From assembly GCA_017792345.1 (NCBI GenBank), contig CP051228.1, forward strand, positions 3,254,148-3,318,147: 64,000 bases of DNA, in the 5' to 3' direction. Both the position numbers and the translations under genes were made by a program. This DNA comes from Mesoflavibacter sp. GTDB taxonomy: Bacteria > Pseudomonadota > Alphaproteobacteria > UBA8366 > Aestuariispiraceae. Under the pieces are notes generated by a model that saw nothing but the letters and a program-made list of their open reading frames with translations, was not told the DNA's origin and made no database searches. Numbering within the stretch: position 1 is the first letter of the stretch; every line of letters starts with the position of its first letter. This document shows positions 1 to 64,000 of this stretch, one piece after another.

Positions 1-2
1 TG

Positions 3-602
3 GTCGACATTGCCGAGGCGATGAAGGGCGGCATGGATGTGCGCCCGATCCCCAATATGGTGAACCACGAGACCAACGAGCTGTTCTTCGACAATCTGGA
101 ACTGCCGGAGGACAGCCTAATCGGCCAGGAGGGGCAGGGGTTCAAATACATCCTGACCGGCCTGAATGCCGAACGCACCCTGATCGCCGCGGAATGCATC
201 GGCGACGGCTACTGGTTCACCGACAAGGTCTGCGATTATGTCGGGGAACGTCAGGTCTTCGGCCGCCCGATCGGTCAGAACCAGGGCGTCCAGTTCCCGA
301 TTGCCGAGGCCTATATCGAGGTGCGCGCCGCCGATCTGATGCGCTTCCAGGCCTGCCGCCTCTACGATGCCGGACAGCCCTGCGGGGCGGAGGCGAACAT
401 GGCGAAATACCTGGCCGCCAAGGCGTCCTGGGAGGCCGCCAATGCCTGCATCCAGTTCCACGGCGGCTTCGGCTTCGCCTGCGAATACGATGTCGAACGC
501 AAATTCCGCGAAACCCGCCTCTACCAGGTCGCCCCGATCTCGACCAACCTGATCCTCAGCTACATCGCCGAACACGTCCTGGGCCTGCCCCGGTCGTTCT
601 GA
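3..602 (+). CDS. Acyl-CoA dehydrogenase, C-terminal part (5' end outside window)
   Basis: Only the last ~199 codons are present; the reading frame is open to the left edge, so the first in-window ATG at 21 is not the real start. The product matches the C-terminal half of the acyl-CoA dehydrogenase family, FAD flavoenzymes that introduce an alpha,beta double bond in acyl-CoA thioesters. Seen: the middle beta-domain end (NELFFDNLELPEDSLIG), then the all-helical C-domain with GERQVFGRPIGQNQGVQF, the conserved IQFHGGFGF segment and the RKFRETRLYQVAPIS tail that contacts FAD and CoA. The acyl substrate cannot be told from this part. No neighbour continues the strand, and a REPIN-like hairpin pair follows the stop. 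The family call is secure; the chain-length class is unknown. Confidence 0.93.
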   Translation, partial: VDIAEAMKGGMDVRPIPNMVNHETNELFFDNLELPEDSLIGQEGQGFKYILTGLNAERTLIAAECIGDGYWFTDKVCDYVGERQVFGRPIGQNQGVQFPIAEAYIEVRAADLMRFQACRLYDAGQPCGAEANMAKYLAAKASWEAANACIQFHGGFGFACEYDVERKFRETRLYQVAPISTNLILSYIAEHVLGLPRSF

Positions 603-666
603 GGAGGCTATCCTGAACGCGGAGGTCGCGGAGGCCTCCGCTGCCCGGGCCGCAGCATCGCTCCGT

Positions 667-743
667 GTTCCTGCAAAAGCAGGAACCTTCCTGGAGCCGG
701 CTCGATACGCTGCCCGTGAAGGTTCCCGCCGCCGCCGGCGAAC
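667..743. repeat. REPIN-like inverted pair, family II (GTTCCTGC type)
   Basis: Left element is a perfect 8-bp hairpin GTTCCTGC-AAAA-GCAGGAAC followed by CTTC (667-690). Right element, in inverse orientation, is GAAGGTTCCCGC...GGCGAAC (718-743). The same pair architecture recurs at 58668-58742. It occupies most of the 217-nt gap between the acyl-CoA dehydrogenase stop and the convergent SDR gene and could act as a terminator for both. Confidence 0.65.
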
Positions 744-819
744 GGAGGGGACGTCCGCCGTCCCGGGCCGTGGACGGTACCGGCCCGGACCTCGTGAACT
801 GCAGGCAGCCTGATTGGCG

Positions 820-1530
820 TCAGACCAGACGGGCGCCGCCGTCGATATGGATGGTTTCGCCGGTGATGGCCTCGTTTTGCATCAGAAGCAGGACGGCCTG
901 CGCCACCTCGTCTGGGCTCACCAGACGTGGAACCGGTTGCCTGGCGGTGACGGCATCCAATGCCCGTGCGCCTTCGCGCGGGAAGATCGAGTCCCACATC
1001 GGGGTTTCGGTATAACCGGGTGCGACGGCGTTGAACCGGATTGGGGCCAGATCGAGTGCCAGGACCCGGGCCAGTTGTTCGGCCGCCATTGTCGCGATGC
1101 CGGAAACCCAGGCGCCCGGAACCGGCCGGTCGGACGACAAGCCGCCCGTGAAAACGAAGGAACCGCCCGCACGCATCCGGCCGTGCGCGGCGCGGACGAC
1201 GTCGATCGACCCCCAGACCCGTTCGTCGAATCGATGTTTGAAATCCTGGATCGGGTGGTCGAGCGGGCTCCCTACTTTCGTGCTGCCCGCCGCGATATAG
1301 ACGTGATCCACCGCGGTGACGCCGGAAAATATTCCCCGGATCGACTCTGGATCGTTGATATCCCCGACCTGGATTTCCAGACCGCTTACCGCCTTGCGTG
1401 CGACTTCCAGTTTTTCCCGGGTTCTGGATACAGCGAGGACCCGCGCCCCCTGTGCCCGCGCCGCCTTTGCCACGGCGAGGCCGATCCCCTCGGACCCACC
1501 TATGACGACGACTTGCTGGTCATGCAACAT
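820..1530 (-). CDS. SDR-family NAD(P)-dependent oxidoreductase
   Basis: A 236-residue short-chain dehydrogenase/reductase; family members oxidise or reduce alcohol/carbonyl groups with NAD(P)(H) in the cytosol. The start is the ATG at 1530 because the protein then begins MLHDQQVVVIGGSEGIG, placing the Rossmann TGxxxGxG-like motif (GGSEGIG) at the very N terminus as usual; upstream codons are not protein-like. Also seen: the NAG-equivalent region (YIAAGSTK) and the C-terminal IHIDGGARLV typical of classical SDRs. The usual catalytic YxxxK is not obvious: the expected position reads GAWVSGIATMAAEQLARVLA, so Tyr may be replaced, which makes activity uncertain. Divergent from a TetR gene with two operator-like palindromes between them, so likely controlled by that regulator. 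Confidence 0.85.
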   Translation of the reverse strand: MLHDQQVVVIGGSEGIGLAVAKAARAQGARVLAVSRTREKLEVARKAVSGLEIQVGDINDPESIRGIFSGVTAVDHVYIAAGSTKVGSPLDHPIQDFKHRFDERVWGSIDVVRAAHGRMRAGGSFVFTGGLSSDRPVPGAWVSGIATMAAEQLARVLALDLAPIRFNAVAPGYTETPMWDSIFPREGARALDAVTARQPVPRLVSPDEVAQAVLLLMQNEAITGETIHIDGGARLV

Positions 1531-1602
1531 GAAACAAGGCCTTTCGTTCGTGCCGGTCCGGTGTGAGCGACCCATGCCGCCCGCCTTGCCCAAGCATATT
1601 AT

Positions 1603-1616
1603 TTAGCGGTCGCTAA
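1603..1616. promoter_or_regulatory. Operator-like palindrome O1 (SDR/TetR intergenic)
   Basis: TTAGCG-GT-CGCTAA, 6-bp perfect arms with a 2-nt centre. It is repeated with 11 of 14 matches at 1650-1663, centre-to-centre 47 bp. Position between divergent SDR and TetR genes fits an autoregulatory TetR operator. Confidence 0.6.
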
Positions 1617-1649
1617 TCAACATGCTTGACTTTTGGCGTCAAGGGTAAT

Positions 1650-1663
1650 TTAGTGATCGCTAT
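1650..1663. promoter_or_regulatory. Operator-like palindrome O2 overlapping the TetR start codon
   Basis: TTAGTGATCGCTAT resembles O1 at 11 of 14 positions and runs into the ATG at 1662, so binding here would block transcription or initiation of the regulator gene itself. Confidence 0.5.
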
Positions 1664-2285
1664 GAAACGGGCAGGCAAATCGCGCGGCGGCAGGCCGTGG
1701 AGCTTCGACCGAGAGGCAGCAATCGAAACGGCGATGACGCTGTTTTGGCGGCATGGCTATGAGGGTGTGTCGGTTGGGGACCTCACAAAGGCGATCGGCA
1801 TCGCACCGCCCAGCCTCTACGCCGCTTTCGGCAGTAAGGCCGGGCTCTACGCCCTGGCGATGGATCGATATACCAATACCTTCGGATGCCTGACCGATCT
1901 GGATATCGAGTCTGAGGAAACGCTGTCCGCCGCAGTTCGTCTGTTGCTGGAAAGCGCCGTTCGGACCGTAACCCATCGCGAGCGGGAACGGGGGTGCATG
2001 ATCTCCAGCGGTTTGGTCGCCAGTCACCCGGATCTTGCCGACCTTGCCGAGGAAGCGGCCATGCGTCGGGAGGGGCTTCGCGAAAGAGTCGCTCAATCCC
2101 TGCAGCGTTTCGGGCCGGAGGAAGAGATCCGGCGTCTGTCCCGGTATCTGCTGGCGGTGATGCAGGGGATCTCGGTCCAGGCGCGCGATGGCGTGGACGC
2201 GGCGCAATTGCAGGAAATCGTGGACGCGGTCGTCACGGGCCTCGCCGCGGAATCCCCTGAATCCAAGACTGCGAACGGAAAATGA
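1662..2285 (+). CDS. TetR/AcrR-family transcriptional regulator
   Basis: A 207-residue one-component repressor. The N-terminal helix-turn-helix is clear: a basic leader (KRAGKSRGGRPWSFDREAAIE), then AMTLFWRHGYEGVSVGDLTKAIGIAPPSLYAAFGSKAGLYALAMDRY, which is the TetR_N signature. The C-terminal ligand domain is of the type found with SDR and oxidoreductase targets and contains a CMISSGL segment. Start chosen at 1662: it gives a standard-length N-terminal arm, whereas the ATG at 1626 adds a non-conserved extension that would cover operator O2. It is divergent from the SDR and its TGA overlaps the next ATG (ATGA), so it is translated together with the EamA transporter. Likely represses both directions in the absence of an unknown small ligand. 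Confidence 0.92.
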   Translation: MKRAGKSRGGRPWSFDREAAIETAMTLFWRHGYEGVSVGDLTKAIGIAPPSLYAAFGSKAGLYALAMDRYTNTFGCLTDLDIESEETLSAAVRLLLESAVRTVTHRERERGCMISSGLVASHPDLADLAEEAAMRREGLRERVAQSLQRFGPEEEIRRLSRYLLAVMQGISVQARDGVDAAQLQEIVDAVVTGLAAESPESKTANGK

Positions 2286-3238
2286 CCGCAATGGGCAGGG
2301 CTGACTTCGCCTTTGCGTTGTTGGTGCCCTTCCTCTGGGGCTTCCAGTTCGTCGTCATAAAGGTCGGGTTGGCGGATTTCCCACCGCTATTCTTCCTCGG
2401 CCTGCGCTTCGTGGTCATCGCGGCGCTCATGTTGCCCTTTGTCGGTATTCCGACCGCGCGGGAGCTTGGACCGATGATCGTGGTTTCGGTCTTCCTGGGG
2501 GGGCTGAATTTCGGATTGGTCTATTCCGGCCTGGCCCATGGTCAGGCAGGGATTTCGGCGGTCGTGTTTCAATTGCAGACGCCGTTCACTGTTCTGTTGG
2601 CTTGGCCGCTGCTGGGCGATCGGCCCTTGCCGCGCGTCGTCCTGGGCGTCGGGATCGCATTCGCCGGCGTCGCGCTGACGGTCGCGGCCCCGGAGAACCC
2701 GGTCGTGCTCTACCCGGTTCTGCTGGTGTTGGGGGCGGCGCTGGCGATGGCTATCGGAAATGTCGCCGTGAAACGCTTCGGACCGTTCGAACCGTTGAAA
2801 TTGATGGCCTGGATTTCGCTTTTCACCGTGCCTCAGGTCTGGATTATGTCGGCGTTGGTCGAACAGGGCCAGTACGCCTCATTGTTCGTCGCGACGCCCA
2901 CGGCGTGGCTTGCCTTCGCCTATACGGTCCTGCTGGGCGGGATCGCCGGATTCGGGTTGTGGTTCCGCCTGATCGCGAAACACTCGATGTCGCGGATCGC
3001 GCCGTTCGGTTTGCTCCAGACCGCTTTTGCGATCGCCAGCGGCGTCCTCCTGTTGCAGGAACCGCTGACCGAACGTCTGATCATGGGCGCATTGATCTGT
3101 GTTTGCGGCGTGGCCATAACCCAAGGCCGCGGCCGCGCTCCGACGCCGGCTGTCCCGCCGCCGCCCGCTCCCGCACTGGGCGCCACGGCCGAGCCACCCT
3201 CTTTGCGGCGCGCCTTCTTCAGGGCCAAGCGCCGATGA
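2282..3238 (+). CDS. EamA/DMT-superfamily transporter
   Basis: A 318-residue integral inner-membrane protein with about ten hydrophobic segments arranged as two five-helix EamA repeats; the first begins FAFALLVPFLWGFQFVVIKVGL and the second starts around LYPVLLVLGAALAMAIGNVAVKR. Members export metabolites or amino acids; this branch resembles the YdcZ/RhaT-like O-acetylserine/cysteine exporters (EamA), but substrate is not deducible. A proline/alanine-rich cytoplasmic tail (TPAVPPPPAPA) ends in basic residues. Start overlaps the TetR stop by four bases, so it is translationally coupled to the regulator and probably exports the compound handled by the divergent SDR. Confidence 0.88.
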   Translation: MTAMGRADFAFALLVPFLWGFQFVVIKVGLADFPPLFFLGLRFVVIAALMLPFVGIPTARELGPMIVVSVFLGGLNFGLVYSGLAHGQAGISAVVFQLQTPFTVLLAWPLLGDRPLPRVVLGVGIAFAGVALTVAAPENPVVLYPVLLVLGAALAMAIGNVAVKRFGPFEPLKLMAWISLFTVPQVWIMSALVEQGQYASLFVATPTAWLAFAYTVLLGGIAGFGLWFRLIAKHSMSRIAPFGLLQTAFAIASGVLLLQEPLTERLIMGALICVCGVAITQGRGRAPTPAVPPPPAPALGATAEPPSLRRAFFRAKRR

Positions 3239-3320
3239 TGACGATTGCCGCCGGATCGGGTCGACGATCGCGACATCCGCTTCCGGCTGGGGCATGCGCC
3301 ATGCCCTCTTTTCGACGCCC

Positions 3321-3794
3321 TCAGCCGGGTTCCTGGGCCAGCTCCTGGGTAAGCCCCTGGGTAACTTCTTGGGCGAGGCCGATCAGCAATCCTTCCGGAC
3401 CGCGGATGTAGCACAGCCGGTAGACGTTCTGATAATCGACGATATCCCCCACCAGTTCCGCGCCATGCGGGCGCAGGCGGTCCAGCGTCTCATGAAGATC
3501 GTCGACGGTGAACATGGCGCGCAGGTAGCCGAGCGCGTTGACCGGCGCGGTGCGGTGGTCGGCGGCGATTGCGGGCCGGATGAAGCGGGACAGTTCCAGG
3601 CGGCTGTGCCCGTCCGGCGTGCGCATCATGGCGATTTCGACCGACTGGTCGCCCAATCCGGTGACCCGCCCGGCCCATTCGCCCTCGACCATGGCCTTGC
3701 CTTCGAGGTCGAGGCCGAGGGCCCGGAAAAAGGCGATCGCGCCGTCCAGATCCTCGACGACGATTCCGATATTATCCATTCGTTTCAGCGCCAT
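3321..3794 (-). CDS. VOC-family protein (glyoxalase/bleomycin-resistance fold)
   Basis: A 157-residue protein of one vicinal-oxygen-chelate module pair. It opens MALKRMDNIGIVVEDLDGAIAFFRALGLDLEG, the standard first beta-alpha-beta unit, and contains AMFTVDDLHETLDRLRPHGAELVG and YIRGPEGLLIGLAQE at the second unit, where the terminal Glu normally binds the metal. Family members are metal-dependent lyases, dioxygenases or binding proteins; the substrate is not predictable. The last ~15 codons are a QEVTQGLTQELAQE repeat encoded by a small imperfect 12-bp DNA repetition. Isolated between convergent EamA and a divergent receiver gene. Confidence 0.85.
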   Translation of the reverse strand: MALKRMDNIGIVVEDLDGAIAFFRALGLDLEGKAMVEGEWAGRVTGLGDQSVEIAMMRTPDGHSRLELSRFIRPAIAADHRTAPVNALGYLRAMFTVDDLHETLDRLRPHGAELVGDIVDYQNVYRLCYIRGPEGLLIGLAQEVTQGLTQELAQEPG

Positions 3795-3979
3795 GCCGGC
3801 ACACTATCGGGCTTCCATTCGACCGGCAACGGCCCTCTGGACCTTTGACAGGGCGGGGAACGGCACCGATAACTCTATCCTCGGAATGGGCGGATGGGCG
3901 CGGGCATTTTCGGGCATGGACGGGCCGGTCGCGCCGCTGCCGGCCCCATGCGACAGTTGAATGGGATGATCGAGACGTC

Positions 3980-4444
3980 ATGGCCAAACCCGACCCTTAC
4001 ATGTCCTGCCGCCTGCTGATCGTGGACGACAACCAGCCGACCCGGCTGCTGCTGCGCGAAATGCTAAAAAGCGAAGGACTGACAGGCGTACGGGAAGCGT
4101 CCGGCGGGGCGGAGGCGCTGCGCCTGTTGGAGACATACCCTTTCGACGTGGTCCTGGCCGATATGGAAATGCCGGACATGAGCGGGCTCGACCTTCTGCG
4201 CAAAGTGCGGCGGGACGGCGTCGCCCTGAACCGCGCGATCCCCTTCGTCTTCGTCACCGCCCATGCCAATCCGGCCCTGGTCGGCAAGGCCCGCGAACTG
4301 GGCGTGACGGGCTATGTCCTGAAGCCGATCACGATCGGCCAGGTCCGTGCCAAGCTGGACCTCGCCCTGCGCCAGGGGCGCGCCCTGCATGACAGTCAGG
4401 CAAAACCGAAACCCGAACCGGAGGACGATGCCTGGGAATTGTGA
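3980..4444 (+). CDS. Single-domain response regulator (CheY-like receiver)
   Basis: A 154-residue stand-alone REC domain without an output domain. Visible motifs: acidic pair in LLIVDDNQPTR, the phospho-acceptor Asp in VVLADMEMPDMSG, the conserved Thr in FVFVTAHAN and Lys in GYVLKPIT. The tail after ~residue 130 is a charged, Pro/Lys-rich extension (KPKPEPEDD). Start at 3980 (ATGGCC) places LLIVDD near residue 12; the upstream in-frame ATG at 3845 would add 45 non-conserved residues. Probably a phosphorelay or motility/stress switch protein; the partner kinase is not in the window. Confidence 0.9.
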   Translation: MAKPDPYMSCRLLIVDDNQPTRLLLREMLKSEGLTGVREASGGAEALRLLETYPFDVVLADMEMPDMSGLDLLRKVRRDGVALNRAIPFVFVTAHANPALVGKARELGVTGYVLKPITIGQVRAKLDLALRQGRALHDSQAKPKPEPEDDAWEL

Positions 4445-4600
4445 GCAGGCAATTGCGAGCCCGGATTTGCGAGCCTTTCGGCGTGTGGGCATGCGGGGTT
4501 TGTGAACGATGCTGCGCCCGCCATTTTCCCTCTCCTCAAACCGCCGAATTCAGCCTATAGAGCCGCCGCTCCCTCCTGTCGCGCAAAGGCTGCGTTACGA

Positions 4601-5233
4601 ATGTCCCAGATATCGACGGTTTCTCCGCTTCCGCCCGGTCCGGGGCGCGGGAAGCCGCCCCGTCATTGGGCCATCGTCCGGGACGCCTTCTCGCCGGAAG
4701 AATGCGCCACGCTGAGGTCGGCCTATGCCGCCCTGAACGCCCGGAAAGGTGGCCTAGTCGCCGGGCGCTTCGACACGCAGGTGCGCCAGTCGGGGCTGGT
4801 CTGGCTTCCGGACGGCGACATGACGGATGGCGGATCTGCCGACGGGCAATCTTTCGATTGGGTGGCTCATCGCTTGGCCCGCCTGGTGGGCGACGCCAAC
4901 CGCGACACTTTCCGCTACGTGCTGGACGGGTTCGAGGAGCGGCTGCAACTCGCCTGCTATGGACCGGGCCATTACTATGACTGGCATATCGACCGCGGCC
5001 GGGGCGCCGTTGCCGGCCGGCGCAAACTGACCCTGTCCGTGCAATTGTCCGACCCGGCCGACTATCTGGGCGGAGAGCTGGAACTGAACGCCGACGGCCA
5101 TCCGTATCAGGCGCCTTGCGACCAAGGCACCCTGATCGCCTTCGCTGCCCATACCATCCACCGCGTCGCCCCGGTCGTCACCGGCACCCGCCTGTCCCTC
5201 GTCGCCTGGATCCACGGCCCCGATTTCGTGTGA
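4601..5233 (+). CDS. 2-oxoglutarate/Fe(II)-dependent oxygenase, PKHD-type
   Basis: A 210-residue double-stranded beta-helix dioxygenase that would use 2OG and O2 to hydroxylate an unknown substrate. From the chosen start (ATG 4601) the metal triad reads H129-x-D131 (DWHID) and H187 (TIHRVAPV), and R197 (GTRLSLVAWI) is positioned to bind 2-oxoglutarate. Core strands such as RKLTLSVQLSDPADYLGGELEL match the P4H/PKHD-hydroxylase (PiuC/YbiX-like) group. The longer ATG at 4502 adds 33 residues lacking family similarity. The gene stands alone with no iron-box visible upstream. Confidence 0.88.
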   Translation: MSQISTVSPLPPGPGRGKPPRHWAIVRDAFSPEECATLRSAYAALNARKGGLVAGRFDTQVRQSGLVWLPDGDMTDGGSADGQSFDWVAHRLARLVGDANRDTFRYVLDGFEERLQLACYGPGHYYDWHIDRGRGAVAGRRKLTLSVQLSDPADYLGGELELNADGHPYQAPCDQGTLIAFAAHTIHRVAPVVTGTRLSLVAWIHGPDFV

Positions 5234-5377
5234 AGGGCTTAGACATTAAGGTCCTATCCGCCGTTCCCTAGGACACTTCCAAGGCAATCGAAGTGTGCCG
5301 CACGCGTCGTAACCCATTGTTAGATCTGCCCCGACCAGCTCCTGTTGCGAGCAGTTTTTTAAAAAATCTAATAAACA

Positions 5378-5406
5378 TTGAATCTCATTGAGTGCATTGT
5401 TATCCT
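5378..5406 (+). promoter_or_regulatory. Candidate sigma70-type promoter of the CsgG-like operon
   Basis: TTGAAT at 5378-5383 and TATCCT at 5401-5406 are separated by exactly 17 bp, within an AT-rich tract (5350-5410) that contrasts with flanking GC-rich DNA. It lies about 50 bp before the first gene of the operon. Confidence 0.4.
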
Positions 5407-5457
5407 TTCCTCTCGTATTGAGGATTGTGGTTGATTGCTAATTTGGGAGGATGGGTC

Positions 5458-5823
5458 ATGAGGTCATTTCGCGTTGCGGCAATAATTGGATTGGCGGTGC
5501 TGTTTGGATTTTCCGGCTCTGCAGCCGCCCAGAATGCAGGTGGTTTGGCGGTCGATTTGCAGAACCAACGAGGCGCTGCTGCGGTTAATGGACCTGTGGT
5601 CGGCGGTAATGTCACTTCCACGGTGAACGTTGGAAACGTGAACGCCGAAGCAGAAGACGGCTCGGTTGCGTCGAACCGAATTGGGTCAGTGACCAGCGGA
5701 TCGGTCGGCGGAAATGTGACGAGTCGCGTTAATGCGGGGAACGTCAATGCCGAAGCAAAGGACGACTCTTGCGCGGAAAACGTTATTGCGTCGGTTGGCT
5801 CGACCGCATGCGACAAATTCTGA
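5458..5823 (+). CDS. Small secreted repeat protein, candidate fibre subunit (CsgG-like cluster)
   Basis: A 121-residue protein not assignable to a named family. Signal peptide: MRSFRVAAIIGLAVLFGFSG followed by an AAAQ cleavage-type site. The mature part is hydrophilic and rich in Gly, Asn, Val, Ala, and contains a ~33-residue tandem duplication: VVGGNVTSTVNVGNVNAEAEDGSVASNRIGSV-like unit followed by a SVGGNVTSRVNAGNVNAEAKDDSCAENVIASV-like unit (quoted only in outline; residues ~50-82 and ~84-116). Two Cys occur only near the C terminus. Start at 5458 is supported by GGGAGG seven bases upstream. It is the first gene of the operon, and regular N/G/V repeats plus the downstream CsgG-like channel make a secreted polymeric subunit likely, but this is inference. 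Confidence 0.75.
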   Translation: MRSFRVAAIIGLAVLFGFSGSAAAQNAGGLAVDLQNQRGAAAVNGPVVGGNVTSTVNVGNVNAEAEDGSVASNRIGSVTSGSVGGNVTSRVNAGNVNAEAKDDSCAENVIASVGSTACDKF

Positions 5824-5926
5824 ACGGGCTATCGACGCAACGACCTGGCCGAGGAGATGAACCGCTGTGTGCCAAAAATGGCGCACTGGTTCGGTGGGGC
5901 TGTCTGGCCAGCTGAGGACAAATTTA

Positions 5927-6277
5927 ATGCGCTGCTGGTACCGAACATTTGGGCTGGGGCTGTTAATGTGTCTTGCCTGTGTTGGGGCGGACGGAAAGGC
6001 GGAAGCTCAGTCGGGCGGTTTGAATTCGTCAGAACTTCAGCTCCAGATCAATGAAGCGGAATCGCGAGCGTATCAAAAACACGCTGAACGCGATGGTACT
6101 ATGCTGCCGTCGGACGCGCAGGCTTCTTGTGGCAGAGACGGCACCGTGCAGATTGGCCAACCGCAGACCGGTACAATTTTTGACGTACCGAAATCACTGA
6201 TCGATGAGGAAATTGGGACCTCAAGTTCATCGAGCACTACGATTATCGGGGATGTAAGCATCGTCGGCTGCAACTAA
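5927..6277 (+). CDS. Small secreted protein with TIIGDV-Cys tail (CsgG-like cluster)
   Basis: A 116-residue exported protein of unknown family. The N terminus (MRCWYRTFGLGLLMCLACVG, then GKAEAQ) is a signal peptide; a GAGGA Shine-Dalgarno lies eight bases before ATG 5927. The mature protein has a helical Glu/Gln-rich stretch (SELQLQINEAESRAYQKHAERDG) and ends in a Ser run and SSTTIIGDVSIVGCN. The (T/S)xx(I/V)GDVxxxxC motif recurs twice in the protein encoded at 8453-9094, linking the two. Only 12 bases separate its stop from the CsgG-like gene. Candidate minor subunit or nucleator; function unproven. Confidence 0.72.
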   Translation: MRCWYRTFGLGLLMCLACVGADGKAEAQSGGLNSSELQLQINEAESRAYQKHAERDGTMLPSDAQASCGRDGTVQIGQPQTGTIFDVPKSLIDEEIGTSSSSSTTIIGDVSIVGCN

Positions 6278-6289
6278 CTGTGAGGGCGT

Positions 6290-7873
6290 ATGCGACGAGA
6301 AGAACACAATCGTAGGCGATGGCCCTCTTTGTGGTCAGGTTTTGCCTGCTTGGCTTGTCTCGCTCTTATCGCCGGTTGCAAGACTACCCCTGGTGAGAGT
6401 GTCGCTGCGATGGCGCAGCCGACGACACCTGTATCGAAAACAGTAACGAACTTCGAAAACGCGAAACGGTGTATGGACGAACTGTTTCTCGAGGCCGGCA
6501 AAAGGGGCATCCCGATTACGACCGGCGACATCTCTGATGAGACCAGTTCCGTGAAGGTGAGCGAGCAGGACATGATCATCAATGCGATTGCGGATATGTC
6601 CCGTCGCAGCCAAGCATTCGAGTTCTTTGCCGTCGAAACTCAGGCCTCCGCCGCGACCGAGCTGCAGCAGGTTTTTGCACCCTTGGATCAAGTCAATACC
6701 AATTTGCCGAGCGTGTACATTCGCGGTTCCATTTCGCAAAGCGACAACAACGTTACACAAGACGGCCAGTCGGGATCCGTTACTTTGCCGTTCCTCTCGG
6801 TCGGGGCGGGCGAGAATCAAGTTGCCGGTACCGTAAGTATCGACCTTCAGATTGTCAGTATCCTCACGCGTAAGGTTTGGTCGGATGCGACAACCAGCAA
6901 CACGATTACCATTATTTCAGACGATGACTCGCAATCCGCGCGCGGCCTGATCAGTCAAGGCAGTTTCGGCGCCGCGATGTCAGTGTCGCTTTCATCCGCC
7001 CGACGCGAAGGGCGCGGCCAGGCCGTCCGGACCTTGATCGAGTTCAGTCTTATCGAACTTCTGGGCAAGTATACTAGGGTCCCATACCAACGATGCCTGA
7101 GTCTGGAGTCGAATGATCCAAAGGTAATGCGGACCGCATTGTCGCTATACGAGAAGTTGTCCGACTTGGAGCGGCTGCAGGCGGTACAGGCAGGTTTGAA
7201 AAATCTAGGTCGTTATGAAGGGCCTATAGACGGGCGTATGACGCCAAGACTTCAAGATCAGATATCAATTGCCAAGGACGAACGCGGATTACTGGCGGAT
7301 GGAAGGGTTGATTTCCAAATATTCAACGCATTCTACGAAGAAATTCTTATTCCCCCGGAATATCTAAAATCCGACCAAAGCGCTGCGATTCCAGGGGGCA
7401 GGACGCCTTCACAGGTCCCGCCAAGTGGCCGGGATCCGATTGGACTTTCCGTAGCACTTACACAAAACATTCTTCGTGTCGGGGATGAAATTAGAGTTAA
7501 AGCCTCAACTGAGACAACCGCTCGACTCTATTGCTATTACGAGTTCGTCGCGGAGGGAACTTTGCAGACGGTTCGCATATTCCCAAACCGATTTCAGACG
7601 AACAACCTCATGACACCTCATCAGGTTACCGTCATTCCAGGTCCTGATATTCCGGTTAAGTTGCGCCTGCAAACCGACGAAGAAGAAGCCATATCCTGTG
7701 TTGCGACGACAGCGAGTTATAGCCAGTTCGATCAGCCTTCGGTGCTTACCCAGGGTGACTTGGTGCCCTTAGCTTGTGACTATGGCGGCGTTGCTTGCCC
7801 TGTCTATGAACATCAAAAAGTCAACGCACTTCAAACTTCGACCAAACATTTGCGTATCAAGGCGGTCCAATGA
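6290..7873 (+). CDS. CsgG/HfaB-like outer-membrane secretion lipoprotein with PG-binding and DUF4384 domains
   Basis: A 527-residue lipoprotein: basic N terminus, hydrophobic core and lipobox LIAGC with Cys30. Residues ~55-270 resemble CsgG/HfaB, the nonameric outer-membrane channel of curli (type VIII) secretion: DMSRRSQAFEFFAVE, VYIRGSISQSDNNV, VAGTVSIDLQIVSILTRKVW, and the closing FSLIELLGKYTRVPYQRCL. Residues ~295-350 look like a peptidoglycan_binding_1 module (LQAVQAGLKNLGRYEGPIDG). Residues ~383-475 match DUF4384 (LRVGDEIRVKAST, VRIFPNRFQTNNL). E. coli CsgG has only the first part, so this is an enlarged version that may anchor to peptidoglycan. The gene overlaps the next by ATGA. Function as export channel for the neighbouring small proteins is inferred from domain and context. 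Confidence 0.82.
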   Translation: MRREEHNRRRWPSLWSGFACLACLALIAGCKTTPGESVAAMAQPTTPVSKTVTNFENAKRCMDELFLEAGKRGIPITTGDISDETSSVKVSEQDMIINAIADMSRRSQAFEFFAVETQASAATELQQVFAPLDQVNTNLPSVYIRGSISQSDNNVTQDGQSGSVTLPFLSVGAGENQVAGTVSIDLQIVSILTRKVWSDATTSNTITIISDDDSQSARGLISQGSFGAAMSVSLSSARREGRGQAVRTLIEFSLIELLGKYTRVPYQRCLSLESNDPKVMRTALSLYEKLSDLERLQAVQAGLKNLGRYEGPIDGRMTPRLQDQISIAKDERGLLADGRVDFQIFNAFYEEILIPPEYLKSDQSAAIPGGRTPSQVPPSGRDPIGLSVALTQNILRVGDEIRVKASTETTARLYCYYEFVAEGTLQTVRIFPNRFQTNNLMTPHQVTVIPGPDIPVKLRLQTDEEEAISCVATTASYSQFDQPSVLTQGDLVPLACDYGGVACPVYEHQKVNALQTSTKHLRIKAVQ

Positions 7874-8484
7874 AAGACGGCCTGCGCATAGTGCATTCGA
7901 CCTCACCCTCGAACCGTCGAACCGTGAATGTTGTGACGTTATTTTGGATCTTTGCGGTGATTTCATGCCTAACGACAAGCGCAAAGGCACAATCATCCGA
8001 AGGTTTGGCCAACGACTGGCAAGAACAAGTTGTCGGAAACCGCTCCATTGATGAGGTTGGCCCCAAATCGCCGGTGGACGGTGAGGGCAAAATTGTACTC
8101 GGCGCGGATGGTTCAGACCTGAGGCACGCTCCGAAGTCTTGGGCTGGACCGGTGTTTCCGGTCCTCCGTCGTTCTCTTGGCGCCGTACCGCCATACCTCC
8201 ATTTAGATAGCCAAGCACTTGAAGTACAGGATTTCTCCAATCGATGGTCGCACAGATCTGGCCGCGAAATAAGAAAAAGCATTCAGCAGGCATTTCTTGA
8301 TCGTCTGTTGAACACGATACGGGATGGATCGCTTCAGCTTCGGGTTGGCGTCCCCCTTTTGGGTTCCGATACGGCCCCTCCCCATACGGCAGATGGAGAG
8401 ATCTATAACGGGCACTCCGCATTGTTGCTGAGGCGAAGCTGGGAGGAAATCGATGATGGTTCGTCGATCTTGCTGCTTCCTTAG
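7870..8484 (+). CDS. Exported protein of unknown function (CsgG-like cluster)
   Basis: A 204-residue protein without recognised domain. A long n-region (MKDGLRIVHSTSPSNRRT) precedes a hydrophobic segment VNVVTLFWIFAVISCLTTSAKAQ ending in an AKAQ cleavage-type site, as in the other secreted proteins of the operon (…AQ-S/N). The mature chain is mixed charge; its C-terminal half (LRRSWEEIDDGSSILLLP) ends hydrophobic. ATG overlaps the stop of the CsgG-like gene by four bases and its 3' end overlaps the next gene by 32 bases, so all three are translationally linked. Could be an accessory factor like CsgE/CsgF in role; no sequence similarity to those is visible. Confidence 0.7.
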   Translation: MKDGLRIVHSTSPSNRRTVNVVTLFWIFAVISCLTTSAKAQSSEGLANDWQEQVVGNRSIDEVGPKSPVDGEGKIVLGADGSDLRHAPKSWAGPVFPVLRRSLGAVPPYLHLDSQALEVQDFSNRWSHRSGREIRKSIQQAFLDRLLNTIRDGSLQLRVGVPLLGSDTAPPHTADGEIYNGHSALLLRRSWEEIDDGSSILLLP

Positions 8485-9094
8485 TTTTTCCATCCTGATT
8501 GCACAGATGGTGTTCTTCGCCGTCACTGCTTCGGCGCAATCCAATGCCGGTCTTAGGACAGAGGCGCAAATTCAGGGAACCGTGAACGCGACGGCTAACT
8601 GCCGAAGTATCGCATCGAACCGGCTTGGGTCGTCCGATGGATCAGGCGGGGCGGGGTCGACACAGGTAAACGTCAGAGGCTCAGTCTCTTCGACGGCTAC
8701 CTGCGGTCAGGAAAGTCACACTGTCGTCGGCGATACCAATCGACCAGGGCAGACCAATGTTGTCGGGAATCTAACGAACCAAGGCGGGAACCAGGAGATT
8801 ACCGGCAAAACCTCTGTAATTGGTGATGTCGTTACCGCGCCCGGGACGGATGTGAAACTCGGTGGATGCGGAACAACTTCCGTCGTTGGAGACGTCTATG
8901 TTGGACAGGGGACCCTTGAAATTGGATGCGTTTGCGCCGGCAGGAGAAATGGCATGTGCTGTGTCGTGTTCCACAATTCGCTCTGTGTAATCCGTCAGAT
9001 GCCGCCGTCCAAATATGGTTGTCCTCCAGGCTTTGTTTATAGCGCCGGCTTATGTCGCCTCTATTCCGATACGGCACATGCCTATGGCCGCTAA
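8453..9094 (+). CDS. Secreted Cys/Gly/Asn-rich protein, candidate adhesin subunit (CsgG-like cluster)
   Basis: A 213-residue exported protein. Signal peptide MMVRRSCCFLSFSILIAQMVFF with an ASAQ-S cleavage-type site. The N-terminal mature part (SIASNRLGS, QVNVRGSVSSTATCG) repeats the motif SVASNRIGS of the first gene of the operon (5458-5823). The central part has two copies of a GDV motif (KTSVIGDV…LGGC and TTSVVGDV…EIGC) also seen once in the 5927-6277 product. The C-terminal ~50 residues are Cys-rich (CVCAGRRNGMCCVVF, YGCPPGFVYSAGLCR), resembling a disulfide-stabilised surface domain. These shared modules support a common assembly. Overlap of 32 bases with the preceding gene. Confidence 0.72.
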   Translation: MMVRRSCCFLSFSILIAQMVFFAVTASAQSNAGLRTEAQIQGTVNATANCRSIASNRLGSSDGSGGAGSTQVNVRGSVSSTATCGQESHTVVGDTNRPGQTNVVGNLTNQGGNQEITGKTSVIGDVVTAPGTDVKLGGCGTTSVVGDVYVGQGTLEIGCVCAGRRNGMCCVVFHNSLCVIRQMPPSKYGCPPGFVYSAGLCRLYSDTAHAYGR

Positions 9095-9132
9095 CGAAAC
9101 AAGGAAAGCATGCCGGTAAGGGGGGCGAAGCG

Positions 9133-9720
9133 ATGACGAAATTAACTCCGTTCGTATGTCTCGTTACTATGGGACTGGTCGTCACACCAGTTCGAGCCGG
9201 CGACGTGTTGGACTTTGGGAACAAGGTGCCAACTCTCGAAGAGTTGCGGGCCGCCTTTGGTACCTCTCGCGCGTTGGAATGGGAAACGCCGCAACCCCCT
9301 CAACAGGCTGGCACGCCAACAAAGCCGGCGACGAGCGATGCCGCGGAACCTTCAAACACCCCTAGAGATCAAACGCCCCAGGTCGAAGAGACCGGAATAT
9401 CGATCGCCATCGAGTTTGAGAAGAACAAGGCTTCCGTCCAACCTGATTTTCTCCCGCATATCTCGCAAATCGCAGCTCTTATGGCGGAGAACCCGAATAT
9501 GCGGCTTCGGATCGTTGGCCATACAGATGCCAGTGGTTCCGAAAGCTATAACGAGAGTCTGTCCTTCAATCGTGCGCGAGCTGTCATGCAACACTTGATT
9601 TATGGGCACTCGGTTCAGACCAATAGGCTCATCGCCGAAGGGCGGGGGGAATATCAACCCCGTTATGAGGACAGAATGGACCCAAGAAACAGACGGGTCG
9701 AGTTCTTTGCTGTCCGGTGA
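9133..9720 (+). CDS. OmpA-family C-terminal domain protein, secreted
   Basis: A 195-residue protein with signal peptide (MTKLTPFVCLVTMGLVVTPVRA), a Pro/Thr/Gln linker (PQPPQQAGTPTKPATSDAA) and an OmpA-like peptidoglycan-binding domain from ~residue 92: ISIAIEFEKNKASVQPDFLPHI, RIVGHTDASGSESYNESLSFNRARAV and GRGEYQPRYEDRMDPRNRRVEF. The TD…LS…RA and NRRVEF motifs are diagnostic for binding meso-diaminopimelate in the periplasm. No beta-barrel is present, so it is a soluble or lipoprotein-free tether. Start at 9133 gives a normal signal peptide; earlier ATG 9052 lies in the previous gene. Probably stabilises the secretion apparatus at the cell wall. Confidence 0.87.
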   Translation: MTKLTPFVCLVTMGLVVTPVRAGDVLDFGNKVPTLEELRAAFGTSRALEWETPQPPQQAGTPTKPATSDAAEPSNTPRDQTPQVEETGISIAIEFEKNKASVQPDFLPHISQIAALMAENPNMRLRIVGHTDASGSESYNESLSFNRARAVMQHLIYGHSVQTNRLIAEGRGEYQPRYEDRMDPRNRRVEFFAVR

Positions 9721-9769
9721 ATGCAAAAAACAAATCCACAGAAGCAGATTAGAACGTGAGGCAAAAACC

Positions 9770-10285
9770 ATGAACGGGAACCAAGTGCGCCAATCTGTAA
9801 AACATCGTTACTTAAGAATTTTGGCGCCGGTGTCGGTTGTCGTTATCGCGTCATTGGCACTCGCGGCATGTAAGACATCGGAAGAACGCGGTCAGGCTAC
9901 CGGAACCGGTGTTGGCGCTGTGTTAGGCGCCTTGGTCGGACGCGAAATGGGCGGTACGAAGGGCGCTGTCGTAGGAGGGCTCATCGGTGCCTTGGGAGGA
10001 TACTTCATCGGTGGAGAGATTGGTCGACATCTCGATGAACAGGACCGCAAACTCGCCGCCCAAACTACCGTGCAGGCGATCGAAAATTCCCAGGCCAATG
10101 GTGGTAGAGCCTCGTCTTCGTCGTGGGTCAGCGATGACAATCCCGGGGTCAGCGGTGCCGCCACCGCCTTTGGTGTCGGGGAGAACTGCTATAGTGTTCA
10201 GGAGGTAGCCGTTATCCCAGGTAAAGGTGATGTCCGACAGGAAACTCGTTACTGCGAACAAGACGGTCAATGGGTCGCCGTTTGA
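9770..10285 (+). CDS. Glycine-zipper lipoprotein (17-kDa surface-antigen type)
   Basis: A 171-residue lipoprotein: signal peptide with lipobox ALAAC (Cys ~31) then KTSEERGQATGTGVGAVLGALVGREMGG…AVVGGLIGALGGYFIGGEIG, a glycine-zipper 2TM segment of the Rickettsia 17-kDa antigen family. It is followed by HLDEQDRKLAAQTTVQAIE, a conserved helix of that family, and a C-terminal domain with two Cys (ENCYSVQEV, TRYCEQDGQWV). Glycine zippers insert in or oligomerise at the outer membrane. Start at 9770 is the first ATG giving an intact lipoprotein signal. Its TGA overlaps the next ATG (TGATG). Confidence 0.85.
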   Translation: MNGNQVRQSVKHRYLRILAPVSVVVIASLALAACKTSEERGQATGTGVGAVLGALVGREMGGTKGAVVGGLIGALGGYFIGGEIGRHLDEQDRKLAAQTTVQAIENSQANGGRASSSSWVSDDNPGVSGAATAFGVGENCYSVQEVAVIPGKGDVRQETRYCEQDGQWVAV

Positions 10286-10968
10286 TGCAACTGATCCGTT
10301 TTGTCGGCATCGTCGGCGCATTACAGGTGCTGATCATCTCACTTTGGTTTTCCTCAGCTTCGGCTCTAGAGTTCTCGATTGAAACCACCTCGGACGGTAA
10401 GTCGGTGCTGTTACTCGAGGGCCGAATTGTAGAGGGGGACGGTGAAAAGGCTCGTTCCTGGCTGAATCGAGGAGGGTTTCGGGAGATTTGGCTGCACTCT
10501 CCCGGAGGGGCCACCAGGGAAGGTTACGCTATCGGACGAGAAATCCGCGCGCGGCGACTGGCAACCCGTGTGCCAAAAGACGGTCGTTGTATGAGTGCAT
10601 GTGTGGACGTGTTGATCGGCGGTGTCGTCCGGTTTGTTGATTCAGGTGCGATCGTTATGGTCCACCCCGGATCGGTAACGGGTGTGGAGAACTTCGAACA
10701 GATCATTGAGGGCGCTGTCGAAAACGGTCAATCTCGCGAGAGTGTTCAGATCTTTGAACAGATGGCGACGGCGGAAACTGCCGATTGGATTCGGTATCTG
10801 ACGGAGATGGGGGTTTCCTTGGACTTGGCCGGGTACGCTGCAAAGGTTCCCCATAAATGCGGTATATCCTTGAAGCAATCGGAATTGATTTACTTTAACA
10901 TTGCGAACACACTCGGCACGCCTGCCGAAGGATACAAACCCTCAGAACCGGATATTCATTGTCCTTAG
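10285..10968 (+). CDS. Secreted ClpP/crotonase-fold protein (periplasmic protease-like, COG3904 type)
   Basis: A 227-residue exported protein. Signal segment LIRFVGIVGALQVLIISLWFSSASA. The body matches the ClpP-like superfamily: EIWLHSPGGATREGYAIGREIRA supplies the oxyanion-type GG loop, CMSACVDVLIGG holds the candidate nucleophile Ser, and AIVMVHPGS the candidate His. The C-terminal helical part has an isolated Cys (PHKCGISLK). Similar stand-alone exported proteins are annotated as periplasmic ClpP-like; proteolytic activity is unproven. Start at 10285 (TGATG overlap with the lipoprotein gene) is preferred over ATG 10270 five codons earlier. Last gene of the CsgG-like operon; a maturation or quality-control role is a guess. 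Confidence 0.78.
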   Translation: MQLIRFVGIVGALQVLIISLWFSSASALEFSIETTSDGKSVLLLEGRIVEGDGEKARSWLNRGGFREIWLHSPGGATREGYAIGREIRARRLATRVPKDGRCMSACVDVLIGGVVRFVDSGAIVMVHPGSVTGVENFEQIIEGAVENGQSRESVQIFEQMATAETADWIRYLTEMGVSLDLAGYAAKVPHKCGISLKQSELIYFNIANTLGTPAEGYKPSEPDIHCP

Positions 10969-11331
10969 GGTGTTTCCAATTCTGTATCGGGGACACAAAT
11001 GCGGGTCTGTTTTATATGGCAAGAACCCATAAAGAGGGTTCCTACATGGCAGAAAATCTAATTCAGAGTCTCCAGCAGGGAGGCACTTATGACGGACAAT
11101 GCCTTGACGGATTTCGGGTGGTCGGGAATCCAACCGCGTCGGCCCAATAAACCGCATGATTTTGACACACCTGCTGCCGTTTCGTTAGACGCACGGATGC
11201 CTTGGCTGAGATCCTTATCGTCCGTCGCGTATGGAAATTTGGCCGACGTCGAAAGGTCCGGTCGGTAACCCAATAGACGAAACTAGAAATCGATCCGAAC
11301 CGATTGGCCAATCCTGAGTGGCCTTGTGCCA
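10969..11331. other. 363-nt gap at the right edge of the lower-GC block
   Basis: No family-recognisable gene. It contains a GAACCC-N7-GGGTTC hairpin (11023-11041, no T tract) that may end the operon transcript, and a 6-bp hairpin AGTGGC-CTTGT-GCCACT (11318-11334) that overlaps the serB stop codon. One small ORF with a strong ribosome site is listed separately. Confidence 0.5.
11089..11268 (+). CDS. Possible 59-residue protein of unknown function
   Basis: Starts MTDNALTDFGWSGIQPRRPN and ends with the TAA at 11266-11268. Support is the GGGAGG Shine-Dalgarno five bases before the ATG and a composition typical of a short soluble protein (WLRSLSSVAYGNLADVE). No known domain. A competing ORF in another frame (11046-11150, MAENLIQSLQQGG…) overlaps it; only one is likely real, and both could be chance. 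Confidence 0.33.
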   Translation: MTDNALTDFGWSGIQPRRPNKPHDFDTPAAVSLDARMPWLRSLSSVAYGNLADVERSGR

Positions 11332-12237
11332 CTAGATGGCAAAGTCTTCCTCGCCGTAGCCTTGATAGAAGGCGAGGGCGGTCATGTCGGTGTGTTCGAT
11401 CCGGAAGCGGGCCTGTGATCGGACGATGGGTTTCGGGTGGAATCCGATGCCCAGACCGGCGGCCATCAACATGTCGAGGTCGTTGGCACCGTCGCCGATG
11501 GCCGCGCCGCCATCCAGCCCGACCCCTTGCTTGCCGCAGAGTTCGGTCAGGATTTCCAGCTTGGTCGGGCGGCCGACTATACGGCCGGTCAGCAATCCGG
11601 TGAAGCTGCCGTCCGGTGCGATGTCCAGCGTGTTGGCGGCGTGGTCCTGGAAGCCCAGTTCCGCATGAACGACGGAGGTGGTGAAGGTGAACCCGCCGGA
11701 CACCAGGGCGCAATGCGCGCCATGGGCGGCCATGGTTTTGACGGCCCATTCGGCGCCCGGCGTGTGGACAACCTTGTCCATCACGATCGCCATCGCCTCT
11801 CGCGCGGGATAGCCTTTCAACAGCGCGACGCGGGCGCGCAGGCTTTCGACGAAATCCAATTCCCCGGCCATGGAGCGGGCGGTGATTTCCGCGACCTTGT
11901 CGCCGATGCCGAGTTCCGCGGCCAGGGTGTCCAGCGTTTCGATCTGGATCATGGTGGAATCCATATCGGCCACCAGAACCTTCTTGCGCCGACCCGCGGA
12001 AGGCTGCGCCGCGCGGTCGATGCCGTTCAGCGTCGCGGTGTCGTCCAGCGCCTGTGCGATCGCTGCAGCACCGGTCCCGTCGACGGGGAATTCGGCAGCC
12101 CAGCCGGGTGCCAATGTCCGGATTTCCATGGACGGAACGCCGCCGGCCCGTGCCGCCGCGTCGCGCGCGGCGTCGATATGGTCCGATGACAGCGGATTTG
12201 TGTCGCGATCCGCGACGAGGGTGACGGTGACTTTCAT
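11332..12237 (-). CDS. serB: Phosphoserine phosphatase SerB
   Basis: A 301-residue HAD phosphatase catalysing the last step of serine synthesis, O-phosphoserine to serine. An N-terminal ACT-like regulatory stretch (residues 1-80) precedes the HAD core: motif I DMDSTMI (nucleophile Asp), motif II LVSGGFTFT, motif III Lys in GRPTKLEIL and motif IV GDGANDLDML, all intact. GFHPKP near the C terminus is also SerB-typical. Start is the only ATG giving the full ACT domain. It is convergent with the CsgG-like operon and lies just downstream (same strand) of the FecR-domain gene with a ~93-nt gap. Serine made here can feed the glycine cleavage system encoded at 32.7-37.3 kb. Confidence 0.95.
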   Translation of the reverse strand: MKVTVTLVADRDTNPLSSDHIDAARDAAARAGGVPSMEIRTLAPGWAAEFPVDGTGAAAIAQALDDTATLNGIDRAAQPSAGRRKKVLVADMDSTMIQIETLDTLAAELGIGDKVAEITARSMAGELDFVESLRARVALLKGYPAREAMAIVMDKVVHTPGAEWAVKTMAAHGAHCALVSGGFTFTTSVVHAELGFQDHAANTLDIAPDGSFTGLLTGRIVGRPTKLEILTELCGKQGVGLDGGAAIGDGANDLDMLMAAGLGIGFHPKPIVRSQARFRIEHTDMTALAFYQGYGEEDFAI

Positions 12238-12330
12238 GATGCGTTGCGGTTACCGGACGCCGTGGGTTGCGGCAAGCGACATTTGCGTGACGCTTGCGCA
12301 AGGACGGCGCTCGGCCAGGCCCGGCCAGCC

Positions 12331-15138
12331 CTAGAACAGACCGTTGCCCTCGTCCGGCGGATCGTCGTTGCGGCCAAAAAGTCCGCCGAAGACGCCCCCG
12401 ATAATGCCGCCGCCGTCGCCGTCACCATTGTCCGGCGGATCGTTCGGGGCCTGCGGGCCGGATTCTTCGCCCGTGCCGTCGCTACCCGGGTCGTCCGGAT
12501 GCAGGAAATTGTCCAGGAGGTTCTGGGCATCGTCGACCGTCTGGCCTAGATTGAGCTGTTCCAACAGTTCCGGATCGCCGCCGCCGCCCTCGTCTTCGCC
12601 CTCGTCCTCGCCTTCGTCATCTGCGCCGTCCCCGTCGCCGGTGAGCGTATCGAGCGTGTCTTCTAGATCCTCCGAAAGGTCTTCCAACTCGTCCCCAAAA
12701 TTCAGGGTGCCGCCTACGGCCAGCGGATTCTCCGACGCGCTGTCATTCGGCGGTTCGCCTTCATAGGGCGGTTCCGGATCATCCTCTCCTTGGGCCTCAC
12801 TTTCATCCTCGCCTTCGGGGGGCAGCAGCGGCATGGACAGATCGAAGAGCGGCAACCCACCGAGCAGCAGCCCACCGCCGTCACCGCCGTTGCCATCATC
12901 CGGCGGCCCTTCTTCGCCAAGGGGCTGAGCTGAGAGAATCTCCTCAACGCCGCCAATCACCTCATCCACCGGATCTGGCAGGTCTTCGACGATCTCCTCA
13001 ACGGGATCGGTGACGTCTTCGACGATCTCCTCAACGGGATCGGTGATGTCTTCGACGATCTCCTCAACGGGATCGGTGACGTCTTCGACGATCTCCTCAA
13101 CGGGATCGGTGATGTCTTCGACGATCTCCTCAACGGGATCGGTGATGTCTTCGACGATCTCCTCGACGGGATCGATGACGTCTTCGACGATCTCCTCGAT
13201 GGGATCGTTGACGTCTTCGACGACCTCCTCGATAGGATCGGTGACGTCCTCGACGATTTCGGTCAGGGGCGGGACGATGCCGTTCACGATCTCTTCGACG
13301 GGTTCCGTAACGCTATCGGCGATAGACTCCACTGGCGGCACGGTGTCTTCCAGCATTTCTGCTGGCGGATTGGCGACAACCTGGCCAATCGGCGCGGTGA
13401 TGCTGCCGACCGGATTATGGTTGGGCGCCTGATCTTCGGACTCCACACCGGTTTCCGGGAGGGGAGGCGGTGCGGGCGGCGGCGGCGGCAGCGGCGGATC
13501 CAACGGCGCCGTCGCGATCGGGCCGCTCAAGTCGACCTCCGTCCCGCCGATCGAATCGAGCGGCGGTGCTATAACCGGCGGCGGCGCGGGCGCGGGATCC
13601 GGTTCGAAAATCGGGTCGACACCGAATGTCAGGTCGCTTTCGATCGGAAGCACCGCTATCGGCGGCGGTGCCGGTGGAACAATCCCCAATTCGATTTCTG
13701 AGGAATCCTCCTCTCCGCCCGTCGTCGTATCTGCCGGGTCCTGCCATTCCGTAACGGGGCGGCCCAAAATGGTATCCGGAAGCGGCGCGGTCGCCTCCGT
13801 TTCCGGGCGCGGGTCGGCGTCCGGCGGCGGTGGTTCGTGCAGGTCGGATTCCGGAGGGGGGCCGGATGCCGGCGGTTCCAACTCCTCGTCCAGGGCATTC
13901 TGCAGGGATTGCAGAATCTCGGGCGAAAAGTTCAGGGCGAAATCGCCGCTATTGCCCAATGTATTGATGGCCGCGGCGCCGTCGCCGGTTGCAAGGGCAT
14001 CGTTGTGGAAGGTGTTGGGCGTCTCGCGCGCGGTCGCGGCACGGTCTTCTTCCTCTTCCTCGGCGGCCAGCGCGCGGTTATAGCTGCGCCCGACCCCGGA
14101 CGGGACGGTGTCGATGGTGATGACCGAGCCATTGGGGCCGACCACGGTTCCGGACTCCAGTTCCGTGGCATCGACTTCGATCGTGCGGCCATCGGCCATG
14201 CGGACGATTGCGCGGTCGCCGCCGGCGGAAACCTCGATCTCCGCGACTTCCTCGGCGGCGGCTTCCATGTCCAACTCGGTTAGTTCTGCGACGTCCTCGC
14301 CCGGCAATTCGACCCCGTCCGGTTCCTCACCGCCGGGCTCCAAACCGCCCGGCTCCAAACCGTCGGCGGCGGTGTCGATTTCCTCGGATATGTCCGGATC
14401 TTCGGATTGGGCGTCCGGGCTCGCCGCCTCGTCAACGGGGTCGGATCCGCCGCCATCCTCATCCTCGACGGGTGGTGCGCCGCCCCCGGAAGGATCGGCG
14501 CCGATGGCACGTACGGTATCCGCGATGTCCGGCCGCAATTCACTGGGTTCGATCGTGCGCGGTGCGGTCGGCGCGATATCGCTGCCGCCGATATCGATGC
14601 GTTGGAAGGCGTCGAACATGATCTGCAGTCCGGCCTGGTTGAAGACCGCGATTTCCCCCAGCGTGCCGTCGGTATCCGGCAGTAGGGTGACCTCGGTCTG
14701 GCCGTCGGGTCCGACATCGCCTGCCACCGTTGTGCCGCGCACACCGATCGTCGCGACCGGCGTCTGAACGGACATGGCATCGTCGCCGGTCTTGGCGATC
14801 ATCCCGCTGACGAAGGCGAAACTGCCCTGCGCGACATCGATCAGGGAGGATCCGGTACCGGCGTCGGCGTCATAGACGAAAGTGTCCAGTTCCATCCGCC
14901 CTTCTTCGCCCAGCGAGAAGCGGCTGTCGTCCTGGAAACGGATGCCCACGGTCGAGCCGTCGCCGGTGGTCAGAACGTCGTCCTCATAGACCGGATCGCC
15001 GGCGGAGAGCTGATCGACGGTGCCGTCCGCGCGTTCGACCGTGACGGTGCCCGTCGAGGTCATCACGATGCCGATCGGTTCCGCGCCCGCCTGGGCAAGC
15101 TGGTTCCCCGATCCGTCAAACAGAACGTCTTCACTCAT
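12331..15138 (-). CDS. Large acidic FecR-domain protein with 11-residue tandem repeats
   Basis: A 935-residue, strongly acidic protein. Residues ~20-200 form a FecR-type domain: GTVTVERADGTVDQLSAGDPVYEDDVLTTGDGSTVGIRFQDDSRFSLGEEG (in outline) and SVQTPVATIGVRGTTVAG, as in surface or periplasmic FecR-like sensors of Alphaproteobacteria. The middle is Asp/Glu/Pro-rich and disordered, then nine consecutive 11-residue units of the form DPVEEIVEDIT (residues ~620-719), followed by Asp/Gly-rich stretches and a Gly-rich tail (GGGIIGGVFGGLFG). No signal peptide is seen; the N terminus (MSEDVLFDGSGNQLAQAG) resembles that of type-I-secreted or calcium-binding adhesins. Function unknown; a cell-surface role is inferred. 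Confidence 0.8.
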   Translation of the reverse strand: MSEDVLFDGSGNQLAQAGAEPIGIVMTSTGTVTVERADGTVDQLSAGDPVYEDDVLTTGDGSTVGIRFQDDSRFSLGEEGRMELDTFVYDADAGTGSSLIDVAQGSFAFVSGMIAKTGDDAMSVQTPVATIGVRGTTVAGDVGPDGQTEVTLLPDTDGTLGEIAVFNQAGLQIMFDAFQRIDIGGSDIAPTAPRTIEPSELRPDIADTVRAIGADPSGGGAPPVEDEDGGGSDPVDEAASPDAQSEDPDISEEIDTAADGLEPGGLEPGGEEPDGVELPGEDVAELTELDMEAAAEEVAEIEVSAGGDRAIVRMADGRTIEVDATELESGTVVGPNGSVITIDTVPSGVGRSYNRALAAEEEEEDRAATARETPNTFHNDALATGDGAAAINTLGNSGDFALNFSPEILQSLQNALDEELEPPASGPPPESDLHEPPPPDADPRPETEATAPLPDTILGRPVTEWQDPADTTTGGEEDSSEIELGIVPPAPPPIAVLPIESDLTFGVDPIFEPDPAPAPPPVIAPPLDSIGGTEVDLSGPIATAPLDPPLPPPPPAPPPLPETGVESEDQAPNHNPVGSITAPIGQVVANPPAEMLEDTVPPVESIADSVTEPVEEIVNGIVPPLTEIVEDVTDPIEEVVEDVNDPIEEIVEDVIDPVEEIVEDITDPVEEIVEDITDPVEEIVEDVTDPVEEIVEDITDPVEEIVEDVTDPVEEIVEDLPDPVDEVIGGVEEILSAQPLGEEGPPDDGNGGDGGGLLLGGLPLFDLSMPLLPPEGEDESEAQGEDDPEPPYEGEPPNDSASENPLAVGGTLNFGDELEDLSEDLEDTLDTLTGDGDGADDEGEDEGEDEGGGGDPELLEQLNLGQTVDDAQNLLDNFLHPDDPGSDGTGEESGPQAPNDPPDNGDGDGGGIIGGVFGGLFGRNDDPPDEGNGLF
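12982..13278 (-). repeat. 33-bp tandem repeat, nine units, inside the FecR-domain gene
   Basis: Units begin at 12982, 13015, 13048, 13081, 13114, 13147, 13180, 13213 and 13246, exactly 33 bp apart, each containing GTCTTCGACGATCTCCTC (plus-strand reading). The five central units differ by one or two bases; outer units are more diverged. Length changes would keep the frame and alter only the number of DPVEEIVEDIT units. Confidence 0.95.
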
Positions 15139-15263
15139 GATCCCGATTCCGATTCCCGTTCGACCCGAACCCTTATTTCCGGTCGATCCCCAACCACCGT
15201 CGCGTTACAGTCACCACCCTATTGCCTAGCCGCAGTGATCCGCGTCACATTCGGACAACTAAT

Positions 15264-16046
15264 ATGAAGAATCCTGTAAATAGCCCGTTAATTTTTGCCG
15301 GATTCCTGGCTTCGGCATTGCTTTTTGGGCTAAATACCACTTCAGCGGAATCGCTCTCATCCTTTTACGACTGTGACGGCTGTCCCGAGATGGTGGAACT
15401 GCCCTCCGGCGCTTTCATCATGGGCCGGAATGCCCCGGACCGGGAGGAGGAGGGGCCTCCGGTCCAAGCCGAAATCGAAGCCCCTTTCGCCATTGCCAGG
15501 ACCGAGGTCACCTTCGACCAATACGCCTTATGCGTCGATGAAGGCGGCTGTGCCGAGATGCCATTCGATCGGCAATGGGGCATGGGCGACCGTCCCGTCA
15601 TCTATGTTACCTGGCAGGACGCCGTCGATTATGCGGCGTGGCTGTCCGAAAAGACCGGAAAGCCTTATCGCCTGCCGACCGAAGAGGAATGGGAATTCGC
15701 CGCCCGTGGCGGCCGTCCCGCGCCCCGGGATGTCGAGGGCCGAGTGAATTGTTACAAATGCTGGGAAGGCTGGTCCCATAAATCCGAACCCGTCGCCCAG
15801 TTTCCGCCGAATGGGTTCGGATTGTACGACATGCTGGGCAATGTCATGGAATGGACCATGGATTGCTGGCGCCCTCGACATGACGCGCCGTTCATCCCGC
15901 CGTCCGCCGAATGCGCGGAACGGACCCGAAAGGGGGGATCCTGGTATTTCAAACCCTCCGTCGCGACCCCCACCTATCGCTATGGCGCCAAGGTACAGCA
16001 TAAGGGCTATGACATCGGCTTCCGTGTCGTCGTGGGTTTGGAATGA
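15264..16046 (+). CDS. SUMF1/formylglycine-enzyme-domain protein, non-catalytic type
   Basis: A 260-residue exported protein: signal segment FAGFLASALLFGLNTTSAES, then an FGE-sulfatase fold (FPSGAFIMG-like VELPSGAFIMGRNAPDREEEGPP, FAIARTEVTFDQYALCV, YRLPTEEEWEFAARGG, NGFGLYDMLGNVMEWTMDCW, GGSWYFKPSVATPTYRYGA, DIGFRVV). The two active-site Cys of true formylglycine-generating enzymes, expected after GGSW, are absent (Phe and Thr instead), so it should not convert sulfatase cysteines. A CYKCWEGW pair may form a disulfide. Start at 15264 gives the signal peptide. The next gene, miaA, overlaps its stop by four bases; the pairing with a tRNA enzyme looks like simple co-transcription. Likely a periplasmic binding or structural role. 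Confidence 0.85.
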   Translation: MKNPVNSPLIFAGFLASALLFGLNTTSAESLSSFYDCDGCPEMVELPSGAFIMGRNAPDREEEGPPVQAEIEAPFAIARTEVTFDQYALCVDEGGCAEMPFDRQWGMGDRPVIYVTWQDAVDYAAWLSEKTGKPYRLPTEEEWEFAARGGRPAPRDVEGRVNCYKCWEGWSHKSEPVAQFPPNGFGLYDMLGNVMEWTMDCWRPRHDAPFIPPSAECAERTRKGGSWYFKPSVATPTYRYGAKVQHKGYDIGFRVVVGLE

Positions 16047-16981
16047 TCCTCTGTCCCGTCATTTTCGGGCCGACCGCCTCAGGCAAGTCGGCGGCGGCGG
16101 CAGCCCTGGCGCAGGCGCTGGATGGCATCGTCGTGAATGCGGATTCGATGCAGGTCTATCGGGATCTGCGTCTGCTGACGGCGCGGCCATCCGAAGCGGA
16201 AGAGGCGGCCGTCCCGCACCGGCTCTATGGCGTCCTGGATGGCGATGAGACCTGTTCGGCCGCGGACTGGCGGCGCCTGGCACTGGCGGAGATCGATGCG
16301 GCTGTCGCGGCCGGCAAGGTGCCGATCCTGTGCGGCGGCACGGGTTTCTATATCAAGGCGCTGACCGATGGCCTGTCGCCGATGCCGGCGGTGCCGGATG
16401 CGGTGCGCGACCGGGTCCGGCGTGAGGTTGCGGAGGCGCCGGGCGTCAGCGCCTGGGACCGGCTGGAAGCATTGGACCCAACCGCTGCGGCGCGGATCGA
16501 GCCGATGGACCGCCAAAGGATTTCCCGTGCCCTTGAGATTTTCGAAGCCACGGGCCGCCCATTGAGCGAATGGCAGGCGCTGCCCGCCGAGGGGCCGCCG
16601 CCGGATCTGCATTTTCTGAAAATCGCGCTTCGGCCGCCGCGTGCGGATCTGGTGGCGCGGTGCGACGCCCGGTTCGACCGGATGATCGAAGAAGGGGCGC
16701 TGGACGAAGTCGCGGCCCTGAAGGCGCGCGGCCTGTCGCCGGAACGCCCGATCATGCGCGCGGTCGGTGTCCCGGAATTGATCGCCTATTTGGAGGGCGA
16801 GGTTCCGCTCGACGCCGCCGTGGCCGATGCGAAGACGGCGACCAGGCGCTATGCCAAACGGCAGATGACATGGATGAAAGGACAATATATTGCTGATTTT
16901 GAGATTAATGAGCAATTTTCAGAAAGTTTGATGGGAAAAATTTTTTCATTTATTGAAGAAAACGGGTTGATTAGCCTTTGA
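16043..16981 (+). CDS. miaA: tRNA dimethylallyltransferase MiaA
   Basis: A 312-residue cytosolic enzyme that transfers dimethylallyl from DMAPP to A37 of tRNAs reading UNN codons. Motifs: P-loop IFGPTASGKS, NADSMQVYRDL, PHRLYGVLD, GGTGFYIKAL, and the C-terminal YAKRQMTWMKGQ that binds tRNA. The last ~30 codons (after 16880) are conspicuously AT-rich compared with the rest, while still encoding a plausible helix (EQFSESLMGKIFSFIEENG). ATG overlaps the upstream stop (ATGA). Confidence 0.95.
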   Translation: MILCPVIFGPTASGKSAAAAALAQALDGIVVNADSMQVYRDLRLLTARPSEAEEAAVPHRLYGVLDGDETCSAADWRRLALAEIDAAVAAGKVPILCGGTGFYIKALTDGLSPMPAVPDAVRDRVRREVAEAPGVSAWDRLEALDPTAAARIEPMDRQRISRALEIFEATGRPLSEWQALPAEGPPPDLHFLKIALRPPRADLVARCDARFDRMIEEGALDEVAALKARGLSPERPIMRAVGVPELIAYLEGEVPLDAAVADAKTATRRYAKRQMTWMKGQYIADFEINEQFSESLMGKIFSFIEENGLISL

Positions 16982-17219
16982 CCTCTGCCTATTGTGCGCC
17001 GCACGCGGACGGGCCCAGCCGTAGAACGACCGGGCCCGTTGGCGTCTGAAAATCCTGGCGTTGTCTGGTTGGACTCCCTGAAACAGGGGCTTACTCAACA
17101 GGGCACATTGGGTAGCATGCTACCGGCGCCCGCCGATATGGCGGACGGCGGAAAACTGTCGGCCGGTTCTGCCGGGCGGCGATCGAAACGAAGCGAGCGA
17201 ATGAAGGACGCGTGAGACG
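16982..17219 (+). other. miaA-ilvB intergenic region with hairpins
   Basis: Contains a perfect 8-bp stem ACGGGCCC/GGGCCCGT (17009-17016 and 17032-17039), a CCCTG-AAA-CAGGG hairpin (17085-17097) and a perfect 14-bp palindrome GGTAGCATGCTACC (17111-17124). The first may end miaA transcripts; no T tract follows. No branched-chain-rich leader peptide was found, so an ilv attenuator is not supported. Confidence 0.45.
17009..17039 (+). terminator. GC-rich hairpin after miaA
   Basis: Stem ACGGGCCC with loop of 15 nt and return arm GGGCCCGT, 28 bases past the miaA stop. Lacks a U tract, so termination would need Rho or context; may equally be part of the ilvB leader. Confidence 0.4.
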
Positions 17220-18986
17220 ATGTCGACGAAGCAAATGACCGGCGCAGAGATGGTGATCAAATCTTTGGCGGATCAGGGCGTCGATGTCGTATTCGGCTAT
17301 CCGGGCGGCGCGGTACTACCGATTTACGATGCGCTGTTCAAACAGAACCACATTCGCCACATCCTGGTCCGGCATGAGCAAGGCGCGGTTCACGCCGCCG
17401 AAGGCTATGCCCGTTCGACCGGCAAGCCGGGCGTTGTGCTGGTGACGTCGGGTCCCGGGGCGACCAATGCGGTGACCGGTCTGACCGACGCGCTGATGGA
17501 TTCCATTCCGATCGTCTGTCTGACCGGCCAGGTGCCGACGCATCTGATCGGCAACGACGCCTTCCAGGAATGTGACACGACCGGCATCACCCGGCCCTGC
17601 ACCAAGCACAATTACCTGGTGAAGGACGTGAACAAGCTGTCGCGGACGGTCCACGAGGCCTTCTATGTCGCGACCAGCGGCCGTCCCGGTCCGGTCGTGA
17701 TCGACCTGCCGAAGGATGTGCAATTCGCGACCGGCACCTACGAGATGCCGAAATCGGCGGCGCATAAGACCTACAAGCCGACGGTGAAACCCGCCCGAGA
17801 CCGGATCGAGGCGGCGGTGGATCTGCTGCTGAATGCCAAGCGGCCGATCGTCTATGCCGGCGGTGGCGTCATCAATGCGGGCCCCAACGCGTCGAAGCTG
17901 CTGACCGAATTCGTGCGGATGACCAATTATCCCTGCACCTTGACCTTGATGGGGCTGGGCGCGTTTCCGGCGAATGAGCCGCAGTTCCTGGGCATGCTGG
18001 GCATGCATGGGACTTACGAGGCGAACTGGGCGATGCATGACTGCGACGTCATGCTGGCCATCGGGTCGCGTTTCGACGACCGGATCACCGGACGGTTGGA
18101 CGCCTTCGCGCCGAAATCGACCAAGATCCACATCGATATCGACCCGTCGTCGATCAACAAGAATGTCCGCGTCGACCTGCCGATCATCGGCGATGCCGGT
18201 TTCGCGCTGGAAGATCTGATCAAGGTCTTCAAGGCTCGTCAGAAGAAGAACGACGCGGCGGCGATGGACCGCTGGTGGGGCAAGATCGACGAATGGCGGG
18301 CCATCGACTGCCTGAATTTCAAGACCAACAAGGACGTTATCAAGCCGCAGGAAGCGATCCGGCGCCTGTATGAAAAGACGCTGGCCGACGGTCGCGACAC
18401 CTTCATCACGACCGAGGTCGGTCAGCACCAGATGTGGGCGGCCCAGCATTTCCACTTCCAGAAGCCGAACCGCTGGATGACGTCGGGCGGGTTGGGGACC
18501 ATGGGCTACGGCCTGCCGGCGGCGGTCGGGACGCAGTTGGGCAATCCCGACGGTCTGGTCATCGACATCGCCGGCGAGGCGTCGATCCTGATGAACATTC
18601 AGGAATTGTCGACGGCCGTGCAGTACCGCCTGCCGGTCAAGGTCTTCATCCTGAACAATGAATATATGGGCATGGTCCGGCAGTGGCAGGAATTGCTGCA
18701 TGGCGGACGCTATTCGGAAAGCTACTCCGAGGCGCTGCCCGATTTCGTCAAACTGGCGGACGCCTATGGCATGAAGGGCCTGCGGGCGCAGAAGCCGGAC
18801 CAGCTCGACGGTGTGATCGACGAAATGCTGGCCCATGACGGTCCGGTCATCGCCGATATCTGCGTCGACAAAGCCGAAAACTGCTTCCCGATGATTCCGT
18901 CGGGCGCGGCCCATAACGACATGCTTCTGGGCCCGGTCGAAGAGGGCAAGGACGCGATCGGTGCGGCCGGCAAGGTCCTGGTGTAA
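17220..18986 (+). CDS. ilvB: Acetolactate synthase large (catalytic) subunit
   Basis: A 588-residue thiamine-diphosphate enzyme that condenses two pyruvates, or pyruvate and 2-oxobutyrate, in the first common step of valine/isoleucine/leucine synthesis. Domains in order: TPP-pyrimidine-binding ([31 protein letters not shown], catalytic Glu in [16 protein letters not shown]), central FAD/transhydrogenase-like domain, and TPP-pyrophosphate-binding ([14 protein letters not shown], then [12 protein letters not shown] instead of the more common GDGSF/GDAS, and [12 protein letters not shown]). FAD-binding FDDRITG is intact. Followed after 21-42 bases by the regulatory subunit gene; both form an operon. 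Confidence 0.96.
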
Positions 18987-19007
18987 GTAAAAGAAGGCGG
19001 GTGGATT

Positions 19008-19595
19008 ATGCCGGAAGGAACATTTGGTATGGCGAAGTCTGGAACCGTGGGGCAGCCGGGGGCGGCCTACACCTTCGTTAAGTCGGATCAGTCGGTGCGG
19101 CGGCATACTTTCGCCGTCATCGTCGATAACGAACCGGGCGTCCTGGCCCGGGTCATCGGCCTGTTCTCGGGCCGGGGCTACAACATCGAAAGCCTGACCG
19201 TCTCGACCGTCACGGAAGACGAAAGCGTCAGCCGAATCAACATCGTCACCACCGGGACGGAGATGATCATCGAACAGATCAAGGCGCAGTTGGAGCGCCT
19301 GATCCCGGTGCACAATGTCCACGACCTGACGCTGGAAGGCGCCCATGTCGAGGTCGAACTCGCCCTGGTGAAGGTCCGCGCCAAGGATCATAATCGCCGC
19401 GAGTCGCTGCGCATCGCCGACGTCTTTCAGGCCAAAGTGGCGGATACGACACTGGAAAGCTTCGTCTTTCAGATCGAAGGTACGACCGACAAGGTCGACA
19501 GTTTCATCGAACTGATGCGCGCCCTGGGCGACACCGAAATCGCCCGCTCCGGCGTCATCGCCATCGCGCGCGGCGCAGGCGTGGTCGAGGTCTAA
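19008..19595 (+). CDS. ilvN: Acetolactate synthase small (regulatory) subunit
   Basis: A regulatory partner of IlvB that confers valine feedback inhibition. The ACT domain is clear: [34 protein letters not shown], then [11 protein letters not shown]; the C-terminal ALS_ss_C domain follows ([46 protein letters not shown]). Length 195 residues from ATG 19008. A second in-frame ATG at 19029 has an AAGGA site nine bases upstream and may be the true start, giving 188 residues. Confidence 0.95.
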
Positions 19596-19744
19596 GTCCG
19601 AACGTCATCGTTGGACTCGATTTCAAACCGGTTCAGGTCGCTGAGAAACCGACCGGCGAGGCAAGACCTCGCCTGTTCCCCTGGACCCCGGCGTTCGCCG
19701 GGGTGACGCCTCCGGCTATGCAGTAAGACCAGCTAGACCCATCC

Positions 19745-19826
19745 GTCATTCCGGCGAAAGCCGGAATCCAGAGCCGTCGGCACGGGCTTGCCCCATTCCC
19801 TGGATCCCCGCCTTCGCGGGGATGAC
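19745..19826. repeat. REPIN family I, copy 1 (82 bp)
   Basis: Outer half GTCATTCCGGCGAAAGCCGG then AATCCAG, spacer with GTCGGCACGGGCTTGCCCC, and inverse half CCTGGATCCCCGCC-TTCG-CGGGGATGAC. Each half folds on itself and the halves are mutually inverted. Confidence 0.8.
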
Positions 19827-19909
19827 GGTCAATGGGATGGGGCGGGCGTTCCAATTGGGCAGCGGCTTATTTGTGTCGCTCTTTCCAGTTCATCGGTTCG
19901 ATATCACGC

Positions 19910-19991
19910 GTCATTCCCGCGCAGGCGGGAATCCAGGGCCGTCGGCGCGGACTTGCCCTTTTCTCTGGATCCCTGCTTTCGCGGGGATGAC
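19910..19991. repeat. REPIN family I, copy 2 (82 bp)
   Basis: GTCATTCCCGCGCAGGCGGG at the left and a CTGGATCCCTGC-TTTC-GCGGGGATGAC half at the right. It ends five bases before the stop codon of the GIY-YIG gene. Confidence 0.82.
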
Positions 19992-19996
19992 GGTGT

Positions 19997-20284
19997 TTAG
20001 TGGATGTCCTCGTAAAGGTCCCGCCATTGCGGGTTCGATTGCTCGATCAGTCGGACTTTCCAGGCACGGTTCCATTTCTTGAGCTGCTTCTCGCGCGTGA
20101 TCGCTGTTTCCATTGTCGCATGCAGCTCGAAATAGACGAGCCGATGCACGGCGTAGCTCTTCGTGAATCCGGCAACAACACCATTCCGGTGCTCCGAGAT
20201 TCGCTTCACGAGGTCGGACGACACGCCGATATACAGTGTTCCATTCCGACCGGATGCCAACAGGTAGACGCAAGGTTGCTTCAT
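19997..20284 (-). CDS. GIY-YIG nuclease-domain protein, bracketed by REPINs
   Basis: A 95-residue single-domain protein of the small GIY-YIG (YhbQ/UPF0213-like) group. Seen: YLLASGRNGTLYIGVSSDL, the GIY-YIG core with YLL and YIG; conserved Arg in LVKRISEHRNG; and the catalytic Glu region TAITREKQLKKWNRAWKVRLIE. These enzymes cleave DNA in a metal-dependent manner; cellular roles of the short forms are mostly unknown. The gene fills exactly the space between REPIN copies 2 and 3: five bases separate its stop from copy 2 and thirteen bases lie between its start and copy 3. That placement suggests it is part of, or was inserted into, the repeat array. Confidence 0.92.
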   Translation of the reverse strand: MKQPCVYLLASGRNGTLYIGVSSDLVKRISEHRNGVVAGFTKSYAVHRLVYFELHATMETAITREKQLKKWNRAWKVRLIEQSNPQWRDLYEDIH

Positions 20285-20297
20285 CCTGCAATATTAC

Positions 20298-20379
20298 GTC
20301 ATTCCCGCGCAGGCGGGAATCCAGGGCCGTCGGTACGGACTTGCCCTTTTCCCTGGATCCCCGCCTTCGCGAGGACAAC
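20298..20379. repeat. REPIN family I, copy 3 (82 bp)
   Basis: Left half GTCATTCCCGCGCAGGCGGG is perfect. The right half is decayed (GCGAGGACAAC in place of GCGGGGATGAC). It lies immediately upstream of the GIY-YIG gene. Confidence 0.78.
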
Positions 20380-20410
20380 GGTGAGGGCGGGCAAGCGGTA
20401 GTCGGAAATG

Positions 20411-20445
20411 AAAAAGGCGCGGAGACTTTCGTCTTCGCGCCTTTT
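20411..20445 (-). terminator. Intrinsic terminator of asd
   Basis: Perfect 10-bp outer stem AAAAGGCGCG/CGCGCCTTTT with an inner AGAC-TTTC-GTCT stem; on the minus strand it is followed by TTTTT, 20 bases past the asd stop. The A/T flanks make it bidirectional. Confidence 0.9.
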
Positions 20446-20464
20446 CCAGAACCTCGGTACAGAC

Positions 20465-21481
20465 TTAAATCAGGCCGTCGGCGATCATGCGTTCGGCGAT
20501 TTGGACCGTGTTCAGCGCGGCGCCCTTGCGCAGGTTGTCGGAGACGACCCACATCGAGATGCCGTTGTCGATGGTCGCGTCCTCGCGGATGCGCGAGATG
20601 TAGACTGCGTCTTCGCCGGCGCATTCGTCCGGGGTGACATAGCCTTCGTCGGCGCGGTGGTCGACGACGACGCAGCCCTCGGCCTTGCGCAGGATTTCGC
20701 GGACCTCGTCGGCGCCGGCCTCTTTCTCCAGTTCCAGGTTCACCGCCTCGGAATGGCCGATGAAGACCGGGACGCGCACACAGGTCGCGTGCAGCTTGAT
20801 CTTCGGGTCGAGGATCTTCTTGGTCTCGACCACCATCTTCCATTCTTCCTTGGTCGACCCGTCATCCATGAAGACGTCGATATGGGGAATGACGTTGAAG
20901 GCGATCTGCTTGGTGAATTTGTGACGCTCCAGCGGATCGTTCACATAGACCGCACGGGTCTGATTGAACAATTCATCCATGCCCGCCTTGCCGGCACCGG
21001 AAACCGACTGATAGGTCGACACGACGCAGCGCTTGATCCCGAAGGCCTCATGGATCGGCTTCATCGCCACGACCAACTGAATGGTCGAACAGTTCGGGTT
21101 GGCGATGATGTTCTTTTTGCCGAATTCCTTCAGCGCGTGGGGGTTCACCTCCGGCACGACCAGCGGCACGTCCGGGTCCATGCGGAAATGCGAGGTGTTG
21201 TCGATCACGACGGCCCCGGCCGCGGCGGCCTTGGGGGAGAATTCGGCGCTGACCTTGGCGCCCGGCGAGGACAGGACGATGTCCGTGCCCTTGAAGTCAT
21301 AATGCTTCAGCGCCTGCGCCTTCAGCACCGCGTCGTCGCCATAGGAGATTTCCTTGCCGATCGAGGCTTCGGAGGCCAGTGCCACCACCTCGTCAGCGGG
21401 AAAGTCCCGTTCGGCCATGATCTTCAGCATTTCCTGGCCGACATTGCCGGTGGCACCGACGACCGCAACCTTGTAACCCAT
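20465..21481 (-). CDS. asd: Aspartate-semialdehyde dehydrogenase
   Basis: A 338-residue cytosolic enzyme reducing aspartyl-4-phosphate to aspartate semialdehyde with NADPH, the branch point to lysine/DAP, threonine and methionine. Seen: NADP-binding GATGNVGQEML at the N terminus, catalytic Cys131 in NPNCSTIQL, QSVSGAGKAGMDEL, substrate-binding RVPVFIGHSEAVNLE, and DNLRKGAALNTVQIAE at the C terminus. The ATG at 21481 follows AGAAAGGAC; the longer ORF upstream is not protein-like. The leader (21571-21708) carries a Thr/Lys-coding peptide and competing hairpins, implying attenuation by two end products of its pathway. Confidence 0.96.
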   Translation of the reverse strand: MGYKVAVVGATGNVGQEMLKIMAERDFPADEVVALASEASIGKEISYGDDAVLKAQALKHYDFKGTDIVLSSPGAKVSAEFSPKAAAAGAVVIDNTSHFRMDPDVPLVVPEVNPHALKEFGKKNIIANPNCSTIQLVVAMKPIHEAFGIKRCVVSTYQSVSGAGKAGMDELFNQTRAVYVNDPLERHKFTKQIAFNVIPHIDVFMDDGSTKEEWKMVVETKKILDPKIKLHATCVRVPVFIGHSEAVNLELEKEAGADEVREILRKAEGCVVVDHRADEGYVTPDECAGEDAVYISRIREDATIDNGISMWVVSDNLRKGAALNTVQIAERMIADGLI

Positions 21482-21570
21482 TGTCTTGTCCTTTCTGTCT
21501 TGCCGCGTCTCGCGGGCGGCGGTCCTCGTCGTCAAGTCGCCTTGGGTCGGAGTCGCCCTAGCCCGCATAC

Positions 21571-21633
21571 GCTTCGGGCCGGGGTGACCCCGGCCCGATG
21601 AAGCGATCTCGCTATAGTCGGCTGCGCGGGGTC
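21571..21633 (-). promoter_or_regulatory. Putative asd attenuator: terminator hairpin and competing antiterminator
   Basis: Read on the minus strand, a 10-bp perfect stem CGGGCCGGGG-TCA-CCCCGGCCCG (plus strand 21575-21597), extendable by GCTT/AAGC with a 3-nt bulge, stands 90 bases before asd. Just after the leader stop, GACCCCG (plus 21627-21633) can instead pair with CGGGGTC (plus 21586-21592), which would consume the left arm and loop of the hairpin. These mutually exclusive pairings are the classic attenuation layout. Caveat: no U tract follows the hairpin. Confidence 0.62.
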
Positions 21634-21636
21634 CGC

Positions 21637-21708
21637 CTAGACACCGGTCGTGGTTTTCTTCGTGGTGGTTTTGGTCGTCTGTGCGACGGCCAGGGCGAAC
21701 ATACGCAT
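21637..21708 (-). CDS. Threonine/lysine-rich leader peptide before asd (23 aa)
   Basis: Too short for normal gene callers. From ATG at 21708 it encodes MRMFALAVAQ, then TTKTTTKKTTT, then GV and TAG: eleven consecutive codons made only of Thr (8) and Lys (3). AAGGA lies ten bases before this ATG. The frame is open back to an ATG at 21771 (44 residues), but the shorter form has the ribosome site and is the size of E. coli thrL (21 aa). Ribosome stalling at these codons when charged tRNA-Thr or tRNA-Lys is scarce would fit control of asd, which feeds both amino acids. The regulatory role is inferred. Confidence 0.65.
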   Translation of the reverse strand: MRMFALAVAQTTKTTTKKTTTGV

Positions 21709-21804
21709 GTCGACTACGTCCTTAAGATTTGCTTCGCCGAGTGGAAGCGGCGCAACCTTAATGCCCGTCATATTGCACCGCAAGAGTTTATTCCGGGTCC
21801 CGCG

Positions 21805-22470
21805 TCAGCCGCCGCTCTTCGGCGGCAGGTGACCGGTCTTCATCCAGAATCGCGCCCCCATGGCACCGCCCGTCACATGCAATGATGCCCCGGGCGGCAG
21901 GCGCAGCCAGGTCCCCGCGGGTAGGGTGTTGCCGTCGACGGACAGCGTCCCTTCAAGGATAAGGATCTCCGCCCCGCCCGGCAGATCGATCGCTAGGTTC
22001 GCTCCGGCGGCCAAGTCCTCCGCCGTCACGATCTCAGACTCGAATTGATGCAATGGCAGGGACTTGCGACCGCCTGTTAACCGTTGCCAGTTCGCGCTCG
22101 AGAGATCGATCTGAACGGGGGTCAGGTCCGTCGGATCGAACTGCCGCAATTTGACGAAGATCGTGCAGCCGTCCGGAACGTGCGGCCGGTGCGACGTGCC
22201 CGGCGGATTGCGCATATAGGTCCCGGCCGGATAGCGCCCATGCTCGTCCGCGAAGACGCCCTCCAGCACCAGAAACTCCTCGCCCAGATCGTGGCGGTGG
22301 GGTTTGAAATCGCTGCCGGGAATATAGCGGACGATCGAGGTCGCGCGGGCCACCTCGTCGCCGATCCGGTCCAGCATCTGGCGGTCGACCCCGGCCTGCG
22401 GCGACCGGATCCAGTCCCGGTCCTGCGGACGCGAGACGACCGGCTTGCTGAAATCGGCATTCAGTTTCAT
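21805..22470 (-). CDS. Cupin-domain protein (ChrR-like double cupin)
   Basis: A 221-residue protein with two cupin barrels. The first (residues ~40-110) has metal-ligand spacing HRHDLGEEFLVLEGVFADEHG and GTYMRNPPGTSHRP, as in the C-terminal domain of the anti-sigma factor ChrR; the second (~150-215) lacks the His pair (IDLPGGAEILILEGTLS). No anti-sigma HHCC zinc domain is present, so it is not a complete ChrR. Could be a metal-dependent enzyme or small-molecule sensor. Divergent from a TetR gene with a pair of repeated palindromic sites in between, so probably regulated by it. Confidence 0.82.
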   Translation of the reverse strand: MKLNADFSKPVVSRPQDRDWIRSPQAGVDRQMLDRIGDEVARATSIVRYIPGSDFKPHRHDLGEEFLVLEGVFADEHGRYPAGTYMRNPPGTSHRPHVPDGCTIFVKLRQFDPTDLTPVQIDLSSANWQRLTGGRKSLPLHQFESEIVTAEDLAAGANLAIDLPGGAEILILEGTLSVDGNTLPAGTWLRLPPGASLHVTGGAMGARFWMKTGHLPPKSGG

Positions 22471-22633
22471 GGTCGTTCTCCGCGAGGATACCGAAATCCT
22501 GAGCTTTGGCGAAACCCACGGCCGCGAACGTGGTGATGTTGAAGGCGTGGCCCGCCAGGAAAACCTGGACGCGGTCCGGGGTGGGGAAGATTCAATACCC
22601 GGATATGCGCCTGAACGCTTCCATTGCTCAAGT

Positions 22634-22651
22634 ACCTATCGATAGATAGAA
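22634..22651. promoter_or_regulatory. TetR operator candidate A
   Basis: ACCTATCGATAGATAGAA, with perfect palindrome CTATCGATAG at 22636-22645. An 18-bp near-copy lies 59 bp further on. Located between divergent cupin and TetR genes. Confidence 0.55.
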
Positions 22652-22692
22652 TTAAGGAAGGGCTTGAGCAAGACGATCGCGAAAATTATTTT

Positions 22693-22710
22693 ACCGATTG
22701 ATAGATAGAA
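22693..22710. promoter_or_regulatory. TetR operator candidate B
   Basis: ACCGATTGATAGATAGAA differs from candidate A at three of 18 positions, 12 bases before the TetR start codon. Confidence 0.5.
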
Positions 22711-22721
22711 ATGGGTGCTTG

Positions 22722-23261
22722 ATGAAACGCGGCGAAGTTCGGGAGCGAATTCTGGAGGCGGGCGAGGCGCTTGTCCGGCAACACGGGCTGAACGGTGTCA
22801 GCTTCCGGGATTTGGCAGACCAGGTAGGCGTAAAGAGCGCCAGCGTCCATTATCATTTTCCGACCAAGGACGATTTCCTGCTGGTGCTCGCGCAGCGCTA
22901 TTCCGAACGGTTCCTGGAGACCGCCGAAAGCGTGATCGCATCCGGCAAGACGGTGGCGGAGAAGGTCCGCGGATATTCGGATCTTTTCCTGGCCGCCTTT
23001 GCCGAGGATGGCCGCATGTGCCTGTGCGGTATTTTGGCGGCGGAGGCGGCGGATCTGTCCGATCCGGTGCGCCGGGAGATCGCAGGATTCTTCGACGCCA
23101 ATATCAATCTGCTGAAAGGCGTTCTGGGAGACGCCTCCGAGGCGCGGTTTGTCGTGACCTCTCTGGAAGGGGCAATGCTGCTGGCGCGGGTCGAGAAATC
23201 CCCGCAGCATCTGGAAAGCACCGCCCGCGACCTGTCAGACCGTTATCGAGGTCGGAATTGA
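22722..23261 (+). CDS. TetR-family transcriptional regulator
   Basis: A 179-residue repressor. HTH: MKRGEVRERILEAGEALVRQHG…SFRDLADQVGVKSASVHYHFPTKDDFLLVLAQRYSERF. The ligand domain carries CLCGILAAEAADLS, which resembles regulators of the type that pair with oxidoreductases or acetyltransferases (TetR_C_36-like). Start at 22722 follows a natural basic N-terminus; the earlier ATG at 22698 lies inside operator candidate B. The stop TGA overlaps a TTG start of the acetyltransferase gene, so the two are co-translated. Confidence 0.92.
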   Translation: MKRGEVRERILEAGEALVRQHGLNGVSFRDLADQVGVKSASVHYHFPTKDDFLLVLAQRYSERFLETAESVIASGKTVAEKVRGYSDLFLAAFAEDGRMCLCGILAAEAADLSDPVRREIAGFFDANINLLKGVLGDASEARFVVTSLEGAMLLARVEKSPQHLESTARDLSDRYRGRN

Positions 23262-23902
23262 GCGCCCCGGACCCAAACCGCCGCTATCCGATGCCGGGCG
23301 TTCCGCGACTGGGATTGTTGAAGAACTTTATCGAAAACCCCCGTATTCTGGTCGGCGACTATACCTATTATGACGACCCCGCAGGGCCGGAACACTTCGA
23401 GGATCGGGTCCTCTATCATTTCGACTTCGAGGACGACCGTCTGATCATCGGCAAGTTCTGCCAGATCGCGGCCGAGCCGACCTTCATGATGAACGGTGCC
23501 AATCATCGGACCGACGGGATTTCCGCTTTTCCCTTCGTGATCTTTGGCGCGGACTGGCAGGGCCGGTTCGAGGGCGAGACCGATTTCCCGAGCCGGGGCG
23601 ACATGGTCATCGGCAACGATGTTTGGATCGGCTATGGCGCCACCTTCCTGCCCGGGGTCAAGGTCGGGGACGGCGCGATCATCGCCGCGCGCTCGGTGGT
23701 CGCGTCCGACGTGCCGCCTTATACGGTCGTCGCGGGCAATCCGGCCAAGCCGATCAAGCGCCGCTTTTCCGACGGGGACATCGAGACGCTTCTGCGGCTC
23801 GCCTGGTGGGATTGGCCGGTCGATCGGATCACCGAGGCGATCCCGCTAATCTGTGCCGGCGATGTCGCGGCGTTGGAGCATTTCGCCAACGGCGGGGGGT
23901 GA
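23258..23902 (+). CDS. CatB/Vat-type hexapeptide-repeat O-acetyltransferase
   Basis: A 214-residue left-handed beta-helix transferase using acetyl-CoA. The TTG at 23258 is chosen as start because the product then opens SAPDPNRRYPMPGVPRLGLLKNF, the conserved N terminus of the Vat/CatB (xenobiotic and streptogramin-like) acetyltransferases. Other features: GDYTYYDDPAGPEHFEDRVLYHFDF, catalytic His in NGANHRTDGISAFPF, and repeated hexapeptides VIGNDVWIGYGATFLPGVKVGDGAIIAARSVV, closing with VVAGNPAKPIKRRF. TTGA overlap couples it to the TetR gene. Substrate is unknown; the family includes drug-inactivating enzymes as well as many with unknown physiological roles. Confidence 0.9.
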   Translation: MSAPDPNRRYPMPGVPRLGLLKNFIENPRILVGDYTYYDDPAGPEHFEDRVLYHFDFEDDRLIIGKFCQIAAEPTFMMNGANHRTDGISAFPFVIFGADWQGRFEGETDFPSRGDMVIGNDVWIGYGATFLPGVKVGDGAIIAARSVVASDVPPYTVVAGNPAKPIKRRFSDGDIETLLRLAWWDWPVDRITEAIPLICAGDVAALEHFANGGG

Positions 23903-23941
23903 TACAGGCCCGCGTTTCAGCGCGACCGGCCGACTGCATGC

Positions 23942-24023
23942 GTCTTTCCCGCAGGGACGGGTCTCCAGCGCCACCGGCGCGGACTTGCCCTAATCCCTGG
24001 ATCCCCGCCTTCGCGGGGATGAC
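23942..24023. repeat. REPIN family I, copy 4 (left half degenerate)
   Basis: Left half decayed (GTCTTTCCCGCAGGGACGGG); right half CCTGGATCCCCGCC-TTCG-CGGGGATGAC intact; total still 82 bp. Confidence 0.7.
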
Positions 24024-24107
24024 GGGTTTTTGGGGTAGGGAGGGGCGTGCCAATTGGGAGCGATTTAACGGGACCGCTCATTCAAACTCAATGGCTCGAA
24101 AATGCTC

Positions 24108-24189
24108 GTCATTCCCGCGCAGGCGGGAATCCAGGGCCGCCGGCAGGGATTTGCCCTAATCCCTGGATCCCCGCCTTCGCGGGGATGAC
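24108..24189. repeat. REPIN family I, copy 5
   Basis: Complete 82-bp element, both halves canonical. Confidence 0.85.
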
Positions 24190-24273
24190 GGTCTTTGAGT
24201 TAGGTAGGGGCGTGCCAACTGGGAGCGTTTTACCGGGACCGCTCATGCCAGCTCAATGAGTCGAAGAATGCTC

Positions 24274-24355
24274 GTCATTCCCGCGCAGGCGGGAATCCAG
24301 GGTCGCCGGCAGGGACTTGCCCTAATCCCTGGATCCCGGCTTTCGCCGGGATGAC
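24274..24355. repeat. REPIN family I, copy 6
   Basis: Complete 82-bp element; right half is the CCCGGC-TTTC-GCCGGG variant, showing compensatory changes on both stem sides. Confidence 0.85.
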
Positions 24356-24439
24356 GGTCTTTGAGTTAGGTAGGGGCGTGCCAACTGGGGCGCGTTTTAC
24401 CGGGACCGCTCATTCAAACTCAATGGTTCGATAATGCTC

Positions 24440-24521
24440 GTCATTCCCGCGCAGGCGGGAATCCAGGGCCGTCGGCAGGGACTTGCCCTAATCCCTGGAT
24501 CCCCGCCTTCGCGGGGATGAC
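24440..24521. repeat. REPIN family I, copy 7
   Basis: Complete 82-bp element, nearly identical to copy 5. Confidence 0.85.
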
Positions 24522-24604
24522 GGTCTTTGGGATAGGGAGGAGCGTGCCAACTGGGAGCGGATTACCGGGACCGCTCATGCCAGCTCAATGGTTCGAAAAT
24601 GCTC

Positions 24605-24634
24605 GTCATTCCCGCGTAGGCGGGAATCCAGGGG
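24605..24634. repeat. REPIN family I, copy 8 (half element)
   Basis: GTCATTCCCGCGTAGGCGGG and AATCCAGG, then a run of G; the inverse half is missing. It marks the right end of the array, about 40 bases from the acyltransferase stop. Confidence 0.75.
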
Positions 24635-24673
24635 GGGGGCCACTAACCGTCCTCCGCCCTAATCGCCTTTCGC

Positions 24674-25549
24674 TTAGCGGTCGTTGCTGCCCTGCAATTG
24701 GGCGAGGCCGTAGACATGGGCGCGCAGGGCGTCCATCAGGCTGTCCCTGTCGGTGCCCATGCGGCTCAAAGTTTCATAGCGCAGCGGTTCGCCGACGCAG
24801 ATATCCAATGGCCGGTTGAGTTGCCGGTTCACCGCGGTGACGATCATGGAAATGCGCAGGCGCATGCTGATCCGGCTGACCGCCTGGAACATGAACCCGT
24901 TCTGGCCCGGGAAGTAGAGCGGCAGGACGGTCGCCTTGGCGTCACGGATCAAACGGGCGGTAAAGCGCTTCCACGGCAAATCCTCCGCCGCGCCCAGTAC
25001 CTTCGGTGCGGTCGAGACTCCGCCGGCGGGGAAGATCACGATGGTCTCCCCCTCGGCCAGGGCTTTCAGCGCATCGCGCCGAAGCTGCAGATTCTTTTGC
25101 ATTGCCTCGCGCGTTTCCGAGAAATCGACAGGCAACAGATAGGGAACCGGTTCCGGCACGCGCAGCAGGGCTTCATGCACCAGAACCTTGAACGGCCGTC
25201 CCAGGCGCTCCGCCAAGGCGGCCGCTGCGACTCCGTCCATCAGGCCATAGGGATGATTGGCGATGATGATTCGCGGCTCGTCGGCGCGAAGATCGGGCGG
25301 CCAGGAACCGCCGTGGAGGCGAAGCTCCACCCCCAGCATCTCCAGGGCCGAACTCCAGAAGGGCGCGCCCTTGGCGTATTTCTCAACCCGCCAGCGCCGG
25401 TAGAGGCGCTCCAGTCTATGGGAGCCGGTCAGCCGCTCAATCGCCCGCACGGCCGCGCGCAGCGGCAATGGGTCGGATGGCAGGGCATAGCTGAGTTTCC
25501 CGATGGGGAGAAGGGGGCGAACGGAAGGGCTGTCCGCGATATCGGCCAT
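24674..25549 (-). CDS. Lysophospholipid/glycerol-phosphate acyltransferase-like protein (PlsC fold)
   Basis: A 291-residue membrane-associated acyltransferase. The catalytic HX4D motif is present in IIIANHPYGLMDGVAAAALA, followed by VLVHEALLRVPEPVPYLLPVDF, IVIFPAGGVSTAP (block III-like FPxG) and TVLPLYFPGQNGF (block IV). Such proteins acylate lysophosphatidate, ornithine lipids (OlsA-like) or hemolysin-type substrates; this one resembles the OlsB/OlsA-neighbour group only in general layout. No TM segment is strong. Stands alone, next to the REPIN array. Confidence 0.85.
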   Translation of the reverse strand: MADIADSPSVRPLLPIGKLSYALPSDPLPLRAAVRAIERLTGSHRLERLYRRWRVEKYAKGAPFWSSALEMLGVELRLHGGSWPPDLRADEPRIIIANHPYGLMDGVAAAALAERLGRPFKVLVHEALLRVPEPVPYLLPVDFSETREAMQKNLQLRRDALKALAEGETIVIFPAGGVSTAPKVLGAAEDLPWKRFTARLIRDAKATVLPLYFPGQNGFMFQAVSRISMRLRISMIVTAVNRQLNRPLDICVGEPLRYETLSRMGTDRDSLMDALRAHVYGLAQLQGSNDR

Positions 25550-25634
25550 GAACGATCTACTCCTGTCCTCACGGGGCCGAGGATATCAGGATAATGTTAC
25601 AGATCGTCGTTGCGGCATGTGTGCCGATGCGAAA

Positions 25635-25662
25635 CGGGCCGCAACCCGAAGGCTGCGGCCCG
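25635..25662 (-). terminator. Hairpin downstream of leuB
   Basis: Perfect 9-bp stem CGGGCCGCA/TGCGGCCCG, 27 bases past the leuB stop; on the minus strand it is followed by TTTCG, a weak U tract. Confidence 0.6.
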
Positions 25663-25688
25663 CTCGAAACTCACCGAGTGGCGAAAGA

Positions 25689-26801
25689 TCAGGCGGCCAG
25701 CTTGTCCAGCTCGGCGACCACCGCATCGCCCATCTGGCCGGTGGAAACCGCCTGGCAGCCGGGCGTCATGATATCCAGCGTGCGCTTGCCGGTATTCAGG
25801 ACCTCCTGTGCCGCCTTTTCGACCAGATCGGCGTCGTCGCCCAGATCGAAACTGTAACGCAGCGCCATGGCGAAGCTGAGCAGCATCGCCATTGGGTTGG
25901 CCTTGCCCTGACCGGCGATGTCGGGGGCGGAGCCATGCACCGGTTCGTAAAGCGCCTTGCGGCGGCCGGTGGCGTCGACGGCACCAAGCGACGCGGACGG
26001 CAGCATGCCCAGCGAGCCGGTCAGCATGGCGGCCACGTCGGACAGCAGGTCCCCGAACAGATTGTCGGTGACGATGACGTCGAACTGTTTCGGATTGCGG
26101 ACCAACTGCATGGCGCAATTGTCGGCCAGGACGTTGCTGAGTTCGATATCGTCATAACCGCCGGACTTGTGGACTTCGGCGACCGTCTGACGCCAGAAGA
26201 CCCCGGTCTTCATGACATTGGCCTTTTCCGACGAGGCGACCTTCTTGTTGCGCTTGCGGGCGAGATCGAAGGCGACTTCGGCGACCCGGACGATTTCGTC
26301 GCGGGTATAGGATTGGGTGTCGATGCAGCGCTCCTGACCTTCCCAGGTCTGCATGCCGCGCGGTTCGCCGAAATAGACCCCGGCGGTCAGCTCGCGCACG
26401 ATCATGATGTCCAGCCCGCGTACGACTTCGGGTTTCAGGGTGGAGGCATCCAGCAGCGCGTCGAAGGTGACCGCGGGCCGCAGGTTGGCGAACAGGTCCA
26501 TTTCCTTGCGCAGGCGCAGCAGGCCGGCCTCCGGCCGCGCGTCCCAACCCAGATTGTCGTATTGCGGACCGCCGACGGCGCCGAACAGGACGGCGTCCGC
26601 GTTCTGCGCCTTGTCCATGGCCGCGTCGGTCAAGGGGGTGCCATGGGCGTCATAGGCGGCACCGCCAACCAGATCTTCGGTGATGTCGAAAGTCACCGCC
26701 CGGCGCTTGTCCATCCAGTCAACGACCTTGCGGATCTCGTTGCAGACCTCGGGACCGATCCCGTCGCCGGGCAGCAGGAGAAGCGATTTGTTGGAAGCCA
26801 T
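25689..26801 (-). CDS. leuB: 3-Isopropylmalate dehydrogenase
   Basis: A 370-residue NAD-dependent enzyme of leucine biosynthesis, oxidatively decarboxylating 3-isopropylmalate. Motifs: [56 protein letters not shown], metal-binding [15 protein letters not shown] and [29 protein letters not shown], then [18 protein letters not shown]. The ATG at 26801 gives the canonical [20 protein letters not shown] terminus. It is the only leu gene here; leuCD are not in the window. Its spacing from ilvBN (6 kb) argues against one operon. Confidence 0.96.
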
Positions 26802-26978
26802 GGCGGTACTCTCCCTCGATGTTCGTGATTTCCTTCCGCGCGGTTGTAGCGCCCTGAAAAGCCCTAGAAAAGCGCCTTGTCGGCAACGCGGCGTCGCAAG
26901 TCTTGCGAATTGCGGATTGTCCGAAGAAGCGGTTGGCAGGCAGAATGGCCAGACCGAGAGCTGCAGGGGTGTAGAACC

Positions 26979-27389
26979 ATGAACGCGCGACCAACCCATA
27001 CCGGCCGATGCCTATGCGGCGCGATCCGTTATGAAGTGCGGGGCGAGCTGGATCCCGTTCATATGTGCCATTGCGGCCAATGCCGCCGGCAAAGCGGCCA
27101 TATCACGGCCGCAACCGGGACGGTGCGGGACGCCTTCACTCTGTTCGATCCGGATGGCGCGATGGTCTGGTACCAATCGTCCGATTTTGCCAAGCGTGGC
27201 TTCTGCGGGCGCTGCGGATCGAACATGTTCTGGGACGATGGCGGGGCGGCGATGAGCATTAATGCTGGCAGCCTGGATTCGCCGACGGGGCTGCGGACGC
27301 ATTGCCACATCTTCGTGGACGATAAGGGCGATTATTACGAGATCGCGGATGGTCTGCCGCAATACGGCACGGTCCCGGAGCAGAGTTGA
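26979..27389 (+). CDS. GFA-family (glutathione-dependent formaldehyde-activating-like) zinc protein
   Basis: A 136-residue protein with the GFA zinc-binding pattern: [25 protein letters not shown] and [14 protein letters not shown] supply paired Cys for two zincs. GFA proteins share the fold of Gfa/CENP-V; most are not shown to act on formaldehyde. The chosen ATG 26979 follows directly after noncoding sequence upstream of divergent leuB. Followed closely by the GNAT gene, probably co-transcribed. Confidence 0.9.
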
Positions 27390-27396
27390 TACTGAA

Positions 27397-27867
27397 TTGA
27401 CCGCGAACAAGGCGCTCGACGATCTTCGGATCGTCCCGGCCGACCGATCGGACGCGGATTCCGTGGCGGACCTCTATCTCGCGTCAAGGGCGGCCATGCT
27501 GCCGGATCTGCGGCGGGTGCACTCCGACACGGCCGTACGGCACTGGATTGCCACCTGCCTTCTTCCCGATACCGAAGTGTGGCTCGCCAAGTTGGGTGGG
27601 GAGGGGACGGCCGCGGGAATGCTGGCGCTCGATGGGAATTTCGTCGACCAACTCTATCTGGCCCCCGCCTGCTTCCGATACGGGATTGGCACGCGGTTGG
27701 TCGCTCACGCGAAGGCCCTAAGGCCGGAAGGCCTTTCCCTCTACTGCTTCAAGCGGAACGAGGCCGCGCGGCACTTCTATGAAAGGCAGGGATTTCGTTT
27801 GGCCCTCGAACGGGACGGCCGGTCGAATGAAGAGGGAGAGCCGGATTGTCTGTACCTTTGGCCCTGA
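27397..27867 (+). CDS. GNAT-family N-acetyltransferase
   Basis: A ~156-residue acetyl-CoA-dependent transferase. Visible: LRIVPADRSDADSVADLYLASRAA (alpha1), VWLAKLGGEGTAAGMLALDGNFVDQLYLAPACFRYGIGTRLVAHAKAL, where the AcCoA-binding QxxGxG/A-like loop reads RYGIGTRL, and LYCFKRNEAARHFYERQGFR (C-terminal beta5-alpha4). No ATG precedes the first strand, so TTG 27397 is the most probable start (8 bases after the previous stop). Substrate unknown. Confidence 0.85.
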   Translation: MTANKALDDLRIVPADRSDADSVADLYLASRAAMLPDLRRVHSDTAVRHWIATCLLPDTEVWLAKLGGEGTAAGMLALDGNFVDQLYLAPACFRYGIGTRLVAHAKALRPEGLSLYCFKRNEAARHFYERQGFRLALERDGRSNEEGEPDCLYLWP

Positions 27868-27884
27868 CGGCCGTCGCAGACCGG

Positions 27885-28187
27885 TCAGGCCTTTCTACGA
27901 CCCGGCCCGTTATCGTTCCGGACACCGATCCGGCGGTGCTCTCGTGGGGACACATCGTCTTCGATTGACGTATCGTCATGACTGATTGCGTCGTCCATGA
28001 TGCCCGCCAGGGACCGGGATAATCTCCCGACTTGTCCGATTTCCCGACCCAGAATCCCCATTTTCCGGTCGAAAGCCGTCAGGCGGGCTCGCAGAGCCTG
28101 CATCTGATGATCAAGATCCGATATCGTCCCGTTGAAGTCTTCATGGACCTCGCGCATACGTTCGATCGCCTCTGTAAGACTTTTCAT
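27885..28187 (-). CDS. Small coiled-coil protein of unknown function
   Basis: About 100 residues from ATG 28187. The first 70 residues show heptad spacing (LTEAIERMREVHEDFNGTISDLDHQMQALRARLTAFDRKMGILG) typical of a short coiled coil, followed by a charged disordered tail. No family is recognised. It is convergent with the GNAT gene; low evidence for function, moderate evidence for coding. Confidence 0.5.
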   Translation of the reverse strand: MKSLTEAIERMREVHEDFNGTISDLDHQMQALRARLTAFDRKMGILGREIGQVGRLSRSLAGIMDDAISHDDTSIEDDVSPREHRRIGVRNDNGPGRRKA

Positions 28188-28362
28188 GCGAGGGTTCCAG
28201 AGAACGATCTCATGATGGCTGCGCCTCAAGCTTCATTGATCCATAGTGTCATCGTGCGTTTATTTTCTACATGCGAGAAACTTAAAATGACGTAAAGCGG
28301 TACTAGGTCCGTCTATCAACGCCATCCGTCTGAATACCGAACAGATAAACGCAGGCTGGTCC

Positions 28363-28387
28363 TTTCAGTTCGATATACGAACTGAAA
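28363..28387. promoter_or_regulatory. Perfect operator-like palindrome before the LysE gene
   Basis: TTTCAGTTCG-ATATA-CGAACTGAAA, 10-bp arms with a 5-nt centre, located 73 bases before the LysE start. The GTTCG…CGAAC core resembles MarR/IclR-type sites; the cognate regulator is not adjacent. Confidence 0.65.
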
Positions 28388-28459
28388 TCAAATGGATCAT
28401 CCGGCAAGAATTACCGCCGTGCAGGGTCATTCTGCTGGGCGCTCACCAATGGAATCCTC

Positions 28460-29086
28460 ATGTTCGAGCCGCTTTCGCTTGCCCCACCGTTGATTTTCTT
28501 CGCGCTGAACGTCCTGACGCCGGGGCCGAATGTCCTGAACACGATCGGTACCGCCTTAGGGTCCGGCAGGGCTGCGGCCTATGGCTGCGCGGCGGCCTGC
28601 GCGGTAGGGGTGCTCGGATGGGCGGCGGCGGCACTGTTGGGGGCGGGGGCCCTGTTCGCGGCGGTTCCGGAACTGCGGGATGGGTTGACCGCAATCGGTG
28701 CCCTCGTCTTGATCTATTTCGCCTACCGCTATCTGCGTCGCGCCCTGGGCCGCAGCGATGCCGTTCAGCGCATTGACGGGGTCACGCCGCGCGGGGCGTT
28801 CAATCAGGCCCTTCTGGTCCTGGCGACCAACCCGAAGGCGCTGACGACCTGGATCGCGCTGCTGTCGATCTTTCCGCAGATTTCAGTGTCCTGGGTCAGC
28901 ATGGCAGCCTTTGGGTTGGGTTGCGCGGCCGTAGCAGGCGGTGGGCATGCGGTCTATGCGACGGTCTTCTCCACAAGCCACGCTGCGCGCATCTATGCCA
29001 AGGCGTCGCGGCCGGTGAACGGACTCGTCGGCGTCGGTTTCACGGTCTATGCGGTGAAACTCTTGGCGGGGGTGTTAGGCTACTGA
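28460..29086 (+). CDS. LysE/RhtB-family amino-acid exporter
   Basis: A 208-residue integral membrane protein with about six hydrophobic helices. The family signature is in LIFFALNVLTPGPNVLNTIGTALGSGRAAAYGCA, and NPKALTTWIALLSIFPQ matches the mid-protein NPK motif. Family members export lysine, threonine, homoserine or other amines. The strong palindrome upstream implies dedicated regulation. A second LysE-type exporter lies at 41608-42243. Confidence 0.92.
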   Translation: MFEPLSLAPPLIFFALNVLTPGPNVLNTIGTALGSGRAAAYGCAAACAVGVLGWAAAALLGAGALFAAVPELRDGLTAIGALVLIYFAYRYLRRALGRSDAVQRIDGVTPRGAFNQALLVLATNPKALTTWIALLSIFPQISVSWVSMAAFGLGCAAVAGGGHAVYATVFSTSHAARIYAKASRPVNGLVGVGFTVYAVKLLAGVLGY

Positions 29087-29149
29087 CAATCTGTTGGCAG
29101 CAGGTCGGATGCTAGTGTGCTGGTCCCGAAGCCATTCAACGAGGCCGCC

Positions 29150-29605
29150 ATGTCCCTTTCCGACTATTCCACCGATTCCGGCACGCTGGAAGCCGTCTGG
29201 ACACTTGAGATACAGACCCTGGCGGAGGATGTGGATCGCATCCTCGATGCGGTCATGACGGTGCATCCGTTGGGATACGGCCGCTACCGCCGCAATGCCA
29301 GCGTCACCGCAGCCGGCTACGAGACGTCGCAGCCCATGGCTGGTTCGACGACCGATACCCATGTCGGCTCGTTCACGCCGGGCGATACGGAAGCCTATCC
29401 GATGGTTGAGCTGAAGATATCGATCGAACGGAACCGGTCGGTGTTGGAAAAGGTAATGGCGGCGATCCTAAATGTTCACCACTACGAACAGCCGGTGATC
29501 TTCGTCCACGAGGCCTGGGCCAGTCGTGCCACCTACGATCCCAACCGGAACAACCCGCATCGCTGGTGGAACAACGGGCGCGGTCTGCCGGAACGGATCG
29601 ACTGA
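29150..29605 (+). CDS. Small protein with CutA/YqfO-like domain
   Basis: A 151-residue soluble protein. The central part (VELKISIERNRSVLEKVMAAILNVHHYEQPVIFVHEAWASRA) resembles the PII-like ferredoxin fold of CutA and of the YqfO/NIF3 insertion (consensus HPYEEP). N-terminal half also looks beta-alpha-beta (LEAVWTLEIQTLAEDVDRILDAVMTVHPLGYGRYRRN), suggesting an internal duplication of the fold. Start at 29150 preferred (MSLSDYSTDSG); ATG 29117 adds a short extension. Function unknown; metal or nucleotide sensing is possible. Confidence 0.7.
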   Translation: MSLSDYSTDSGTLEAVWTLEIQTLAEDVDRILDAVMTVHPLGYGRYRRNASVTAAGYETSQPMAGSTTDTHVGSFTPGDTEAYPMVELKISIERNRSVLEKVMAAILNVHHYEQPVIFVHEAWASRATYDPNRNNPHRWWNNGRGLPERID

Positions 29606-29644
29606 AAACGTTACCTTTCGTGCCTCTGATCAATCCGTTTGGAG

Positions 29645-30304
29645 TCAGCGTTTCAATTGCAACAGAAGCTTTTGCAGGGCCATGGCCACGAAATACCGTC
29701 GCTCGTCGGTCATATCCCCTCCAAAGGACACGAATTCCTTCCCTTCCAGACTGATGACGTCTTCCGTTCCCCGTCCCCAGAACCGACTCTTGTTTGAAGT
29801 GGTCACCCGCTTAACGTCCCGCCAGGAAAACCGACGGGTACGGCCGATCGGGCCGATGCCGGTAAAGACTTCCCCATCATATCCATTCGCCCTTACGCGC
29901 ACGGTCCCGATCAACGTCATCAGAGTCTTCCATCCCAGAAAGATTGATGCGACCAGAAAAGGTAGTCCGAAAATGTAAGTGAAGCTGAAGCCCTTGCCGG
30001 AGAGGAAGGGTGCGATGTAAAGGCCGCTCATCGAGAAACCGATCCATACAAACGAGAACGGCACTAATAATATGGCTTGGACACTTCGGGTCGTGGCGGT
30101 CAACTCGAATCCCATCGGCGACTTGGTGAACCATACGCCGTTCGGCGGATGGGCCAGATCGACTTCCGAATGAATGTCGGTATCCAAAGCGTCGCTTGCC
30201 TTGAAGACCGATCCGCACCGCGCACATTTGGCCAAATCGGCCGCGACATTGACGTCGCTTGTCGCGATGTCATGTTGGCATTTGATACATTTCAATGCGC
30301 TCAT
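29645..30304 (-). CDS. Zinc-ribbon plus two-TM membrane protein of unknown function
   Basis: A 219-residue protein. Residues 1-40 carry a zinc-ribbon pattern (LKCIKCQHDI…LAKCARCGSVF). Two hydrophobic segments follow (VQAILLVPFSFVWIGFSMSGLYIAPFL and FTYIFGLPFLVASIFLGWKTLMTLIG), then a beta-rich PH-like tail (VRVRANGYDGEVFTGIGPIGRTRRFSW…). Start at 30304 aligns the zinc ribbon at the N terminus. Similar zinc-ribbon/bPH-like membrane proteins occur widely without assigned function. Confidence 0.75.
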   Translation of the reverse strand: MSALKCIKCQHDIATSDVNVAADLAKCARCGSVFKASDALDTDIHSEVDLAHPPNGVWFTKSPMGFELTATTRSVQAILLVPFSFVWIGFSMSGLYIAPFLSGKGFSFTYIFGLPFLVASIFLGWKTLMTLIGTVRVRANGYDGEVFTGIGPIGRTRRFSWRDVKRVTTSNKSRFWGRGTEDVISLEGKEFVSFGGDMTDERRYFVAMALQKLLLQLKR

Positions 30305-30381
30305 GCCCGATCCCCTTGCCCCAACCAGAACCGGCATACAGTTCAGGAACGCATCCTGCAATCACCAGGGTGCCCTTAGAC

Positions 30382-31251
30382 CTAGAGTACAGCCTTCAGC
30401 CGCGCGATATGCTCCGCGCCGATGCCGCAGCAGCCGCCGATGATACCGGCGCCGGCCGCTTTCCAGGCGCGGGCGAAATCGGCGTAGAGATCGGGGGTCA
30501 GTTCCCGGCGAATGTCGCTGATGCCCTCATTGGCGGCGGTTTCGTCCGTCTTCTGAATGAAGGCGTTGGCATAGACGCCGATGTCCCGATCTCCCGCCAG
30601 ACCCGCGGCCTGCCGCACGGCGGCCTCCATCACTTCCGGCTGCGAGCAATTGAACAGGACCGCCTCGACCGCCGCCGCTTTCGGATGGGTGTTCACCTGG
30701 GTCAGCCAGTCGCCGATCGTCTCGCCGGAGCGCAGAACCGGGACCGCATCGTCCAATGTGCAGGACAGCCAAACCGGCTTGCCATGCTTGGCGCAAAGCT
30801 CCAGCGCGGTCAGGCTCTCGTCGATGCAGGAGATCGTCTCGGCCAGGAACAGGTCGGCATGGGGCGCCTGCGGGTCGATCACATCCGGCCAAAGCTCGCG
30901 CGCGCCCGCCGGGTCGAACTTGTCGGGTTCGTAGGAGCCGAAAAGCGGCGGCACGGAGGCCGCGACACGGACCTTGCGGCCTGCCGCATCCGCCGCCTCC
31001 CGCGTCAGCCGGCCGGCCAGGTCGGCAAGCTTGCGTCCGTCACGCCGGAACTGCTCCTCGCCTAGATGGAAGGGCACCAGCGCATAGGCATTGGTCGTGA
31101 TGACATCTGCACCGGCCGCGACGAAGCGGTCATGGACCTGTCGCACGAAATGCGGCGCCTCGATCAGCGACAGCGCCGACCATTCCGGCTGTTCAAAGGG
31201 GGCGCCGAGGGCGATCAATTCACGGCTCATGCCGCCGTCCAGAACGATCAT
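30382..31251 (-). CDS. Homocysteine S-methyltransferase (MmuM/BHMT-like)
   Basis: A 289-residue Zn-dependent TIM-barrel enzyme methylating homocysteine to methionine from S-methylmethionine, SAM or betaine. Seen: VLDGGMSRELIALGAPF at the N terminus, ADVITTNAYALVPFHLG, FLAETISCIDESLTAL, and the zinc ligands Cys in VLFNCSQPEV and the Cys pair in IIGGCCGIGAEHIARL. The methyl donor cannot be chosen from sequence. Methionine synthesis links it to asd and thrB. Gene is monocistronic, upstream gap holds REP elements. Confidence 0.92.
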   Translation of the reverse strand: MIVLDGGMSRELIALGAPFEQPEWSALSLIEAPHFVRQVHDRFVAAGADVITTNAYALVPFHLGEEQFRRDGRKLADLAGRLTREAADAAGRKVRVAASVPPLFGSYEPDKFDPAGARELWPDVIDPQAPHADLFLAETISCIDESLTALELCAKHGKPVWLSCTLDDAVPVLRSGETIGDWLTQVNTHPKAAAVEAVLFNCSQPEVMEAAVRQAAGLAGDRDIGVYANAFIQKTDETAANEGISDIRRELTPDLYADFARAWKAAGAGIIGGCCGIGAEHIARLKAVL

Positions 31252-31741
31252 GGGAACAATCCGCTTCTATGGCTGGAGGGATACCAATGGGTATTGATAA
31301 CCGCCGCCTCGTCGCCGTGAAAGCCGGAAGCTCGGAGGGGATGGGCAGGGCCGTGCCCGTAGCCCTGGATTCCCGCCTCCGCGGGAATGACGGGGAGGGG
31401 AAATCTCAAGATACCGTCCCCATTCGTCATCCCCGCGAAGGCGGGGATCCAGGGAATGGGGCAGGGCCGGTGCCGAGGGACTCCGCAGTCTTTCCGCAGT
31501 TCACCCTCGCGAAGGCGGGAAAGACGGCGTAGGGCGATCTCTATTGATCGTGTTCCTTCGGTCGCGGGACACGCCTCTTGTTCGACGACGTGGGGCGCCG
31601 ACCAATTCTGCGTCATGTTCTGGGGACATGGCCGGTTTTCTGGTTTTGCGGTCGACCGATAGGGTTAGATGCTTAGACTGACCGCCATGCTGCGTTGATC
31701 CCGGCCCAGCGGGCCAAGCGGATAGCTGAAGAGGGTGGGCG
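31252..31741. other. 490-nt gap with two REP elements; no gene seen
   Basis: Contains one REP (31364-31391) and a second, inverted one (31426-31452), separated by 34 nt so that together they form a divergent REPIN-like pair. Remaining sequence shows no recognisable RNA or protein-coding feature. Confidence 0.7.
31364..31452. repeat. REP pair, family I, opposite arrangement
   Basis: CCTGGATTCCCGCC-TCCG-CGGGAATGAC at 31364-31391 and GTCATCCCCGCG-AAGG-CGGGGATCCAGG at 31426-31452. Here the ATGAC/GTCAT ends face each other, the reverse of the standard REPIN order. Confidence 0.75.
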
Positions 31742-32623
31742 ATGTTTGAAGACCTGCAACGCAAATATCTCGCGGATCGCCAATTGCGGGAGGAAGCCAC
31801 ACAGAACTGGATCCGGGGAAGTATCGACAATCTGACCCGCAGCGACTTGATCAGCGACCCTGCGCTCAGGCGCGAGATCCGCGCGAAAAACGCGTGGAGC
31901 CCGCATCGTACCGATCCGGAGCAGATGCTTCCCTCGGCGGCTCAGTTGGCGCTTGCTCCAGCCGTAGCACTGATTCTGGAGACGGCGGCGATCGGTAGCG
32001 TTCAGTGGAACGTGCCGGACTATGCGGATATCATGCGCCGTGGGGTCCGGGAACTGCGCACCCAGGACTGGTTCCTGGCATCCGTCGACGAGCGCGATAT
32101 CGCGGTGCGGGCGATTGCAACGCAAAACGCTTTCGGTCGCGCCGATCATGTTGGCGTCCACAACGAAGAAATGTTCGCCAAGACCCAGGAGACGCACAGC
32201 AATGCCGTGCACGCCCTAAAGCGTGCGGAGGAGCCGGGCTCTGGTACGACTGTTACCGTCCTTACGCATGTCGCCCTGGGCGAGGCGCTGCTCTATATCC
32301 GGTCGGACAGCGAGCGTGTGCGCGCCAGTGTCCGGCATTTCAACGTTGCCTTGCTTCTACCGGACCGCCAGACGAGAATCGGCGCCGCCATCGCCGACAT
32401 GGACGCCTTCCGAACCCTTTACAAGGATACCCATTACGCCAGCGAACAGCGGGCGATCGGCCGGCTTGTGCATGGCGAGACGCGGTTCCAGATGCGGGAT
32501 GGGACCCGGTCACATGTCTCGGCACTGATTGCCGGCGCCAGTGGGCTGGCGGACTGCGCCAAGGGCGGCCTGACGCTCTATCCTGCCCAGATCATGGCCA
32601 GCATAGAAATCCGGTCAATGTAA
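31742..32623 (+). CDS. Protein of unknown function, 293 aa
   Basis: No recognisable family. Residues 1-75 are helical and charged (FEDLQRKYLADRQLREEATQNWIRGSIDNL). A hydrophobic stretch AQLALAPAVALILETAAIG is near residue 68-86. The rest is soluble, with HALKRAEEPGSGTTVTVLTHVALGEALLYIRSDSERVR and RLVHGETRFQMRDGTRSHVSALIAGASGLADC. The segment VTVLTHVALGEALL…MRDGTRSHVSALIAG hints at a periplasmic-like or nucleotidyl fold but no motif is convincing. Codon use matches neighbours, so it is likely a real gene. Convergent with gcvP across a strong hairpin. Confidence 0.78.
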   Translation: MFEDLQRKYLADRQLREEATQNWIRGSIDNLTRSDLISDPALRREIRAKNAWSPHRTDPEQMLPSAAQLALAPAVALILETAAIGSVQWNVPDYADIMRRGVRELRTQDWFLASVDERDIAVRAIATQNAFGRADHVGVHNEEMFAKTQETHSNAVHALKRAEEPGSGTTVTVLTHVALGEALLYIRSDSERVRASVRHFNVALLLPDRQTRIGAAIADMDAFRTLYKDTHYASEQRAIGRLVHGETRFQMRDGTRSHVSALIAGASGLADCAKGGLTLYPAQIMASIEIRSM

Positions 32624-32637
32624 CACGCTCGCGTTAC

Positions 32638-32674
32638 ATACGCCCCGAAGGGGACCGAATCCTCCGGGGCGTAT
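32638..32674. terminator. Bidirectional hairpin between orphan gene and gcvP
   Basis: Perfect 9-bp stem ATACGCCCC/GGGGCGTAT around a 19-nt loop, between convergent stops at 32623 and 32696. No long T tract. Confidence 0.6.
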
Positions 32675-32695
32675 GGGCGCGGTTTGCGGCCGTCT

Positions 32696-35632
<2,937 letters not shown>

Positions 35633-35749
35633 TGCGCTGTTTCCTCTATTACGCTGTCTTCCCGCGAACGGCATTGCCGCCGCGGAACCGCCTCACGCGT
35701 TGCCGGGGCGGGGCGCAAGGGCCGGATGGCCGCGCCCCGCCGGGACCGG

Positions 35750-36121
35750 TCAGTCCTCGATGAAGTCCTTGTATTCGGACTCGCTCATCAGATCCTTCAA
35801 TTCGCCCGGATCGGCGATGGTCATCTTGAAGAACCAGCCGTCGCCTTCGGCGTCCTCGTTCACCGTGCCCGGATTGTCGGTCAGGGCTTCGTTGACTTCG
35901 GTGATCTCGCCGCCGATCGGGGCGTAGACCTCGCTGGCGGCCTTGACGGATTCGACCACGCCGGCCTCGTCATCCTTGTTCAGCGTCGCGCCGACTTCCG
36001 GCAGTTCGACGAAAACAATGTCGCCCAACTGCTCTTGCGCGTGGTTGGTAATGCCGACGGTCGCGATATCCCCGTCGATTTCAATCCATTCATGTTCTTC
36101 GGAATATTTACGCTCGGCCAT
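35750..36121 (-). CDS. gcvH: Glycine cleavage system H protein
   Basis: A 123-residue lipoyl-carrier. The lipoylated Lys60 lies in AGVVESVKAASEVYAPI; HEWIEIDGDIATVGITNHAQEQLGDIVFVELPE is the conserved N-terminal half. Middle gene of the operon, 41 bases after gcvT and 117 bases before gcvP. Confidence 0.97.
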   Translation of the reverse strand: MAERKYSEEHEWIEIDGDIATVGITNHAQEQLGDIVFVELPEVGATLNKDDEAGVVESVKAASEVYAPIGGEITEVNEALTDNPGTVNEDAEGDGWFFKMTIADPGELKDLMSESEYKDFIED

Positions 36122-36162
36122 GATCCTTCTTCTCCCTGATCTTTGGTCGATGATGAGGCACT

Positions 36163-37296
36163 CTAACCCCGATAAAAGCCGGGGGGAACGAAAGGCAGTT
36201 TCACGACTTTGGCCGGCAGGGCCTTGCCGCGGACCGACAGGAATATCTCCGTGCCGGGTTTGGCCAGGTCGCTGGGGACATAGCCCATGGCGACCGGGCC
36301 GCCGACGGTTGGGCCGAAGCCGCCGCTGGTGATCACGCCGACGGAATCGCCGGCGGCGTTCTGAATTTTCGAGCCTTCGCGGGCAGGCGCGCGGCCTTCC
36401 GGCTGAACCCCGACCCGCTTTCGGGAAGCGCCGTCCGCGATCTGGGCCAGCACGGTATCCGCACCCGGGAAGCCGCCTTCGGCCCGGCGGCGTTTGCCGA
36501 TGGACCAGGTCAGTCCGCCTTCGACCGGCGTCGTCGTCTCGTCGATGTCATGGCCGTACAGGCACAGCCCTGCCTCAAGGCGCAGCGAATCGCGCGCGCC
36601 GAGGCCGATCGGGGCAACCGCGTCTTCGGCCAACAAGGCGCGGGCCAATTTTTCCGCGTCGGCATTCGACACGGAGATTTCATACCCGTCCTCACCGGTA
36701 TAGCCGGAGCGGCTGATCCAAAGATCGACGCTGTCCCAGGATACACGGGCCTGGCTCATGAAGGGCATGGTCGCCAGATCGGCGCCGAACAGCTTGGCCG
36801 CGACCTCCGCGGCTTTCGGGCCCTGCAGCGCGACCAAAGCGCGGTCCTCCAGGCGTTCGACCCGAACACGGCCCTTCAGCGCATCGGCGATCAGGGTCAG
36901 GTCCTGATCCTTACAGGCGGCATTGACGACCAGATAGAGGCGGTCCGTTCCGAAATCGGCGACCGGACGGGTCACCATCAGATCGTCCAATATGCCACCC
37001 TGGTCATTCAGCAATTGCGAATAGCGTTGCTGGCCGGCCGTCAGACCCTGAACATCGGCGGGGACAAGGGTTTCCAGCGCGATGGCCGGGTCGGTTCCGT
37101 CTTCCGAAATCAGCCAAGCCTGGCCCATATGCGATACATCGAACAAGCCCGCCGCCTCACGCGTATGGGTATGTTCCTTCAGGATGCCCGCAGGATATTG
37201 CACCGGCATGTCATATCCGGCGAAGGGCACCATCTTGCCCCCCAATTCGCGGTGCAGGGCGTTTAACGGTGTTGTTTTCAGCGATTCTTCGGTCAA
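36163..37296 (-). CDS. gcvT: Aminomethyltransferase (glycine cleavage T protein)
   Basis: A 377-residue tetrahydrofolate-dependent enzyme that releases ammonia and forms 5,10-methylene-THF. Motifs: LHRELGGKMVPFAGYDMPVQYPAGILKEH, GLFDVSHMGQ, SRSGYTGEDGYEISV (folate pocket) and GARDSLRLEAGLCLYGHDID. There is no ATG before the conserved N terminus LTEESLKTTPLNALH, so the TTG at 37296, preceded by GGGGGGAAGG, is taken as start. It begins 23 bases after a terminator controlled by the upstream glycine riboswitch. Confidence 0.95.
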   Translation of the reverse strand: MTEESLKTTPLNALHRELGGKMVPFAGYDMPVQYPAGILKEHTHTREAAGLFDVSHMGQAWLISEDGTDPAIALETLVPADVQGLTAGQQRYSQLLNDQGGILDDLMVTRPVADFGTDRLYLVVNAACKDQDLTLIADALKGRVRVERLEDRALVALQGPKAAEVAAKLFGADLATMPFMSQARVSWDSVDLWISRSGYTGEDGYEISVSNADAEKLARALLAEDAVAPIGLGARDSLRLEAGLCLYGHDIDETTTPVEGGLTWSIGKRRRAEGGFPGADTVLAQIADGASRKRVGVQPEGRAPAREGSKIQNAAGDSVGVITSGGFGPTVGGPVAMGYVPSDLAKPGTEIFLSVRGKALPAKVVKLPFVPPGFYRG

Positions 37297-37318
37297 AGCC
37301 TTCCCCCCGTTCACAAAC

Positions 37319-37353
37319 AAAAAAAGACGCGGTCGAATCGCTTCGACAACGCG
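37319..37353 (-). terminator. Terminator in the glycine riboswitch expression platform
   Basis: On the minus strand: CGCG, bulged TT, GTCGAA-GCGA-TTCGAC, CGCG, then TC and T7. It sits between the second aptamer and gcvT, fitting transcriptional control. Confidence 0.88.
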
Positions 37354-37354
37354 C

Positions 37355-37533
37355 CCCTCTGTCTCGGAACCTGAGAGAGTCGCCAACGCGCTGCTGCGCG
37401 GGGGCTTACCCCGTCGGTGGGAGCGGTTTCCCGCTCCACTTTCCAGATCGTCCTCCGCGCCGCGGTCCTGGTGCCTGAGAGTTTCCGGGGCGGTTGCTCC
37501 TTCGGCGGCCGATCCATGGGTCGACACTCTCCC
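37355..37533 (-). promoter_or_regulatory. Tandem glycine riboswitch
   Basis: Two glycine aptamers in a row. Aptamer 1: GGGAGAGTGTCG, GCCGCCGAAGGAGCAACCG, GGAAACTCTCAGGCACCAGG, ACCGCGG. Aptamer 2: CTGGAAAGTGGAGCGGG, CACCGACGGGGTAAGCCC, GACTCTCTCAGGTTCCGAGA, CAGAGGGG. The doubled ACTCTCAGG motif and CCGA(A/C)GG loops are diagnostic. Followed by a terminator, so glycine likely permits transcription of gcvTHP. Confidence 0.93.
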
Positions 37534-37663
37534 ACAGGCGTCATCGGACTATGTCGCACTCATGCTAGACGACGCCGCTTTTCTGTCAAGGTTGCGCATA
37601 GGTGGTGCTCCACAAAAAACATCGCTCTTTTCATTTCGATGTCGATATGGAGAGTCATGCGCC

Positions 37664-38242
37664 ATGTCGACCTGCACCGATCACATGGGTGAAGATTCAC
37701 CCTGGCCCAAGACAATTGCCTTGGCTCAGGCCCGGTCCCTGCTGGGACTGTGGCGGGACATGCCGTCGCCCAAGGCGCGCAATGCCCTCAATCCCTTGGC
37801 CTTCGGTGGGCGCATTTTGCCGCACCTGAACATAATGCGCCGGGTCGGTTCGGGTGCGCGCGTCGACGATGTGCATTTCGACCTGGTTGGGGGAGTGGTC
37901 CGCGACACGGTGCCGAGGCTGCGGCCGGGCGCCATGGCACTGGGTGGCGCGGCACCGGACGAGGACCGCGTCATGCTGTTCCGCTTCTACACCAAATGCC
38001 TGACCGACAAGGTGCCGGTAGCCTTTACCGGGCAATACTTGTCCGAAACCAAAGTCCGCACGCATCTGCTGTGTCTCTGCCTGCCATTGGACATAGGGGG
38101 AAACGGACCGGCAGAAAGCATTCTGGCGGGGGCCTGGTTCTTGCCCGTGGACAGCAAACACCAGGGTGGGCCGATCGGCGTGTTCGAAGAAATTCCGGTT
38201 GGACGGCTACAGGCCTCTGCCGCCCAATCTCTAAAGATGTAA
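37664..38242 (+). CDS. PAS_5-type (DUF1491/PAS-like) protein
   Basis: A 192-residue protein of the PAS-domain group common in Rhodospirillales (PF07310-type). Typical parts: LLGLWRDMPSPKARNALNPLAFGGRILPHLNIMRRV…DVHFDLVGGVVRDTVPRLRPGAMALGG and MLFRFYTKCLTDKVPVAFTGQYLSETKVR. Ligand and partner unknown; such proteins have no output domain. ATG at 37664 is 130 bases from the divergent riboswitch promoter. A second member of the family is encoded at 45900-46427. Confidence 0.75.
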   Translation: MSTCTDHMGEDSPWPKTIALAQARSLLGLWRDMPSPKARNALNPLAFGGRILPHLNIMRRVGSGARVDDVHFDLVGGVVRDTVPRLRPGAMALGGAAPDEDRVMLFRFYTKCLTDKVPVAFTGQYLSETKVRTHLLCLCLPLDIGGNGPAESILAGAWFLPVDSKHQGGPIGVFEEIPVGRLQASAAQSLKM

Positions 38243-38255
38243 GGCGGAACTCGCG

Positions 38256-38789
38256 CTAGCGGCCGCTTTCCGAGCGATTGTATTCCAGTTCTTCCTTGGA
38301 CAGTTTCAGACCCAGGAACACCAGAAACTCCTTCGACGACTGATCCTCGCGCTTCGGAATTTGGATCGTCACGAAGTCCGAAGAGACGATGGACGTCCGA
38401 TTGCCGACGAATTGCAGTGTCATCGGCAACTCGCGGCGCTGCAGCACATCGCGGTTGCGGGTGGTCACGGCCAGGAACACATCGACCTTTTCGATTCCGT
38501 CCCTGTCGGCTGGGCCGCGGACTCCGCGGATGGCGACCGGGAAGGTCATTTCGATCTCGTCCTCGTCTACCGAGCATTCGCCGGACAGGAACTTGATTTC
38601 CGCCTGCATCACGACATCGGTGATATCTCGGCCCGGGCCGTCGGCGAATCGGGTGACGCGCTCTGTATCCAGCGGAATGCGGATAGCAGGACAGGGGATG
38701 ACCTGGCTGGGCGGGCCGCCGCAGGCCGCGACGGCCAGTCCGACGGCCCCGAGCAACGCGGCGCGCGCCGCAGTCTTACCGATCCCCAT
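38256..38789 (-). CDS. Putative lipoprotein of unknown function
   Basis: A 177-residue lipoprotein: lipobox AVAAC with Cys23, preceded by ARAALLGAVGLAV. The mature part is a beta-rich domain (ADGPGRDITDVVMQAEIKFLSGECSVDEDEIEMTFPVAIRGVRGP) with a KREDQSSKEFLVFLGLKLSKEELEYN tail similar to alphaproteobacterial envelope lipoproteins without assigned function. 13 bases downstream of the CDGSH gene on the same strand, so likely co-transcribed. Confidence 0.8.
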   Translation of the reverse strand: MGIGKTAARAALLGAVGLAVAACGGPPSQVIPCPAIRIPLDTERVTRFADGPGRDITDVVMQAEIKFLSGECSVDEDEIEMTFPVAIRGVRGPADRDGIEKVDVFLAVTTRNRDVLQRRELPMTLQFVGNRTSIVSSDFVTIQIPKREDQSSKEFLVFLGLKLSKEELEYNRSESGR

Positions 38790-38802
38790 GAAACGCGCTC
38801 TC

Positions 38803-39042
38803 CTAGATCTTCGAATGGCTGCCGTCGCATAACGGTCCGCGTGACGACAATCTGCAACCGCAAAAATAGACCAACCGGCTTTTCTCGGCCGTATAGCGGA
38901 TCGGCGCCTTTCCGGTTCCGGCATGCGTGCCGTCGCAGAAGGGCTGGCTGGACGATCTGCCGCAGGCGCACCACAAATACGTCCGACCCTGTTCGACCTG
39001 CACCGAAAACGGCGTATTCGCAGGGATGGCATTCGCCGTCAC
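38803..39042 (-). CDS. CDGSH iron-sulfur domain protein (double motif)
   Basis: A 79-residue protein with two CDGSH [2Fe-2S] sites: CACGRSSSQPFCDGTH and CGCRLSSRGPLCDGSH, each with the 3-Cys/1-His ligand set. Members of this mitoNEET-like group carry labile clusters and act in iron or redox metabolism. Start ATG at 39042. Confidence 0.92.
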   Translation of the reverse strand: MTANAIPANTPFSVQVEQGRTYLWCACGRSSSQPFCDGTHAGTGKAPIRYTAEKSRLVYFCGCRLSSRGPLCDGSHSKI

Positions 39043-39206
39043 ACTGTCATCCTTCGGCCCGGAAATGTCGCGTCGGTCATACGCGATTCGATGCCCGGCA
39101 ACCTAATCGACCCGTGCCGCCGCGACAAGGCTGCGACCGCCTTGCCGGTTGACGGAACAGGCCGAAAGGGCGACGTAAGGGGAAGCGCAACACCGGACTG
39201 ACGGAC

Positions 39207-40157
39207 ATGACGGCGACACGGCGGGAATTGACGATTCGACTGGCGGGACCGCGCGGATTTTGCGCCGGTGTCGACCGGGCGATTTTGATCGTCGAGAAGG
39301 CGTTGGAAAAGTTCGGCGCACCGGTCTATGTGCGCCATGAGATTGTCCATAACCGCTTCGTCGTCGAATCGCTGCAAGAAAAAGGCGCGGTCTTCGTCGA
39401 GGAATTGGACGAGGCGCCGATCGACCGCCCCATCGTTTTTTCCGCTCATGGCGTCCCGAAATCCGTTCCGGCCGACGCCGAGGCGCGCCAGATGATCTAT
39501 GTCGATGCGACCTGTCCCCTGGTCAGCAAGGTGCATCGAGAGGTCGAACGTCATCACAAGTCCGACCACGTCGTTATTCTGATCGGTCATGCCGGCCATC
39601 CGGAGGTAATCGGCACAATGGGTCAGGTGCCGGACGGCAGCATCGTGCTGGTGGAGACGGTGGACGATGTTGCGAAGCTCAATCTGCCCGACAGCATGCC
39701 GCTGGCCTATGCCACCCAAACCACCCTGTCGGTGGATGATACCGCCGCAATCGTCGATGCCCTGCGGGCGCGGTATCCTCATATCGCGGGCCCGAAGCGG
39801 GAGGACATCTGCTATGCCACGACCAACCGGCAGGCGGCGGTTCGTGCGTTGGCGGCGGAATCCGACGCAGTCTTGGTGATCGGCGCCCCCAATTCATCCA
39901 ATTCGCGCCGTCTCGTTGAGGTCGCGCGGGTCGCGGGTTGCCCGAAGGCCACGTTGGTCCAGCGCGCGTCCGAGATCGATTGGGCCTGGCTGGACGGGGT
40001 TCGGAATCTGGGCGTTTCCGCCGGTGCGTCCGCGCCTGAAATACTGGTCGACGAAGTGATCGAGGCCTGCCGCGCGCGGTTCGACGTCACGGTGGGCGAA
40101 ATCATCGTTGCCGAGGAAGATGTCGAATTCAAACTGCCGCGTCTGCTGGCAAGTTAA
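39207..40157 (+). CDS. ispH: 4-Hydroxy-3-methylbut-2-enyl diphosphate reductase
   Basis: A 316-residue [4Fe-4S] enzyme of the last MEP-pathway step, forming IPP and DMAPP; DMAPP is the substrate of MiaA encoded at 16 kb. Cluster Cys are visible in [33 protein letters not shown] and [11 protein letters not shown]; also VGAPNSSNS-like [16 protein letters not shown] and [15 protein letters not shown]. First of a four-gene cluster with thrB, rnhA and a LysE exporter. Confidence 0.96.
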
Positions 40158-40175
40158 GCGGGGGCATTCAGGCAA

Positions 40176-41144
40176 ATGGCGGTTTATACGGATGTCTCCG
40201 ACGAGGACATGACGGCCTTTATCGCGGATTACGGCATCGGCGACCTGGTCTCTGCCAAGGGAATCGCGGAAGGGGTCGAAAACTCCAATTATCTGATCCG
40301 CACGACCCAGGACACGTTCATCCTGACCCTCTATGAAAAGCGGGTGAAGCGCGAGGATCTGCCGTTCTTTATCGGGCTGATGAACCATTTGGCGGAAAAG
40401 GGCATACCTTGTCCGCGCCCGATCGAAATGCCGGATGGAACGGCACTTCGTGAGTTGAACGGACGCCCGGCAGCGGTCACCAGCTTCCTAGAAGGCATGT
40501 GGACCCGTCGGATTCGCCGGGAACATTGCGCACAGTTAGGGACGGCGCTGGCGGGGTTTCACAAGGCGGGGGCCGATTTCGCCATGACCCGCCGCAACGC
40601 GCTGACCATCGGCGATTGGCGCCCGTTGTTTGAACTGTCGGAGGAACGGGCGGGCGAAGTCCATGATGACATGGCAGCGCTGATCCGGGACGAGCTCGAT
40701 TTTCTGGAAGCGAACTGGCCGGACGACTTGCCGGTCGGTGTCTGCCATGCGGATCTGTTTCCGGACAATGTCTTCTTCATCGGCGACCGGCTGTCCGGTG
40801 TCATCGACTTCTATTTCGCCTGCACGGACTACCTCGCCTATGACGTCGCGACCTGCATGAATGCGTGGTGTTTCGAACGCGACCGCAGTTTCAATGTGAC
40901 CAAGGCGCGGGCCTTCCTGTCGAACTACTCGGCTGACCGCGAGCTGACTTCGGCGGAGTTCGACGCCCTTCCGGTACTGGCGCGCGGGTCGGCGCTTCGC
41001 TTCTTGTTGACCCGGCTTTATGATTGGCTGAATTGTCCGCCCGGCGCCTTGGTTCGGCCGCACGATCCGATGGAATATTTCGACAAGCTGCGTTTCCACC
41101 GGACGGTCAGGGATCCGGCCGCCTATGGTCTGGACCGGCCATGA
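40176..41144 (+). CDS. thrB: Homoserine kinase (ThrB, aminoglycoside-phosphotransferase fold)
   Basis: A 322-residue kinase phosphorylating homoserine on the way to threonine. This is the APH-fold form found in Alphaproteobacteria rather than the GHMP form: [45 protein letters not shown], catalytic loop [16 protein letters not shown] and [20 protein letters not shown]. 18 bases after ispH; overlaps the rnhA start by four bases. Confidence 0.95.
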
Positions 41145-41584
41145 GCGACGCGAAGACGGTGGAAGTCTTCACCGACGGCGCCTGCAGCGGGAATCCCGGT
41201 CCGGGCGGCTGGGGCGCGGTCATGCGCTGGGGCGATCATGAGCGTGAGCTGAGCGGCGGCGAAGACGATACGACGAACAATCGCATGGAACTGATGGCCG
41301 CGATCGCGGCGCTGGAGGCGCTCAAGCGGCCGGTCGGCGTCCGGATCACGACGGACAGCACCTATGTCCGGGACGGCATCACCAAATGGATCCACGGTTG
41401 GAAGCGGAATGGCTGGAAGACCGCCGCGAAGAAGCCCGTCAAGAACGCCGATCTGTGGCAGCGTCTTGAAGCGGCGGCGGCGCGTCACCGCGTGGAATGG
41501 GACTGGGTGAAGGGCCATGCCGGGCACCCGGAAAACGAACGGGCCGACGAACTGGCGCGCATGGCGGTTCCAGGCCGGGGATAA
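41141..41584 (+). CDS. rnhA: Ribonuclease HI
   Basis: A 147-residue enzyme that cuts RNA in RNA:DNA hybrids. Seen: [19 protein letters not shown], catalytic acid in [44 protein letters not shown], and [24 protein letters not shown] overlap with thrB. Confidence 0.96.
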
Positions 41585-41607
41585 GTCGCAACAGGAAAGA
41601 CATCGCG

Positions 41608-42243
41608 ATGCTGCTGCCGGACGTTCATACCTTCATGATTTTCGCGGCGGCGTCGCTGGCGCTCTATATCGCGCCGGGTCCCGACATGATCCTGATCGCA
41701 TCGCGATCGATGGGGGGCGGGTTCCGGGCCGGAGTCTGTGCGAATATCGGCATCTGCATCGGGATCACGGTGCATATGCTGGCTGCCGCCTTTGGTCTCG
41801 CGGCGCTTCTGGCGGCAGACCCGGATCTGTTTCAGGTGCTGACCTGGATCGGTGCGGCGTATCTTCTGTATCTGGGCGTTAAGACCATCCTGACCGCCCG
41901 AAGCGGCCTGGCGGTGGAGGCGAAGCGGCCGGACACCGCCGCCGCGATGATACGGCAAGGCCTTTTCGTCAACCTGCTGAACCCGAAAATCGCGGTATTC
42001 TTCCTCGCCTTCCTGCCGCAATTCGCGGATCCGTCGCGGGGTGACCCGACGCTTCAGATCCTGTTTCTCGGGGCGTTGTTCAACGCCGGCGGTTTCGTCT
42101 TTGCATCCGGGATCGCACTGGCATTCAGTCGCGTCGGACCCTGGTTGAGGGCACGCCCGTCGGTGTGGCGCTGGCAGCAGATCCTATCCGGGTCGGTTCT
42201 GGTCGGTCTGGCGGTCAATCTGGCCTTGCCGGACCGGCGGTAG
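41608..42243 (+). CDS. LysE-family exporter
   Basis: A 211-residue transporter with six hydrophobic segments. FMIFAAASLALYIAPGPDMILIASRSMGGG has the family signature; GLFVNLLNPKIAVFFLAFLPQF matches the NPK mid-motif. Its position behind thrB and rnhA suggests export of homoserine, threonine or lysine, but this is context only. The TAG stop forms part of a 60-bp perfect hairpin. Confidence 0.9.
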   Translation: MLLPDVHTFMIFAAASLALYIAPGPDMILIASRSMGGGFRAGVCANIGICIGITVHMLAAAFGLAALLAADPDLFQVLTWIGAAYLLYLGVKTILTARSGLAVEAKRPDTAAAMIRQGLFVNLLNPKIAVFFLAFLPQFADPSRGDPTLQILFLGALFNAGGFVFASGIALAFSRVGPWLRARPSVWRWQQILSGSVLVGLAVNLALPDRR

Positions 42244-42300
42244 TACCGAACCCCACTCCAGCCCCTCCCTCGGGAGAGGGTGGAGTGGGGTTCGGTACTA
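42241..42300. terminator. 60-bp perfect inverted repeat shared by two convergent stop codons
   Basis: Arms TAGTACCGAACCCCACTCCA (42241-42260) and its exact complement (42281-42300), inner CCCTC…GAGGG also pairs. The first three bases are the stop of the LysE gene and the last three are the stop of the chemoreceptor gene on the other strand, so both genes end within the same stem. Confidence 0.85.
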
Positions 42301-44385
42301 CGCGTCGGCGACGATGCGGCGCAGGGCCTTGTTCAGGTCTTCGACCCCGGAGGCGGCCCGTGTCGCCCCCTCCTTGACCCGGGCCGACAAGCTGCCGACA
42401 TGGGTCGACACACTGGACACTTCCGAAATCTCGTCGGTGACCTGCTTGTTGCCGTCGGCGGCGGTCCGGACATGCGAAATGATATCGCTGGCCGCTTCGG
42501 CGCGCTGCCGCACGGTGGAGGAGATACTGTCCGCGATCTCGGCCATTTCCAGAATCTGCTCGGTCACGGCGTTGATTTCGGACACCGCCTTTTCGGTACG
42601 GGACTGAACCTGACCGATCCGGTCGGCGATTTCGCCGGTGGCCTGACCGGTACGCGTGGCCAACGACTTGACCTCGCTGGCGACCACGGCAAAGCCCTTG
42701 CCGGCTTCTCCGGCCCGCGCGGCTTCAATCGTCGCGTTGAGGGCCAGCATATTGGTCTGATCCGCGATCTCACGGATCAGGACCACAACCTCGCCAATTT
42801 TCTTGGCATCCTCGGCCAGCGACTGGATCGAATCCGCGGCGTCCTTTGCGGCGTTGGACACGCGGTCCGTCGCCTGTCCCGACCGGCCCGCCATTTCGCG
42901 CACCTCTTCGAAGGAATGCACGACCTCCTCGGTCAGGCCGACCACGGCCTCCGTGCTCTGCGCCGCGGCGCGGGACGCGTTCGCGACTTGCGTCGCCCGG
43001 CTGGTTGCATCCTCGGCAGAGCGCGCCATATCGTCCGCAACTTCCAGCAAGGTCTGCATGCTGGACTGAACATCGGCGACGGTGCTGTCGGATTCCGAGT
43101 TCAGGCGGTCCGCCATCTTGCGCAGGCGGTCCTGGATTTCCCGGCGGCGCTGTTCCGCTTTCGCGTCTTCCTCCGCCCGCAGATGCTCCAACTCCTTCCG
43201 GCTGGCACGCAGTTCAACGAGGGCGGCGGCCATATCGCCCATCTCGTCGCGGCCGGCGGCTGGAATATTGACATCGGTGTCGCCATTGCCGATCCGGACC
43301 ATGGTATCCGCCATGCGTTTCAACGGCCGGAAGACGACCATTCTCAACAGAAGAAAGGCGACGACCCAGAGCACCAAGAGGACGCCGACGATGACGATGA
43401 TCGAATTGATGCGTGTCTTGTCGACGGCGGTGAAGAACTCCGACAGATCGCGGCTCAATTCCGCGCGCGCCCAAACGCCGCCCGTGGAATCTGGAATCTC
43501 AACCATCACGGACGTCTCATTCGAGGTATCCGCCATGTCGGAGGACGGAGCGGCCCCGGCCGCCTCTGAATCCTTTGCCGACGCATCGGCGCTCGCCTCG
43601 GTGGGGGGGTCGCTTGATGCGGCCTCTTCACCCGAATCCGTCTCGTCTCCCGGCATTGCGAGGACATCGTCCAGGATGACCGCTCCGCTGCCGTCGAACA
43701 TGCGCACATGCCCGCCGACGGCACCGGCAATGCCTTCCAACGCCAGGACCGGATCTGTCACGATCTCCAGAAACGCACTGGCCTTGAACCCGCCGATCGG
43801 GGCGATGGTGCTGTGCAGCGGTCTGCCTGCCTCGTTGGTCCACAGGAAGGTCGCGACCTTGCGCATTTCCGCCTTGTCGCGGGCTGCGAGGGCGTCGCGA
43901 ATCTGGGCCTGCGAAATGATGGAATCCTGCGTTCCCTTTTCGGAGAAGGCGATAGGTTGCATTTCGGTCGACAGGATCGTGACGCTAACCAACCGCACCT
44001 CACCCTGGGCCACCATAGCGTCGCTGTGGAAGGCGTCGGATTCGATGACCATGCGGGGGACGTCGTCTTCCTTGAACGCCTGGTTCAGGGTCGGTGTGCG
44101 CGCCCAGGCGCTGGTAATCGACGATAACTCTTTGGAATAGGCGCCGTCGATACGGTCGAAAATCAGGATACGAAGCGTTTCGCCAGACGTGTTGCGCAGC
44201 ATTTCAATGGCCTGCCGGCTGGACGCATTGGTGCTCCAAAGCGTCGCGGCGGCGCTGGCGATGCTGACCAGAATGCCGACGGCGATCAAAACCGTGCGAA
44301 TGGTGAGGTAGCTTCTTAGTCCTTTGGAGCTTTTTTCCGGGACCGGCACGAAATCCGTGTCGACCGTTGCGCTGCTTACGGACAT
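42298..44385 (-). CDS. Methyl-accepting chemotaxis protein
   Basis: A 695-residue chemoreceptor. TM1 near residues 28-48 ([24 protein letters not shown]), a periplasmic sensor of ~290 residues, TM2 ~residues 329-351 ([24 protein letters not shown]), HAMP ([31 protein letters not shown]), then the signalling domain with the hairpin tip [40 protein letters not shown]. An acidic Ser/Ala/Asp/Glu-rich insertion (residues ~255-310) interrupts the periplasmic domain. Ligand unknown. Confidence 0.93.
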
Positions 44386-44524
44386 TTATTCTTTCCCTGT
44401 TCAGGTATTCGGGGCTGTTCGAAGGCCAAATGCGACGACCTTCGCTTACCGGCATAATGCGGTTCCGTTAATCTTCGGTAAAGACCACGGTAGAATTGTA
44501 GTTATTCGTCTATCGTGTGGCCTG

Positions 44525-44944
44525 TCACAGACGGGTTTCGGCCTCGGACTTGATCCGGCCGACCATGGCGACGAATCCGTTTCGTCGGTTCGGCGACAAA
44601 TGGCTCTCCAAGCCCAGGCGCCGCAACGCCTCCGTTGCGTCCAGCGCAACGATTTCGGCCGGTGGGCGGCCGGAGTACAGTTCCATCAGGATCGCGATCA
44701 GCCCTTTGACGATGAACGCGTCGCTGTCGGCGCGAAATGTCAGGACGGCGGGGCTGACGGATGTGTCTTCCTGGCAGGTCATCCAGACCTGGGACATGCA
44801 ACCGCGCACCTTGGTGTCCTCGGTCTTGTCGGCTTCGGGCATGTCGGGCAATTTCTTGCCCAGATCGACGATATAGCGGTAGCGCTCTTCCCAATCCTCG
44901 AAGAGTTCGAAATCCTCCACCAAATCGTCGATCGTGCGCGCCAT
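44525..44944 (-). CDS. SufE-family sulfur-acceptor protein
   Basis: A 139-residue Fe-S assembly protein. The sulfur-accepting Cys49 lies in DTKVRGCMSQVWM; LAILMELYSGRPPAEIVALDA and HLSPNRRNGFVAMVGRIK are conserved. It accepts persulfide from a cysteine desulfurase (SufS). Not next to other suf genes here. Confidence 0.93.
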   Translation of the reverse strand: MARTIDDLVEDFELFEDWEERYRYIVDLGKKLPDMPEADKTEDTKVRGCMSQVWMTCQEDTSVSPAVLTFRADSDAFIVKGLIAILMELYSGRPPAEIVALDATEALRRLGLESHLSPNRRNGFVAMVGRIKSEAETRL

Positions 44945-45013
44945 GGCGTATCCGGCCTCCTGTCTCGTCCATGCGCGATATAGGCGTTTCGGCCGGATGG
45001 GTAAAGCGGCGCC

Positions 45014-45652
45014 CTAGCGGGCAGCGCCGGCGATCCGGTAGCCGCCGCGGATATTCCCCATCCAGGCCCAAACGATCAGTTCCGGGACATCTCCGGTCCA
45101 AAGGGCATGGCGCGCGCCGGCCGGAATGGGCAGATATCGCCCGTCGCGAGGGCGGCCGGGCCGGGCGGGTGCAACGTGATAGACGGCGTCACCCGACAAG
45201 GGCAGATAGACCTCGTCCGCGTCATGAGCATGCCCCGGATAATGGGTCGCCCTGTCGACGATCATGAGGCCCAGCATCAGGCTGTCGGACGGCACGCGGT
45301 CGGTTGGACCGACGATGGTGCTGAAGGCGTGGTGGCGGTCGAAGCGGCCCAGCGCCGGGTTCGGCGGCGCGCGGTGCCAGTTCAGATGCGGCTTCATTGC
45401 CGCCACCGCGCCGCGCAGATAGGACGTTTCCTTCGGACCCCGTGCGAGACAACCGTCCAATTGCGCCACCACCGGTTGGAACGATGGCCGCCAGCGGTTG
45501 CGCGTCGGGGACAGGCGATCAATCTCGTCGATCAGGGTCCGGCACAGACGCCCACCGTCGCGCCGCGCCATCTCGGCGACCGTGTCCAGAAATGCGTCTT
45601 CCGGCTGTGTCGGTCGGCCCGTTTGGCTGTTGATATGCAATGAACCGGGCAA
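45014..45652 (-). CDS. DMSP-lyase-family cupin protein (DddL/DddQ-like)
   Basis: A 212-residue cupin similar to dimethylsulfoniopropionate lyases (PF16867-type), which split DMSP into DMS and acrylate at a metal centre. Metal/substrate positions in order: H137-Y138-P-G-H141-A-H143…E147-V-Y149, then H182 in AGARHALWTG, followed by VWAWMGNIRGGYRI. The N-terminal half is helical, as in DddQ. Start at 45652. The exact activity cannot be settled from sequence; related cupins of unknown role exist. Confidence 0.75.
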   Translation of the reverse strand: MPGSLHINSQTGRPTQPEDAFLDTVAEMARRDGGRLCRTLIDEIDRLSPTRNRWRPSFQPVVAQLDGCLARGPKETSYLRGAVAAMKPHLNWHRAPPNPALGRFDRHHAFSTIVGPTDRVPSDSLMLGLMIVDRATHYPGHAHDADEVYLPLSGDAVYHVAPARPGRPRDGRYLPIPAGARHALWTGDVPELIVWAWMGNIRGGYRIAGAAR

Positions 45653-45862
45653 AGTATCGACTTTCCGTCGGCGCAGAGGTGACGACCCAATTTTTAACGT
45701 GGCGGGTACGATCGAAACAACGGACGAAGGCTATCGTTCGGCTTCCCGCCCTTCCCCGACATTTTAGGCCACTGCTCCGCGCACCCACAAGGCGCGTTGC
45801 GATACTCGTTTATAGGGAAGTTGGTGAGGTATCATAATATTTCTTGCGATCTAAAGGGGGCA

Positions 45863-45879
45863 AATCTATCTTATAGATT
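45863..45879. promoter_or_regulatory. AATCTAT-CTT-ATAGATT palindrome before PAS gene
   Basis: Seven-base perfect arms, 21 bases before the ATG at 45900, in AT-rich promoter-like sequence. The 247-nt gap before it shows no gene. Confidence 0.4.
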
Positions 45880-45899
45880 GTTAGAAATGAGAAAAATCC

Positions 45900-46427
45900 A
45901 TGAACTTGCCGCTTAGGTTGTGTGAGGTGATGGGGGACCTTCGTTCCGACTACGGACTGTCCGACATGGAGCAGCCTTTGCTTCGGGAGGTCTTCGAAAT
46001 CTGGTGCGGTCTGCGCAGCGGCCGCCGGATACCGCGGGTGCAAGCGCTCGATCCGGTCCATTTCCTGCGGTTCAGCGCCAATCTGGTCGTCTGTGACGTT
46101 CTGGATGACGGCGATGTCGAATTCCGCATCGCAGGGGAATCCGTTACATCGGCACGTGGCGCGTCTTTGCGCGGGGTCAGGGTCCTTACGGTTCAGCAGG
46201 AACGCGGACGAAACCTCTCCACCCAACAATACCTGGATGCCGCGCAACTCGCTGTTCCGACCTATTATGACGGTCCCTCCCACATGTTTGGGAAGGCCTA
46301 TCTGCGGTGCCAGCGAATTCTACTGCCTTTCGTGGATGAAAGCGGTGCGTGCCGGAAAATTCTGGGCGTGTTGGTTTTCGGGGCGCATCCGCCCCGCGAT
46401 ACGGGCTGGGTGGCAAGTATCCTATAA
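45900..46427 (+). CDS. PAS_5-type protein (second copy)
   Basis: A 175-residue protein of the same PAS-like group as the 37664 gene: EIWCGLRSGRRIPRVQALDPVHFLRFSANLVVCDVLDDGDVEFRIAGESVTSARGASLRGV, then PTYYDGPSHMFGKAYLRCQRILLPFVDESG. It probably senses a small ligand or redox state; no output domain. Confidence 0.75.
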   Translation: MNLPLRLCEVMGDLRSDYGLSDMEQPLLREVFEIWCGLRSGRRIPRVQALDPVHFLRFSANLVVCDVLDDGDVEFRIAGESVTSARGASLRGVRVLTVQQERGRNLSTQQYLDAAQLAVPTYYDGPSHMFGKAYLRCQRILLPFVDESGACRKILGVLVFGAHPPRDTGWVASIL

Positions 46428-46453
46428 GGGATCGGGACCGGGGGCCGGGCGGG

Positions 46454-49400
46454 TCAGTTGCCGTGCTGTTCGTTGGTCGGGTCCTTGGCGCTATCGGTCT
46501 CCTGAGGCACGCCGCCGCCTTCGAAGACTTTCCTGAGGAAGCCCGGCGCGATTACCGACAACGGATTGACCGACACGCTGGGATCTTCCATCGGTCCGCT
46601 CATCGAATAGGCCGCACCGATCAATCCGTCGCCCACCAGCATGTCGATCAGCGGAATCTGCCCAAACGTTTGCGAAAAAATGCCGGATACGGCGACATCG
46701 CCGTTCAGTTTCAACGTATCCTGAAGCCGGTCGACGGTGCCCTGAAAGGTGATGCCGATGGAACTGCCCCGTGCCGCGCCATCGGAGATCTCGATGGTCT
46801 CATCGGAGACGCTGAAATCCGCGGACAGCGAATTGAAATCGATCCCATCGCCGCTCAACGCCGACAGAATGCCGGTTACGGAAATCACCTCCAGCAGCTT
46901 CGCCAATCTGGGTGCTTCACGAACCCGGAAGTCGCGAATGTCGATATGACCGCGCAATGGGGCGTCGGGGCCGTCGCTGAAACCTTGAATCTGCAGGGTG
47001 CCACCTTCCAGTCGCCCAGTCAGGTCAGCCACCGCCAGGGCTAGGCCGGTGTCCTCGGCCAGCACGTTGAGATTCTTGCCACCCCGCTCGTTCGGGACAT
47101 AGTCCACGTCGATCCTGCGTCCGTCCCCGACGAAGCCGGACAGGGACAACAGGTCGATGCGCTCTCCGCTGGCATTGATGGCCAGGGTGGCGTCGCTCAC
47201 ATGCCGGTCCGGTCCCGCCGTCATCCGCTGAAAGCGCCCGGTCAGCGCGATCTTGGGTGACAGGACCTCCACCTCCGAAGCGTCCACATCCTCCTCTTCT
47301 GCCAGAAAAGGTGCGACGTCGAGTTGCGGCCCCGCCAGATCGATCCGGTAGGTATCGCCGGTATTCTGGACGGTCCCGGACACATCGGTGTCCCCAAGTT
47401 TCAATCGCTTGATCCGTGCTGCCGCGATATCGCCCAATCCCGTCACCAGATCGACGCTGCCTTCGATCCGATGGTCGGTCTTGCCGTCCAGGATGACATT
47501 CTCGATCCGGGCGCTGCCGTCCGGCATGAAAACCGCCTGCAGGAACAAGTCGCTGGGCAGGCCACTTTCCTTTGTCCAGCCAAGGGGCGGTATCGCCAGT
47601 ACCGCTTCGGACAGATTGGCGGTCAGGGCGAGACTGCTGCTGCCGGACCGGTATTCGGCATAATTGACACCGATGCCGACGCGACCGCTGGCATAATCAC
47701 CGACGGTCAGGCCGAACCGGCCCAATGCGTCGATATCGGTGATGCTTGTGACCGACAGGTAGCGAAGCCGTTCGCCGACGTCGCTGAAATTCTCTCTCCA
47801 GACGGCGGAGGCGGGGATGCCATCGACCGTTACATTGCCGGTCACATCCATTCGACCGGGCCGCAAGACCAGATTGGCCTCCTCCGCGGCGATGGTCGCA
47901 TCCAGATCGGCGCGGTACATGGATAGGCCGGTGACCAGGGCGTCGGCTTCGTACTCGATCTCATCCGTATTCAAGTCTTCCAGAAGCGGGAAGCGGAACC
48001 GGACCTGGGTTCTGGCCTGACCGGTGATGCCGCCGGTCTCCAAGCCAATCTTGGAGATGTAGTTGAACGGGTCGGTGTCGAGCAGCGTCAGCGCCGTCTG
48101 AAGCGGCGTGTCGATGTTCAACGCGATGTCGATCTTTTCCTTGCCGATGTCGAGGTCGGTGATTTCGATCCGGCCACCGGTCAGGCGGGCATCGTTGACC
48201 GTGCCGCGTTCGACATCGATATCGAAACGCGACGGGCCGAAGGTCGCGAATCCGTCGACGCCGACCACCGGTTCCAGCGGGCGCAGATAATGGACGTCGG
48301 CGTCGTTCAGCCGAATGCTGCCGGACAGGTTTTCCAGAACCAATTGGTCAGGATCGTAGCCGGGCAGGCTGGCGGTCAGGGCGATCCCTGCTTGGGGCAC
48401 GTCGCCCTTCGGAATGTTCTCCAGAACCCATTCACGCGGGTTAGGCGCCAGTTCCGCCGGCCAGAATTCCGGCAATTGCCCCATCTCCAGATCCAGGGCC
48501 AGCCCATTGATCGCAATATTCGCGCCGGTCTCAGTCGGGGTCAGAATTCCGCTGGCCGTGATCGACGGTTTGTCGAAATCCAGGAAAAGCTCCTCCACAA
48601 CGACCGGATCGTCGGGGCCGCCGGTGCGGGCGGACAAGCGTCCGCGCTTCAGCGGCGGCAGGGCGAATGCGTCGGGGATGGCGATCCGGCCTTCGCCGAT
48701 GGTCATTGTCAGCGTGCTGGACTGCAATTGACCGTCCGGCGTCAGGCTGAAGTTCAGAACACCGTCCAGCGTAACGTCCGCTCCGGACAGCATGCCGAGA
48801 GCCGGCGCCGTCTGGGCTGCGTCGCGAGGGGCGACATCGGAGAACGTGAGCGTGCCGGACAGAATCTCGGCGAACTCCGTCTCTTCCGGCGCCGACGTCG
48901 TTAGGGTGAAAGACCCGATTGTCGAGGTCAGATCGGCGCTCGCCGCCAGCGGCGTGCCGTTCGGCGCGATGTCCGCTGTCAAGGAACCGCTGATCGGGAC
49001 GCGGGGCAGATAGGATACCGCCGTTTCCGCGTCATAGAGACCGCCCAGCCAAACCGCCGTGTCGAACGCGTCGAATTCCGCCTCGATCTTGGCTTCCGGA
49101 AGGGTGTCTCCGATCTCGGCGCTGGCCTTGATGCCGCCGGCCGCGCTGGTCAGGTCCGCACTGACCCGCTTCAGCTTCCCTTGCAGGTCGAAGGACGCGC
49201 CGGCTTCGCCGCTGATTGTCAGATCCGGCAGATAGAAGACCAGATCCGGCATGTAACGGATCGGCAAATTCGTGTCCAAGGTATCGAAGGCGACCGTCAC
49301 ATCGATCCGGTCTGCGCCGGGATCGGCGAAGAGAGAGGCGCCGATGAGCGCGTTTTCGGTCGGGGTTTCCAGCGACCCGACCAGACGGGCGTCGAGACCA

Positions 49401-50095
49401 TTGTCGGATCGCACGAAATCCAAACCCGCGCTATGCAGCCAAAGCGTTTCACCCAATGCGCGGTCGATGATGCGGATCTCTGCCTGAACCATGCTGAACC
49501 GCTGCAACCCGCCCAGCAGGGAATTTTCGCTGACGCCCGATGTCAGGGCATCCAGAACCGATTGCGGCAGCAAGGCGTCTTCGTCCGGCGACGGAACCGG
49601 CATCCATGCCGCGTCGGGGCGTTCGGCCGGGGTAGGCGCATCCCCTTCGCTATCGGTCACGCCGGGCAGATCGCCCACGGCCAGGGCGATGCGGCCGTCC
49701 GGATCACGCACAAGGGTCAGGGAAGGGCGCAACAGTTCCAGTGTCGTCAGACGAACCTCGCCGCCCATCAATGCCTTGAAGGACAGTCCGACCGAAACTT
49801 CCTGCAAGACCGCGAGGGTCGGCTTGTCCGGCTCTTGGACGCGGACATTGCTGGCGACGACGTCAACCGCGCGGTCCCATCCGCCCCAAACGATCTTGGT
49901 ATCTTCAACGGACACTTTATAGGGGCCGCTGCCGTCATTCAGCGCCTCTTCCAGAATCGGCGTCAGTGCCGATACGGAAACCGGGCCGGTCGACAGCGCA
50001 TAGATTCCTGCGCCGACCAGCAGCACCAGCCCCAGGACCAGGGCGGCGACCGCTTCCAAGACGATCCGCAAGGTGCGTCTGTTCATCTTGGCCAT
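46454..50095 (-). CDS. AsmA/YhdP-like large periplasmic-bridge protein (DUF3971)
   Basis: A 1213-residue membrane-anchored protein. One N-terminal TM (IVLEAVAALVLGLVLLVGAGIYAL), then a very long beta-rich periplasmic body with repeated beta-taco segments (VRLTTLELLRPSLTLVRDPDGRIAL, DRALGETLWLHSAGLDFV, and later FRVREAPRLAKLLEVISVTGILSAL, typical of the AsmA-C end). YhdP, TamB and YdbH of this superfamily carry phospholipids between membranes. The C-terminal tail is polar (VFEGGGVPQETDSAKDPTNEQHGN). Divergent from glnE with a short 92-nt gap. Confidence 0.85.
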   Translation of the reverse strand: MAKMNRRTLRIVLEAVAALVLGLVLLVGAGIYALSTGPVSVSALTPILEEALNDGSGPYKVSVEDTKIVWGGWDRAVDVVASNVRVQEPDKPTLAVLQEVSVGLSFKALMGGEVRLTTLELLRPSLTLVRDPDGRIALAVGDLPGVTDSEGDAPTPAERPDAAWMPVPSPDEDALLPQSVLDALTSGVSENSLLGGLQRFSMVQAEIRIIDRALGETLWLHSAGLDFVRSDNGLDARLVGSLETPTENALIGASLFADPGADRIDVTVAFDTLDTNLPIRYMPDLVFYLPDLTISGEAGASFDLQGKLKRVSADLTSAAGGIKASAEIGDTLPEAKIEAEFDAFDTAVWLGGLYDAETAVSYLPRVPISGSLTADIAPNGTPLAASADLTSTIGSFTLTTSAPEETEFAEILSGTLTFSDVAPRDAAQTAPALGMLSGADVTLDGVLNFSLTPDGQLQSSTLTMTIGEGRIAIPDAFALPPLKRGRLSARTGGPDDPVVVEELFLDFDKPSITASGILTPTETGANIAINGLALDLEMGQLPEFWPAELAPNPREWVLENIPKGDVPQAGIALTASLPGYDPDQLVLENLSGSIRLNDADVHYLRPLEPVVGVDGFATFGPSRFDIDVERGTVNDARLTGGRIEITDLDIGKEKIDIALNIDTPLQTALTLLDTDPFNYISKIGLETGGITGQARTQVRFRFPLLEDLNTDEIEYEADALVTGLSMYRADLDATIAAEEANLVLRPGRMDVTGNVTVDGIPASAVWRENFSDVGERLRYLSVTSITDIDALGRFGLTVGDYASGRVGIGVNYAEYRSGSSSLALTANLSEAVLAIPPLGWTKESGLPSDLFLQAVFMPDGSARIENVILDGKTDHRIEGSVDLVTGLGDIAAARIKRLKLGDTDVSGTVQNTGDTYRIDLAGPQLDVAPFLAEEEDVDASEVEVLSPKIALTGRFQRMTAGPDRHVSDATLAINASGERIDLLSLSGFVGDGRRIDVDYVPNERGGKNLNVLAEDTGLALAVADLTGRLEGGTLQIQGFSDGPDAPLRGHIDIRDFRVREAPRLAKLLEVISVTGILSALSGDGIDFNSLSADFSVSDETIEISDGAARGSSIGITFQGTVDRLQDTLKLNGDVAVSGIFSQTFGQIPLIDMLVGDGLIGAAYSMSGPMEDPSVSVNPLSVIAPGFLRKVFEGGGVPQETDSAKDPTNEQHGN

Positions 50096-50187
50096 TAAGC
50101 TTGAACGCTCTTCTGCTCTGCTCTGATCGGATTGACCATCATAGACGCTTCGCGCAGGTTTGAAATCTTCGGCAAGGGAAGATTTCC

Positions 50188-53136
50188 GTGATGCGCAGTT
50201 TACCCATTCTAGACAGTTTTGACCCGTCCCGCTTTCCCGTACCGGCAGATGCGCCGGCGCCCGATCTACCGATCGAATTCAACGCACAGGGAACGTCCGA
50301 CACCGCTAGGACGTTCCATGAGAACGAATCCGTCGCCCATTTTTTGCGCTTTGTATGCTGTCACAGCGGGTTCCTGTCGACCTTGATACGGCGTGAGCCC
50401 GAGACTTTGGCGGCGGTCCTGACCGAAGGGCCGGATTCGGTGATGGCGCATTGCTTGTCGGCCCTTCCGGATTTGGACCGGGAGGATTTGGACGAGAAGG
50501 AATTCATGCGCGGTTTGCGCCGGGCCAAACGTCAGGTCGCGCTGACGGTCGCTGTCGCGGATCTGTTGTCGCTCTGGCCGCTGGAACGGATCACCGGCGC
50601 CTTGTCGGACTTGGCGGAAAGCGCGCTGGAACGGTCGGCCCGGCGCGCGTTGCGGCAATGGCGCGGCGCGCCGGGCACGGACGGGTTCACCATCCTGGGG
50701 ATGGGCAAGTTCGGATCGCGAGAGTTGAACTACTCGTCGGATATCGATCTGATCGTTTTGTACGATACGGAGAGATTGGCGGCGGATGATCCGGACCGCC
50801 TGCGCCAGGATATGGTGCGGGTGACGCGCCAGATCATGCGGTTCATGGACGAACGAACGGGCGACGGTTACGTCTTTCGTACCGATTTGCGCTTGCGACC
50901 GGATCCCAGCGCGACCCCGCTGGCGCTCAGCGTCCGGGCGGCGGAGAGCTACTACGAAAGCGTGGGTCAGAATTGGGAACGCGCTGCCATGATCAAGGCG
51001 CGGCCCGTGGCCGGCGACCAGGCGCTGGGAATGGAGTTTCTGACCCATATCCGGCCCTTCATCTGGCGAAAGTACCTGGATTTTGCGGCGATTCAGGACA
51101 TCCATTCGATCAAGCGCCAGATCAATGCCTATCGCGGCGGCGCATCCATCGCGATCGACGGGCACAATATCAAGATCGGTCGCGGCGGTATCCGTGAGAT
51201 CGAATTCTATGCCCAGACCCAGCAGTTGATCTGGGGCGGCCGGCAGCCGGACCTGCGGGTCAAGGCGACCTGCGCCGCGCTGGCACAGCTTGCCGCCCAC
51301 GGCCATGCCGATCCGACCGCCGTGCGCGACCTGACCATCGCCTACGAATTTCTGCGCCGCCTTGAACACCGGCTGCAGATGGTCGCGGACCAGCAGACGC
51401 AGACGGTGCCGGACACCGAAGACGACCTTGCCGCAATCGCGCGGTTCATGGGGTTTGCGGTCCCGGACGACTTCCGGGCGGCCCTGCGCGGCCATCTGGA
51501 AACCGTCGCCGGGCATTACGCGCGCCTGTTCGAGGAATCCCCGGATCTCGGCGGCGGCGGGTCGCTGGTTTTCACCGGCACGGAAGACGATCCGGACACG
51601 CTTCAGACGCTGGCCGATATGGGGTTTGCGCAGCCGTCCCATATCGCCGGGCGGATCCGGGTCTGGCATCATGGCCGCTACCGGGCGACGCGCAGCGAGC
51701 GTAGCCGCCAGATTTTGACCGAATTGATGCCGCGCCTGTTGCAGGCTTTCGCCGATACGGCCAATCCCGACGATGCCTTCCTGCGCTTCGACAGCTTCCT
51801 GTCTGGGTTGCCGTCCGGGGTTCAGCTTTTCTCGCTGTTCCAGATGCATCCGACCTTGCTGGATCTGCTGTCGGAGATCTTGGGCAGCGCGCCGCGCTTG
51901 GCCGAGGTACTGGCGCGCAAGCCGATATTGCTCGATTCCGTGATCAGCGAAGATTTCTACGAACCGCTGCCGAAGGAGACCGGCCCGGACGAGGAACTTT
52001 CGGCGGCGCTGGGCCTGGCCCAGGATTTCCAGGACGTCTTGGATGCCGTCCGGCGCTGGGCAAACGACCGCAAATTCCGCGTCGGGGTGCATTTTCTGCG
52101 TGGGCTGGCGGATGGTGACCATGTCGGCCCAGCGCTCAGCGCTGTGGCAGAGGCGGCCCTGGCGGCGATCCTGCCGGCGGCGGAGGCCGAATTTGCGGAA
52201 CTGCATGGCCGGGTGCCCGGCGCCGATCTGGCGGTCGTCGCCTTCGGCAAGTTGGGCGGCGGGGAACTGCTGCCGCTGTCCGATCTGGACCTCGTCTTCG
52301 TCTATGATCCCGACCCGGATGTGGCGGAGTCTGACGGACCCAAACCGATCGGCCCGCAGGTCTATTTTCTGCGCCTTTGCCAGCGGCTTGTGACGGCGAT
52401 CACGACCGAGACCGGGGAGGGGAGGCTGTATGAAGTCGACGGCCGCCTGCGCCCTTCGGGGAATGCCGGTCCGCTAGCGACGCAGTTCGAAGGGTTCGAC
52501 AAATATTATCGTCTGCCGGACGGGGAAGCCTGGACCTGGGAGCATATGGCCCTGACCCGCGCCCGGACTGTCTATGGCGCGCCGGAACTGCGCAAACGGC
52601 TGGAAATGGCGATCCATGGCGCCCTGGTGCAGCGGCGCGACCCGGCGAAACTGTTCATCGATGTCGACGACATGCGCGAGCGGATCGCGCGGGAGTTTCC
52701 GCCGAACTCACCCTGGGACGTCAAGTATCGGCGCGGCGGGCTGGTGGATGTCGAATTCATCGCCCAGGCATTGCAACTTACCCATGCCGCGGACAACCCG
52801 GCGATCCTGTCGCCGAACACGGCATTGGCGTTGGAGAGGCTGCACGATGCGGGCTTCCTTCAAACCGCCGCATTCGAGGATCTGCGGTCGGCGCTGGCGC
52901 TCTGGCGCGGCTTGCAGGCGGCGATCCGGCTGACGGCGGCCTCTGGCAAGTTCGACGCGCAATCCGCGCCGGACGGTCAGAAGCGCGTCCTGGCCAGGAC
53001 GGCCGGCGTCGAGACATTCGACGGACTGACGCCGCTGATGGAACGTGCCGCCGACAAGGTCTCCGCCCATTATGCTGCGTTGATTGCGGAACCGGCCGCG
53101 CGGTACCGTGCCGCGCGGGACGCGGCGGAAGGTTGA
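50188..53136 (+). CDS. glnE: Bifunctional glutamine synthetase adenylyltransferase/adenylyl-removing enzyme
   Basis: A 982-residue enzyme that adenylylates and deadenylylates glutamine synthetase in nitrogen control. Two nucleotidyltransferase domains are visible, the first with GMGKFGSRELNYSSDIDLIVLYD (adenylyl removal, residues ~170-200) and the second with AFGKLGGGELLPLSDLDLVFVYD (residues ~680-710). LRGKAMIKARPVAGD-like NWERAAMIKARPVAGD and WEHMALTRARTVYG are the conserved strands of each half. ATG start at 50188; the ORF fills the full family length. Confidence 0.96.
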   Translation: MMRSLPILDSFDPSRFPVPADAPAPDLPIEFNAQGTSDTARTFHENESVAHFLRFVCCHSGFLSTLIRREPETLAAVLTEGPDSVMAHCLSALPDLDREDLDEKEFMRGLRRAKRQVALTVAVADLLSLWPLERITGALSDLAESALERSARRALRQWRGAPGTDGFTILGMGKFGSRELNYSSDIDLIVLYDTERLAADDPDRLRQDMVRVTRQIMRFMDERTGDGYVFRTDLRLRPDPSATPLALSVRAAESYYESVGQNWERAAMIKARPVAGDQALGMEFLTHIRPFIWRKYLDFAAIQDIHSIKRQINAYRGGASIAIDGHNIKIGRGGIREIEFYAQTQQLIWGGRQPDLRVKATCAALAQLAAHGHADPTAVRDLTIAYEFLRRLEHRLQMVADQQTQTVPDTEDDLAAIARFMGFAVPDDFRAALRGHLETVAGHYARLFEESPDLGGGGSLVFTGTEDDPDTLQTLADMGFAQPSHIAGRIRVWHHGRYRATRSERSRQILTELMPRLLQAFADTANPDDAFLRFDSFLSGLPSGVQLFSLFQMHPTLLDLLSEILGSAPRLAEVLARKPILLDSVISEDFYEPLPKETGPDEELSAALGLAQDFQDVLDAVRRWANDRKFRVGVHFLRGLADGDHVGPALSAVAEAALAAILPAAEAEFAELHGRVPGADLAVVAFGKLGGGELLPLSDLDLVFVYDPDPDVAESDGPKPIGPQVYFLRLCQRLVTAITTETGEGRLYEVDGRLRPSGNAGPLATQFEGFDKYYRLPDGEAWTWEHMALTRARTVYGAPELRKRLEMAIHGALVQRRDPAKLFIDVDDMRERIAREFPPNSPWDVKYRRGGLVDVEFIAQALQLTHAADNPAILSPNTALALERLHDAGFLQTAAFEDLRSALALWRGLQAAIRLTAASGKFDAQSAPDGQKRVLARTAGVETFDGLTPLMERAADKVSAHYAALIAEPAARYRAARDAAEG

Positions 53137-53140
53137 GCCT

Positions 53141-54043
53141 TCAGGGGACGAAATGTCCGTTGAACGCCGCCAAGGTTTGTTCCGGGTTTTCCTCTGCCAA
53201 GAAATGGCCGGCCTCGACGGCATGGCCGGTCGGATCGACCGCCTTGTTCCGCCAGGTATCCAGCACATCGTAATTGGCATGCATCGGGGCCTTCGCGCCC
53301 CATAGCACCAGAAACGGGCAGCCGACTCGCCGGTCCAGATCCGCCGCGTCATGTTCCAGGTCGATGGTTGCCGCCGCCCGGTAATCCTCGCAGGTCGCAT
53401 GGATTGTCTCGGGCCGGCCATAGGCCGCCTTGTATTCCGCCATGGCGCGGGGATCGAAGAAACCGGTCTCGCCGGCGCTCCAGCCGCCGAACTTCCGGTT
53501 CAGGTAGAAATCCGGGTCAGCGCCGATCAGGGTTTCCGGCAACGGCGCGGCCTGGGCCAGGAAGTACCAATGATAATAGGCATGGGCGACGGCATGGGTC
53601 GCCGTGTTGAACAGGGTATGGGTCGGGACGATGTCCAGCACCGCCGCACGCTCCACGGCATCCGGATGATCCAGGCAGAGCCGGTGCGTGACGCGGCCGC
53701 CACGGTCATGCCCCGCGACCTGGAAGGTCTTGTGCCCCAGCCCGGCCATCAGCGCGGCCATGTCGGCGGCCATGGCGCGTTTCGAATAGGGCAAGTGCTG
53801 CGGGTCCGTCGTCGGCTTGTCCGACGCGCCATAACCGCGCAGGTCGGGAACGACGACCGTGAAGTTCTCCGCCAGCACCGGGGCCAATTTGTGCCACATG
53901 GCGCCGGTCTGCGGATATCCGTGGATCAGAAGGAGTGGACGGCCCGATCCGCCAATGCGGACGTTCAGTTCCAATCCTTCGGCGTGGCTGTGGGTTAGGG
54001 TGATGCGGTCCTGGATAAATCCCGGAAACAGGTCGGTCGACAT
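53141..54043 (-). CDS. Alpha/beta hydrolase, fluoroacetate-dehalogenase type
   Basis: A 300-residue hydrolase. Seen: oxyanion HGYPQTG, nucleophile Asp113 in GHDRGGRV with R114 and R117, halide-pocket H158-W159 in YYHWYFLA, and catalytic His in EAGHFLAEENP. The D-R-x-x-R…H-W set matches that of characterised fluoroacetate dehalogenases with a constant offset of about three residues, and distinguishes it from epoxide hydrolases. Substrate not proven. Convergent with glnE, and overlaps nothing; next to an EamA transporter on the same strand. Confidence 0.85.
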   Translation of the reverse strand: MSTDLFPGFIQDRITLTHSHAEGLELNVRIGGSGRPLLLIHGYPQTGAMWHKLAPVLAENFTVVVPDLRGYGASDKPTTDPQHLPYSKRAMAADMAALMAGLGHKTFQVAGHDRGGRVTHRLCLDHPDAVERAAVLDIVPTHTLFNTATHAVAHAYYHWYFLAQAAPLPETLIGADPDFYLNRKFGGWSAGETGFFDPRAMAEYKAAYGRPETIHATCEDYRAAATIDLEHDAADLDRRVGCPFLVLWGAKAPMHANYDVLDTWRNKAVDPTGHAVEAGHFLAEENPEQTLAAFNGHFVP

Positions 54044-54056
54044 GGGCGGCGCTCCC

Positions 54057-55004
54057 TCAAGCGGTCTTCTTTTTACCCTTCGCGGTCGCCAACATCATGC
54101 CAGGCAGAACCAGCGCCGCGCCGATCCAATGATAGGGCTGCGGCGTCTCACCAAGCAACGCCCAGGCGAGCACGGCGTTGTAGATCGGCACCAGATACAT
54201 CAGAAGGCTGGACCGACCGGCGCCCAGAACCCGCTGCACATAGGCATAGACCTGATAGGCGCCGAAAGAGGCGACAAGGGCCAGAAGCGCGATCCAACCC
54301 GCCGTTTCCCAATTCCAGACCGGAACATTGCCGGTCGATGCCTCCCACAGCGTGAAAGGTGCCAGAATGATGACGCCGGCAAGGGTCGTCGCGCCGAACC
54401 GGGTGGAAAGGCCCATCTCGCTCGGCCGGTGGCGCAGGAGGACGCTGTAGACCGCCCAACCGATCATTGCCGCCAGAATCCACAGATCGCCGACCGTGAA
54501 GGCGAGGTTGACGAGCACATCCAGATCCGCCCGGCAAACAATCACGATCACGCCCAGAAGACTTAGTGTGATACCGGCGATCTGCAGTTTGCTGACGGTC
54601 TCGCCATAGAAGGCGGCTGCCAGCAGGATGATCAGAACCGGGGAGGCGGAATAGATCAGGCCGATATTCGTCGCCGACGTCGTGTCCGCGCCGATATAGA
54701 CGAAGGCGCCGCAAACGCCCATGCCGAGCGCGCCGAGGATCGCGAGATCTTTCCATTCGCGCAGCATGGCGCCGCGCCGGACCCACAATCGCGGACCGAC
54801 CAGCGGCAGGAGCAGCAGAAAGGTTGCGCCCCACCGCAGGAAGGAAAGGTGGACCGGCGGGATGAGATCGGCCGTCGCCTTTGCGACCAGAAGATTGGTG
54901 CAGAACAGGGCCGGGGCGACGAACAGCAGAATTCGGGCGAATTGATCTTCGCCGAAACCTGCAATTCGTGGGGAAGCGTCGGTAAGTTGGCCGGATTGAG
55001 ACAT
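54057..55004 (-). CDS. EamA/DMT-family transporter
   Basis: A 315-residue ten-helix exporter (LLFVAPALFCTNLLVAKA…, LLMYLVPIYNAVLAWALLGE). 14 bases separate it from the downstream hydrolase gene on the same strand, so they are likely one transcript; it could move the hydrolase's substrate or product. Confidence 0.9.
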   Translation of the reverse strand: MSQSGQLTDASPRIAGFGEDQFARILLFVAPALFCTNLLVAKATADLIPPVHLSFLRWGATFLLLLPLVGPRLWVRRGAMLREWKDLAILGALGMGVCGAFVYIGADTTSATNIGLIYSASPVLIILLAAAFYGETVSKLQIAGITLSLLGVIVIVCRADLDVLVNLAFTVGDLWILAAMIGWAVYSVLLRHRPSEMGLSTRFGATTLAGVIILAPFTLWEASTGNVPVWNWETAGWIALLALVASFGAYQVYAYVQRVLGAGRSSLLMYLVPIYNAVLAWALLGETPQPYHWIGAALVLPGMMLATAKGKKKTA

Positions 55005-55092
55005 AACCCGTTTGTACCGTCTTGCTGCACTGCGGTGTACAGGGCAGGGCGTCGGATTACCTGTGAATCATGATCACGAATTGGGAGGCCGA

Positions 55093-55833
55093 TCAGGCGA
55101 ACCGGTCCGGGTAGTCCGTAAAGATCGCTTCGCAGCCCCAGTCGAACAGCCGCGCGGCGTCTGCCGGGTCGTTGACCGTATAGACCCTGAAGGGGATTCC
55201 GGCATTCCTGAATTCCGCTGCCCGGGCTTCGGTCAGCTTCTTGACGCTGACATGGACCGCGGACGCTTCCAGGCGGTCCTGGTGGGCCTGCCAATCGTCC
55301 GGAATCTCCCACCACAGGATCGCCCGGTCGAGCTGCGGGGCGGCCTTCTGCGCTTCTTCCAGCGCTGCTAGGGAGAAGGACGACATGACCGGCGGCGGCA
55401 GGGTCGCCGGCCACAATTCGGCGGTCCGTTCCGCAACGATGCGGCCGGTGATGCGATCGTATCCGGAGGCTGGCTTGATCTCGACATTGCCGCCGAGCCC
55501 CAGTTGAGCCAAAGCCGCCACCGCCTCGTCAAAGGTCGGGACCGGAATCTTGGCGAAATCCGAGGAGAACCAGGAGCCCGCATCCAACCGCCGGATCGCC
55601 GCCAGGTTGGTTTCGGACACCAGGCCTGCGCCGTTCGTCGTCCGGTCCAACTCATCGTCGTGATGCAGGATCACGACTTCGTCCCTGGTCAACATACAGT
55701 CGAATTCGACCCAGCTGCAGCCCAGTTCCTTCGCTTTCCGGAACCCGGCGACGGTGTTCTCGGGCGCATGTCCCACGGCGCCGCGATGGCCGATGATGCG
55801 GGGAATGTGGGTGCGTTTGGCGGTTGAAGTCAT
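55093..55833 (-). CDS. ugpQ: Glycerophosphodiester phosphodiesterase
   Basis: A 246-residue TIM-barrel enzyme that releases glycerol-3-phosphate from glycerophosphodiesters. Catalytic His, Glu and Asp: IIGHRGAVGHAPENTVAGF, VEFDCMLTRDEVVILHHDDELDRTTNG, then ELKPASG-like VEIKPASGYD. Short bacterial GDPD (UgpQ-like). Lies three bases after the sulfatase stop on the same strand, so coupled to it. Confidence 0.93.
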   Translation of the reverse strand: MTSTAKRTHIPRIIGHRGAVGHAPENTVAGFRKAKELGCSWVEFDCMLTRDEVVILHHDDELDRTTNGAGLVSETNLAAIRRLDAGSWFSSDFAKIPVPTFDEAVAALAQLGLGGNVEIKPASGYDRITGRIVAERTAELWPATLPPPVMSSFSLAALEEAQKAAPQLDRAILWWEIPDDWQAHQDRLEASAVHVSVKKLTEARAAEFRNAGIPFRVYTVNDPADAARLFDWGCEAIFTDYPDRFA

Positions 55834-55836
55834 ACC

Positions 55837-57405
55837 TTAAAGGTCCCTGTAACGATCATCGGGCAACTCGTACACGCCGTTGCCGATATGACAATAAGTC
55901 AGGTCCCGCTCCTCGGTGCGCATGCGCCAGGTCAGCATGCGCTGGGTCATTTCCAGCAGGGCCTCGCGGTAGGCCGGGTCGCCGGCGCGGTCGATCAATT
56001 GCGCGGGGTCTTCCCGCAGATCATAGAGAAGCGGCGGCAGAGCGGTAAAATGTACGTATTTGTACCGGTCGGTGCGCAGCACGGCCAAGCCGCATTCGTC
56101 GGTCCGCAGGCCCAGCGCCGTTTCGGCCGACCGGGCGGTCGGATCGCCGAAATCGTATTCGAAATGGGCGGCGTCGCGCCAGGTACCGGGCGTGCCGCCG
56201 GTCAGCCATTTGGTCAGCGGGAAGCCGTCCACCTGGCGCGGGATCGGCGCGCCTAGCAGCTCCAGAATGGTCGGCATGATGTCGACGGATTCCGTGAAGG
56301 CGTCGATCGTCCGGCCGCGCGCGGCATCCGCTTCGGCGCGCGGATCGCGGATGATCAGCGGGATGCGGTAGCTTTCGTCAAAGAAACCTGTCTTCGAAAA
56401 CAGCCAATGGTCGCCCAACTGCTCGCCATGATCGGAGGTCAGGATGATCAGGGTCTCGTCATAGACGCCCTGCGCCTTCAAATGGTCCAGGATACGTTGG
56501 AAATTGTCTTCGACCTCGTTGATCATCCCGTAATAGGTCGCGCGGATCTGGGCGATTTCCGCATCGTCCATCTCGGCAGGATTGATGTCCTGGCCGATCA
56601 CCAGGCCGCTGCCCTGGTTCGCACCCTTGCCGTGGCTGCCTATACGGTAGTTCAGCCAGGGATGGGCTGCGCCTTCCGCCTCCGGTGTCTTCCCCCGGAC
56701 CGGCGGTGGCACGTCGGCCGCGTCGTACCGCGCGTTATAGGGTTCCGGCGACACGAAGGGCGGGTGCGGGCTGATATAGGTGACATGGGCGAACCAGGAC
56801 TGGCCCTGGCGCGCGTCGAGATAATCGATCAGCCGGTTCGTCAAAAAGGCCGCGTTGCTGTCCTCTGCCTTGAAGGGGGCGGGCGCGAAACTGTAGCGCT
56901 TTCCCGGCACCTGGGCGGCGGGCCGGAAGATGTCCCAGGGGCGGTCCGGCAAATTGTAACCCTTGGCAGCCAGATCGGCGAACCAGGTCCCGAAATCGTC
57001 GTCCAGCCGGCAGATCCGCGTCATGCCGGGCAGCACGCCTTCATAGCTGTTGAAGATCGGATCCCGGGGATTGGCCCCACGCGGATCCGGGGAGATATCG
57101 GTATAGCCGAACAGGACCGGATCGTAGTTCAGCTTGCGGGTTTCCAGCGCGACATTGGTGAAACGTCGGTCCAGCGGCGTGCCGTTCCGCAGCGCGCGGT
57201 TCTTATGCAGATAGGTCCCGGTCAACAGGGCCGTCCGCCCCGGCCCGCAGGGGCAGGTCACCGACCAATGATTGCGGAACAGGACCGCGTCCCGTGCGAA
57301 CGCGTCCAGCTTCGGCGTCTGCAGCAAGGGATGGCCCATGGCGGACAGGCAATCCCAGCGCCATTGATCGAAGGTGACAAGCAGGACGTTCTTGATCGCG
57401 GCCAT
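55837..57405 (-). CDS. Sulfatase-superfamily hydrolase, phosphonate monoester hydrolase type
   Basis: A 522-residue alkaline-phosphatase-fold hydrolase. The modification motif TCPCGPGRTALLTGTYL is a CxPxR site, to be converted to formylglycine; DQWRWDCLSAMGH supplies metal Asp, ILTSDHGEQLGDH and KTGFFDESYRIPLIIR complete the metal and substrate site. VTCPCGPGR with LDRRFTNVALE is very like Rhizobium PMH/aryl sulfatase enzymes acting on phosphonate, phosphate-diester and sulfate esters. ATG 57405 removes 18 non-conserved residues. Followed by a GDPD, so a role in phosphodiester salvage is plausible. The window's SUMF1 protein lacks the Cys needed to activate it. Confidence 0.9.
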   Translation of the reverse strand: MAAIKNVLLVTFDQWRWDCLSAMGHPLLQTPKLDAFARDAVLFRNHWSVTCPCGPGRTALLTGTYLHKNRALRNGTPLDRRFTNVALETRKLNYDPVLFGYTDISPDPRGANPRDPIFNSYEGVLPGMTRICRLDDDFGTWFADLAAKGYNLPDRPWDIFRPAAQVPGKRYSFAPAPFKAEDSNAAFLTNRLIDYLDARQGQSWFAHVTYISPHPPFVSPEPYNARYDAADVPPPVRGKTPEAEGAAHPWLNYRIGSHGKGANQGSGLVIGQDINPAEMDDAEIAQIRATYYGMINEVEDNFQRILDHLKAQGVYDETLIILTSDHGEQLGDHWLFSKTGFFDESYRIPLIIRDPRAEADAARGRTIDAFTESVDIMPTILELLGAPIPRQVDGFPLTKWLTGGTPGTWRDAAHFEYDFGDPTARSAETALGLRTDECGLAVLRTDRYKYVHFTALPPLLYDLREDPAQLIDRAGDPAYREALLEMTQRMLTWRMRTEERDLTYCHIGNGVYELPDDRYRDL

Positions 57406-57512
57406 GGTCGGGTCCGGAATTCTGCTGTGTGGATGAGGGGAAGAAAGCCACCCCAACACGAAACGGTTTCGGAATTATGACCTTGTCTGGCCAGCCGCGT
57501 CCATGCCGCCGG

Positions 57513-58472
57513 TCAGATCCCCGCGCGTGGCGCCAGGCTGACGATATAGGCGACATAGCCGACCAGGAGGACCGCGCCGCTGATCCGGCTGATTCCGGCC
57601 CGGAACAACATCAGGCTGGCAATGACCAGGGTCGCGGCCAGCATGACCCAGATGTCGATCGCCTGAATGTCCGGTTCGAAGGTCAACAGCGAGATGATCG
57701 ACGTGATCCCCAGGATCGACAGAATGTTGAAGACGCAGGAGCCCATGACATTGGCGATGGCGACGTCGGTGTGGTTGCGCATCGCCGCGACGGCGGTCGC
57801 AGCCAGTTCCGGCAGGGACGTGCCCAAGGCGACGACGGTCAGGCCGATGACCGTTTCCGGGACGCCGAAATCCTGCGCGATACCGATCGCGCCGGTGACC
57901 ATAAGATCCGCGCCCAGAACCAGGCCAGCCAAACCCAATAGGGTGAAGACCATGATGACTGGCAGTTTGGTCGGCGCGTTTTCCAGCTCTTCCGCCTCCT
58001 GTTCATGCAGATTGCGGGAGGCGCGGTCCCGCTTGTCCTGCAAATAGGTCAGGACGAGATATACGACCAAGGCGCCGACCATGAAAATTCCGTGGTACCA
58101 GGTGATTTCACCATAGACCGACAGAAGAACCAGGACGATGGCCGCCGCAACCATCATGCCGGCATCCCGCTTTGCCGCGTCGATTCCGCAGGTCAGGGGG
58201 GCGATGACGGCGCCGACCCCTAGGATCAGCAGCAGGTTGGAGATGTTGGAGCCGACGACATTGCCGATGGCGAGGCCGTTCTTATTCGCCAGGGCCGCCT
58301 GAACCGTGACGACCAGTTCCGGGGCGGAGGTGCCGAACCCGACAACCGTCAAACCGATAATCGCAGCGGAAACCCCCAGGAACCGTGCCAAACCGACCGC
58401 GCCGCGAAGCGTCAGCTCGCCTCCGACAAACAGGATTGCGAGCCCGGCGACCAGGTAGACGATGTCCAGCAA
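57513..58472 (-). CDS. Calcium/sodium:cation antiporter (CaCA family, YrbG-like)
   Basis: A 319-residue inner-membrane exchanger with two inverted alpha-repeats: VVGFGTSAPELVVTVQAALANKNGLAIGNVVGSNISN and VVALGTSLPELAATAVAAMRNHTDVAIANVMGSCVFN. The GTSxPE and GN(V/I)xGS motifs form the ion site. Confidence 0.94.
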   Translation of the reverse strand: MLDIVYLVAGLAILFVGGELTLRGAVGLARFLGVSAAIIGLTVVGFGTSAPELVVTVQAALANKNGLAIGNVVGSNISNLLLILGVGAVIAPLTCGIDAAKRDAGMMVAAAIVLVLLSVYGEITWYHGIFMVGALVVYLVLTYLQDKRDRASRNLHEQEAEELENAPTKLPVIMVFTLLGLAGLVLGADLMVTGAIGIAQDFGVPETVIGLTVVALGTSLPELAATAVAAMRNHTDVAIANVMGSCVFNILSILGITSIISLLTFEPDIQAIDIWVMLAATLVIASLMLFRAGISRISGAVLLVGYVAYIVSLAPRAGI

Positions 58473-58667
58473 GATGAAACCCCGCGACTGTGACCTTACG
58501 ACGGACCGCGATCCGTCCGGCTGTGTTTAACCGGCGCCCAGGGCCCCTCGTGCCCAACGCCTTCCCCCGGCCCATGGATATGCGGTTTGATCCAGGAAAT
58601 ACAAGTCAGAAAACCGACCGGTGTAGTCAGTCGCGGGCGATAGATTTTCAGGAATTCGACGACCGCG

Positions 58668-58742
58668 CTTCTGCGAAAGCAGGAGCCTTCCGGAACACCC
58701 GTCCAGTGCCAGGGCAAAGAAGGTTCCTGCTTCCGCAGGAAC
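58668..58742. repeat. REPIN-like inverted pair, family II (second copy)
   Basis: CTTCTGC-GAAA-GCAGGAG followed by CCTTCC, then after 37 nt GAAGGTTCCTGC-TTCC-GCAGGAAC. Same family as 667-743. It fills most of the 282-nt gap between the antiporter start and the TRAP dctM stop; no gene is seen there. Confidence 0.75.
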
Positions 58743-58754
58743 GCGGCCGGCATA

Positions 58755-60062
58755 TTATCCGAACAGCGCGTTCGGCAGCCAAAGGGCGATGTCGGGGAAG
58801 ATTGTGATTAGCGCCACACCGACGATCATCAGGACGAAGAACGGGGCGGCTGCGACGGCGATGCGGTTGATCGGGATGCCCGTCAGGCCCTGTAGGACGA
58901 ACAGGTTGAAACCGACCGGCGGTGTCATCTGGCCCAGTTCGACCATCAGTACCAGAAAGACCCCGAACCAGATCGGATCGAAGCCCATCGCCACGACCGG
59001 GGCGAGGGTGATCGGCAGGCTCATCACCACGATGGAAATCCCATCGAGGAACAGGCCCAGGACGACATAGAACACCGCCAGGATGATGATCAGCCCATAG
59101 GGACCGATATCCATCGCCGCGATGGCCGTCGCGACGTCCTGCGGCACATGCATATAGCCCATCGCCGTCGACAGGAAGGCGGCGGCGACCAGGATGGAGC
59201 ACACCATGGCCGAAGACCGGACCGCGCCCATCAGGCTGTCCTTCAACATCGGCAGCGACAATTGCCGCATCGCGCCGGCCAGGAGCAGCGTACCGACGAC
59301 GCCGACCGCCGCCGCTTCCGACGGGGTGGCCAAGCCGGAATAGATAGCGCCCAATACGACCACGATCAGGCCCAGAATCGGGCAGAGATCGGTCAGGGCG
59401 GCGCTCATCGGGACCGCCTCGCCGTCGCTTTCCTTGGGCGCCAGGGACGGTTTCAGGCTGCAGCGCACGGCGATATAGGCGGAATAGAGAAAGGCGACCA
59501 GAACGCCGGGCAGGACGCCCGCCGCGAACAGGCGCGAGATCGAGACCTCCGCCAGGACGCCATAGATGATCATCACGATCGACGGCGGGATCAGCAGGCC
59601 CAGACTGCCGGCCCCGGCCAGCGAGCCGATGGACAGGCCCTGGTCATAGCCGCGCCGCTTCAATTCGACCGACGTGATCTTGCCGACCGTCGCCGTCGTC
59701 GCGGCGGAGGAGCCGGAAACGGCCGCAAACAAGGTCGACCCGGCGACATTGGTATGGATCAGCCCGCCCGGAATCTTGGCGACCAGCGGCGTCAGCCCCC
59801 GGAACAGACGGTTCGATATATCGGTGCGCAGGATCATCTCCCCCATCCAGATGAACAGGGGGATGGCGGCCAGTTCCCAGGAACTGGCGCTTCGGAACAG
59901 GATCTTGCCCAGGATCGCGCCGATGCGATGGGGCGGGAAATCCAGTATCAGCACCAGCCCGGTGGTCGATACCAGCAACAGGCCGATAAAGACCCAGACG
60001 CCGCTGCCCAGAAAGAAAAGGATCAAGACCAGGACGACGAGGCCCGAGATCAGCGCTTCCAT
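58755..60062 (-). CDS. dctM: TRAP transporter large permease (DctM)
   Basis: A 435-residue inner-membrane subunit of a sodium-driven TRAP uptake system. About twelve hydrophobic segments; conserved AAIPLFIWMGEMILRTDIS, NVAGSTLFAAVSGSSAATTATVGKI, GSLGLLIPPSIVMIIYG and QMTPPVGFNLFVLQG. ATG 60062 forms TAATG with the dctQ stop. Confidence 0.95.
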   Translation of the reverse strand: MEALISGLVVLVLILFFLGSGVWVFIGLLLVSTTGLVLILDFPPHRIGAILGKILFRSASSWELAAIPLFIWMGEMILRTDISNRLFRGLTPLVAKIPGGLIHTNVAGSTLFAAVSGSSAATTATVGKITSVELKRRGYDQGLSIGSLAGAGSLGLLIPPSIVMIIYGVLAEVSISRLFAAGVLPGVLVAFLYSAYIAVRCSLKPSLAPKESDGEAVPMSAALTDLCPILGLIVVVLGAIYSGLATPSEAAAVGVVGTLLLAGAMRQLSLPMLKDSLMGAVRSSAMVCSILVAAAFLSTAMGYMHVPQDVATAIAAMDIGPYGLIIILAVFYVVLGLFLDGISIVVMSLPITLAPVVAMGFDPIWFGVFLVLMVELGQMTPPVGFNLFVLQGLTGIPINRIAVAAAPFFVLMIVGVALITIFPDIALWLPNALFG

Positions 60063-60574
60063 TATTCGGTCTCCACGCTGTCGATCGGCGTTCCGCCGGC
60101 CGCGATCCGAAGGAAATAGGCGAAGAGTTGCAGCATCAAGAGGACGAGGCCGAGCCAGACCGCGCCGACCGGGATCCATAACGGGACCTCGGCGATGCTT
60201 TCCGAGACGGAACCGCGCGTCCATTCGCGCAAGGCGTTCTTGCCGACATACCAGGCGCAGAACCCGGCCATGGCGAAACTGACCGCGATGCAGAACAGCT
60301 CTACCCAGCGTCGGGCGCGCCCCTTGACGCGGGTGATGGCCAGATCGACGCGGATCAGCGATCCGTGATCCAGCGCGTGGCCGAGCGACAGGAAGGTCAT
60401 CGCCGCCACCGCATAACCTACGAACTCGTCCAGGACGAAGGTCGAACTGGCAAAGAACGTCCGCAGGACGATTTCGTAGGCGATATGCGCGACGATATAG
60501 ACGAGAAGGAGGGCGGCCACGGCACCGGCAAGCCGGCTGACGGCCGTTACCGCCCGGTCAATTGCTTGGATCAC
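60062..60574 (-). CDS. dctQ: TRAP transporter small permease (DctQ)
   Basis: A 170-residue four-TM partner of DctM: AVAALLLVYIVAHIAYEIVLRTFFASSTFVLDEFVGYAVAAMTFLSLGHALDHGSLIRVDL with the typical R-VD near the second helix. Stop overlaps the dctM start. Confidence 0.94.
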   Translation of the reverse strand: MIQAIDRAVTAVSRLAGAVAALLLVYIVAHIAYEIVLRTFFASSTFVLDEFVGYAVAAMTFLSLGHALDHGSLIRVDLAITRVKGRARRWVELFCIAVSFAMAGFCAWYVGKNALREWTRGSVSESIAEVPLWIPVGAVWLGLVLLMLQLFAYFLRIAAGGTPIDSVETE

Positions 60575-60627
60575 GGGACCGCCCCCAGTCTCGTCTAGGA
60601 TCGATGTCTATCCGGAAATCCGGACGC

Positions 60628-61620
60628 TTACTTCATATACGCGTCCAGGATCGCCTGACCCTTGGCGCCGGTCTTTTCCAGCCACTCGGCGCGGGCCTTG
60701 GCACCGGCTTCGTTCAGGGCGTCCAGATAGCCGCCGTCGACGCCGGTCACGACCGTCAGGCCGTTTTCCGTCATCGTGGCATAGTTTTCCGACACGCGCT
60801 TCTCGACCGCGGCCCAGACATAGTCCTCGGCGGCTTTCGCGGCTTCGGTCACGGCGGCCTTCTGGTCGTCGGACAGGTCGTTCCAGACGTCCAGATTGAT
60901 ATGCACCATGTTCAGAGGCATGGCGTAGTTCACTTCGGTGAAGTGGCTCAGCTGTTCCCAGAACTTGGCGTTGGTGCCGCCCTCGGCGGAGGTCAGGACG
61001 GCTTCGATGCCGCCGGTGGAGAGCTGCGGGACGACGTCGGCCCAGCTCAGCTGGATCGGCGCGCCGCCGGCTTCCTGCAGCGTGATCGTGCCATTGGCGT
61101 CATAGGTGCGGATCTTCAGACCGGCCAGCGCGTCAAGGCTGTCGACCGGCTTGCTGGCCCAGATGCCCGACGGCGGCCAGGGCGACGCCCACAGCAGCTT
61201 CTGATTATTGGCGGCGAAGATCGCGTCATACTCGTCCCGGGCCGCGTTGAACAGCTTGCGGGCGTCGGCCGGCGTCTTCGCCAGGAAGGGCAGCGACGGC
61301 AGCAGGAACATCGGGTCGATGCCGCCCAGCGGGCCGACATAGGTATCGGCGATCGGCAGCGCGCCGTCGCCCACCGCGTCCAACTGATCCTTCGACTTGA
61401 AACCGATGGAGCCGCCGAAATGGTGCGTGATCGTGATCCCGCCATCGGTCAGCTTCGACAGCGTCTCGGAGAAGACCTTGTCGCCTTCGGCGTGGATCGA
61501 TGTGTCGTTGTATTCGTTCGCCATATCCCAGTTGATGCTGTCCGCCTGGGCGGCGCCGCCGAACGCGGCGGGGGTAATGGCCAGCGTCGCCGCGGCCAGG
61601 AATTTGGTGATCTTGCTCAT
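60628..61620 (-). CDS. dctP: TRAP transporter substrate-binding protein (DctP)
   Basis: A 330-residue periplasmic receptor. Signal peptide FLAAATLAITPAAFGGAAQA; body with SINWDMANEYNDTSIHAEGDKVFSETLSKLTDG, IRTYDANGTITLQEAGGAPIQLSWADVVPQLSTGGIEAVLTS (conserved Arg for carboxylate binding). Substrate, probably an organic anion, is not deducible. First gene of the operon; start 61620. Confidence 0.94.
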   Translation of the reverse strand: MSKITKFLAAATLAITPAAFGGAAQADSINWDMANEYNDTSIHAEGDKVFSETLSKLTDGGITITHHFGGSIGFKSKDQLDAVGDGALPIADTYVGPLGGIDPMFLLPSLPFLAKTPADARKLFNAARDEYDAIFAANNQKLLWASPWPPSGIWASKPVDSLDALAGLKIRTYDANGTITLQEAGGAPIQLSWADVVPQLSTGGIEAVLTSAEGGTNAKFWEQLSHFTEVNYAMPLNMVHINLDVWNDLSDDQKAAVTEAAKAAEDYVWAAVEKRVSENYATMTENGLTVVTGVDGGYLDALNEAGAKARAEWLEKTGAKGQAILDAYMK

Positions 61621-61796
61621 TGTATCGTATTCCCTGTTCTTGTCGCACACCGCCGCCGGCCGCCCATTCGGCCGGGAACGGAGCCCGATCGTCCCTTTTG
61701 GTTGCGGGCTTCGATCGCCAGTCTAGGCGAGTGCCGCAATTTCCGCCACTGCCCTCCGCTGCCTCGGATCTTGGGTCCAAATTTCACGAAGACGAC

Positions 61797-61834
61797 ATAA
61801 CGTTCACAATATATCGATAAATTGTCAACGTTAT
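61797..61834. promoter_or_regulatory. 38-bp palindrome in the TRAP promoter region
   Basis: ATAACGTT at one end and AACGTTAT at the other; inner CACAATATATC and GATAAATTGTC pair with two mismatches (17 of 19 arm positions match). About 180 bases before the dctP start. Inner ACAAT…ATTGT resembles GntR-type operators. Confidence 0.65.
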
Positions 61835-61944
61835 TCTGGTTTCCGATCGGTATCCGCAATTTTGTACAAGCGGCGGCCCCTTCGGTTGCATACAATATCA
61901 GGCGGATGACCGGCCAGGGGCGGCTTAACGGTGAGAAGAATGCC

Positions 61945-62027
61945 GTCATTCCGGCGAAGGCCGGAATCCAGGGCCGTCGGCAGGATTTGTGTCCGTTCCC
62001 CTGGACCCCCGCCTCCGCGGGGGTGAC
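61945..62027. repeat. REPIN family I, copy 10 (83 bp)
   Basis: GTCATTCCGGCGAAGGCCGG and AATCCAGG, spacer, then CCTGGACCCCCGCC-TCCG-CGGGGGTGAC. Between the divergent TRAP operon and AraC gene. Confidence 0.82.
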
Positions 62028-62181
62028 CGGTGGGGAAAGCGCGTGCTTCTGTGAAAGCGCGGGAACACGGTATGGGGTGGGGCCGTCACGGCGATCCGCC
62101 CAGCGTTCCCGAGCGGGAACCCGAAACTGAGTGTCTCAGGCGGTTTCATATGAAGACATGCCACTCTACATTGGCGGAACC

Positions 62182-63045
62182 ATGAACGCGATCACTCAGG
62201 AACAGGCGGTCAATCGGACCACACTCAGCCGGCAGGACCATGTGTGCTTCTGGCGCGACCCGCGCTGGGACGATCTGGAATGCCTGCATGCCCGGTTTCT
62301 GAATCATGTCTATTGCCCGCATATCCATGAAACCTATGCCATGGGCGTCATTCTGGACGGGATTGAGCGCTATACGCTGAAGGGCGTCCATTATGCCGCC
62401 GGGGCCGGGGATATGGGCTTGGTCAATCCGGGGGAGCTGCATGACGGCTGCCCGGGGGAGGACGGCTATCAATACCGAATGTTCTATCCGACCGAGGCCT
62501 TGATGGCGCGGATCGCGACCGAGGTGACGGGCAAGCCCGTCGACCGGGTCTATTTCCGCCAGGGCCTGGTGAAGGATCCGGACGTCTACGCCCTGCTGGC
62601 CCGCGCGCATCTGTCGATGGAATATGCCGAGACCAATCTGAAGCGCGATTCCGACTTTCTGGAAGCCGCCGCCCTGCTGATCGAACGGCATGCCGACACC
62701 AACCTGCCGCCGATCCAGGTCGGCCGGGAAGTCCGCGCCATCGCCACGGTCTGCGACTATGCCGAGGACCGGCTGGAGGAGGAGTTGGATCTGGACGAGT
62801 TGGCCGGCCTGGTCGGTTTCAGCCGCTTTCAATTGATCCGCGCCTTCCGCCGCGAATTGGGCATAACGCCCCATGCCTGGATCATGAACCGCCGCGTCGC
62901 CCGGGCGAAGCAATTGATGGCCGCCGGCACGCCCCCCGCCCAAACCGCCGCCGCCTGCGGCTTCTACGACCAAGCCCACCTGACCCGCAATTTCAAGGCG
63001 GTGACGGGGGTGACCCCGGCGAAGTATCGCGGCGCATTCCTGTGA
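62182..63045 (+). CDS. AraC-family transcriptional regulator
   Basis: A 287-residue regulator: N-terminal cupin ligand-binding domain (HIHETYAMGVILDGIERYTLKGVHYAAGAGDMGLVNPGELHDG) and two C-terminal HTH motifs (LDLDELAGLVGFSRFQLIRAFRRELGITPHAWIMNRRVARAKQLMAAG and AAACGFYDQAHLTRNFKAVTGVTPAKYR). Start 62182 (ATGAACGC) is favoured by GCGGA five bases upstream; ATG 62131 would add 17 residues. Divergent from the TRAP operon and its probable activator. Confidence 0.9.
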   Translation: MNAITQEQAVNRTTLSRQDHVCFWRDPRWDDLECLHARFLNHVYCPHIHETYAMGVILDGIERYTLKGVHYAAGAGDMGLVNPGELHDGCPGEDGYQYRMFYPTEALMARIATEVTGKPVDRVYFRQGLVKDPDVYALLARAHLSMEYAETNLKRDSDFLEAAALLIERHADTNLPPIQVGREVRAIATVCDYAEDRLEEELDLDELAGLVGFSRFQLIRAFRRELGITPHAWIMNRRVARAKQLMAAGTPPAQTAAACGFYDQAHLTRNFKAVTGVTPAKYRGAFL

Positions 63046-63137
63046 TCTGACTACCGACCATTCGGTGGCGACTTTTTCGCTTTCTATTTTCCAAAGAAAA
63101 AACTATATTAATCGTACGGGTTGAATATTCTCATGAG

Positions 63138-63162
63138 TGCATGCGTTAAGCATGCATTTTTT
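63138..63162 (+). terminator. Intrinsic terminator in the 5' region of the DUF4287 gene
   Basis: TGCATGC-GTTAA-GCATGCA followed by TTTTTT, 16 bases before the ATG at 63178. It may end AraC readthrough or regulate the downstream gene. Confidence 0.82.
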
Positions 63163-63177
63163 CGTTTGGGGGCACCA

Positions 63178-63414
63178 ATGACTGAGAAGACTACCGCTGG
63201 AAATCCGGCGCCGGTGAAGGGGCCGGCGTCTTACTTCCCATCTATCGAAAAGAAATACGGTAAGCCGATTGCGGAATGGAAGGCGCTGATCCGAACGCGG
63301 CCGGACGCGAAACATATGGAATTGGTCAGTTGGCTGAAGGATGAACTCGGTCTTGGTCATGGCCACGCCAACGCGCTGGTTGCTCACACCCTCGCCGAAG
63401 ACAAGAAGAGGTAG
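63178..63414 (+). CDS. DUF4287-domain protein
   Basis: A 78-residue soluble protein. VKGPASYFPSIEKKYGKPIAEWKALIRTRPDAKHMELVSWLKDELGLGHGHANALVAH is the DUF4287 signature. An in-frame ATG at 63133 could add MSACVKHAFFRLGAP but its codons form the terminator stem, so the shorter start is preferred. Forms a pair with DoxX downstream. Unknown function. Confidence 0.87.
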   Translation: MTEKTTAGNPAPVKGPASYFPSIEKKYGKPIAEWKALIRTRPDAKHMELVSWLKDELGLGHGHANALVAHTLAEDKKR

Positions 63415-63424
63415 GAACAGCACT

Positions 63425-63826
63425 ATGAGCGATACATTGAAACGCCGGATCGGCTGGGGCCTGACGGGCCTGTTTGCTCTGTTCATCGCCGGGGCGTCGG
63501 TTACACCGAAACTGGCGGGTATGGATGTCGCGGGTGATACCCTCGCCGGTCTTGGATGGGATCCCGGTTACACGCTGTTGATCGGGATCATCGAGCTCGC
63601 TTGCCTTGTCCTCTATCTCGTGCCGCGTACCGCCGTGTTCGGCGCCGTCCTGATGACCGGTTTGCTCGGCGGGGCGATCGCGACCAATCTGCGCGCCGAC
63701 ATGCCGATGTTCAGTCACACCCTGTTCAGTGTCTATCTGGCACTGTTCATGTGGGGCGGGCTCTGGCTGCGCGACGCACGCTTGCGGGCGCTGTTCCCGT
63801 TTCGAACGGCCCAGCCTGAACTCTAA
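63425..63826 (+). CDS. DoxX-family membrane protein
   Basis: A 133-residue four-TM protein: IGWGLTGLFALFIAGASVTPKLAG, GYTLLIGIIELACLVLYLV, AVFGAVLMTGLLGGAIATNL, LFSVYLALFMWGGLWLRDARL. DoxX-like proteins have an unclear redox or stress role. 10 bases after DUF4287, probably one transcript. Confidence 0.88.
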   Translation: MSDTLKRRIGWGLTGLFALFIAGASVTPKLAGMDVAGDTLAGLGWDPGYTLLIGIIELACLVLYLVPRTAVFGAVLMTGLLGGAIATNLRADMPMFSHTLFSVYLALFMWGGLWLRDARLRALFPFRTAQPEL

Positions 63827-63841
63827 CTGGCATCGGTTGGC

Positions 63842-64000
63842 TTAGCGCATGCGATCATAGGTGTGAAGGGCGGCGTCGTCCCAGTCTTTGGACGGGTCGT
63901 CATGGCAATATCGTAGGGCGATTGCATAGATTTGATCGTCATCTGCGCCGTTTCCGACTTCCGCGTCGTCCGCATAGTTCCGTCCGGTGAAATAGCCCAT
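63842..64000 (-). CDS. Small protein of unknown function, touching the window end
   Basis: Ends MRTAA-like with stop TAA at 63842-63844; the frame is open to an ATG at 63998-64000, which could be the true start (52 residues) or an internal Met of a gene running past the window. Seen: GYFTGRNYADDAEV and HDDPSKDWDDAALHTYDRMR, a hydrophilic, Asp-rich protein. Family not recognised. Confidence 0.5.
   Translation of the reverse strand: MGYFTGRNYADDAEVGNGADDDQIYAIALRYCHDDPSKDWDDAALHTYDRMR

Follow-up and report, generated by a model that had tools for sequence, protein, structure and literature searches.

A putative threonine/lysine leader-peptide attenuator upstream of asd, widespread but patchily distributed in Alphaproteobacteria

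The thrL leader of enterobacteria carries Thr and Ile codons, precedes thrABC and is followed by a terminator with a U tract, while in tnaC the nascent leader peptide senses free tryptophan and the output is Rho-dependent. The element described here, upstream of the aspartate-semialdehyde dehydrogenase gene asd, is similar to thrL (the Thr_leader family) in its Thr codon-rich leader, its alternative hairpins and the aspartate-family gene downstream, but differs from it in combining Thr with Lys codons, in preceding asd, in lacking a U tract at the locus studied, and in having no Rfam match. With tnaC it shares a leader peptide followed by a putative termination region without a U-tract terminator, whereas the signal here would be codon starvation. 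Leader-peptide attenuation in an alphaproteobacterium is described, in the passages of PMC4117421 cited here, for the ilvL-type leader of Caulobacter ilvBN, which unlike the present element has Ile and Val codons and belongs to another operon. The closest described element is SEP5 of S. meliloti, a short ORF in which six Thr and three Lys codons lie close to the 3' end, located in the 5'-UTR of a gene given as 'aspartate dehydrogenase', and proposed in 2023 as a possible leader peptide (PMC10117765). In the passages of that paper cited here, Ribo-seq data and the Western blot of a tagged fusion show that it is translated, and its conservation is limited by the authors to Sinorhizobium. The SEP5 gene is probably asd, and on the strength of these passages SEP5 is a likely counterpart of the asd leader element. 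Both are Thr/Lys small ORFs before an aspartate-family gene; the same passages of PMC10117765 give no RNA structure, whereas here the element is found in several families, with asd confirmed and with co-varying alternative pairings. The remark in the initial annotation that no described case was known therefore needs qualifying. Beyond PMC10117765, no asd attenuator appears in the passages of PMC2965389, PMC4117421, PMC1273637 and PMC8632094, in term searches, or in the titles and opening lines of abstracts of the papers listed by literature searches; Vitreschak et al. 2004, a comparative study of proteobacterial attenuators, could mention one. Rfam release 15 at the gathering threshold gives no match at the leader, either in the window or among 20 loci including L001, and at E≤10 the region 21450-21850 has two unrelated sub-threshold matches, with Thr_leader not matched.

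The window, i.e. the whole 64,000-nucleotide stretch that was analysed, encodes asd on its minus strand (20465..21481, ATG at 21481, 338 aa), as had been proposed from its sequence and as is borne out by profile matches to NF011456 (E 3.8e-152) and TIGR01296 (E 1.3e-136). Upstream on the same strand is an ORF of 23 codons encoding MRMFALAVAQTTKTTTKKTTTGV (21637..21708 with its stop; ATG at 21708-21706, TAG at 21639-21637), with a candidate Shine-Dalgarno sequence, AAGGA (21719..21723, minus strand), placed 10 nt ahead of the ATG. Residues 11-21 of MRMFALAVAQTTKTTTKKTTTGV are eleven consecutive Thr or Lys (8 Thr and 3 Lys), and in all these particulars the sequence agrees with the initial annotation. 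On the other side of the leader from asd lies a cupin gene (21805-22470, PF12973). A candidate promoter can be proposed by eye on the minus strand at 21756..21784, consisting of CTTGCG (21784-21779), 17 nt and TTAAGG (21761-21756); it is absent from the output of a consensus promoter scan. Like hexamers are found in four members of the genus, L003-L006 (CTTGCG or CTTGCA, 17 nt, CTAGTG or CTAGTC), the first hexamer being partly outside the alignment in the other two, L001 and L002.

Three segments of the minus strand follow the leader. Segment A, GACCCCG (21627..21633), the putative 5' strand of an antiterminator, starts 3 nt past the leader stop and, together with CCGA (21619-21616), pairs with UCGG...CGGGGUC. 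Segment B, UCGGGCCGGGGUC (21586..21598), is a common strand that pairs with either A or C. Within it CGGGGTC, on the 5' side and loop of the hairpin, is the perfect complement of segment A, just as had been noted for GACCCCG beside the stop (21633-21627 against 21592-21586). Segment C, CCCCGGCCCGA (21574..21584), is the 3' arm of the GC hairpin B:C and occupies the position of a terminator, with no U tract after it. The hairpin, previously described as 10 bp, is perfect and located before asd as claimed, but it is longer, with perfect arms of 12 nt (21598-21587 and 21585-21574) that as RNA give 11 bp and a 3-nt loop. Since segment B is used by both helices, B:C and A:B are mutually exclusive, which is directly visible in the window sequence, as is the anatomy of the leader. 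Between the leader stop and asd the window has no U tract and its longest T run is 2 nt, as the initial annotation had conceded.

Elsewhere in the window, no branched-chain-rich leader is present among the five ORFs listed upstream of ilvB. Tandem glycine riboswitch aptamers are found at 37358-37544 on the minus strand (two RF00504 matches, 60.4 and 44.6 bits), and dispersed repeat-like sequence with translations IPAKAGIQ or FPRRRESR occurs at about 20300-20400 and at 23900-24600; these are probably intergenic repeat elements.

Regions upstream of asd came from three sources: relatives, the 80 stretches that scored best among 587 confirmed ones, and a sample drawn evenly from the class, in which asd was found at E≤1e-90 in 174 of 212 genomes and 125 new loci were taken (25 plus 100), some weaker or unlisted matches being left out. 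After five duplicates and one 22-nt piece were dropped, 249 of 255 oriented upstream regions were kept; judged by kinship or record title they are nearly all alphaproteobacterial, and they are unevenly spread, with close relatives and Hyphomicrobiales over-represented. Within 350 nt upstream of asd, 64 of the 249 regions carry an ORF with at least 7/11 Thr/Lys and 46 one with at least 8/11, compared with none of the 249 on the opposite strand at 7/11, and with dinucleotide shuffles (20 rounds, 4980 sequences), where a round yields 0.2 regions at 7/11 and no round yields any at 8/11. When all 190 residue pairs are ranked at 8/11, KT comes first (46 regions) and AT second (21). Among 926 small ORFs of the window (8-100 aa, both strands) the leader ORF alone reaches 7/11.

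Conservation of the run among related genomes had been set beforehand as a test. At 7/11 and with 450 nt searched, the Thr/Lys ORF is present in all six genomes of the genus and in 11 of the 14 of the family, and the run is found in 7 of 121 new class-draw regions (L131-L255 after dropping). The leader is therefore attached to asd in alphaproteobacteria, as had been reported, although it is no oddity of a single genome of the Rhodospirillales: it occurs in several alphaproteobacterial families, and its distribution is widespread but patchy. Within the genus (L001-L006) the N-terminus of the peptide diverges, and the Thr/Lys run and the RNA that follows it vary much less. A C-terminal TTTGV is kept in all six members, and from the last codons of the leader through the hairpin 69 of 91 alignment columns are invariant (76%), compared with 31 of 124 (25%) upstream and 9 of 85 (11%) downstream. 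The distance from the final Thr or Lys to the stop is 0-2 residues in 53 of 57 core leaders. Lysine is encoded by AAA in 187 of 239 cases in these core leaders versus 112 of 1082 in asd coding sequence (up to 900 nt per locus, near-duplicates kept in), a bias that may set how sensitively tRNA charging is read, or may prevent the run from forming structure.

No Thr/Lys ORF at 7/11 is present upstream of 22 loci from six genomes (6 hom, 8 of the aspartate-kinase family, two of them below the family cut-off, and 8 of the dapA family; the best-scoring loci, not every paralogue), ruling out at that threshold the same leader at these 22 loci; five of them have an ORF at 6/11. The end of leuB lies upstream of 8 of 57 core leaders versus 63 of 185 regions without a leader (p=0.004, with seven exported-type ORFs excluded on the basis of a string rule), a difference given no weight because relatedness is uncorrected.

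In sister families the slot of the leader is occupied by longer ORFs that start like a signal peptide, contain a Cys and end in a tail rich in Thr and Pro (L009, L010, L011, L013, L018-L023, L026, L111, L113, L117 and L118), and longer ORFs also occur at L017 and L027, within the window's own family. Several of them are followed by a hairpin with a U tract. They may be leaders that turned into exported peptides, or the reverse. The exported-type protein of L018, which has a Pfam match (TrbC) below cut-off, was considered as an independent secreted protein family, a view rejected on finding it exclusively at asd, in 2 of 42 genomes.

The pairing of A with B is kept across loci by changes on both sides: the partners are GACCCCG/CGGGGUC in the window, GAACCUC/GGGGUUC in L014, GCGGGCC/GGCCCGC in L097 and L122, and GCGGCC/GGCCGC in L132 and L144. 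Co-variation was assessed by permutation: the post-stop segment of a locus was paired with the hairpin arm of that locus and then with arms from other species. In a set of 23 loci chosen by hand after the folds had been seen (22 of the 64 leaders plus L053, at 6/11), reduced to 19 by removal of near-duplicates, the mean energy of A:B was -17.6 kcal/mol for own arms versus -13.7 kcal/mol for permuted ones, and 1 of 20000 permutations was as low. Two control segments of the same 19 loci, one within the ORF and one past the hairpin, did not differ clearly from permuted pairings, with 2935 and 3386 of 20000 permutations as low. The unselected test, on all 64 leaders (38 after dereplication), gave z -5.5 for A:B (0 of 10000), but its control region departs from expectation too, though more weakly (z -2.3, 135 of 10000), and composition or relatedness may therefore account for part of the unselected signal. 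In the 29 leaders that do not end in KTV, A:B has z -6.1 and the control -1.4. The nine leaders that do end in KTV are null by the same terminator-rule test (z -0.4), so that post-stop pairing chosen by this rule is rejected for them; a different pairing was found there. A first shuffle test, in which the hairpins were poorly chosen, was weak (18 of 64 leaders at p<0.05, four at p<0.01, the window at p=0.52). Both mutually exclusive pairings, which had been predicted from the window and whose conservation was the other test set beforehand, are kept in relatives and co-vary.

In all 19 loci the paired stretch of A:B starts between -3 and +5 nt from the end of the stop codon. As the footprint of a ribosome at the leader stop is taken to cover the region of segment A, this is a position that the terminating ribosome would cover. 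When RNA ending at the end of B is folded, A:B is predicted to form with the ribosome upstream (-31.0) and not with the ribosome at the stop (-11.8). Once complete, the transcript is predicted to fold into B:C for either position of the ribosome, which implies that the switch must be kinetic and decided during transcription.

The locus thus has a short ORF with a cluster of end-product codons before a biosynthetic gene, mutually exclusive helices with one common strand, and an antiterminator 5' strand located where a ribosome at the stop covers it; the GC hairpin followed by a U tract that marks an intrinsic terminator is not present in the window. On this evidence from sequence it is very probable that a ribosome-mediated attenuator ties asd expression to charged tRNA-Thr and tRNA-Lys. 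A shortage of either amino acid would stall the ribosome within the run and leave A free, so that A:B would form, B:C would be blocked and asd would be expressed. When both are plentiful, a ribosome at the leader stop would cover A, B:C would form and expression would be cut. Stalling, the direction of control, and the way in which B:C lowers expression are inferred from these features. The patchy distribution, at 7 of 121 class-draw regions, counts against the attenuator reading, as does the absence of a U tract throughout the genus.

A variant is found in Mesorhizobium, Chelativorans, Nitratireductor, Ochrobactrum and others of the Hyphomicrobiales, whose leaders end in KTTTKTV or similar. 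For 21 aligned loci (20 of 29 with a terminal KTV, nine near-duplicates being removed by eye, plus L093, at 6/11), RNAalifold with no structure given finds a helix between the post-stop segment and a downstream segment. This helix is 97.3% paired, with a covariation score of 0.240 versus 0.188 for shuffled alignments (reached in 0 of 500) and at most 0.151 for slid ones, and is unremarkable by two-sided pairs (2; 93 of 500 shuffles) and by further pair types (389 of 500). The end of the ORF forms a small hairpin, whose two-sided changes (GACC:GGUC, CACC:GGUG and GACG:CGUC) fall at third codon positions and leave Thr and Val unchanged. In a long-range helix, CCCUCUCC:GGAGAGGG, the outer six pairs are 95.1% paired and three of the six have two-sided changes. 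The whole structure so named is 89.6% paired, a level reached by 0 of 500 shuffles, and includes a weaker-kept hairpin (76.9% and 81.4%). As the long-range helix crosses the post-stop helix, the two are mutually exclusive unless they form a pseudoknot. It appears that the Hyphomicrobiales combine the same sensor with a helix that adjoins the ribosome-binding site of asd, which would make the output translational.

In three other genera of the window's family (L007, L014 and L025) the hairpin is followed by U6-U7, and these hairpins are, by their sequence, ordinary intrinsic terminators; at least four U in the 8 nt after the hairpin are found in 29 of 64 leaders when hairpin choice is weighted for U. 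In the window's genus none of the six members has a U tract or a T run over 3 nt, and so what had been named as the weak point of the attenuator proves a genus-wide trait. The attenuation reading of the initial annotation is supported by the comparison, except that termination in the window would have to proceed without a U tract, although the three family genera do have one. For the genus, Rho-dependent or U-less termination is the likeliest first guess, with translational control second. A Rho-dependent leader-peptide attenuator with a tnaC-like output, in which B:C or release of the ribosome would expose the RNA, is one form of the attenuator explanation and not its opposite. The strong hairpin without a U tract in all six genus members speaks for it, as does the distance of 132-158 nt from leader stop to asd, but this stretch of the window has 53 C and 53 G, with no excess of C over G, and we hold such an output to be possible, on the doubtful side. 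A translational output of the same sensor, with alternative structures opening and closing the asd ribosome-binding site, seems less probable still in the window. It is favoured by the Hyphomicrobiales, where CCCUCUCC:GGAGAGGG adjoins the asd Shine-Dalgarno sequence and crosses the post-stop A:B helix, both helices having two-sided changes in some pairs. Translational control is, however, disfavoured because the candidate Shine-Dalgarno sequence of asd in the window, AAAGGA, is unpaired in the fold expected to be repressing, in which the ribosome stands at the leader stop. The other two full-length folds pair just a few of its bases, and the U-tract terminators within the same family also argue against it.

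Two further explanations dispense with the sensor altogether. That the ORF encodes a small functional protein, its Thr/Lys tail being a matter of protein composition, would fit the longer ORFs with signal-peptide-like start and Thr-rich tail in the slot of sister families. It is very improbable given that the genus keeps the C-terminal run and the following RNA while the N-terminus diverges, that the last Thr or Lys is so close to the stop (0-2 residues in 53 of 57 core leaders), and that the RNA pairs co-vary. A chance low-complexity run beside a GC-rich hairpin might be suspected in a GC-rich genome of which a single window was inspected by eye, but it is already contradicted by the empty opposite strand (0/249), the lack of any 8/11 run in 4980 shuffles, the single case in 926 window ORFs and the conservation in the genus, leaving it a negligible probability.

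Returning to the attenuator, it is about an even question whether one Thr/Lys sensor at asd has been reused in Alphaproteobacteria with interchangeable outputs, its interleaved codons acting as an OR gate. The outputs would be an intrinsic terminator in some lineages, in the window's genus a hairpin that lacks a U tract and may depend on Rho, and in Hyphomicrobiales a masked ribosome-binding site; with the two codon types interleaved, shortage of either end product would stall the ribosome. asd acts where lysine and threonine synthesis part, and a two-amino-acid leader, if real, would explain how one enzyme can track demand for both. It would also assign a function to ORFs such as SEP5 of S. 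meliloti, and would provide a natural series in which one sensor is joined to different outputs: terminator, U-less hairpin and ribosome-binding site.
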